Origin: Promethearchaeota archaeon
GTDB taxonomy: Archaea > Asgardarchaeota > Lokiarchaeia > Sigyniarchaeales > SOKP01
Reading direction: 5' to 3'
Assembly (NCBI GenBank): GCA_004524535.1
Contig: SDNY01000030.1
Span: 1-33,534 of the forward strand
Length of the DNA: 33,534 bases
Part shown: positions 1-33,534 of the stretch, piece by piece
Position numbering within the stretch: the stretch's first letter is position 1
Layout: every line of letters starts with the position of its first letter
The notes under the pieces: model-generated
What the model was told of the DNA's origin: nothing
Seen by the model: only the letters and a program-made list of their open reading frames with translations
The model's database searches: none
Program-made: the position numbers and the translations under genes

Positions 1-192
1 CTTTTTATCCTGCTAAGGGCATTATTCCCTTTTTTTATCGTGTCATCCGATTCTTTTTTCAAGATTTGGGCAAAAAATTTGAATCTAATAATTCAAACAG
101 TAAAATTTTTAATGACTCAAGAGATCAAAAAACTTAGTACTTACAAAAAATCAAATTTAAATAACTTTTATTAGAAAAAAGGATGTGTTAAA

Positions 193-1077
193 ATGGGTAG
201 ACTTGATGATAAGGTAGTTATAATAACAGGTGGAGCAAGTGGTATAGGTAAGGCTTCAGTTCGTCTATTTATTGAAGAGGGGGCTCGTGTTATATTTGGC
301 GATATACAAGATGAGAGAGGTAAAGCCCTCGCCGAAGAGCTCGGATCAAATGCTATATATCTTCATACGAATGTCCGTATTGAATCTGAAATTAAGGCTG
401 CCATCGATTTTACTGTGGAAAAATTCGGACGCCTTGATGTTATGTTTAATAACGCAGGTTTTGGGGGTGCTACAGGGCCGATTGAAGAGATACCAACAGA
501 CGCATTCGATGTGACTATGGAAGTAATGTTCCGCAGCGTATTTCTCGGAATGAAAAATGCTATTCCGGTGATGAAAAAACAAGGTTCGGGGTGTATAATT
601 AGCACTGCCAGTGTGGCAGGACTCAGAACTGGCATGGCTCCTCATGTTTACAGCGCTGCCAAGGCAGCAATCATCCATCTAACTCGTACAGTTGCTGAGG
701 AAGTAGGTGAACATAATATTCGTGTGAATTCTATTTGCCCTGGAGGAATTGCAACACCAATCTTTGGAAAAGGAATTGGACTGCCACAAGATAAGGCAGA
801 ACGGTTAGCAGTATTGGCAAAACTCTTTTTAAATGAAATACAACCAATCAAACGAGCTGGGCTCCCGGAAGACATCGCCAAAGCTGCTCTCTGGTTAGCT
901 AGTGATGATTCCAATTTTGTTTCTGGACATGCTCTCGTGGTTGATGGTGGGTTGATATGGAGAAGAATTCTAGACCAAGATGCAGAAAGACTCGAGGAAT
1001 TTGCCCAAAGATTAGGCATTGAATCTATAGAGGAGCGTATGCGACAAATAAACGATGAAATCGCTAAAATGAAATAA
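193..1077 (+). CDS. Short-chain dehydrogenase/reductase (SDR, classical type)
   Basis: A 294-residue NAD(P)-dependent oxidoreductase with a Rossmann fold, probably cytosolic. The cofactor motif TGGASGIG lies at residues 12-19 and NNAG at 86-89. The catalytic set is Ser140 with Tyr153-x3-Lys157, and the C-terminal DGG is at 251-253. An Asp at 37, at the end of the second beta strand, suggests NAD rather than NADP (family knowledge). About 40 residues follow the DGG motif, a charged helical tail longer than in most members. AGGATG lies just upstream of the ATG. It is followed after 73 bases by an OYE-type flavoprotein on the same strand, so the two may be co-transcribed. The substrate cannot be told from sequence; the family assignment is firm. 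Confidence 0.93.
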   Translation: MGRLDDKVVIITGGASGIGKASVRLFIEEGARVIFGDIQDERGKALAEELGSNAIYLHTNVRIESEIKAAIDFTVEKFGRLDVMFNNAGFGGATGPIEEIPTDAFDVTMEVMFRSVFLGMKNAIPVMKKQGSGCIISTASVAGLRTGMAPHVYSAAKAAIIHLTRTVAEEVGEHNIRVNSICPGGIATPIFGKGIGLPQDKAERLAVLAKLFLNEIQPIKRAGLPEDIAKAALWLASDDSNFVSGHALVVDGGLIWRRILDQDAERLEEFAQRLGIESIEERMRQINDEIAKMK

Positions 1078-1140
1078 ATAAATCATTTAATACTTTTTTA
1101 CAATAAATTCGAATTATTTATTGAACTTCTTCTTACTATA

Positions 1141-1146
1141 GGTGAT
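1141..1146 (+). promoter_or_regulatory. Shine-Dalgarno site GGTGAT that decides the start of the flavin oxidoreductase
   Basis: GGTGAT matches the archaeal anti-Shine-Dalgarno sequence and ends four bases before the ATG at 1151. An in-frame GTG at 1142 lies inside the site itself, so it cannot be the start that this site serves. Confidence 0.7.
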
Positions 1147-1150
1147 TAAA

Positions 1151-2323
1151 ATGGAATTAAAATACCTTTTTCGTCCTGGAAAGATTAGAAACGTCCAAAT
1201 TAAAAATAGAATTGTCCGATCTGGGACCTATGAAAGAAGGGCAACCAAAGATGGGTATGTGACTGACCGACTTATAAAAATCTATACAGATTTAGCCCAA
1301 GGAGGAACAGGATTAATAATCATGGGAGCTATGGCTGTGGACCCTAAAAGTTCTGGATCCCAAAACCAAACCTATTTATACGATGATTCCTTCATCCCAG
1401 GACAAAAAAAATTAGTTGAAGCAGTTCACGATTATTCTGATGTTAGAATTGCTCCACAATTTGTTCATATTGGTCGCCAAGCCAATTTGAATCCAAAATA
1501 TTCCCCTCCAGTTGGCCCTTCCCCAATTCTTAATAAACTTTCGAATTTAGTACCTCGAGAATTGACTGTAGAAGAAATTAGAGCTATTATTGAAAGATTT
1601 GTGGATGCAGGGCGTAGAGCCTATGAGATTGGTTACGATATGGTACAAGTGCATGCTGCTCACGGGTATTTACTTAGCGATTTTGTTTCTCCCTTCGCAA
1701 ACAAGCGTAATGATGAGTATGGAGGGAATACTCAAAAACGGACTAAAATTTTAGTCGATATTTACAATCGACTTAGAGACGAGGTTGGGAAAAATTTTCC
1801 GATAATTATTAAATTACAAACTCAAGATTTTATGTCAGGGGGTCTCACTTTAAATGAAGCAAAAGAAATTGCGAAAATTCTAGTAGATGTGGGATATGAC
1901 GCAATTGAACCTAGCGGAGGTAGTGGAGAATCAATGCTAGAATCAATGCGAGAATTAAAGAAAGCATACCCCAGCAACGTGATTAAAACTCCGGAGGATG
2001 AGAATTATTTTTTATCTACTGCTAAAGAATTAAAACCACTAATGAATAATTGTCAGTTAATTCTGGTAGGTGGTATTAAAAATCCTCTCTCTGCAGAAAA
2101 AATTCTACAAGAGAATCACGCTGATTTTATTTCAATGTGTAGACCATTGCTTTATGAACCAGATCTACCAAATCGTTGGAAGAGTGGTGATTTATCTCCC
2201 GCACTTTGTAAAAGCTGTAATTCTTGTTATTCCACAATGATAAGAGGTGAAGTATATTGCGTTGTCAAAAAAAGAATAGAGAAAAGAAAATTGAGAAAAG
2301 AGAAAGAAATGCTAAAAAAATAA
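1151..2323 (+). CDS. NADH:flavin oxidoreductase / Old Yellow Enzyme family, with C-terminal Cys cluster
   Basis: A 390-residue FMN-binding TIM-barrel oxidoreductase of the Old Yellow Enzyme / 2,4-dienoyl-CoA reductase group. Seen directly: the substrate-binding His pair in VQVHAAHGYLLSDFVSPF (His168 and His171), the downstream motif NKRNDEYGG, and near the end CKSCNSC plus a fourth Cys ten residues later (Cys353, 356, 359 and 370). In this family that cluster usually holds a [4Fe-4S] centre passing electrons to FMN. The C-terminal FAD/NAD(P) domain of full-length dienoyl-CoA reductases is absent, so electrons must come from a partner or directly from NAD(P)H. The last 20 residues are very basic. 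It may reduce an enoyl-CoA or enone together with the upstream SDR (inference). Confidence 0.9.
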   Translation: MELKYLFRPGKIRNVQIKNRIVRSGTYERRATKDGYVTDRLIKIYTDLAQGGTGLIIMGAMAVDPKSSGSQNQTYLYDDSFIPGQKKLVEAVHDYSDVRIAPQFVHIGRQANLNPKYSPPVGPSPILNKLSNLVPRELTVEEIRAIIERFVDAGRRAYEIGYDMVQVHAAHGYLLSDFVSPFANKRNDEYGGNTQKRTKILVDIYNRLRDEVGKNFPIIIKLQTQDFMSGGLTLNEAKEIAKILVDVGYDAIEPSGGSGESMLESMRELKKAYPSNVIKTPEDENYFLSTAKELKPLMNNCQLILVGGIKNPLSAEKILQENHADFISMCRPLLYEPDLPNRWKSGDLSPALCKSCNSCYSTMIRGEVYCVVKKRIEKRKLRKEKEMLKK

Positions 2324-2470
2324 CTTAGGTTTTAAAATCCTACATTTATTCTTGGAAATATCTAAATTCATAATTTAACTTATCTATTTCCTTAAATTTT
2401 TTAATAATGATTTTCTTATTTTTTATTAAATTAATCTTTTTTTTGTAAAAAAAATCAAGAGTTTTGTAAA

Positions 2471-4087
2471 ATGAGTAAAGAGGTAAAAGATTTTATTGAA
2501 TCAGCAGAACGAGAACTGAAACATCGTTTAGAATTAGAAAAAACGATTAAACAATTACAAGACCAGATTATAAGTTTGGGGGGTCAGATACCGGAGCAGA
2601 AATCATTAATCATAGAAAATGATATTAGTCCTAAAAGTATGAGCGTTGATGCGGAAGACTTTAAAATCTTAAAGGATATGGTCACATCGCAAAGAGATGA
2701 AATAGGCAAAAAAGAGAGTAATATTAAAGCGTTGGAATCTAAAATTGATGAATTAAAATCGGAACTTGAAAAATCTAGAAAAATCATTGATGAGTTAAAA
2801 GAAAATTCAAATTTTGAGAATGCCCTGAATTTAATCGATGCCCTAAAGGAAGAAAAATCAAATTTTGAAAATGAAATTGCTGGCTTAAATAAAAAAATTG
2901 CTGATTTGGAGGAGGAAAATGAAATACTTCTACAAAATATAGATACGGCAAAAGATACTTCAGTAGTAGAAAATGACTTGGATTCAGTCGAGGCCCTAAA
3001 GGAAGAAAAATCAAAGTTTGAAAATGAAATTGCTGGCTTAAATAAAAAAATTGCTGATTTAGAAGAGGAAAATGAAAAACTTCAACAAGTTATCGATAGT
3101 GTAGAAATCAACCAAGAAGTTATTGATAATATGAATCTTAAAATTATTGAATATGTGGATCAAATTTCCTCCTTAGAAGAAATCAATGAAACCCAGAGCG
3201 AAAATATAGAAAAAATAAAATCTGAACGAGATGCAATCGCTGCTGACCTGCAGGATAAAATTGATGAATTAATTGAAACAATTTCTGATTTAGAAGAGAA
3301 AAACAAAGCTTTACGTGAAATCGAACAAACTCCTGCAATTGACCAATCAACTATAACTAATTATGAAAATAATATTATTGATTTGGAAAAAAAAGTTGCT
3401 GAATTAGAGAATGAAAACAAAAATCTAGATGAAAAAAATCAGATGTTAAAAGCAGCACTTTTATTACATGTAGATGTAGAATCAAAACATGTGGCTCCCG
3501 AATCTAATGTAATGGAGGATGAAAAGATTATTTCAATTCCTAAAGGGATTGTAGAAGAGAGAGTAAAAGAACGAGATCAAGTTATAGATTCAATAGAAGA
3601 ATCTGGTCAAATACCACAGCAAGAAGTAAGTGAAAAAAGCGAAGAAACTGAAATAAGCGAATGGATTGAAGAGCCAACGATTGAGCCCGAAACCTTACCT
3701 CTTTCCTATGATGAAGCAAGTGAAATAAGCGAGGAGCCTGAAAAAAGCGAAGAAACTGAAATAAGCGAATGGATTGAAGAGCCAACGATTGAGCCCGAAA
3801 TCTCACCTCCGCCCAAATATGAACCAAGTGAAATAAGCGAACCAAGTGAACATTTGGAACCTGTGGAACCAGAAAAATTATCAGAAACGAGTGAACCTAC
3901 CTCAACTCAAGAACAAGAAGAAGTAATTATTGAATCCTCTACAGGGAGACGATTATGTCCGAAATGCGGAAATACTAATAAACTGCTCATTCGAGAAATG
4001 CCTGATAAGACCAAAATTATTTCAGCTGTGGCAGGATTATACGGGAAGAAATATAAGTGCGGCATGTGCGGAGCAGAGTGGCGCTGA
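2471..4087 (+). CDS. Long coiled-coil protein with acidic repeat region and C-terminal zinc ribbon
   Basis: A 538-residue protein of unknown function. Residues ~5-335 are almost continuous heptad-rich coiled coil (Glu/Lys/Leu/Ile/Asn), suggesting an elongated dimer or scaffold. Residues ~375-490 are an acidic, Ser/Pro/Glu-rich, probably disordered linker. Residues 493-538 form a zinc ribbon with CPKCG (Cys496, 499) and CGMCG (Cys530, 533). Two internal duplications are visible in protein and DNA: ~28 residues repeated 51 residues apart in the coil, and ~20 residues repeated 36 apart in the linker. The zinc ribbon is closely shared with the 184-residue protein at 22476-23030 (common pattern YGKKY-x-CG-x-CG-x-EW), so the two are paralogues. 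There is no signal peptide or membrane segment. It precedes two tandem seven-helix membrane proteins. Confidence 0.85.
   Translation: MSKEVKDFIESAERELKHRLELEKTIKQLQDQIISLGGQIPEQKSLIIENDISPKSMSVDAEDFKILKDMVTSQRDEIGKKESNIKALESKIDELKSELEKSRKIIDELKENSNFENALNLIDALKEEKSNFENEIAGLNKKIADLEEENEILLQNIDTAKDTSVVENDLDSVEALKEEKSKFENEIAGLNKKIADLEEENEKLQQVIDSVEINQEVIDNMNLKIIEYVDQISSLEEINETQSENIEKIKSERDAIAADLQDKIDELIETISDLEEKNKALREIEQTPAIDQSTITNYENNIIDLEKKVAELENENKNLDEKNQMLKAALLLHVDVESKHVAPESNVMEDEKIISIPKGIVEERVKERDQVIDSIEESGQIPQQEVSEKSEETEISEWIEEPTIEPETLPLSYDEASEISEEPEKSEETEISEWIEEPTIEPEISPPPKYEPSEISEPSEHLEPVEPEKLSETSEPTSTQEQEEVIIESSTGRRLCPKCGNTNKLLIREMPDKTKIISAVAGLYGKKYKCGMCGAEWR
2841..3077 (+). repeat. Intragenic direct repeat in the coiled coil (2 x 84 bp, 153 bp apart)
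   Basis: Positions 2841-2924 and 2994-3077 are nearly identical and encode two copies of a segment containing EIAGLNKKIADLEEENE. The 153-base offset equals 51 residues, so the coiled-coil frame is kept. This indicates a recent in-frame expansion of the coil. Confidence 0.9.
3631..3800 (+). repeat. Perfect 62-bp direct repeat in the acidic linker
   Basis: Positions 3631-3692 and 3739-3800 are identical, with a 108-base offset (36 codons). Each encodes a segment containing EKSEETEISEWIEEPTIEPE. Perfect nucleotide identity implies very recent duplication or ongoing slippage/gene conversion in the linker before the zinc ribbon. Confidence 0.92.
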
Positions 4088-4235
4088 ATGGCGTAGAATG
4101 GCACGGAAATAAACGATAATGGATGAACGATAAATCTCTTTTTTGGACCTATTAAATAAAATACAAAATAGTATAATTTATATTAAGAAATAGATTAAAT
4201 AATAATTAATTCTTAGAAAATTAGTTATAATTTCC

Positions 4236-5012
4236 ATGTTATTTGTGAACATTAAACCATCAACTCAACTTTCTGGTTTCCTTAGTTTAATTACAATATG
4301 CTTTGCAATCATTTTAGTCTTTTTCGTTTTGCATCTTGCGATAAAGCGACAAAATAAGTTACTTTACGCATTCTGTTTATTTGGGTTATCTATAGTTTCA
4401 CCTTGGTATCCAAGCGGTATTGGATATTTGTATTGGCTTATCACCGGAAAGATCATTGCTTACCAAATTTATATTATATTGGGCACAACGGGGTTCCCTA
4501 TTATAGCATTAAGTTGGAGCTATATTTACACTTCATTATTATATCCCCATTGGAAAAAATATGTTTTACTCATTTGGGGGATACTATCAATAATCTTTTA
4601 TCTATATCTGTTTTATTTTTTATTTTTTGCCCCAGGTGCGCCAATAGATACTATGATTGCACTTAAAAAAACAGAGTTAGATATTGAATATAAAGCATTC
4701 GTTCTAATTTATATAGGAATTGTTATAATAATTACAGGGCCCACATTTTTCCATTTTGCTATTGTGTCAATGAGAACAAAGGATGATCCAAAGATTCAAT
4801 GGAGAGGGAGATTAATATTATTAGCATCAATACTTTATTTGTTCGTCGCTCCTATGGACGCTTTATTTACACCTACACCAGTATTTTTAGTGATAATTAG
4901 AATAATTTTATTAATGGCAGCTTTATTTTTTTATATGGGATTTGTGATGCCCGATTGGGTAAAAAAACTCCTAAAATTGGAGATGGAAGAACAACCAACG
5001 CCAACAAGTTGA
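4236..5012 (+). CDS. Seven-helix integral membrane protein, tandem copy 1
   Basis: A 258-residue hydrophobic protein with about seven predicted membrane helices (roughly 13-35, 42-60, 70-95, 107-132, 153-180, 193-208, 215-237) and a short, charged C-terminus beginning MPDWVKKLL. No enzymatic motif was recognised. The layout resembles the sensor-type seven-helix modules seen alone or fused to kinases, but here there is no attached output domain. Copy 2 follows after 169 bases and is highly similar throughout, including an FFAPGAPID loop and a KDDPKIQWRGR loop. The ATG used by copy 2 is ATT here. This copy must start upstream (ATG 4236 or GTG 4245), so its first residues differ. Function unknown. 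Confidence 0.75.
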   Translation: MLFVNIKPSTQLSGFLSLITICFAIILVFFVLHLAIKRQNKLLYAFCLFGLSIVSPWYPSGIGYLYWLITGKIIAYQIYIILGTTGFPIIALSWSYIYTSLLYPHWKKYVLLIWGILSIIFYLYLFYFLFFAPGAPIDTMIALKKTELDIEYKAFVLIYIGIVIIITGPTFFHFAIVSMRTKDDPKIQWRGRLILLASILYLFVAPMDALFTPTPVFLVIIRIILLMAALFFYMGFVMPDWVKKLLKLEMEEQPTPTS

Positions 5013-5181
5013 AATTCAATCTCTATTTTCTGTAAAAGCGCTTTAAAATGTTTTATTGCGAATAACTTTTGTTCATTTTAATTATAATATTTATAACAAA
5101 ATAGTATAATTTATATTAAGAAGTAACTTAATTAATAATTAGTTCTTGGAGAAATAGATAAATTTCAATGTTGGTGCGAAA

Positions 5182-5943
5182 ATGGACCAATCAACTCAAC
5201 TTGCCGGGTTACTTATTTTAATTTCAGTATGTTTTGTGATCATTTTAAGCGTTTTCGTTTTACATATTGCGATCAAGCGAAAAAATAAGTTACTTTACGC
5301 ATTCTGTTTATTTATGTTATTTTTAAATACACCTTGGATTCCAAGCGCTTTTGGATATTTGTATTGGCTCATCACTGGAAAGATATTTGCTTATCAAATT
5401 TATATTTTATTGGGCACAATGGGCATCCCTATTGCATTTTTAACTTGGTTCTATATTTACACTTCATTATTACATCCACATTGGAAAAAATATGTTTTAA
5501 TCAGCATTGGGATATATTCAATAATCTTTTATGTATATGTGTTTTATTTTTTATTTTTTGCCCCAGGTGCGCCAATAGATTATTTGATTGGAATTAAAAA
5601 AACTGAGTTAGATATTGAATATAGGGTGTTCGTCCTAATTTATATAGCATCTCTTCTTATTATTGGCGCTCCCACATTTTTACATTTTGCTATTGCATCA
5701 ATAAGAACAAAGGATGATCCAAAAATTCAATGGAGAGGTAGATTTATCTTAATATCATTAATACTGTTTATGATCGGTGCTCCTATAGATGCTTTATTTA
5801 CCCCTGATCCAATATTTTTAGTGGGAATTAGAATAATTTTATTATTGACGGCTTTATTTTTCTATATGGGATTTGTAATGCCCGATTGGGTAAAAAAACT
5901 CCTAAAATTGGAGATGGAAGAACACCCAACGCCAACAAGTTGA
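5182..5943 (+). CDS. Seven-helix integral membrane protein, tandem copy 2
   Basis: A 253-residue paralogue of the preceding gene with the same predicted seven-helix layout, the FFAPGAPID and KDDPKIQWRGR loops, and the MPDWVKKLL tail. The start is ATG 5182 (MDQSTQLAG). An ATG 14 bases upstream, aligning with the start of copy 1, is out of frame because of an indel between the copies. Differences are spread along the protein and keep hydrophobic character, so both copies appear to be under selection. No catalytic or ligand-binding motif is evident. A receptor or sensor role is possible but unsupported. Confidence 0.75.
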   Translation: MDQSTQLAGLLILISVCFVIILSVFVLHIAIKRKNKLLYAFCLFMLFLNTPWIPSAFGYLYWLITGKIFAYQIYILLGTMGIPIAFLTWFYIYTSLLHPHWKKYVLISIGIYSIIFYVYVFYFLFFAPGAPIDYLIGIKKTELDIEYRVFVLIYIASLLIIGAPTFLHFAIASIRTKDDPKIQWRGRFILISLILFMIGAPIDALFTPDPIFLVGIRIILLLTALFFYMGFVMPDWVKKLLKLEMEEHPTPTS

Positions 5944-6038
5944 AATTCAATCTCAATTTTCTGTAATAGCGCTTTAAAATATTTTATTACGAATGTATAG
6001 ATAGTATTATATTTTAATTGATATAATAAGGTATTATT

Positions 6039-6284
6039 ATGGTTAAAAAAATTCTCTATGAAATCATCGTTCATGAGGATAAATGTACTGGATGCCTCAT
6101 TTGTCAACTAAATTGTTCCTATGTTCATAAACAAATATTTTCTCCCTCTGAGGCCTTTATTCAGATTTCAAATCAATATAGCTTAACGCCAAAAATTTTA
6201 TTTTTGGAGGGGTGCACTCATTGCAATCAATGTGCTCAGCACTGCCTTTATGGAGCTTTAGAACTAAAAGAGGTGGAGCAATAA
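6039..6284 (+). CDS. Small 2[4Fe-4S] ferredoxin, partner of the aldehyde oxidoreductase
   Basis: An 81-residue iron-sulfur protein with two clusters of four cysteines: CTGCLICQLNC (Cys16, 19, 22, 26) and CTHCNQCAQHC (Cys59, 62, 65, 69). It should carry electrons between the downstream tungsten enzyme and other redox partners. Its TAA stop (6282-6284) shares its last base with the ATG of the oxidoreductase, which implies coupled translation and 1:1 partnership. About 32 residues separate the clusters, so this resembles the ferredoxin-like subunits encoded with AOR-family enzymes more than a compact soluble ferredoxin. AAGGT lies upstream of the ATG. Confidence 0.9.
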   Translation: MVKKILYEIIVHEDKCTGCLICQLNCSYVHKQIFSPSEAFIQISNQYSLTPKILFLEGCTHCNQCAQHCLYGALELKEVEQ

Positions 6285-8185
6285 TGGAATGGCACGGCTA
6301 CACAGGCAATATTCTTAATGTAAATTTAACGGACAACAAAATATCAATTACTAAAGAAAATCTAGAGGATCTAAGACAATTTATAGGCGGAATGGGTATG
6401 AATTGCAAACTTTTTGCTGAACGATTTAAGCCTAATATCGACCCATTATCTGCTGAAAACCTAATTATTATAGGCACTGGACCTTTAGTCGGGACTGCTA
6501 CGCCAGGTGCCTCGCGGACTGTTGGTATCTCGAGATTTCCAGCGACCGGCGCGATTGCTAATTCCTGTGGAAGTATGAGCTTTGGTTTTCAATTGAAACA
6601 CGCCGGGTTTGACCATGTTATAATCTCTGGGAGTGCAGAAGCACCTGTTTATTTGTTAATTTGGGACGACCATATCGAAATTTGCGATGCCAGACAATTG
6701 TGGGGTAGTGATATTGTAGAAACGCACGATGCTCTTATAAAAAAATACGATTCTTGCGGCACTATAGCAATCGGACAAGCGGGCGAAAATTTAGTTTTTT
6801 CCTCATTGACTTTAATAGATAGAACTTCTACTTTCGGTCGTGGAGGGCTTGCTGCGATTATGGGATCCAAGAATCTGAAAGCAATAGTAGCGAAAGGATC
6901 TAAAGGTATTTCTATCGCACATCCGAAAGAATTTAATAAACTATATAATAATCTTTTTGAGCGCATCAGAAACTATCCTCATCGAGAATCTTGGCACGAG
7001 CTAGGGATGTTAAGAAGTCTGCCTGTTGGAATGATGTTAAAAGCGTCTGGGCAAAAAAAAAAGGCTCGACAATGTACAGACAGATTCTATCTTAATAAAT
7101 TAAAAAAACGACGTATCGCATGTCCTTCATGTCCAATGGGTGATAAAGATATTCTTGAACTTAAAGAGGGCGACTTTACAGGGCTAATTAATTATACTTC
7201 TTCGGTTATTAATCCATTTTTGATGTTTATATTCGAAGGTTTAAAATCTTATACCGAAGCAATTAAGACTTTTGATTTGATAAATAGATATGGTTTGGAT
7301 TCGTTAACCATGGTTTCACTTTTAGAATTTTGTAATAAATTGTATAAGAAAGGGATTTTTACTAAGGAAAACACGGGAATAGAGTGGAGTGCAGATGTCA
7401 ACACATTTATTCAATTAATTGAAATGATTACACATAGACAAGGATTTGGAGACATCTTGGCGGATGGATGGAATAAATTAGCTGAAACTTACGATGATAT
7501 TGGTGAGGAAATGCTGGTTGTGAAAGGTCTAGATGTAATTTTCGAGCCTCGATTTTTACATCTTGGCACAATGGAATTTGAACAGGTTGTAAACCCTAAA
7601 GGTGCCCATGTAGCTTCTGGAGGGTCTCCCACTTATGTTGGGGCTGGTTCGTCCAAGGATAAATTTATAGCTCATTTCAAACGAATGGGCATCCCTGAAT
7701 CTGCTATAAAAAGGCTTTTTTCTCCGCCTTTCCCTGAAATGATTATAAATGTTGGCAGATTAACGCGCTATTCTGAAGATTGGTACACGGTGTTAACATC
7801 TTTAGGTCTGTGTGCGAGAGCACAAATGAATCGCTTCTGGGGTTTGGAATCGGCATCAGAATTCTATAATGCTATAACGGGGATCGAGATCAGTCCAGAG
7901 GATTTAAGAATGGCTGCTGAACGCACTTGGAATTTAATGAAAATAATGAATATGAAGGAAGGATTTTCACGAAAAGACGACAAATTCCCTAAAGAATGGT
8001 TCAAACCATTAAAATTTGGGGTTAACGAGCTAGAGTTTATAGATTTTTTTGGGGAAATTAAGATTACTCATGACATCGCTAACCAACTACTCGACGATTA
8101 TTATGACGAACGCGGTTGGGATAATGAGAATGGCCTACCAACACAAGATAAAATAAAAGAACTTGGGTTGGAAAAATATCTTTAA
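6284..8185 (+). CDS. Tungsten-dependent aldehyde:ferredoxin oxidoreductase family protein
   Basis: A 633-residue AOR-family enzyme, expected to oxidise aldehydes (or reduce acids) at a tungstopterin site using ferredoxin. The N-terminal fold with GGMGMN (35-40) and the pterin-binding stretch GRGGLAAIMGSKNLKAI (185-201) are intact. The cluster-binding region reads CPSCPMGD (Cys280, Cys283, then Asp287 where family members normally have Cys), with the distal Cys510 in LGLC present. Asp as fourth ligand is known in some ferredoxins, so a cluster may still form. The start at 6284 is chosen because GAGGTGGAG precedes it and it overlaps the ferredoxin stop. The substrate is unknown. Confidence 0.92.
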   Translation: MEWHGYTGNILNVNLTDNKISITKENLEDLRQFIGGMGMNCKLFAERFKPNIDPLSAENLIIIGTGPLVGTATPGASRTVGISRFPATGAIANSCGSMSFGFQLKHAGFDHVIISGSAEAPVYLLIWDDHIEICDARQLWGSDIVETHDALIKKYDSCGTIAIGQAGENLVFSSLTLIDRTSTFGRGGLAAIMGSKNLKAIVAKGSKGISIAHPKEFNKLYNNLFERIRNYPHRESWHELGMLRSLPVGMMLKASGQKKKARQCTDRFYLNKLKKRRIACPSCPMGDKDILELKEGDFTGLINYTSSVINPFLMFIFEGLKSYTEAIKTFDLINRYGLDSLTMVSLLEFCNKLYKKGIFTKENTGIEWSADVNTFIQLIEMITHRQGFGDILADGWNKLAETYDDIGEEMLVVKGLDVIFEPRFLHLGTMEFEQVVNPKGAHVASGGSPTYVGAGSSKDKFIAHFKRMGIPESAIKRLFSPPFPEMIINVGRLTRYSEDWYTVLTSLGLCARAQMNRFWGLESASEFYNAITGIEISPEDLRMAAERTWNLMKIMNMKEGFSRKDDKFPKEWFKPLKFGVNELEFIDFFGEIKITHDIANQLLDDYYDERGWDNENGLPTQDKIKELGLEKYL

Positions 8186-8198
8186 TTTCTAATTTAAC

Positions 8199-9206
8199 TC
8201 ATTTCTTTTTTGCGACTGACTTCTTTTTAGCGGGCTTTTTTGCCGTTGTTTTTTTAGCGACAGGTTTCTTTTTTGCGACGGGTTTCCTTTTCGCGGGCTT
8301 TTTTACCGTTGTTTTTTTGGAGGCAGGTTTCTTTTTTGCGACTGGCTTCTTTTTTGCGGGCTTTTTTGCCGTTGTTTTTTTGGAGGCAGGTTTCTTTTTT
8401 GCGACTGACTTCTTTTTAGCGGGCTTTTTTGCCGTTGTTTTTTTAGCAACAGGTTTCTTTTTTGCTGCTGGTTTCTTTTTAGCTGGTTTTTTTACTGGTG
8501 GTTTTTTAACGAGACTATTTAAGTATATTTTATATTTTTGAGTAATTTTTCCTTTATAATAAGGAACTCCCCCTTTTTCCTCCCTAAATCTTTTTTGGAT
8601 TCTTATTTTCCACTTTTGAAAAGCTTTCGTTTCATGATCGCTCCATATGGCATTTTTCTCAGTTATTCTCTCATAGGATTCAATTTCAGATTTGGAGGTT
8701 GCTGGTTCTTTAGGCTTCTCTCGTTTTATTACTTTTTTCGGTGCATCCGGTTTGAATTTACTAATGATTTCCATTAATTCATGGCATTCAAAGACATTTC
8801 CTTTATTATCGCTAAAATAAGGATGATCAAAACTGTCTAAATAGATCGCAAAATCGAAATAATTAGTGTGATCAATCTCAGGCCCCATATATTGAGCAGT
8901 AAAAACGATTACTTGAGTGTCTTTGGAGAGGTTGATGATATTTCTTTTATATTCAGAATATTGATATAAAGAAATTTTTTCAAAATCAGTAATAGAAGTT
9001 AATACTTCAATTTGATCTTTATTCTTAATTTGAATATCATATTCTTCATACTTTTTATTATTAATTGAGGCATTGAGGGCAAGAAAGGAATATTCTTCTC
9101 CTTTCTCAAGCGTCAATTCTAAGAGTGCTTTTATAAAATATTTTATATGATTCCATTCTGAAGCTTTAGCGATTCCAATGATTTCTTTGGGGATACTCTC
9201 AGACAT
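8199..9206 (-). CDS. Protein with histone-H1-like lysine/proline/alanine repeat tail
   Basis: A 335-residue protein. Residues 1-155 form a mixed alpha/beta-looking domain that I do not recognise. Residues ~172-232 look like a second small basic helical domain (KAFQKWKIRIQKRF). Residues 233-335 are almost only Lys, Pro, Ala, Val, Thr and Ser, arranged as 21-residue repeats of the form KPAKKK-x-VAKKKP-x-x-KKTT-x-K. Such tails are typical of linker histone H1 and bacterial H1-like proteins and bind nucleic acid non-specifically by charge. There is no signal peptide or membrane segment. It is convergent with the aldehyde oxidoreductase (13 bases between stops). A nucleoid or RNA-binding role is likely; the N-terminal function is unknown. 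Confidence 0.8.
   Translation of the reverse strand: MSESIPKEIIGIAKASEWNHIKYFIKALLELTLEKGEEYSFLALNASINNKKYEEYDIQIKNKDQIEVLTSITDFEKISLYQYSEYKRNIINLSKDTQVIVFTAQYMGPEIDHTNYFDFAIYLDSFDHPYFSDNKGNVFECHELMEIISKFKPDAPKKVIKREKPKEPATSKSEIESYERITEKNAIWSDHETKAFQKWKIRIQKRFREEKGGVPYYKGKITQKYKIYLNSLVKKPPVKKPAKKKPAAKKKPVAKKTTAKKPAKKKSVAKKKPASKKTTAKKPAKKKPVAKKKPASKKTTVKKPAKRKPVAKKKPVAKKTTAKKPAKKKSVAKKK
8202..8489 (-). repeat. 63-bp coding tandem repeat (about 4.6 copies) in the lysine tail
   Basis: Residues 240-260, 261-281, 282-302 and 303-323, plus a 12-residue partial unit, encode the same 21-residue Lys/Ala/Pro pattern. Copies differ by a few substitutions. The period is exact, so copy number probably varies between strains by slippage. 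Confidence 0.92.
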
Positions 9207-9385
9207 AGGTTTGTAACCTAAAAAAAAGAAGCTCTCTAAAATATTATCAATAGTTAGCCTTTATTTTACTCATTAAAAATAAATTAATGCTAATTATATA
9301 TTTGTATGTTTCCAATGATTAATAAATAGTATAATCACTGTATAAAAATAGTAGTTCTAATTTAAATAGAAGTAGTGTAAATTTA

Positions 9386-9550
9386 TTATTTGGCTTCAGA
9401 TTCTTTTTCAAAATCCTTTTTTAATACTTCTATTAGATTATCAACAAATAAGTCGGTAGGACATTTACCATCTATGTGATGGGAGGACTCATTCTCATGC
9501 GAATGATGTTCGCAACCGCAATTATCCGCGTGGTTTTTTTTATCATTCAT
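9386..9550 (-). CDS. Small His/Cys-rich protein, possible metal-binding peptide
   Basis: A 54-residue ORF in an otherwise unexplained intergenic region. It begins MNDKKNHADNCGCEHHSHEN and contains CGCEHHSH, a second His pair (SHHID) and a further Cys (GKC), then an acidic/basic amphipathic helix to a TAA stop. Six His and three Cys within about 30 residues suggest zinc, copper or nickel binding. No clear Shine-Dalgarno site precedes it. The next gene, divergent, encodes a membrane methyltransferase-like protein whose N-terminus is also His-rich. Codon content is plausible, but the ORF is short and could be fortuitous. Confidence 0.5.
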   Translation of the reverse strand: MNDKKNHADNCGCEHHSHENESSHHIDGKCPTDLFVDNLIEVLKKDFEKESEAK

Positions 9551-9702
9551 ATTTTCTTTTACTATTTTTCATGAATAATTAATAGATATAATATTTGAAG
9601 ATATAAGAATTAGATAGAAATCATTATTTTTATACCATCTAATATTAAATCATACTATATTATCCCTAAATAATTTAGAAAATAAAGGATGGTACATAAA
9701 AA

Positions 9703-10194
9703 ATGAATGAAAAAGATAATACTCACGATAGTCGAGAAATCCCACACTCGCATTTATTACAGACATTATTACCAATTATTTTTATTGTAATTTGGATTCT
9801 AGATTCTTGGATATTATTGCTCTCAGTCTGGTTAAATGAATTTGTCCCTTCAATACTCAGGCTAATCTTATTCATAACTGTATTGGGTTTGGCATTAATA
9901 ATATTGTTTTTATCACACAAAACTCTATTTGAACATAACGAACCTTCAGATACTCTTATAACTAGCGGAATACTGAGTCGTGTTAGAAATCCATTATATC
10001 TTGGTATTCTTCTAATTTACGTTGCAGTTCTCTTATTATCAATTTCTATAATTAGCATTATTTTGTTCATAATCATTCTCTTTGTTTATAATAAGATGGT
10101 TAATTATGAGGAAAAAAAACTTGAAAAAATGTTTGGCAATGAGTATTTAGAATACAAGAAAAAAGTACCAAAATGGATTCCTAAATTATTTTGA
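9703..10194 (+). CDS. Isoprenylcysteine carboxyl methyltransferase / phospholipid methyltransferase-like membrane protein
   Basis: A 163-residue membrane protein with about four or five helices. The conserved C-terminal half is clear: LITSGILSRVRNPLYLGI (Arg95, Asn96, Pro97, Tyr99, Gly101) and, after two helices, YEEKKLEKMFGNEYLEYKK ending in a Pro. These are the S-adenosylmethionine-binding features shared by ICMT and PEMT-like enzymes. Members methylate either a prenylated protein C-terminus or lipids such as phosphatidylethanolamine. Sequence alone does not say which. The two small GTPases in this window lack a C-terminal Cys, so they are not obvious substrates. AAGGATGG precedes the ATG. 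Confidence 0.85.
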   Translation: MNEKDNTHDSREIPHSHLLQTLLPIIFIVIWILDSWILLLSVWLNEFVPSILRLILFITVLGLALIILFLSHKTLFEHNEPSDTLITSGILSRVRNPLYLGILLIYVAVLLLSISIISIILFIIILFVYNKMVNYEEKKLEKMFGNEYLEYKKKVPKWIPKLF

Positions 10195-10243
10195 AACAGA
10201 AAATAGTTTTAATATGGTTTAATAAAAAAATCAGGAAAAAAAA

Positions 10244-11347
10244 ATGTCAGAAAAATTATGGTATAAAATTGCGAGAAGATTTATAAAAGCTGGTACTTTT
10301 CCGATGCCAGTAAATGACTCTGTTATTGAAATTTTAAAATTGGTTATCACTGAAGAACAAGCTAAATTTCTTCTTTTATTAAAAAAACCATCTTATAACA
10401 TCGATCAAATCAAAGAACTAACAGATTTGGATGATGAGACCTTAAACAAAATGATTAAAGATCTTAACCACAGCGGAGCACTCACAGCGATTCCAAGTAG
10501 AAGCACGGGTGTTATGGTTTATCGTATCCCGCCATTTTTCCCGGGGATGTTAGAATTCACTCTTATGCGTGGAGAGACAAATGACACAACTAAAAAAATC
10601 GCAAGCTTATGGCAAAAATTCTTCGATGAGATGGTTAAAGGAACTCAACATAATTACGATTTTATGATAAAAACTCTTAAAGATGCTGGTGTAACAATTG
10701 ATAGAGTTGTACCTGTTGAGGAAGAAATCGATATTAAACAAGAGAAAATTATCCCCACAGAGGAAGTTTCAAAGATTTTGGAAGAAACTGAAAAAATTGC
10801 TTTAATGACTTGTTATTGCCGACATCGTAAGGATCTGATTGGTGATCCGTGCAAAACTACTGATCTACGGAAAAATTGTTTTGCTTTTGGTAGGGGTGCT
10901 GAATATCTCATAAGAGAAAATTTTGCCGAAGAAATATCTAAAGAAGAAGCTTTAAAAATTATGAAAGAGAGTGAAGATGCGGGATTAGTACATAAAGCTT
11001 TTCATAATGCATTAGATCCTATGAGAGAAATCGAAGGCATGTGCCAATGTTGTAAGTGTTGTTGTGGTACCTTCGATAATCACTATGCTGGAGGTATTCC
11101 TTTAATGAGCAGGTCGACTCATTTAGCAAAAATTAGTGAAGATGATTGCATTGGATGCGGTACATGTGTGGAAAAATGTAATGCTGAAGCAATTGAATTA
11201 AATGATGATGATAAAGCAACGGTGGATGAGGATAGATGCATAGGATGCGGCGTTTGCGCGTATCTTTGTCCTCAAGAGGCCATAACATTAGAAAGAACTG
11301 ACCCTAGGAATGTCTTTGTGCCCCCACCGAAAATAAGTGAGAATTAA
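10244..11347 (+). CDS. Cysteine-rich 4Fe-4S ferredoxin protein with N-terminal winged-helix-like region
   Basis: A 367-residue protein. Residues ~25-95 resemble a winged-helix module (TDLDDETLNKMIKDLNHSGA). The middle carries CYCRHRKD (Cys190, 192), Cys203 and Cys212, then a dense group MCQCCKCCC (Cys267-274). The C-terminus is a classical dicluster ferredoxin, CIGCGTCVEKC (302-312) and CIGCGVCAYLC (332-342). The family occurs widely in anaerobes without an assigned role; electron transfer is clear, and the extra cysteines could hold a third cluster or a catalytic site. The haloalkane dehalogenase gene follows after 64 bases on the same strand, so the pair may share a transcript. Confidence 0.85.
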   Translation: MSEKLWYKIARRFIKAGTFPMPVNDSVIEILKLVITEEQAKFLLLLKKPSYNIDQIKELTDLDDETLNKMIKDLNHSGALTAIPSRSTGVMVYRIPPFFPGMLEFTLMRGETNDTTKKIASLWQKFFDEMVKGTQHNYDFMIKTLKDAGVTIDRVVPVEEEIDIKQEKIIPTEEVSKILEETEKIALMTCYCRHRKDLIGDPCKTTDLRKNCFAFGRGAEYLIRENFAEEISKEEALKIMKESEDAGLVHKAFHNALDPMREIEGMCQCCKCCCGTFDNHYAGGIPLMSRSTHLAKISEDDCIGCGTCVEKCNAEAIELNDDDKATVDEDRCIGCGVCAYLCPQEAITLERTDPRNVFVPPPKISEN

Positions 11348-11411
11348 TATTAAAAATAATTATTCTATTTTCTAAATAAGAATTTAAAATTTAAAAGGAG
11401 AAAAAGAAAAA

Positions 11412-12308
11412 ATGAAATTATTACGAACACCCGACGAAAGATTTGAAAATCTCCCTGATTTTCCTTATAAACCCAATTATCTGGAAGTAGATAATATCAG
11501 AATTCACTATATAGATGAAGGACCAAAAGACGCCGAAGTTATTTTACTAATGCATGGTGAACCCTCTTGGTCTTTTTTATACAGATATATGATTCCCATT
11601 TTTGTGAAAGCCGGCTATAGAGTCCTTGCGCCAGATTTAGTAGGATTTGGTCGTTCGGATAAACCTACTGAACAAAGCGACCATACTTACCGTAAACAAG
11701 TAGAATGGATAACAAAATGGATGAAACTACTTGATCTTCAAAATATTACGTTATTTTGCCAAGATTGGGGATCTTTAATAGGATTAAGAGTTGCTATTGA
11801 AAATCAGGAACGATTTAAAAGAATTGTATTATCAAATGGAGGATTACCCACAGGTGCGCAAAGCATGTCCAAAGCTTTTTTACGATGGCGTGAATTTTCT
11901 AGGACGGCTCCTAAATTTGACATTAAACGTATAATCCAAGGTGGGACATTCAACAAATTGTCGAAAGATGTTTTAAGAGGATACGATGCTCCATTCCCTG
12001 ATGACACTTACAAAGCGGGGGCGCGAATCATGCCCTCTTTGGTCCCAATTAGTAAAGATGATCCAGAGTTCGAACCAAATACTAGCGCATGGGAACAATT
12101 CCAAAAATGGGAAAAACCATTTTTAACAGCATTTTCAGATAAAGATCCGATCACAGCAGGAGGATACATACCTTGGCAAAAACTTGTTCCAGGTGCTCAG
12201 GGACAACCCCACGCGACGATTAAAGACGCCTCCCATTTTGTACAAGAGGATAAAGGTCCTGAACTGGCTAATGTTATCATAGAATTTATGAAAAATAATC
12301 CAAAATAA
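11412..12308 (+). CDS. Haloalkane dehalogenase (alpha/beta hydrolase, HLD-I-like)
   Basis: A 298-residue cytosolic hydrolase that should displace halide from haloalkanes with water to give an alcohol. Visible motifs: HGEPSWSFLYR (48-58), where Glu50 follows the oxyanion His-Gly; the nucleophile elbow CQDWGS with Asp118 and halide-binding Trp119; an acidic region FSDKDPIT with Asp245 as likely catalytic acid; and His275 in DASHFVQED. The motifs match subfamily I, the type of Xanthobacter DhlA. A cap-domain Trp159 could supply the second halide contact (inference). AAAAGGAG precedes the ATG. Related epoxide hydrolases share the fold, but the Glu after His-Gly and the Trp after the nucleophile favour a dehalogenase. 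Confidence 0.86.
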   Translation: MKLLRTPDERFENLPDFPYKPNYLEVDNIRIHYIDEGPKDAEVILLMHGEPSWSFLYRYMIPIFVKAGYRVLAPDLVGFGRSDKPTEQSDHTYRKQVEWITKWMKLLDLQNITLFCQDWGSLIGLRVAIENQERFKRIVLSNGGLPTGAQSMSKAFLRWREFSRTAPKFDIKRIIQGGTFNKLSKDVLRGYDAPFPDDTYKAGARIMPSLVPISKDDPEFEPNTSAWEQFQKWEKPFLTAFSDKDPITAGGYIPWQKLVPGAQGQPHATIKDASHFVQEDKGPELANVIIEFMKNNPK

Positions 12309-12318
12309 TTTCTATTAT

Positions 12319-12606
12319 TTAAGCCTCCCTAAGGATCCTTAAATTATTATCTTTTAGATACTTCACTAGCTCGTCTGTTTCTTTCTCTACTGCGTCCATA
12401 TCAAAAATAGATTTAACTTCTTGGTTAACCCAATTATCGTTGCTATTTTTCTCAAGCTTTATATTGGGTCTCTTAAAAATCCAATTTAATTTACAATCTT
12501 GGTTACAGAAGTAAGTAATAGATGGGTTTTGGCAAATATTAACATGTACAATTCTCCTTCTTTTCCAGGTGATCTCTGAACCACAATTATAACAATATAT
12601 AGCCAT
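12319..12606 (-). CDS. Small treble-clef/TRASH-like zinc protein
   Basis: A 95-residue protein with CYNCG (Cys5, Cys8), His21, Cys25 and FCNQDCKLNWIF (Cys34, Cys38). The pattern of an early CxxC and a later C-x3-C followed by an aromatic resembles TRASH/MYM-type zinc modules found in metal-sensing or nucleic-acid-binding proteins. The C-terminal half is a charged helix. The ATG at 12606 is preferred over an in-frame TTG at 12630 because the zinc knuckle starts at once and a GAGG lies upstream. The gene is convergent with the dehalogenase. The partner metal and target are unknown. Confidence 0.65.
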   Translation of the reverse strand: MAIYCYNCGSEITWKRRRIVHVNICQNPSITYFCNQDCKLNWIFKRPNIKLEKNSNDNWVNQEVKSIFDMDAVEKETDELVKYLKDNNLRILREA

Positions 12607-12934
12607 TCTATCACAATCCCTCAAAACCAAATATACTTATGTTTTTTGATTGGTTTTTTAATAGTAATTAATTGTTTATATCTACATTTTACAGTTAAGA
12701 TATAAAGATATTTATATATTTGTTTATTTCTCCTTTTTTTCCCCCTTTTCATTCTTTTATTAAAGCGTTTACTATCGATTTTTCATTAATGTTACGGAAT
12801 TAATCCACAATTATTTTTAATAAGATTTATAGCTTGATGTAATTTGTTCAAGAATATAATATTTAAGAAGAATTCAATAAATTTTTTGAACATAATAATT
12901 AATTTAATTTTGATATAAACCTTTCTTTTATTAT
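12607..12934. other. 328-bp divergent intergenic region with inverted repeats
   Basis: AT-rich non-coding DNA between two divergent genes. It holds an 8-bp inverted repeat AAAACCAA / TTGGTTTT (12623-12630 and 12650-12657) next to the start of the zinc protein. A weaker 7-bp pair TGTTCAA / TTGAACA lies at 12845-12851 and 12886-12892. Either could be an operator. No RNA gene or extra ORF was recognised. Confidence 0.4.
12907..12919 (+). promoter_or_regulatory. Candidate TATA element for the metallo-hydrolase (leaderless)
   Basis: ATTTTGATATAAA lies about 20-27 bases before ATG 12935, and no Shine-Dalgarno site is present between. This spacing fits archaeal transcription starting at or next to the start codon. 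Confidence 0.4.
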
Positions 12935-13894
12935 ATGTTGATTTATGAAAAACTAGTCGATGATATATTTCTTGTGTATTCAAATACTACATTTTGGTTT
13001 AAATGTCAAGGTATCTTAATTAAAAATAAGAATTTGGGAAGCATATTAATTGATTGCAATTGCTTTTATGAAAAGGAAATTAAAAAATTACTAAAAGATC
13101 CTGTAGAAGCATATTTTGTATCTCATGTACATCTAGATCATGTCTATAATTTGCATTATTATGAAGAATATAATCCTAAAATTAAGGTTTATTGTCCAAT
13201 TCCAGAAGATAAGTATTTAAAGGATTTTAATAACTTTATTAGAGATAATGGTACGCTCGATTATGGAATTGGAGACAATTTTAAGAAGTTTGCCTTTAAA
13301 GAATTAAATTTTAAAGAATTAAATTCTGTAATAGTTTTTAATCCTGGAACGGAATATGAATTTGATAGTATACATCTGAAAACAATACATACACCAGGAC
13401 ATTCACCTGGTCACACGGCCTTCTCAATAGAGGATAAACGTGAAAAAAAAAGAAAAATCTTATTCGTTGCTGATATTGGTCTAACAAAAATGGGAGCTTG
13501 GTATGGCTTTAAATATAGTGATTTAAAAACTGTAAGAGAATCCATTAAAAAAATAGAGGATATATATCTAAATGATGATTTTATCATTGCAAGCTCCCAC
13601 GGACCTGCCATTTTCGAAAAACAACCCGAAATCTTTAACGAACTTCTAATAAAAATGAATGAATATGATAAGAAAATTCTTAATATGTTTGATACTCACA
13701 CCCCTAAAGGATTAGATGATTTGATTTTTAAAGGGTTGTTTTTTAGTGAAAATTATATAAAATCCATTAAAGGGAACCATAAAAGTATAATATATTTTTT
13801 CGAAAATAATATGATTATGAGTCATATTCGTGAACTTGTAGAAAAAGAAAAAATTGTTGAAGTTGGCACTAATCAATGGATTATGAATAATTAA
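12935..13894 (+). CDS. Metallo-beta-lactamase-fold hydrolase
   Basis: A 319-residue protein with a complete dinuclear metal site: SHVHLDH (His64, His66, Asp68, His69), His156 in TPGHSPGH, Asp180 in FVADIG, and His222 in SSHG. The first 225 residues are the MBL fold. The C-terminal ~90 residues look like a winged helix ending in a short hairpin, as in the LACTB2/glyoxalase II-like branch. Possible activities include thioester hydrolysis or nuclease activity; the substrate cannot be called. A TATA element suggests a leaderless message. The gene is rich in AT-rich codons, like its HEPN/MNT neighbours. Confidence 0.87.
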   Translation: MLIYEKLVDDIFLVYSNTTFWFKCQGILIKNKNLGSILIDCNCFYEKEIKKLLKDPVEAYFVSHVHLDHVYNLHYYEEYNPKIKVYCPIPEDKYLKDFNNFIRDNGTLDYGIGDNFKKFAFKELNFKELNSVIVFNPGTEYEFDSIHLKTIHTPGHSPGHTAFSIEDKREKKRKILFVADIGLTKMGAWYGFKYSDLKTVRESIKKIEDIYLNDDFIIASSHGPAIFEKQPEIFNELLIKMNEYDKKILNMFDTHTPKGLDDLIFKGLFFSENYIKSIKGNHKSIIYFFENNMIMSHIRELVEKEKIVEVGTNQWIMNN

Positions 13895-14088
13895 TACTTA
13901 ATTTAATTTTGAAAGAGGATCATTATGAATCAATTAAATAATTTTATGAATTGGGATAATTTTCCTAATTTAACGCTTAAACGCGCTTTTTTTTTTAGCA
14001 ATTTTAATAAGTTGCTAATGCTATTAATTAATAGAGATTATTATAAATTTCAATTCAATTTTATAATTTAAGAAATTATTTGATTTAA

Positions 14089-14475
14089 ATGCATAATGAG
14101 GAAGTCAAACTATTATTTCAAAGATCCAATAATTTTTTAGAAACCGCTAAATTTAGACTTAATAAGAAAGATTGGGATCTTACATGTTTTTTAGCTGAAC
14201 AAGCTGCTCAGTTATATCTTAAAGCAACAATACTTGAATTAAGTGGTGAAATTCCAAAAATTCACTCATTAAGACAATTAATTGCAATACTCTCCCAACT
14301 AATTAATATTCAACTAAAATTTGAAAGAAAAGATTTATTATTCCTCGAAAATGCATATCTAAACTCAAGGTATTTTGATTTTTCTTATGAAGAAGAAGAT
14401 GCCAAAGAAGCAATTAAAATTGTAGAAGAGGTAATTAAAGAAATTGACACAGTTAGAGAAAATTTTAGAAATTAA
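14089..14475 (+). CDS. HEPN-domain protein, partner of a minimal nucleotidyltransferase
   Basis: A 128-residue all-helical HEPN protein of the group encoded next to MNT-type nucleotidyltransferases. Seen: the N-terminal helix pair with FLAEQAAQLYLKATI, the IHSLRQLI segment (His59), and the C-terminal NSRYFDFSYEEEDAKEAI motif. The R-x4-6-H nuclease motif of toxic HEPN ribonucleases is not found, so RNase activity is doubtful. It overlaps the MNT gene by 32 bases. A TATA-like TTTATAATTTA at 14059 is at leaderless distance from the ATG. The pair may be a toxin-antitoxin module or a nucleotidylation complex. Confidence 0.82.
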   Translation: MHNEEVKLLFQRSNNFLETAKFRLNKKDWDLTCFLAEQAAQLYLKATILELSGEIPKIHSLRQLIAILSQLINIQLKFERKDLLFLENAYLNSRYFDFSYEEEDAKEAIKIVEEVIKEIDTVRENFRN

Positions 14476-14797
14476 AAAGAAAAGAGCTAATATTTTGAGA
14501 AATTTTCAAGATTATCTCAATATTATTGTAAAAAAATCTCATGAAGTTCTTAATAATCCAAAAATATATCTTTTTGGAAGTGCCCTCCAAAATAAATTAG
14601 TTGCTTCCAGCGATATCGATATTTTAATTGTTGCTGAAGTTCCTAAAAAACATTTATTAAGAACAAAATTGTTAGCCGAAATAGAAGAGAAATCTAAATT
14701 ACCATTATATCATCCTTTTGATATCCATTTAATTGATTTCTATGAATTGAAGAAATGGAAGAAAATCTATAAATTAAAATTAAAGAAGATCAATTAA
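14444..14797 (+). CDS. Minimal nucleotidyltransferase (MNT)-type protein of a HEPN/MNT pair
   Basis: A 117-residue protein of the DNA polymerase beta-like superfamily. The signature is LFGSALQNKL...SDIDIL: Gly45-Ser46, then Asp57 and Asp59, with the third carboxylate Asp93 in HPFDIHLID. In HEPN/MNT modules this partner often acts as antitoxin, in some cases by adenylylating the HEPN protein. No in-frame ATG exists. The start is TTG 14444, supported by an AGAGGTAAT site about ten bases upstream inside the HEPN gene. The 32-base overlap implies coupled translation. Confidence 0.82.
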   Translation: MTQLEKILEIKKKRANILRNFQDYLNIIVKKSHEVLNNPKIYLFGSALQNKLVASSDIDILIVAEVPKKHLLRTKLLAEIEEKSKLPLYHPFDIHLIDFYELKKWKKIYKLKLKKIN

Positions 14798-14900
14798 AAT
14801 TATATACTGATCCTTAATTAGGAATAAGAACTCTTAAAAATATGATAAAAGCAAGGAAAATACCAAGAAAAAAAGAATAATAATTTAATTGAATCGAATT

Positions 14901-15281
14901 TTAATAATTCTCATCAAAGTCTCCAAGATCTTTAAATGTTCCAGCTGATCCAGGTTCCACATTAGAGGCTTCTATTAGTAGATTGGATGCGTGTTCCCAG
15001 AGATTTTTCATCGCAGTACTTATTGTTTCAAACTCCTCTTTATTTCGCATTTTTATAGTAATAATATTGGTGTTCTCATTAACGACAATATCCATCGAGA
15101 TCTCTTGTTTAACTCCACCAAACATTCTTATCATTTCTTTTACTTCATTAGGCTTCCCCAAATCTCCTGGAGCTATCTCTTTTTTTTTTATTTTCAATTC
15201 AATTAGTAATTGTTCTTTATCTTCTCTGATTTCTATTGTATCATTGAAAATATTACTCAATTTTGGAAATAATTCTTCCAT
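14901..15281 (-). CDS. Conserved-looking hypothetical protein, small and soluble
   Basis: A 126-residue acidic protein I do not recognise. It has alternating beta-rich stretches (EQLLIELKIKKKEI, EISMDIVVNENTNIITIKM) followed by a long helix (EEFETISTAMKNLWEHASNLL) and a Gly/Asp-rich tail. There are no Cys, signal peptide or membrane segments. GAGATGATT is placed well before the ATG at 15281, which supports expression. It lies 31 bases downstream of the CocE-type hydrolase on the same strand and may be co-transcribed with it. Confidence 0.6.
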   Translation of the reverse strand: MEELFPKLSNIFNDTIEIREDKEQLLIELKIKKKEIAPGDLGKPNEVKEMIRMFGGVKQEISMDIVVNENTNIITIKMRNKEEFETISTAMKNLWEHASNLLIEASNVEPGSAGTFKDLGDFDENY

Positions 15282-15312
15282 TTAAATCATCTCTTCTTTT
15301 TAATTATTAATT

Positions 15313-17154
15313 TTATAATTTTTTCTCTCTACTTATAATTGGAATATCAATAAAAGACGGATATTTTTTATTCCGTTCAATAGTAATTATGGGTTTTCCT
15401 TTTGCAGGATACCGCTTAAACATATCTCTATCTGCACCTCCGATTGCGACGCGAATTCTATGACCCTTTTTAATTAAAACAGAGGTTGCATGTAACCCAA
15501 ATTTAATTTCTGAAACCTCATTTGGAACTAGTGGAAGAGCATCTTTTTTTAAAAATGAATGATAGGGGATAAGTGTTTTATAGGGGGGTTTCTCTGATGA
15601 TACTTTTCTATGGATTAGTCGCAAGTTCCCATCAGTAAAATAAGTTACATTGCCCTTTTCATCAATATCTTCTAAGTAGACAAATATTGCCCCATCTTCG
15701 TGTGTTGAAGAAAGATATAACGTAATTATTGGATTTCCGGTTATTTCTAAATCATTTTCTAAAGGAAGGCTCGTATACAAATATAATTTTTCATCGTCTT
15801 TTTTTCTATCAGTATATCTAATAGGTGTACCCGCCGGCCCCATCCAACGATTAAGAAAACCAGTGCCTGCTCTAAAATTGACCTTATAATCGTCAGCTCC
15901 TTCATTTGCTTCAGGTTCCTCTTTAGCTAACCTATTATTTTCTTGAAAATACCATCTCTGTAACGATTGACCTAAGGGAGGCCATATATCGGTCTTTTTC
16001 CACCTTTCTTCTCCCATGGTATAATAATAAAGAGTCTTACTCTTTAATCCGCCTCCTTTTAAACATCTATTAAAGAAACTTATCTCAGATTTAATACGTT
16101 CACGTGGAGAAGGAATTACTTCTGGTCTTGATGGATCATATGGATTCGCTGGAAGACGAGCGCCGTGATTCCAATCACCTATTATTGCTACTTGAGGATT
16201 ACTTAAATTTAAAAAACGTTCGATAACGACATCAGCAAAATTTGCATCTAACCAAGAAGCCCAGCTATAAATAGGGATATTTAGCTTTTGCAGGTTCTCT
16301 TGATATTTAAAAATGCTCCTTTCATCAAATGAACTCTCTGCAATCTCAATTCTAATATCTTCGTCGCGATAAGTTACTTCACTAATATTATCATAAACCG
16401 CCTCATTTTGTTTGTGTTCCTCTATAGCTTCTTTCAACTGAGAATAGTCTTTATCTGAATGGATATGCTTTACGCCCTTCATTAAAATCCAACGATGTGC
16501 TGCTAACATTTTCATTTGTTTCATAACATTTTGATCAAGCTGTTTTCCATAAAAAGACCATAATTGTATAAATGCTGTATTATAACAGCCACCCGGCAAA
16601 ATCATATCTACAAAGGGATCCCACCCACTATGCCCTGTCATTATACTTTTCACCTTCGGGTGATTATTCGTTGCTAACCATTCTGCTGTAAATCCTGTAT
16701 AAGAAATGCCATTAGAAACCACATTACCATCTGACCATGGTTGGCTGGTAATCCAATCAACAATATCAACCCCGTCCTTAACTTCCTCTTCAGAAAAAGG
16801 TCCTAACCTATAGCCATAGGAAGCTCCACACCCTCTTACATCAACAAATATAACTGCATATCCCCCGGCAGTAAATAACTCCGTTTTTGGATAATAATCC
16901 ACAATCTCATTCCATATCCATCTATAAGGTAACCGAAGATGATGAGCTCTATGATAGCGGGTCTGATAAAGTAATGCGGGTATTTTCTCTCCTGGTGATA
17001 AGCCTTTTGGTAAACAAATAGTCAAGGCAATTTTCACACCATCTCGCATTGGTATATAAGTAGAACTGACTGAATAATCTTCAAACCGCTGTTGAAAATA
17101 ATATTCATCTCTCTGCTCAAATGGATTTGCATCTTGATTTTGATTCTTTGTCAT
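15313..17154 (-). CDS. CocE/NonD-type hydrolase (X-Pro dipeptidyl-peptidase S15 family)
   Basis: A 613-residue alpha/beta hydrolase with the two-domain S15/CocE arrangement. The catalytic domain (~30-370) carries YIPMRDGVKIAL, VDVRGCGASYG, the nucleophile motif GISYTG (Ser151), WLDANFAD with likely acid Asp303, and His330 in GDWNHGAR. The C-terminal jelly-roll (~400-600) is recognised by LYLSSTHEDGAIFVYLEDID and GHRIRVAIGGADRDMF. Members cleave X-Pro dipeptides, acyl esters or related amides. No signal peptide is seen, so it is probably cytosolic. The exact substrate is unknown. It may be transcribed with the small downstream gene. Confidence 0.88.
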   Translation of the reverse strand: MTKNQNQDANPFEQRDEYYFQQRFEDYSVSSTYIPMRDGVKIALTICLPKGLSPGEKIPALLYQTRYHRAHHLRLPYRWIWNEIVDYYPKTELFTAGGYAVIFVDVRGCGASYGYRLGPFSEEEVKDGVDIVDWITSQPWSDGNVVSNGISYTGFTAEWLATNNHPKVKSIMTGHSGWDPFVDMILPGGCYNTAFIQLWSFYGKQLDQNVMKQMKMLAAHRWILMKGVKHIHSDKDYSQLKEAIEEHKQNEAVYDNISEVTYRDEDIRIEIAESSFDERSIFKYQENLQKLNIPIYSWASWLDANFADVVIERFLNLSNPQVAIIGDWNHGARLPANPYDPSRPEVIPSPRERIKSEISFFNRCLKGGGLKSKTLYYYTMGEERWKKTDIWPPLGQSLQRWYFQENNRLAKEEPEANEGADDYKVNFRAGTGFLNRWMGPAGTPIRYTDRKKDDEKLYLYTSLPLENDLEITGNPIITLYLSSTHEDGAIFVYLEDIDEKGNVTYFTDGNLRLIHRKVSSEKPPYKTLIPYHSFLKKDALPLVPNEVSEIKFGLHATSVLIKKGHRIRVAIGGADRDMFKRYPAKGKPIITIERNKKYPSFIDIPIISREKKL

Positions 17155-17284
17155 TTTATTCTGCTCAATTTATAAATGATGAATTAATTTAAGTATAATT
17201 TATCTCTTAATTGTTTTAAATAAAAGGTTTACTGACAAATATGAAAAATAAATTTTTAAAAAAAAGATTTTTACAGGAATATTA

Positions 17285-17953
17285 TTAAAGAAATTTATTT
17301 AGCTTCTTGTTTCGAGAGATATATCGTTTTTCTATACCGTTTCTCAATCCGGGTAATTCATAACATTTGTCAGGGATCATTTGCTTGAAATAGCGAGGAT
17401 TCTCTCGTTCAACAATATTTTGAGACTGGTAAAGTGTGTCGAATATTTCCTTTCCAGAAAATTGGATATCCTCAAAATATGGGATAATGGGGCGATTTTT
17501 ACTAATTTTTTCAACCGCCTCTTTAAGAGGTAATTTCAATTCTTGAATAGTCGCTTTTTCATTAATAATATCCGTTTTACGAGTATGTTCATTATACAAA
17601 CAGATGACACATTGCGGCCATCTTTTATGAAAATACTTCAAGACAAGATCAATTACACGATGTTTGAGTAAGACGACTCCGTATAATACGCCTCGATTAT
17701 TGATTTCTGTCCGCGTAAATTGTATCGCTCTATATACTTCAGTATTAACTTCTCGCATCATTCGGATCAATTTCTTAGCCATTGGAGAACCCGAATTGCG
17801 TAGGAGAACCTCTGGTAGCTTTTCAATTTGTTGTATTATATTTGGAGAAAATTTGCTATGGCGGGGAAGCTTACTGATCAATTCTCTTCGTGAAAATCCT
17901 TTAGCACGACCAATAACTTTTAATGGATCGAGACAATCTTTTTTCTTATTCAT
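17285..17953 (-). CDS. DUF4130-type protein linked to a radical SAM DNA-repair enzyme
   Basis: A 222-residue protein with the features of the DUF4130 family: a helical region MREVNTEVYRAIQFTRTE followed by KHRVIDLVLKYFHKRWP, and a C-terminal block NIVERENPRYFKQMIPD that matches the family's conserved end. The start codon overlaps the stop of the upstream radical SAM gene by four bases (ATGA), so the two are translationally coupled. In bacteria the same pair is predicted to act in DNA modification or repair, and DUF4130 is sometimes fused to a uracil-DNA glycosylase. No glycosylase domain is visible here. The biochemical role is unproven. Confidence 0.78.
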   Translation of the reverse strand: MNKKKDCLDPLKVIGRAKGFSRRELISKLPRHSKFSPNIIQQIEKLPEVLLRNSGSPMAKKLIRMMREVNTEVYRAIQFTRTEINNRGVLYGVVLLKHRVIDLVLKYFHKRWPQCVICLYNEHTRKTDIINEKATIQELKLPLKEAVEKISKNRPIIPYFEDIQFSGKEIFDTLYQSQNIVERENPRYFKQMIPDKCYELPGLRNGIEKRYISRNKKLNKFL

Positions 17954-19299
17954 ACAATGCCTCCTAGTTTCTTCTCTGGACTTTTATTTTCATCAAGATC
18001 GAAAAAAGTAGAAAGAGTTGTTTGATTTCGACCATTTATTATTAAGAAAGGATCAGCCCTTTTTAACACTACACCGACAGATTTTAGATCCTCTCGACTT
18101 TTAAACTTAATTTTTTGTGATTGCAAATTAATTATTCGTTTAGCAGAAATAGGACCAATTCCAGGCACTCTGATGAGTTCTTGGTAAGATGCGTGGTTAG
18201 GATCAACAAGGCCATGCTCTTTAAAATAATGCCTCGCAAAATGGATCTTTGGGTCTCCCGTGGGCAAATTGCCTTCCTCTGTTAAGACATCTTTTAAATC
18301 TCTTAATTTATAATGATAAATTCGCAATAGCCAATCGCTTTGATATAACCGATGTTCTCTTGCTAATGACTCTGCCTTTTTGTTTGCTAATGGTGTTCCT
18401 TTGATCGGAGTGAAAGAAGAAAAATAGGCGCGCCGCAAATCGACCGCTTTATATTGCCAATCGATTCTGTTAAGAAGATCCCAATCAGTTTCATTTTCAG
18501 CCGCACCTACTACAAATTGAGTGGTTTGACCGCTATTGAGAATTGGCGCTCCATCCCATCGAAATTTTTTATATCCATTCTCTCTTCGATCCTTAATCAT
18601 TTTTTCTTGGAATTCCAACTGATTATCTTGTTTCAAATCTTTCATGACTTTCAGGACTTCCTCATTATGTTTAAGTCGAATCTGCTTTAACCAACGTTGA
18701 CGTGTAATAATATCATTTTTAAAATCTTTCTGTTCCGCGATTTCAGAGAGATATCCTTTAGTAGAGGCTTCTGTATTAACTGAAATACGATCGGAAAGAG
18801 CTATCGCCTCTTTTAAAAGATGCTGACTTAACCCAGGTAAACATTTAAAATGAATATATCCCTGAAAATGATATTTATTTCGGAGCAATCTAACCGCTTC
18901 AAGCATCTCTTCGGTCGTTTGATCAGCACTACCACATACTCCCGAACTAATGAATATACCCTCCACCACATTCATCGAATAGAGTTTCATAAAGGTGCGT
19001 GCATACTCTTCGGGGGTAAAACTCACCTTTTGCTTACAATTATGAGAAAAACAATAGCTACAATTGTAGATACACTTATTAGTATAAAGCGTTTTAAAAA
19101 GACTCATGCAGCGCCCATCAGGCGTATAACTGTGGCATATCCCAGCACTAGCTGTAGCTCCAATCCAGTTTTTTGAATCTCCAAAAAGTGTTGGATATTT
19201 TTTCGTACGACTGGACGCAGTACTCGCACAAATATCATATTTTGAATTCCTTCCTAAGATCCGTATCTTTTCTAAAGTAGACGGCAATTTATTAATCAA
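17950..19299 (-). CDS. Radical SAM protein, putative DNA modification/repair enzyme with C-terminal helix-hairpin-helix
   Basis: A 449-residue radical SAM enzyme. The cluster motif CIYNCSYC gives Cys76, 80 and 83. Upstream Cys24, Cys55 and Cys64 (GICHSYTPDGRC) are characteristic of this subgroup. Residues 376-392 (RVPGIGPISAKRII) are a helix-hairpin-helix, a common non-specific DNA-binding element. The family is predicted to act on DNA with its DUF4130 partner, encoded directly downstream with a four-base overlap. No in-frame ATG precedes the conserved N-terminus. TTG 19299 is the likely start, with TTG 19287 an alternative. Resemblance to spore photoproduct lyase is only at the radical SAM level. 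Confidence 0.86.
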   Translation of the reverse strand: MINKLPSTLEKIRILGRNSKYDICASTASSRTKKYPTLFGDSKNWIGATASAGICHSYTPDGRCMSLFKTLYTNKCIYNCSYCFSHNCKQKVSFTPEEYARTFMKLYSMNVVEGIFISSGVCGSADQTTEEMLEAVRLLRNKYHFQGYIHFKCLPGLSQHLLKEAIALSDRISVNTEASTKGYLSEIAEQKDFKNDIITRQRWLKQIRLKHNEEVLKVMKDLKQDNQLEFQEKMIKDRRENGYKKFRWDGAPILNSGQTTQFVVGAAENETDWDLLNRIDWQYKAVDLRRAYFSSFTPIKGTPLANKKAESLAREHRLYQSDWLLRIYHYKLRDLKDVLTEEGNLPTGDPKIHFARHYFKEHGLVDPNHASYQELIRVPGIGPISAKRIINLQSQKIKFKSREDLKSVGVVLKRADPFLIINGRNQTTLSTFFDLDENKSPEKKLGGIV

Positions 19300-19465
19300 C
19301 TCAATTAAATCGTTTTCCTTAAGACGATGTATAAATCAATAATTAATTGTGCACTTTATAAACCGTGGGGGCTTATGAATTTCTTAAAATGTTTTATTGT
19401 AACCTTCAAATGCTTCTAGAATAGATAAATTGAAATAGAATTAGGAATAATGAAAAATCAATATA

Positions 19466-19484
19466 AGCAGATGAAAGATCTGCT
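19466..19484 (-). terminator. Hairpin downstream of the HSL-family esterase
   Basis: AGCAGAT-GAAAG-ATCTGCT is a perfect 7-bp stem with a 5-base loop, 38 bases beyond the esterase stop. In that direction T-rich DNA follows. It is placed as a terminator would be, although archaeal terminators often need only T-runs. Confidence 0.4.
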
Positions 19485-19521
19485 AATGCATTTTTTAATG
19501 GAAGAGTTTATACATACAAAA

Positions 19522-20520
19522 TTATTCTTGTCTTAACGTTTTTTGAATAAACTTGCCGACATTTTCAATTGCTTGTCGACTATCAGCTAGAGAATCACCA
19601 AAACTCTGGAATACGTGAGTCATTCCCTTCCATACTTCTAATTTTACCTTAACACCAGACGCTTTAGCATACTCCGCGAGTCTAACTGAATCATCCAATA
19701 GCACTTCAATGTTCCCTGCTTGAATCAGCATCGGAGGGAGCCCTTTCAAATCTGCATAAAGAGGAGAGGCTAATGGATTTTTTGGTTCTTTTCCCCGTAA
19801 ATACGCCATCGCGCATCCTCTAAGCATCCCCTTCGTTATATTTGGTTCAAATTTAGCATTTGTTTTTAAAGAATCTCCAGTTAGCGCTAAATCAACCCAT
19901 GGTGAAAGGAGAACTGCTGCTGCGGGCAGAGGAACTCCTAATTCTCGTAATTTCAAGAGCGTAGCAATGGCTAAACCTCCTCCCGCTGAGGCCCCCGAGA
20001 ACACGACGTTTTCCGGCGTAATTCCAGTAGAAAGTAGCCAACGATAAGCCTTAATGGAATCGTCCAATGCCGCTGGAAAAGGATGTTCAGGAGCGAGACG
20101 ATATCCGATATTTAAGCAGCGTAACTTTGACTCGCGCCCTAAAAGAAAAGGATTCCTTCTTCTGGTTTCAAGAGTTCCCATAACATACCCACCCCCAAAT
20201 AAATGAAAAAGTATTTGGTCAGTTACGACATTAGGATTAGTAATCCATTCTGCTGCTACTCCATCAGCATTAGTTAATTCGCATTTCACCTCATCGGGAA
20301 GGGGGCCATACATATTTAAAGCAATATATTTAGTTTGATAACGTGAAAGTTCTATTATTAGCTTAAAATCGTTATTTTTCAGAGCTTCACTCACAGATAT
20401 CCCTTCACGACTTTTTTTCTCTGTAAACTCCTCTAATGCTTTCTCGTTCATTGAGTTTTTTATTGCTATTAACTTCGCCAAATCGGGAGGAATTTCCATT
20501 TGTTCTTCTTTTTCTAACAT
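19522..20520 (-). CDS. Alpha/beta hydrolase of the hormone-sensitive-lipase (GDXG) family
   Basis: A 332-residue esterase/lipase. The cap region is residues ~1-75. The oxyanion motif reads LFGGGYVMG (FGGG at 108-111), where the family nearly always has HGGG. The nucleophile lies in SGASAGGG (Ser178), the acid in the stretch IEVLLDDS (271-278), and the His in GMTHVFQ (His302). YRLAPEHPFPAALDD (140-154) is the standard family signature. It should hydrolyse short-chain acyl esters in the cytosol. The His-to-Phe change next to the oxyanion glycines is unusual and might affect rate or specificity. A hairpin follows the gene. Confidence 0.88.
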   Translation of the reverse strand: MLEKEEQMEIPPDLAKLIAIKNSMNEKALEEFTEKKSREGISVSEALKNNDFKLIIELSRYQTKYIALNMYGPLPDEVKCELTNADGVAAEWITNPNVVTDQILFHLFGGGYVMGTLETRRRNPFLLGRESKLRCLNIGYRLAPEHPFPAALDDSIKAYRWLLSTGITPENVVFSGASAGGGLAIATLLKLRELGVPLPAAAVLLSPWVDLALTGDSLKTNAKFEPNITKGMLRGCAMAYLRGKEPKNPLASPLYADLKGLPPMLIQAGNIEVLLDDSVRLAEYAKASGVKVKLEVWKGMTHVFQSFGDSLADSRQAIENVGKFIQKTLRQE

Positions 20521-20650
20521 TCTTTCTATTCACCTTGTTTATTTAACTTCTTCTAATATAATTTTCAACCTTACTATTATTTATAAAAATTTGGTAATTT
20601 CTATTAAAAAATAGCTTTTTACTTTCTGTTACATTTTACTTTATTACAAC

Positions 20651-21838
20651 ATGATACATGTATTATTAATTTTTTTTATCGTGTTAGGATTCATTTTAAT
20701 CCTCTCTAAGTATGAATTAGGAATTGTTTTAAGCGCCGGAGCGTTATTATTCGCAATCTTAGCGCAAATTAACATCATTGATTCTCTTTTAGCCGTATTG
20801 CTAAACCCATCAATTATCCTCCTAGCCATCGCAGTGACCATGATACCCATTTTAGGTGAGATTATGTCTGAATCAGGGTTAATGCTTGAACTCGTCCAGA
20901 AAATGAAAATTTCAAAAAAAGCTTCGTTAATGATGACTCCTGCATTTTTTGGCCTTTTACCCGTCGCAGGAGGGGCGCTTATGTCTGCTCCAATCTTGGA
21001 CCAAATCGACTCCAATTTGAACTCGGATCAGAAAGTCGCCATTAATGTGTGGTATCGGCATGTACTTATCTTTATTTATCCAATATCCTCCGCACTAATC
21101 GTAGCAAGCATAATTTCGGGCATTCCGCTATATCTCATATTCATGTCATTACTCATGCCTTTTATTGTTCTGATTCTTATAGGATATGTTATTCTTATTC
21201 GCAAAATTGAAAATGAGGACATAGAGTCAGAGCGTGATGTTAAACGAGTCATTCGAAACTTATTACCTCTGATAATTACTCCGATTATCGACTTTTTTGG
21301 AAGAACTTTTTTAGAATTTCCATATCCAGAAGTGTTTTTACTCGTTGGTCTTATTATTAGTACTGCGATAGCATTGAAAATAGGCAAAATGTCGATATCA
21401 AAATTAAAACCTATAGCAATTAAAATGCAACTATGGCGATTTCCTCTTTTAATCCTTGCCATGTTTTGGTTTTTAGAAGTATTCATTCGATCTGAAGTGC
21501 CAACCGAAGTTGGAAAATTAAATCTGCACTTTTTCCTGTTTATTTGCCTCGGTTTTTTTCTTGGCTTCGCTACAGGAAGAATACAATTACCACTCTCGAT
21601 TTTAATTCCTATATACCTGATTCAATACGGTTTAAAAATAATGTTCTTGTTAGATTTCGTTTTTCTCTACTCCGCAATTTTTTTAGGATATATCATTACA
21701 CCAATTCATCCGTGCGTTGCTTATAGCAAAGAATTCTTTAAAGTCGCTTACAAGGACATGTTTATCTCTCTCGCAAAGCCTACTTTTACATGTTTTGGAA
21801 TCCTTATAGCGATTTATACCGTTTTTTTAATACTATAA
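20651..21838 (+). CDS. DUF401-family multi-pass membrane protein (ion-transporter superfamily)
   Basis: A 395-residue protein with about ten predicted membrane helices. The diagnostic motif FFGLLPVAGGALMSAPILDQ (residues 99-118) places it in the DUF401 family, which belongs to the ion-transporter group containing organic anion/sodium symporters. Charged residues concentrate in one cytoplasmic loop (IRKIENEDIESERDVKRVIR). A second re-entrant-like region occurs near GYIITPIHPC. The transported solute is unknown. It is divergent from the HSL esterase, and no other transporter component is nearby. Confidence 0.82.
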   Translation: MIHVLLIFFIVLGFILILSKYELGIVLSAGALLFAILAQINIIDSLLAVLLNPSIILLAIAVTMIPILGEIMSESGLMLELVQKMKISKKASLMMTPAFFGLLPVAGGALMSAPILDQIDSNLNSDQKVAINVWYRHVLIFIYPISSALIVASIISGIPLYLIFMSLLMPFIVLILIGYVILIRKIENEDIESERDVKRVIRNLLPLIITPIIDFFGRTFLEFPYPEVFLLVGLIISTAIALKIGKMSISKLKPIAIKMQLWRFPLLILAMFWFLEVFIRSEVPTEVGKLNLHFFLFICLGFFLGFATGRIQLPLSILIPIYLIQYGLKIMFLLDFVFLYSAIFLGYIITPIHPCVAYSKEFFKVAYKDMFISLAKPTFTCFGILIAIYTVFLIL

Positions 21839-21950
21839 ATATTTTGATGAGTTTACATAATATATCTCCCACTACATAACATTTAATAATAATGAATAAT
21901 TATTCATAATCGACCCATATCAAAATATATATCATTTTTAAATTATAATT

Positions 21951-21962
21951 AAGGAGGTTGAT
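21951..21962 (+). promoter_or_regulatory. Very strong Shine-Dalgarno site AAGGAGGTTGAT
   Basis: This is the longest anti-Shine-Dalgarno match in the window, ending two bases before ATG 21965 of the Gly/Arg-rich zinc protein. It suggests high translation of that small gene. Confidence 0.75.
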
Positions 21963-21964
21963 TT

Positions 21965-22165
21965 ATGAGCGGAAGAGGTGGTGGAGGCGGTAGAGGAAGA
22001 AGAGGCGGTGGAGGCGGCAGAGGCATGGGAGGCGGACCATACGCAGCGGGACCTGGAGGAGATTGTGTATGTCCTAATTGTGGGAACAGAGTGTCCCATC
22101 AAGTTGGAGTTCCTTGCTATAATAGAAATTGTCCAAAATGCGGCACCAAAATGACTAGAGCTTAA
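21965..22165 (+). CDS. Small Gly/Arg-rich protein with C-terminal zinc-ribbon/rubredoxin-like knuckles
   Basis: A 66-residue protein. Residues 1-30 are an RGG-like low-complexity tract (SGRGGGGGRGRRGGGGGRG). Residues 34-63 hold six Cys: CVCPNCG (34, 36, 39), Cys51 and CPKCG (56, 59). The C-terminal motif resembles small archaeal and bacterial ferredoxin-annotated proteins that bind zinc or iron with a C-x-C-x2-C...C-x2-C pattern. The Gly/Arg tract is of the type that binds RNA in eukaryotes. The outstanding Shine-Dalgarno site indicates abundant expression. Role unknown; RNA or redox chaperone functions are both possible. Confidence 0.82.
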   Translation: MSGRGGGGGRGRRGGGGGRGMGGGPYAAGPGGDCVCPNCGNRVSHQVGVPCYNRNCPKCGTKMTRA

Positions 22166-22475
22166 AAATTAAAATAATATTTATAAATTTAAAAATCCGG
22201 TAAATTTTTTCTTTAGTTAATTCTTCTGAAGGTCATTTATAGTTTTTTTTTTATTATTCATTTTTAATTAAAGTATTAATGTAATTTATACACTCATATA
22301 GCAAATATATTGAATTATCTTAGTAGGATTAATAAATAGAAAAAAGAGGTAATTTTAGAGAAACTATTTATTGTTATTTTTATATTATTATTTTGACTTA
22401 ATTAAGGAAATCAAAAGATCTTGGGAAAAAAAATTATGGCTCATAAAAATAATGTAAATAATACATTAACGCACC
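22166..22475. other. 310-bp AT-rich region before the second coiled-coil gene
   Basis: No RNA gene or convincing regulatory site is seen. A 21-codon ORF begins at ATG 22436 in a different frame from the next gene and overlaps that gene's GTG start, ending at 22501. It may be a leader peptide, a misplaced old start or chance. Confidence 0.4.
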
Positions 22476-23030
22476 GTGGTGAACGAAATCAATCAAAATA
22501 ACGGAAAGGACTCCGCTGATGCGCAAGAATTTATACAAACATTAACAAACACTATTAAGACTCTGGAAAAAACAATTTCCGTCTTAAATAAGAAATTAAA
22601 AGATGCTGAAAACGAAATTAAAACGCTCAGAGAAGAAAATAGGAATCTGGAAACTAAAGGAGTTAATGCTAGTGAATTAATAAAAGATAATGAAATGTAT
22701 AAAATGAAAATTGCTGAATTAGAAAGAGAAATCAAAGAGTACAAGAGAAATCAAGAACCATATGAAGCTGAAAAAGCAAAATCAGAAAAGGTTACCTCAG
22801 TCACTAAAGCTTCTGATATTGTGCCAAAAAAACCGTCTGAAGTAATCAAGGAGCAAGTGTTAGGAGTCTCAGAAAGCACTATTGCAACCAGGAGAAAATG
22901 CCCTAATTGTGGTAATGCTAATCCTGCCTCAATCCATGAAAAAGTTGATAAAACGAGAATTATCATAGAATCCCCAAGAATGTATGGTAAGAAATATATA
23001 TGCGGCGAATGCGGGATCGAGTGGATATAA
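22476..23030 (+). CDS. Short coiled-coil protein with C-terminal zinc ribbon (paralogue of 2471-4087)
   Basis: A 184-residue protein. Residues ~18-95 are heptad-patterned coiled coil, 96-138 a charged linker, and 140-184 a zinc ribbon with CPNCG (Cys142, 145) and CGECG (Cys176, 179). The ribbon shares RR-x-CP-x-CGN, DKT and YGKKY-x-CG-x-CG-x-EW with the 538-residue protein, so the pair differ mainly in coil and linker length. It starts with GTG (22476 or 22479). An ATG at 22436 is out of frame. It stands just upstream of two small GTPases on the same strand, which makes it a candidate partner or effector (inference). No membrane segment. Confidence 0.8.
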   Translation: MVNEINQNNGKDSADAQEFIQTLTNTIKTLEKTISVLNKKLKDAENEIKTLREENRNLETKGVNASELIKDNEMYKMKIAELEREIKEYKRNQEPYEAEKAKSEKVTSVTKASDIVPKKPSEVIKEQVLGVSESTIATRRKCPNCGNANPASIHEKVDKTRIIIESPRMYGKKYICGECGIEWI

Positions 23031-23081
23031 ATAAGATAATCAATAAAAAGAATACCGATAAGTCTTTATTTAAGAAATATC

Positions 23082-23105
23082 TAATTTTTTATAAGTGTAA
23101 ATTTT
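23082..23105 (+). promoter_or_regulatory. Conserved promoter-like element of the GTPase genes (second copy at 23857-23880)
   Basis: TAATTTTTTATAAGTGTAAA followed by TTTT is identical upstream of both GTPases and contains a TTTATAAG TATA-like core about 40-45 bases before the ATG. Flanking non-coding positions have diverged more, so it may be under selection. Recent common origin is the alternative reason. Confidence 0.45.
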
Positions 23106-23133
23106 AAAAATAATATTATACTGTGTAAAATAA

Positions 23134-23688
23134 ATGAGTCAACCTGGTTTAATCTTTAAAATAATTATTGGTGGTGATGGTGGTGTAGGTAAAACTACCA
23201 TGCTACACCGCTATGTTAATAATGAATTCATATTTGATTCGAAAATGACGATCGGTACGGATATTCTTAATAAAATGATCACATTAAAAGAGGGCCCAGT
23301 CTGCGCATTACAATTATGGGACTTTGGCGGACAAGAAAGGTTCAGATTCATTCTCGATAGCTTTGTAAAAGGGGCTGCGGGAGCATTTTTAATGTTTGAT
23401 TTAACAGTTTTTATTAGTTTTAATAATTTACCTAAATGGCTAGATCTTGTCCGTAATGAGGATCCCACACTCCCTATTCTTCTTATCGGATCTAAATATG
23501 ATTTAATAGATTCTATCACAGTTGATGATGATCTTGTTCGGGAGTTTGTCGAAGACAATAATATATGCGGATATTGTAAAGTCTCCTCGAAAACGGGATA
23601 TAACGTCAATATAGCATTTGAATCATTAATAAGCACTATCATAGATTATAGACACATAACCATAGTAGATCAATCCATGGAAGTTTGA
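23134..23688 (+). CDS. Ras-superfamily small GTPase, tandem copy 1
   Basis: A 184-residue GTPase with a complete P-loop GGDGGVGKTT (13-22), switch I Thr39 in MTIGTD, and switch II WDFGGQERF (Asp63, Gln67). The base-recognition motif is SKYD (120-123) instead of NKxD, and G5 is SSK (151-153). The GG before the catalytic Gln and the [S/T]KYD motif resemble Spg1/Tem1-type GTPases more than Rab. The C-terminus (TIVDQSMEV) has no Cys, so prenylation is not expected. It should bind GTP and switch effectors in the cytosol or at membranes through partners. It is 85% identical to copy 2, with most differences conservative. Confidence 0.93.
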   Translation: MSQPGLIFKIIIGGDGGVGKTTMLHRYVNNEFIFDSKMTIGTDILNKMITLKEGPVCALQLWDFGGQERFRFILDSFVKGAAGAFLMFDLTVFISFNNLPKWLDLVRNEDPTLPILLIGSKYDLIDSITVDDDLVREFVEDNNICGYCKVSSKTGYNVNIAFESLISTIIDYRHITIVDQSMEV

Positions 23689-23752
23689 ACTACTCCTCCC
23701 TAAAAGAAAGTGTTTTCTTGAGCAATTATTTTAAAATCAAAGGTTAAAAATT

Positions 23753-23812
23753 TTATCCTTCAGAGAAGGCGTCTCGCAAGGAAATGCCCTTCTCTTACAT
23801 CTTCTTACTTAT
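23753..23812 (-). pseudogene. Copied 3' tip of the convergent gene, carrying an in-frame stop
   Basis: Read on the minus strand this encodes ISKKM-stop-EKGISLRDAFSEG-stop. The intact gene at 24528-25232 ends ISKNMLEKPISVRDAFSDR. The fragment was carried along by the GTPase tandem duplication and now has a stop at 23795-23797. It also forms an AGAGAAGG / CCTTCTCT inverted repeat, so it could serve as a terminator-like structure for GTPase copy 1. Confidence 0.8.
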
Positions 23813-23908
23813 ATAAAAATAATACGATTAGTTCATTGAAGTAAATATAAAATATTTAATTTTTTATAAGTGTAAATTTTAATAATTAAATTATACTGTT
23901 TAAATTCA

Positions 23909-24463
23909 ATGATTCAACCTAGTTTAATCTTTAAAATAATTATTGGTGGTGATGGTGGAGTAGGTAAAACTACTATGCTACACCGCTATGTTAATGGTAG
24001 ATTCTTATTTGATACGAAGATGACCATCGGTACGGATATTTTTCATAAAATACTCACATTAAAAGAGGGTCCCGTCTGCTCATTACAATTATGGGACTTT
24101 GGCGGACAAGAAAGGTTCAGATTCATCCTCGATAGTTTTTTAAAAGGCGCTGCGGGTGCATTTTTAATGTTTGATTTAACAAACTATATCAGTTTTCATA
24201 ATTTACCTAAATGGCTAAATATTGTCCGTAAAGATGATCCCACACTCCCTATTCTTCTTCTAGGATCTAAATATGATTTAGTAGATTCTATCACAGTTGA
24301 TGATGATCTTGTTTCTGAGTTTGTCGAAGACAATAATATAAGTGGATATTGTAAAGTCTCCTCGAAAACGGGCTATAACATCAATTTTGTATTTGAATCA
24401 TTAATAGGCACTATCATAGATTATAGACACATAACCATAGTAGATCAATCCATGGAAGTTTGA
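23909..24463 (+). CDS. Ras-superfamily small GTPase, tandem copy 2
   Basis: A 184-residue near twin of copy 1 (157 of 184 residues identical by manual alignment). P-loop GGDGGVGKTT, Thr39, WDFGGQERF, SKYD and SSK are all unchanged, and the C-terminus TIVDQSMEV again lacks a lipidation Cys. Differences cluster after the P-loop helix (NNEF to GRFL), around switch I and on the surface after switch II (DLTVF to DLTNY). These are positions that usually contact effectors or regulators, so the copies may have different partners (inference). Its 3' flank runs into the convergent minus-strand gene 64 bases beyond the stop. Confidence 0.93.
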   Translation: MIQPSLIFKIIIGGDGGVGKTTMLHRYVNGRFLFDTKMTIGTDIFHKILTLKEGPVCSLQLWDFGGQERFRFILDSFLKGAAGAFLMFDLTNYISFHNLPKWLNIVRKDDPTLPILLLGSKYDLVDSITVDDDLVSEFVEDNNISGYCKVSSKTGYNINFVFESLIGTIIDYRHITIVDQSMEV

Positions 24464-24527
24464 CCTACTCCTCCCTAAAAGAAAGTGTTTTCTTGAGCAA
24501 TTATTTTAAAATCAAAGGTAAAAAATT

Positions 24528-25232
24528 TTACCTATCAGAGAAGGCGTCTCTCACGGAAATGGGCTTCTCTAACATATTCTTACTTATTTCTTTTGCTCGT
24601 CGCTCGATTACACTCTTTTTTTGGACCACATTTCTCTGATACTTTTTATATCGCCTAATTGCGATATTTTTCCATTTCTTTTTCCACGCGGGAAACCCGG
24701 TCTTGACAAACCTCTCGCGATTTGGAAAGTCTCGGCATACCCAATCAAACAAGACGAAATATCTTTGGATACCTGCCTCTTTGGTCAGATTCCTTGAAGA
24801 TACGCCCAGTTTTCTGAGATGCTGAATCAATTTACCTTCCACCGCATCCTGAAGTTTACCTTCTACAATTGCGGGTTCGTAATATATATCGTTCTCGTGA
24901 AAATATTCCCTCACCGGATCGAAACAATTACCCCTGCACAGAAGGATACGATCTCCTTTAGTATGATTAAATGCTCTAAGAGCATCGATAGTTATCTTTA
25001 CTATATGCTCTTTCACCTTATCATCGCTCTTATTTTCTTCATTATAGAGCCCTACGGGAATTGATCTGAAGATTATCCTCTTGCTCTCCGTGTCTCGAAA
25101 GCCGATAAAGGCATCTCCAACTAAATCCCCCGTCCCAGCATCGTCAATTTCTATTGTTCTTCCCTTCCACTCGCTGGGATTATTAGTGGATTGGCACGAC
25201 TCCCCGTCGTGATTCTCTTTTTCTGTCTTCAT
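24528..25232 (-). CDS. Hypothetical protein with possible RNase-H-like N-terminal strand motif
   Basis: A 234-residue protein I cannot assign. The N-terminal half includes GRTIEIDDAGTGDLVGDAFIG, then FRSIPVGLYNE, a helix (HIVKITIDALRAF) and the Cys-containing LLCRGNCFDPVREYF. The acid-rich first strand followed by Gly and the alternating fold are reminiscent of RNase-H-like domains, but no complete catalytic set is demonstrated. The middle has IVEGKLQDAVEGKLIQHL. The C-terminal 60 residues are strongly basic (FPAWKKKWKNIAIRRYKKY), which suggests nucleic-acid binding. It is convergent with the GTPases, and its last codons lie inside the duplicated unit. Confidence 0.7.
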   Translation of the reverse strand: MKTEKENHDGESCQSTNNPSEWKGRTIEIDDAGTGDLVGDAFIGFRDTESKRIIFRSIPVGLYNEENKSDDKVKEHIVKITIDALRAFNHTKGDRILLCRGNCFDPVREYFHENDIYYEPAIVEGKLQDAVEGKLIQHLRKLGVSSRNLTKEAGIQRYFVLFDWVCRDFPNRERFVKTGFPAWKKKWKNIAIRRYKKYQRNVVQKKSVIERRAKEISKNMLEKPISVRDAFSDR

Positions 25233-25266
25233 TATATATTTAAACGTTTTCTCTCATAAATAGATT

Positions 25267-25342
25267 ATGATTTTACTCCATAATAAATTTTAATGAGATT
25301 TTCTATTAAGATTATTTAAATTTTTCAATCAAATGTTTAAAC
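25267..25342 (+). repeat. Composite fragment matching two separate sites near 27.1 and 27.5 kb
   Basis: Positions 25267-25306 match 27145-27184 with 38 of 40 bases. Right after it, 25311-25342 matches 27500-27531 (29 of 32 bases), which is the start region of the beta-helix gene including ATGTTTAAAC. The two matches are adjacent here but ~315 bp apart there, with the small zinc-ribbon gene between them. This suggests a rearranged or deleted copy. Confidence 0.7.
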
Positions 25343-25501
25343 GGCTTACTTTTTGGAATTGTATATTTCTTTTCAATAGAATAATATTATGGAGATATAT
25401 ATGTAAGAATTTTTATAATGGTTAAATTTAAATAATCAACTAATGTATTTTATCTCTAATACTTTATTTTAAAAAAAATAATTTATAAAAGGGAAAAAGA
25501 A

Positions 25502-25900
25502 ATGATTTTGCAAGCAGGAATGTCTACTTTAATGTTATGGACCTTCATCGTCGGAATTATCGTAAGCATTATTGTTTTTATTATTGGAGTTTTAATTACG
25601 AGATGGTGGGCTGGAAAAAAAGGTTGGAGCGAAGAATTAAAGACCGCACTAATATTAAACATATTCTGGCTAGTTATTAATATTGTGCTTGGATGGTTAT
25701 TGTGGGGTATTATTGCTCTGATAATAAATATAGTAGTCGGTGGATGGTTAGCAGCGAAACTCTATGAAAAGGAATTAAAAGATGGCATTATTTTCGTTAT
25801 AGTTGTATTAATAATACTATTTGTTATCTTTATAATTCTCGTTATAATTCTTTCAATAATTATAGTAGCCGCCGTAGTAGGAGCAGCATATGCAATGTGA
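25502..25900 (+). CDS. Small four-helix membrane protein
   Basis: A 132-residue, very hydrophobic protein with about four membrane helices (roughly 8-33, 46-62, 64-85 and 94-130). A charged loop KKGWSEELK follows the first helix and YEKELKDG precedes the last. Trp is frequent in the first three helices, and the final helix is made of Ile/Val with a small-residue end (AAVVGAAYAM). No known motif was recognised. GGGAAAAAG precedes the ATG. Function unknown. Confidence 0.7.
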   Translation: MILQAGMSTLMLWTFIVGIIVSIIVFIIGVLITRWWAGKKGWSEELKTALILNIFWLVINIVLGWLLWGIIALIINIVVGGWLAAKLYEKELKDGIIFVIVVLIILFVIFIILVIILSIIIVAAVVGAAYAM

Positions 25901-26048
25901 TCCTCAATTCTAAGTAAAGAATTAAATTAATCTATTAAATTTCCTTTTTTTTTTTCTATATTTTTTTCTATAAATAACCTATACCTAACATACGATTCAA
26001 GAGTAACTAAAGGTAAATAGGCGATAACAAAAAATAGATTAAAGGTTC

Positions 26049-26180
26049 CTACCTTTTTTTAGTTTTAGCGCCTTCTTGATCATTTTTGCTTAGCTTAAGA
26101 AAACCATCAGATAATACACCCAACAAAATAGTTAGGGAAATAGCAATAGCAAGAAATAGATTATGATTTTTCTCAAGAGG
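26049..26180 (-). pseudogene. C-terminal remnant of a paralogue of the 28851-29267 membrane protein
   Basis: On the minus strand this encodes NLFLAIAISLTILLGVLSDG followed by FLKLSKNDQEGAKTKKR and a stop. The intact protein ends with nearly the same sequence. The frame is closed by a stop just upstream and has no start codon, so it is a dead fragment. Similarity continues past the stop into the 3' flank (GTTCCTA). It is the only recognisable content of the 374-bp gap between 25901 and 26274. Confidence 0.85.
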
Positions 26181-26274
26181 TTAATTAAAAATAAAATCCT
26201 CAAAGTTTTCTACAAAATATAAAATTACAAATAGGCAATATTTTAATGATTAATCTTAAATAATAATGATCTAA

Positions 26275-26715
26275 CTATTTTAAATCATTAATGAACTTAA
26301 TCTTAACAATAAGAGATAATTTTTTAAATACTTTCTCAATTTCTACTTCTTTTTTCATATAGATTGGAATATCTAATAATTTTGCAGTTGCCAGACCATA
26401 ACAATCAGCAAGTGAAATAGCAAAATCACACTTTAAGTGAGCAGCTTCATCTCTCAAATCTTCTTCGGAGTAGATGGCAAAATCTTTTAAAAGTTCAGAT
26501 ACTATTTTGATTGCTTTTCCATATCCTTTACGTCGGCATAAAATATACTTCAGTTCAGTATCCACAATGGGCGCTATGTAAAACTTTTTAATTTCTTCAT
26601 TTGAAAGTACTTTTTGAAATACTTTTTTACCTAAAGGAGTATCCTCTAAATACTCTAATAAGACGGAGGTATCAACAACTATTGAATCATTTTGTGAATC
26701 TTTCTTCTCGATCAA
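26275..26715 (-). CDS. vapC: PIN-domain toxin, VapC type
   Basis: A 146-residue PIN-domain protein, expected to be a metal-dependent ribonuclease. Acidic residues sit where the family needs them: Asp15 in VVDTSVLLEYLE, Glu54 in DTELKYIL and Asp103 in ISLADCYGLA, with further acids (KKEVEIE) near the fourth position. It overlaps the antitoxin by 29 bases. The start is TTG 26715, supported by GAGGAG about nine bases upstream; the only nearby ATG is out of frame. The two genes form a type II toxin-antitoxin operon. RNA target unknown. Confidence 0.86.
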   Translation of the reverse strand: MIEKKDSQNDSIVVDTSVLLEYLEDTPLGKKVFQKVLSNEEIKKFYIAPIVDTELKYILCRRKGYGKAIKIVSELLKDFAIYSEEDLRDEAAHLKCDFAISLADCYGLATAKLLDIPIYMKKEVEIEKVFKKLSLIVKIKFINDLK

Positions 26716-26956
26716 GCTCGTTTCTCCTCATTTCTTTAAATATGGATGTTCCTTCTTTAGGTTTAAGGATTCCTTGAAATTGCTTTATATTATTAAGAAA
26801 ATTCTCTTTCTTTACTTCATATCCCTTTTCTTTAACTAAGAATTCAATGGCCTCATCATAGGTAACTCTTCGCCCCCATTTCTTCTCAAGTTTGTTTATA
26901 AGTTCAAATAATTTATTTTTGGTTCTTTCTGAAATCTGAATTGTAGTATTAGCCAT
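26687..26956 (-). CDS. vapB: VapB-type antitoxin with ribbon-helix-helix N-terminus
   Basis: An 89-residue protein. The N-terminus TTIQISERTKNKLFELINKL has the strand-helix pattern of ribbon-helix-helix DNA-binding proteins, and VTYDEAIEFLVKE provides the second helix. The charged C-terminal half should wrap around the PIN toxin. Its gene overlaps the toxin by 29 bases. A 22-bp near-perfect palindrome 26 bases upstream of the start is the likely autoregulatory operator. Confidence 0.83.
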   Translation of the reverse strand: MANTTIQISERTKNKLFELINKLEKKWGRRVTYDEAIEFLVKEKGYEVKKENFLNNIKQFQGILKPKEGTSIFKEMRRNELDREERFTK

Positions 26957-26981
26957 AAATTACTCATCTGTTTTTATTTAT

Positions 26982-27003
26982 TATAGTGATTATAATCATT
27001 ATA
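26982..27003 (-). promoter_or_regulatory. Palindromic operator of the vapBC pair
   Basis: TATAGTGATTATAATCATTA followed by TA is a 22-bp inverted repeat with one mismatched pair around a perfect TGATTATAATCA core. It lies 26-47 bases before the antitoxin ATG, overlapping the expected promoter, as operators of self-repressing toxin-antitoxin operons do. Confidence 0.65.
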
Positions 27004-27250
27004 ATAATTATAGATTTTTGATATATTTATTTCTTTATTTTTTATGTCCTAAAAGTATTTTTATTTTATATTTAGGGCTTGGTTGTGTAAATTTAGCAAA
27101 TCTTATTTTTTACATTATAAAAAAATTAATCATGGTAATTTATAATGATTTTACTCAATACTAAATTTTAATGAGATTTTCTATAGATGAGCTAAAAGAA
27201 GGATTTGATAAAAACAACATTGAATCTCTAATTATTTAGAGATTTTTGAA

Positions 27251-27445
27251 TTAGAACTTAAGAAACATAAGAATAAATATAAAAATTCCTAATCCTACTA
27301 ATAAAAGAAGAATTATTCGAAACATATTATCTGAGGGCGAACTTTTTTGACTTAAATTCAAGCGAACACAAGCAGAACATATCCCATTGAAATTATCAAA
27401 CTGGTGTTCCGAAATTACTTCTCCACAATTTTTACAATATTGCAT
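27251..27445 (-). CDS. Small zinc-ribbon protein with C-terminal membrane anchor
   Basis: A 64-residue protein beginning MQYCKNCGEVI, with CxxC pairs at Cys4/Cys7 and Cys23/Cys26 forming a zinc ribbon. A short polar linker precedes one membrane helix (IILLLLVGLGIFIFILMF) at the C-terminus. This tail-anchored layout is common for archaeal zinc-ribbon proteins of unknown role. The ATG at 27445 is chosen over GTG 27460 because family members usually start right before the first knuckle. Confidence 0.65.
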   Translation of the reverse strand: MQYCKNCGEVISEHQFDNFNGICSACVRLNLSQKSSPSDNMFRIILLLLVGLGIFIFILMFLKF

Positions 27446-27521
27446 TTTTTCTATTTTCACTCACTTTTTAATTGAATCAATTATCATATTAATTTAAGGA
27501 CTATTTAAATTTATCACTCAA

Positions 27522-28799
27522 ATGTTTAAACATCTTAAAATGTTCAATAAAATTGAAGATTGGCTCAAAGAACAACAAAAAAAGTTTCAACAATGGAAAG
27601 AAGAACAAGAACGACGTCAAAGACAATGGAAGAACAAAACGGATAAATTGATCCCACCTAGTTTAAAAAAACTTGTGGAAATGTATCCATTAATCAAAAA
27701 TATGGAATTTTATAACCCATTATTGATCAATCCTGAAGAAGAAAGTGAATTTTCACGGAATTTGGACGATAAAAATTACATAAAAGAAATACATGCAGAA
27801 TTGATTGAAAAGTTATATAAAAATTCAATTATTAGCCGTGATGGTGAAAATGGAAGAAAAATTCGACCAGCAACTACAGAAGAATTAAAAGAGTATCATA
27901 ATAAAAAGACCGACAAAACTAAAATTTGGAGAATAAAGGATGCCTTTAATATTATAAGTTCGTATATTGGGCTCCCGGAAATCAAAGCTCATCATTTAAA
28001 AAGTATGGGTGCAAAATTGGGTTCAAAAGTGTATCTTTCCTCTAGCAATGTTGTAGATCCTTATTTTCCAGAGTTAGTTGACATTGGTGATAATGTCGTT
28101 ATGGGAATGGGCGCCTCAATTTTTTGTCATGAATTTATTGATGGGGAATTATTCGTGGGTGAAGTTAAAATCGGAAAGAATTGTCTCATTGGTTTTGGTT
28201 CCATTGTCTTACCTGGCACTCAAATGGGAGATAATTCTATTTTAACTCCAGGTTTTTTAACATCGGATTTAAAAGAAAATACAATGGCGAAAGGACTTGA
28301 TGGCTCCATTAGGATTGAAAAAAATGTAAATAAAAATTTACCAAAAAGAAGAGTTGAAAGCCTAGATTTTACACTACATGATTATATGAGCAAATTAATA
28401 TTTCCGAAAGGCGATTATTTCAAGACCATGTTTAATAATATGTATATCGAATGGCAAAAATCGCCATTAGTAAGTCAGAGTTTTAGACAAACTCTTTTAA
28501 GAAAAGCGGGAGTTAACATAGGAAAAAGTGTTAAAATTGAAGATAACGTTCATTTTGACACCTATTATCCTGAAAAAATTACAATTGAAGAAGGTGTTAT
28601 AATAAAAAGCGGTGCAACGATCGTTACTCACGAAGGAACTGTCTCTAATTTTAGAACTGGGAATGTAGAAATTGGAAAAAACGTAGTTATTGAATCTGGT
28701 GCAAAATTATTACCTGGAGTGAAAATTGGAAAGAACTCAAAAATCTTTGCCTACGCTTTTGTTGATCGTGATATTCCTCCAGACTCTGAGTTTTTCTGA
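27522..28799 (+). CDS. Double left-handed beta-helix (hexapeptide-repeat) acyltransferase-like protein
   Basis: A 425-residue protein. Residues 1-40 are a highly charged, Gln/Lys/Arg/Trp-rich amphipathic helix. Two hexapeptide-repeat domains follow, at ~160-270 and ~325-425. They align with each other: each has a -YPE or -FPE strand, a catalytic-type His (His203 in FCHEF, His370 in VTHEG), then VKIGKN / VEIGKN and LPGT / LPGV. The nearest families are O-acetyl- and succinyltransferases that trimerise through the beta-helix. Donor and acceptor are unknown. A TATA-like TATTTAAATTT at 27502 would suit a leaderless start at the in-frame ATG 27540, which would remove six residues. Confidence 0.85.
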   Translation: MFKHLKMFNKIEDWLKEQQKKFQQWKEEQERRQRQWKNKTDKLIPPSLKKLVEMYPLIKNMEFYNPLLINPEEESEFSRNLDDKNYIKEIHAELIEKLYKNSIISRDGENGRKIRPATTEELKEYHNKKTDKTKIWRIKDAFNIISSYIGLPEIKAHHLKSMGAKLGSKVYLSSSNVVDPYFPELVDIGDNVVMGMGASIFCHEFIDGELFVGEVKIGKNCLIGFGSIVLPGTQMGDNSILTPGFLTSDLKENTMAKGLDGSIRIEKNVNKNLPKRRVESLDFTLHDYMSKLIFPKGDYFKTMFNNMYIEWQKSPLVSQSFRQTLLRKAGVNIGKSVKIEDNVHFDTYYPEKITIEEGVIIKSGATIVTHEGTVSNFRTGNVEIGKNVVIESGAKLLPGVKIGKNSKIFAYAFVDRDIPPDSEFF

Positions 28800-28850
28800 C
28801 ATAATCCCTCACTCTTTTTGTTTATTTAAAAAAAAATAAATTAGAAGTTC

Positions 28851-29267
28851 CTAACTTTCTTTAGTTTTAGCACCTTCTTGATCGTTTTTGCTTAGCTTAA
28901 GAAAACCTCCAGATAACACACCCAACAATATAGTAAGGGAAATGGCGATAGCAAGTAAAAACAGATTCCCCGGCACGAGTAATGCCCAACATACCCAAAC
29001 AACTGCTATTGAAGCACCTAACAGATCGCCAACTAATCTTTTATAATTATACAAATCTTCCTTGTTTTCTTCATCTTTTTTGCTTAGCTTAAGAAAACCA
29101 TCAGATAATACACCCAACAAGATAGTAAGGGAAATAGCAACAGCGAGTAACAGCAAAACAGATCCAATCATAACAACAACGAGAAAAACAAACATTATCC
29201 AAACAACTGCTACAGCTGCACCCAACACTTCGCCAACTAATCTTTTATAATTATACAAATCTTTCAC
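28851..29267 (-). CDS. Membrane protein made of two tandem ~67-residue repeats
   Basis: A 138-residue protein with about four membrane helices. Each half reads DLYNYKRLVG, then a helix with AVVW, a second helix containing AISLTILLGVLS, and GFLKLSK. The two halves are so alike that an intragenic tandem duplication is clear. Translation starts at GTG 29267 with GGAG just before it. A decayed C-terminal fragment of a paralogue lies at 26049-26180. No function is recognised; the paired two-helix units suggest a small pore, carrier or membrane-curving protein, but this is speculation. Confidence 0.75.
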   Translation of the reverse strand: MKDLYNYKRLVGEVLGAAVAVVWIMFVFLVVVMIGSVLLLLAVAISLTILLGVLSDGFLKLSKKDEENKEDLYNYKRLVGDLLGASIAVVWVCWALLVPGNLFLLAIAISLTILLGVLSGGFLKLSKNDQEGAKTKES

Positions 29268-29426
29268 TCTCCAATTTTTTTTCTATTTCTTTATTATTTA
29301 TAATCCTTAAAAAAGTGTCATATTACTATATAGAGAAAATACACATATTTTTTTATATTGATTATAATAAAAAAAAAGAGAATAAAAGTACTCATGGTAA
29401 AAAGGCCAATAAATCTCTTGTTAGAT

Positions 29427-30932
29427 TTATTTAGTTGCCTCAGGTATTAAAATTACAAAATTACATCCCTTCGAATAATTACCTTTTACCCTATCTTCAA
29501 TCCATATCTTCCCCTCAAAGAGATCAATAATTTTTTTTACAAGCGACAATCCTAACCCCATTCCTAATATGCTCCTATCATAGCGGATTTCTTTTTGAAA
29601 TAATCCCTTTTTTCTCTTATCATCTATTCCTTTTCCGTTATCCATTAATTCAATTTTTAAGTAATTTTTGTTTTTTAAGTGTTCCCTTGATATTTTTGTA
29701 ATGATCTCTAATGGTCTATTTTCATTATGTTTTACTGCATTCATTAAAATATTCTCAAACACTTCTCCTATAAGATCGTTTGCATAAGCATAGAAATGGT
29801 TCTCCCTATATTCTACTTTAATGGTTAAATCTCTTTCTTGAAATGCGTTCTCAACATGTTTTATCGTTTCGTTTAAAATATGACTAATTTCAATGGGTAA
29901 AAATGTTTTTTCTAATTCTTCAATTTCAGAAAACTTAATTACATTTGAAACTAAATTTGCCCCATCTATAAGTTGGTTCTCAATTAATTTAATTTTTTTA
30001 TTAAGATCTTCATATTTTTCAGAAGATTTAATCAACTTTCGACAACTCCCCACTCCAAATAAGATGACCTGTAAAAGATTATTAATATCGTGAGCAATCA
30101 GGTCTTTAAGAACATTAGCTTGATTATAGGCTTCTTTAAATTTATTCTTTGATATATTTAATTTTCTGAATAAAAGATTCACAGGATTTTTGAGAGCAAT
30201 CTGAATCATGGCTTTATAGAGGAAATAAAATGCAATGATTTTAAAAACATGACCAATTAAGTTTGGGAGTTCATACGCGCTTAAATATAGGGTAAAACAG
30301 AATTCTGAAATGATTAAAGCCACTAAAAAAGCGATAATCAAATAATAAATGTTTCTACTAAATTCCGCTCTCGTTCTATGAATTAAAATAATCGCAACGA
30401 TTAAAATCAAGATGATAATATATTCGCTTATAATTTTAAATGGTGTCAACCCAGATCCTTCAATGAATGTATCGGGAAATAATCCTATAAATATTATAAT
30501 TATGAAAATGCCAGAGATAATACTATAAATCACCAACAAAATGCTCGGTTTCACTTTTCTATTAATTGACCAAATCCCAAGTAAGATTGAAAATGCTTGC
30601 ATGAATCTGGTAACAATCCATAATTGAGATGCAAGATTGGTATCTCCCCCATAAATTATCCCCATTCCTGGATAAGCTAAGGTATGGATAAAATCAATCA
30701 TCGCAATAAAAAATGAGGATATCCCGAGTACTAAAAAAAATGTACTATCAATCTCCTTTCTCATCGTCCAGGCAATCACAAATATTACAGAAGCTATCAC
30801 AATACTATAAAGCTCTGCAATAGTATGAAAAAGTAGATAATTGTAAAGCCTTGTTAAAATTACTCCAATTAAAATTAAACTAAAAAGACCACTCTCTAAA
30901 AAAGCCTTCTTAACAATAATTAATTTTCTCAT
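29427..30932 (-). CDS. Membrane sensor histidine kinase with MASE3-type domain
   Basis: A 501-residue kinase counted from ATG 30932 (an in-frame TTG lies 18 bases upstream). The N-terminal ~245 residues are a seven- or eight-helix MASE3-type sensor, with FIHTLAYPGMGIIYGGDT as its typical loop. The phosphoacceptor is the His in DLIAHDINNLLQ (residue 281). The ATPase part has FENILMNAVKHN (N box), DNGKGID (G1) and GMGLGLSLV (G2). No receiver domain or response-regulator gene is nearby, so it is an orphan kinase. The ligand is unknown. The HDIN form of the H box, in place of HDLR, is common in archaeal kinases. Confidence 0.9.
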   Translation of the reverse strand: MRKLIIVKKAFLESGLFSLILIGVILTRLYNYLLFHTIAELYSIVIASVIFVIAWTMRKEIDSTFFLVLGISSFFIAMIDFIHTLAYPGMGIIYGGDTNLASQLWIVTRFMQAFSILLGIWSINRKVKPSILLVIYSIISGIFIIIIFIGLFPDTFIEGSGLTPFKIISEYIIILILIVAIILIHRTRAEFSRNIYYLIIAFLVALIISEFCFTLYLSAYELPNLIGHVFKIIAFYFLYKAMIQIALKNPVNLLFRKLNISKNKFKEAYNQANVLKDLIAHDINNLLQVILFGVGSCRKLIKSSEKYEDLNKKIKLIENQLIDGANLVSNVIKFSEIEELEKTFLPIEISHILNETIKHVENAFQERDLTIKVEYRENHFYAYANDLIGEVFENILMNAVKHNENRPLEIITKISREHLKNKNYLKIELMDNGKGIDDKRKKGLFQKEIRYDRSILGMGLGLSLVKKIIDLFEGKIWIEDRVKGNYSKGCNFVILIPEATK

Positions 30933-31155
30933 GGAATCAAGCCTTAACAATTAAGAGAAGGATTTATGATAATTTTTATATTTGTTAAATATAACCAATA
31001 TAATTAAAATAAATATATATACATACTTGTATAAGATTATATAAAATATTTATCCTCCCCACCTGCTATCAATTATAATTATTCTATTTTTCACTCCCCT
31101 CCTTTCACTTATTCCAAGAAATAAAAAAGGGGATTATAAAATAGGAACCTAAAAA

Positions 31156-31722
31156 TTAATTATTACAATAAGCTACAAATTTCTGAGGATCTCTAGCATA
31201 TCCCCTCTTATCAATTCCGCCACATTGTTTTAATACCTCATTTGGAATGGGATTATCCCCAATTCTTAGCTCAATAAGAGAATCAAGCGATCCAAGACCT
31301 TCTATAGTTCTTATTACATTTCCATATAAATTGAGCTTCTTGAGATTCTTCAAATTGCTAAGACCTTGAATTTTCTCAATTCTATTATCCTCTAACGATA
31401 AGTTTTCTAACGCTTTCAAATGATCTAACTCTTTAATTTCCTTAATTCTATTTTCAGAAAGATAAAGTATCCGTAAATTAATTAATTTATCTAATTTAGC
31501 GATCTCTTCTATATTATTCCCATATAAATTTAATTTCTCCAAATTATGGCACATATCCAAGTTCTTAATCGTTGAAATACGGTTATTAAAAAGATTTAGA
31601 CTTTTTAAATTTGGCAGGCTTTCTAACCCCTTGATTTGCGCAATATCCTCTATTTGCATATTACCCAAATATAAGCTCTCTTTATCTACTTCTATTCTCT
31701 GATTATTCACTTCAACAAACAT
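31156..31722 (-). CDS. SDS22-like leucine-rich-repeat protein
   Basis: A 188-residue protein containing about six consecutive 22-residue LRRs (~33-160) of the SDS22 type, for example LPNLKSLNLFNNRISTIKN and INLRILYLSENRIKEIKE. A C-terminal cap with RDPQKFVAYC follows. The slim curved LRR surface is a protein-protein interaction module; in eukaryotes SDS22 binds protein phosphatase 1. No phosphatase gene is nearby, so the partner is unknown. There is no signal peptide. LRR proteins of this kind are numerous in Asgard genomes (general knowledge). Confidence 0.88.
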   Translation of the reverse strand: MFVEVNNQRIEVDKESLYLGNMQIEDIAQIKGLESLPNLKSLNLFNNRISTIKNLDMCHNLEKLNLYGNNIEEIAKLDKLINLRILYLSENRIKEIKELDHLKALENLSLEDNRIEKIQGLSNLKNLKKLNLYGNVIRTIEGLGSLDSLIELRIGDNPIPNEVLKQCGGIDKRGYARDPQKFVAYCNN

Positions 31723-31848
31723 GATCTATATAAATGGCTTCTATTTATACTTAGAAATACCTTAACTTAAAAAAATTAAGTGCTTAAACATCAAATTATA
31801 TCCTTTCCTTTTTCAATATATCATTCCTACTTATATAAAAAAAATGAA

Positions 31849-32295
31849 TCATGGTAAAAAGGTCAATATCTCTCGTGTTAAATCTCCAATAAGAACTTTA
31901 GCTTGTTTTAAAGAATAGCCTCGCATTTTGTAATCTTCAACAAGGGGATTTAATTGTCCTTCACTTAATCTCGATATCAATAACACTGCTCCAAGACATT
32001 CGCCAAACACCTTTTCAACCAATTCGCAAGTAAAACTTCCATCTTCTTCTTTTTTCCATTCACGAGAATACCCCTTAATTAAAGCAGGAGACCATGGGAC
32101 TGGTGTCCCCAAAAGATCACTTAATATATCTGCCTTCATATATTTATCCCAAATAAATACTAGATCTTTCTTATCCACCTCATTAGGGCTAATTTCTTGT
32201 TCAGGAACATGAACTATTGAAGTTGCATAAGGCTGGTAAAAACCAAACCAACACATCGTTAAAGGCTGCTCTTCCTCCTCAGTCAATTTATCCAC
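31849..32295 (-). CDS. Gamma-glutamylcyclotransferase (AIG2)-like protein with altered signature
   Basis: A 148-residue protein. DLVFIWDKYMKADILSDLLG aligns with the family start VF-x-YG[ST]-L...LLG, PALIKGYSREW with the conserved P-x-L-x-GY-R, and LGAVLLISRLSEGQLNPLV with the closing G-x-V-x-x-LS...L-x-x-L-D segment. The YG[ST] substrate loop is replaced by IWDKY, so classical glutamyl cyclotransferase chemistry is uncertain. The start is GTG 32295; ATG 32256 is an alternative. The assignment rests on my own pattern matching and is moderate. Confidence 0.55.
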   Translation of the reverse strand: MDKLTEEEEQPLTMCWFGFYQPYATSIVHVPEQEISPNEVDKKDLVFIWDKYMKADILSDLLGTPVPWSPALIKGYSREWKKEEDGSFTCELVEKVFGECLGAVLLISRLSEGQLNPLVEDYKMRGYSLKQAKVLIGDLTREILTFLP

Positions 32296-32418
32296 ACCTG
32301 TAAGTTTTCATCATTTTTATATCATTGTTTTAATAAATATTAAATCCAAAAAAATTTAAATAATTATAATGTGTAGTTATAAAATAAAAACCTAAAAAAA
32401 AGCGAGCGAATCGAAAGA

Positions 32419-32793
32419 ATGCCTGTTTCAGATATTTTAACTTTTCCCCATTTCTGGGTCATGCTGATTGGAATAGCGCTTTTGGCACTTTCAATCATTG
32501 TAGTAACAATCCACAAACCGGAGAAATGGTTTTTATTCCATAAAACCTTCGCAGTGGCAGGAGTAATTCTTACTCTAATCGGCCTTCTTGTATTGATGGG
32601 ATTAAATTTGATTTTAATTCATGCGATTTTCGGGTTAGTTGTCATAGTCTGGTTAATTGGCGAAATATTAGGTGGCTACGTTGCGTCTAAAAAGCAGGAT
32701 AAAAATATGCGAAAAATGCACATTTTGGCTGGTCGAATAGTGTTCCTCATTGCTATAATTGTGCTGATATTCGGAATTTTAGCTTTTATCTAA
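32419..32793 (+). CDS. Four-helix membrane protein with cytochrome-b561-like histidines
   Basis: A 124-residue protein with four membrane helices. His41 (LFHKTFAVAG), His68 (LIHAIFGLVV) and His101 (KMHILAGR) sit at the beginnings of helices 2, 3 and 4. Gly-rich helix faces follow them. This recalls the heme-binding core of cytochrome b561 and related ferric reductases, where paired His ligate two b hemes. Heme binding is inferred only. The spacer before the gene has GCGAGCG but no strong Shine-Dalgarno site. It converges with the creatininase gene. Confidence 0.7.
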   Translation: MPVSDILTFPHFWVMLIGIALLALSIIVVTIHKPEKWFLFHKTFAVAGVILTLIGLLVLMGLNLILIHAIFGLVVIVWLIGEILGGYVASKKQDKNMRKMHILAGRIVFLIAIIVLIFGILAFI

Positions 32794-32820
32794 TTTTTTC
32801 AATTTTTTTTTTAAGGTCTC

Positions 32821-33534
32821 TTAATTAATTTTATTTAATGTTTCTTTAAGAATTTCTGCTATTCGATCTATTTGTAACGAGATTATTCTCTTTCCCTCCT
32901 CTGAGCTTGCGAATTCACGGGGATCCTTGCCCATAAGTCCAAGTGGTTTTACATCCTTATCTTTTGGAAGATTTTCTATTTTGACGAGATCTGGTCTCAA
33001 AGCCATCATAAGGGATGTTTCATTTGCCGCAGCATGATCCGTTTGTATTCCAAGCCCATCTGATTCTTTATCTCGCCAGCATGTAAAAAGATCAAGCCCT
33101 AATTCACCCTTCCACTTCTTAATACCCGAATAAAAAGCCATGGTAGAGGGACCATGTCCATGGGCGACAACAATTTTAAATCCTGCTCTTTTAAGCTGTT
33201 TTAAGATTTCTTCAAGAACTTCCCTAAAAAGCCTTTTATTTACCCAATAAGCACTACCTAAAAGTTTTTGAGGGTGGTGCTCGGGATAACTATGAATATC
33301 CATCCCATAATATTCCTTTCCATCCACATCTCTTGATTTGTCGGGGCCTATAAAAAGCATTGGAAGAACAATGCCCCCCACTTTTTTCGCAAGTTCCATA
33401 AAAAATCCAGAAGATATCAATCCATCTGCTCCCAATGGCATATGCCGACCATGCCATTCAAGAGTGCCTAAAGGTAAATAGGCAATCGGAACCTTTGATA
33501 ACCGTTCTTTAAATTCCTCAGGTGTTAACTCTAC
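32821..33534 (-). CDS. Creatininase-family metal amidohydrolase, 5' end cut by the window
   Basis: At least 237 residues; the frame is open to the last base of the window, so the start lies beyond it. The metal site is clear: PLGTLEWHGRHMPLGADG gives Glu26, His28 and Asp37 (numbered from the window edge), followed by AHGHGP (His127) and NETSLMMALRPDLV with the final Glu. The spacing of the first three ligands equals that in bacterial creatininase. Archaeal members often hydrolyse cyclic amides in cofactor pathways, so creatinine itself is unlikely. The usual NGHGGN reads HGHGPS here. Confidence 0.9.
   Translation of the reverse strand, partial: VELTPEEFKERLSKVPIAYLPLGTLEWHGRHMPLGADGLISSGFFMELAKKVGGIVLPMLFIGPDKSRDVDGKEYYGMDIHSYPEHHPQKLLGSAYWVNKRLFREVLEEILKQLKRAGFKIVVAHGHGPSTMAFYSGIKKWKGELGLDLFTCWRDKESDGLGIQTDHAAANETSLMMALRPDLVKIENLPKDKDVKPLGLMGKDPREFASSEEGKRIISLQIDRIAEILKETLNKIN

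Follow-up and report, generated by a model that had tools for sequence, protein, structure and literature searches.

A stretch of 33,534 nucleotides from a Promethearchaeota archaeon (contig SDNY01000030.1; the window, analysed at its full length) encodes a 538-residue protein that carries a zinc ribbon at the end of a long coiled coil, together with a 184-residue protein with a related ribbon. The first-pass annotation had read the long protein as a spacer or tether in which coil length is evolvable and still changing, belonging to a family that appeared not to have been described before.

Layout of the protein and history of its length

The 538-residue open reading frame was confirmed, as was the ribbon that it has in common with the 184-residue protein (BLASTP, 40 of 99 positions identical, via the ribbon; E 1e-16). 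AlphaFold2, run with seven orthologs, predicted helices at residues 3-52, 61-111, 113-164, 172-285, and 292-333, a region of pLDDT < 50 at residues 376-492 and a small C-terminal ribbon (Table 1). The linker composition (residues 341-489) was 30% Glu, 13% Ser, and 11% Pro. With helices over residues 3-333, as compared to about 90 heptad-patterned residues in the 184-residue protein, the coil was around fourfold longer, as had been annotated. The shorter protein displayed no N-terminal head, and the resemblance of its coil to that of the 538-residue protein was weak and of heptad type only; in the ribbon tree, which has 56 columns and resolves few deep forks, its ribbon grouped only with its ortholog in genome G107, apart from the ribbon of the 538-residue protein within the gelsolin-type ribbons. 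The 184-residue protein is best described as a paralog with a different coil, and not as a short version of the 538-residue protein. Pfam matches of the coil to GAS (just over its cut-off), TPR_MLP1_2, and Rab11-FIP3 were discarded as generic heptad matches to unrelated families.

Table 1. Features of the window discussed in the text (position 1 is the first nucleotide of the window).
Feature	Position	Strand	Details
Coding sequence, 538-aa head-coil-linker-ribbon protein	2471..4087	+	ATG start; intact ORF; 27 further genomes of the family have orthologs
N-terminal helical head, aa 1-110	2471..2800	+	Alignments; profile matches
Coiled-coil rod, aa 61-333	2651..3469	+	AlphaFold2 pLDDT ~90 over most; heptad periodicity
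Coil duplication, copy 1	2840..2923	+	81/84 nt identical to copy 2; offset 153, in frame
Coil duplication, copy 2	2993..3076	+	Also present in G107 ortholog
Linker, acidic, Ser/Pro-rich, mostly disordered, aa 334-489	3470..3937	+	Low pLDDT; composition
Linker repeat, copy 1	3631..3732	+	First 62 nt identical to copy 2; offset 108, in frame
Linker repeat, copy 2	3739..3840	+	First 62 nt identical to copy 1
C-terminal zinc ribbon, aa 490-538, Loki2DGel Zn domain family	3938..4084	+	PDB 7WHG match
Multi-pass membrane protein	4236..5012	+	Immediately follows the 538-aa gene
Tandem paralog of the membrane protein	5182..5943	+	74% identical to the protein at 4236
184-aa paralog, short coil and ribbon (ribbon 22881-23024)	22476..23030	+	ORF; ribbon profile; BLASTP
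Ras-family small GTPase	23134..23688	+	PF00071 E 2.6e-37; 104 nt downstream of the 184-aa gene
Second Ras-family small GTPase	23909..24463	+	PF00071 E 3.6e-35

Both in-frame duplications noticed at first were real. The one in the coil spans 51 residues and occurred in the window species and its sister species; the other (62 of 62 nucleotides identical, 3631-3692 vs. 3739-3800) had been counted with the coil but corresponds to residues 387-444, in the Glu/Ser/Pro-rich disordered region outside it. The ortholog of G107, another genome assembly, displayed the same layout with both duplications present, thus making an assembly artefact unlikely for the repeats. Copy 1 of the coil duplication was closer to its counterpart in G107 (83/84) than to copy 2 of its own gene (81/84), and over 102 nucleotides the linker repeat matched G107 at 99 positions vs. 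93 between the copies; since the copies are closer to their G107 counterparts than to each other, both duplications predate the split from G107. The 62-nucleotide core of the linker repeat was fully identical within the window gene and matched G107 at 60 of 62 positions, and some later homogenisation of this core is possible. Since the split (95.7% nucleotide identity) only the linker has changed in length, with 45 and 9 additional nucleotides in G107, which goes against a coil still changing in length.

The head-coil-ribbon orthologs (n = 28) had total lengths of 395-556 residues. Coils with a well-placed boundary measured about 276-342 residues, most orthologs having 276-298, near 290, across genera, and the window protein and its G107 ortholog, which carry the coil duplication, about 333-342; the exact spread of these values is rough, coil and linker having been split by a proline change-point whose placement is wrong for at least five sequences (L048, L102, L176, L177, and that of the window, for which the AlphaFold value of 333 was taken). 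The clearest length differences among orthologs were located in the disordered linker. The rod is of near-constant length (about 280-340 residues), and the survey of the 28 orthologs, with most changes carried by the linker, weakened the idea of a coil of evolvable length.

Ortholog alignments revealed a conserved head motif, [IV]LK[DEN]M[VL]xSQRxELxxKD, at residues 66-82, and both ends of the protein were conserved across six genera. The head profile matched in 70 of the 79 genomes of the order, and many of these matches were proteins without ribbon. Some had the head and a long coil ending in HEAT repeats (PF13646, E 2.9e-14), a form whose HEAT-like version also occurred in the window genome (G000:C51, L145); in these proteins (e.g., L116 and G000:C51) the N-terminal head is homologous to that of the 538-residue protein and the coil is likewise long, whereas C-terminal HEAT_2 repeats replace the linker and ribbon. 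Because the same type of head occurs with the ribbon, HEAT repeats, or a third C-terminus, head and coil form one module, with the C-terminus being exchangeable. Among the side observations, the head-coil-HEAT proteins made up a second family in many genomes of the order (G000:C51 19747-20061, L145 5791-7062; L096-L119), and the third C-terminus was found in a set of proteins of 326-347 residues (L152-L155), possibly a winged helix by eye. Flagellin and a designed coil were the only PDB matches of the head, both weak, and were rejected.

Identity and spread of the zinc ribbon

A profile built from seven paralogous ribbons matched residues 285-333 of PDB 7WHG, the Lokiarchaeota gelsolin 2DGel, with an E value of 7e-21, and a broader ribbon profile matched the C-terminal domain of the same structure with 2.8e-20. 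The ribbon is thus the published Zn domain of Loki2DGel, and the family had not been undescribed. Akil et al. (2022; PMC9433394) presented this domain as potentially zinc-binding, with a conserved Tyr loop, widespread at the C-termini of unrelated Loki proteins in a position stated as exclusively C-terminal, and occurring also alone. In that work no association with rabbit F-actin was seen for the domain on its own, the GFP-tail had a diffuse distribution in human cells, and the role of the domain was left open.

In both window proteins the ribbon was C-terminal. The homologous domain of Loki2DGel (PDB 7WHG; PMC9433394) has four equivalent Cys and the conserved Tyr loop, and lies likewise at the C-terminus behind a linker variable in sequence and length; in contrast, the 538-residue protein carries its ribbon behind a coiled coil and a distinct conserved head, with no gelsolin domains. 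Gelsolin repeats (PF00626) were listed neither for this protein nor for the 184-residue one, and neither locus was among the gelsolin matches of the genome. Among 78 diverse sequences, those of the two window proteins being part of the set, no substitution occurred at the four Cys of the two CxxC pairs and hardly any at Pro, Asp, Tyr, and Lys of the ribbon; the model displayed two long strands forming a hairpin. From the Cys pairs, zinc binding by the ribbon is predicted. PDB matches to PRDM9 and other C2H2 proteins were dismissed, as the alignments were limited to brief CxxC segments recurring from one tandem finger to the next.

The earlier view of a ribboned coil that belongs to a larger family was correct. 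The ribbon profile was found in 143 of the 228 genomes of the phylum sample, part of them incomplete metagenome assemblies. Genomes of the window's order usually contained 4-12 copies, with a few lower counts, and those elsewhere mostly one. A profile search of the window genome retrieved eight ribbon genes, encoding one gelsolin-ribbon protein, two stand-alone ribbons, one Pro-rich coil, three further coils (both window genes included), and one short protein. Coil-ribbon proteins were already present in other families of the class (L133, L141, L144). Outside the class the ribbon formed a stand-alone protein of about 46-66 residues, mostly single-copy, in nearly all sampled families (L120-L139), and no widely shared operon was found among the neighbours of its gene outside the order. 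As Akil et al. could not consistently detect the domain outside Loki (PMC9433394), the stand-alone ribbon of other Asgard families extends the published family.

The partners of the ribbon were varied. It was joined to paired gelsolin domains (PF00626 E 6.7e-28), to coils of several unrelated kinds, to Pro-rich tails, to a protein with a membrane segment, and to other globular domains without Pfam match, besides occurring alone; such varied fusions are most likely the behaviour of a promiscuous docking module. In genome G161 (family f4), L080 and L086 had the ribbon at their N-terminus and L071 had two copies of it, all three being long Pro-rich proteins, so that family-wide the Zn domain is not exclusively C-terminal, against the published statement. 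The Zn domain itself was already known and its wide use as an add-on tag had been barely explored; new here are the ribbon gene counts, the varied fusions, the stand-alone form in other Asgard families, the head with exchangeable C-termini, and the proximity to gelsolin genes. As separate observations, two proteins of genus g3 (L046, L047) presented a conserved globular N-terminal domain before coil and ribbon, bPH-like by eye and without Pfam match, and groups of two or three ribbon genes stood in tandem at G157:C5 214041-216223 and G108:C4 173276-174328, showing local duplication of the family.

Gene neighbourhoods

One non-gelsolin ribbon gene was located ≤10 kb from a gelsolin gene in each of nine genomes (9/9, vs. 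1.25 expected), with coordinates pooled by hand and an expectation that treats genomes as single circles, though some consist of many contigs; these counts are not independent, as conserved synteny and local or tandem duplication of ribbon genes contribute to them and may explain part of the excess. In genus g7, a coil-ribbon gene of 149-188 residues stood head to head with the gelsolin gene at 7 of 7 loci examined, its protein being 46-70% identical between the five genomes compared, and in G098 and G088 a stand-alone ribbon gene abutted the gelsolin-ribbon gene. The 538-residue gene itself did not adjoin a gelsolin gene, and its neighbours differed between genera. It was also observed that gelsolin-ribbon genes lay in a conserved cluster (L053, L054, L049, L146, L161, L156) together with genes for a coiled-coil protein (motif DKSIVDALSALGW), a GtrA-like and a weakly EMC3/YidC-like membrane protein, and what is probably a radical SAM protein; in most cases a short ribbon gene (111-124 residues) was present as well.

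Among the loci read, the membrane protein downstream of the 538-residue gene was found in the window genome and G107 only. Relatives of it were seen near several ribbon genes, including stand-alone ones in other genomes (L157, L159, L164, L149). The adjacency of the 184-residue gene and a GTPase gene was kept in two sister genomes (L061, L043).

Possible roles of the coil-ribbon protein

We tentatively favour, at close to an even chance, a coiled-coil scaffold or adaptor of fixed length that bears a zinc docking tag in common with gelsolin and is linked to the gelsolin/actin system. What was computed comprises the architecture, the homology of the ribbon, the conserved ends, the swapping of C-termini behind the head, and the proximity of ribbon and gelsolin genes. 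The conserved helical head and the near-constant rod carry the Zn domain on a flexible acidic linker. Reading further from sequence, the rod would oligomerise and position the domain, and the domain, with bound metal, would most likely be an exchangeable tag with which its carriers dock at a single common site in the cell that the gelsolin/actin system uses. Direct binding of the tag to F-actin is disfavoured: in the published assay the domain was not an F-actin binder, since the isolated form showed no association, although this negative result was obtained with rabbit actin. A broader version, in which one zinc ribbon is the plug-in tag of an actin severer, coiled-coil rods, Pro-rich coils, and membrane proteins, all docking at one cytoskeletal or membrane hub, seems to us rather unlikely. 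If it were true, a prokaryotic scaffold network would be built around the actin system of Lokiarchaeia. The organisation of Asgard actin is central to the question of the origin of the eukaryotic cell. Previously left without a role, the gelsolin Zn domain becomes a testable bait for partners of the Loki actin system through the finding that coiled-coil proteins and further ones bear it, that it has multiplied in one order, and that its genes are placed near those of gelsolin.

Four other readings were given a lower weight than a scaffold with a docking tag. That of the first-pass annotation, a tether in which ribbon and head bind two sites and duplication of the coil tunes the distance, is unlikely. 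A bridging or scaffold role remains plausible with both ends conserved, a long helical rod predicted, and an in-frame coil duplication in the window species and its sister; length tuning, however, is weak, as most coils keep to 276-298 residues across genera with differences largely in the disordered linker, the coil duplication is older than the sister split, and the coil of the 184-residue protein, a paralog, is a different one. A ribbon of TFIIS/RPB9 type acting in transcription, through binding to nucleic acid or RNA polymerase, appears quite unlikely. The closest Foldseek folds were indeed the zinc ribbons of TFIIS, RPA12/RPB9, and RNase P (best 1TFI, TM 0.54), and the TFIIS/RPB9/RPA12 ribbons (PF01096) have the general zinc-ribbon fold and two CxxC pairs in common with the window ribbon, but the spacing of the Cys pairs is longer in the latter and no fold match was significant (best E 0.62). 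No Pfam or NCBIfam zinc-ribbon model passed its cut-off, those of TFIIS, RPB9, and ribosomal families included, and the match to a transcription-factor or ribosomal family that would have refuted the first-pass annotation was looked for and not obtained; PF01096 reached 15.6 bits on the isolated ribbon vs. a cut-off of 21, and the sole gene of the genome over that cut-off was a different one. A fusion to gelsolin would also be unexpected for a polymerase factor.

Recruitment by Ras/Rab-like GTPases, with ribbon-coil proteins tethering membranes as golgin-type effectors, is improbable in our view. The 184-residue gene and the gene of a Ras-family GTPase, both on one strand, were 104-125 nucleotides apart in 3 of 3 genomes of its genus in which the two were read, and in two genera (L148, L187) some 1.3 kb separated a Pro-rich coil-ribbon gene from the gene of a Ras-like GTPase. 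Lokiarchaeia carry very many small GTPase genes, and such adjacency is therefore cheap; moreover, the long-coil gene had no close GTPase neighbour and no GTPase-binding domain was recognised. Golgin-type tethers of eukaryotes also have a long coil with small conserved ends, and some ribbon-coil relatives adjoin small GTPase genes, but the comparison is one of working only, as no sequence relation was shown and the window protein has no GRIP or golgin domain. Least probable of all is a structural cap, i.e., a zinc-folded ribbon that has no specific partner and serves just to end the chain or to hold it in an oligomer. The surroundings of the Cys pairs tolerate change at positions other than Cys, Pro, Asp, Tyr, and Lys, which is consistent with it, as is the lack of binding in the sole published assay, whereas the near-invariance of those four non-Cys residues and the stand-alone protein of many Asgard families suggest a binding surface.

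Two further genes of the window were observed in passing. At 8199-9206 (-) a protein had a Lys/Ala/Pro-rich, histone-H1-like tail with about five 63-nucleotide repeats and a weak HC2 match below the cut-off. At about 21962-22165 (+), just upstream of the 184-residue gene, a small Gly/Arg-rich protein carried two CxxC motifs of its own, as a separate pair.
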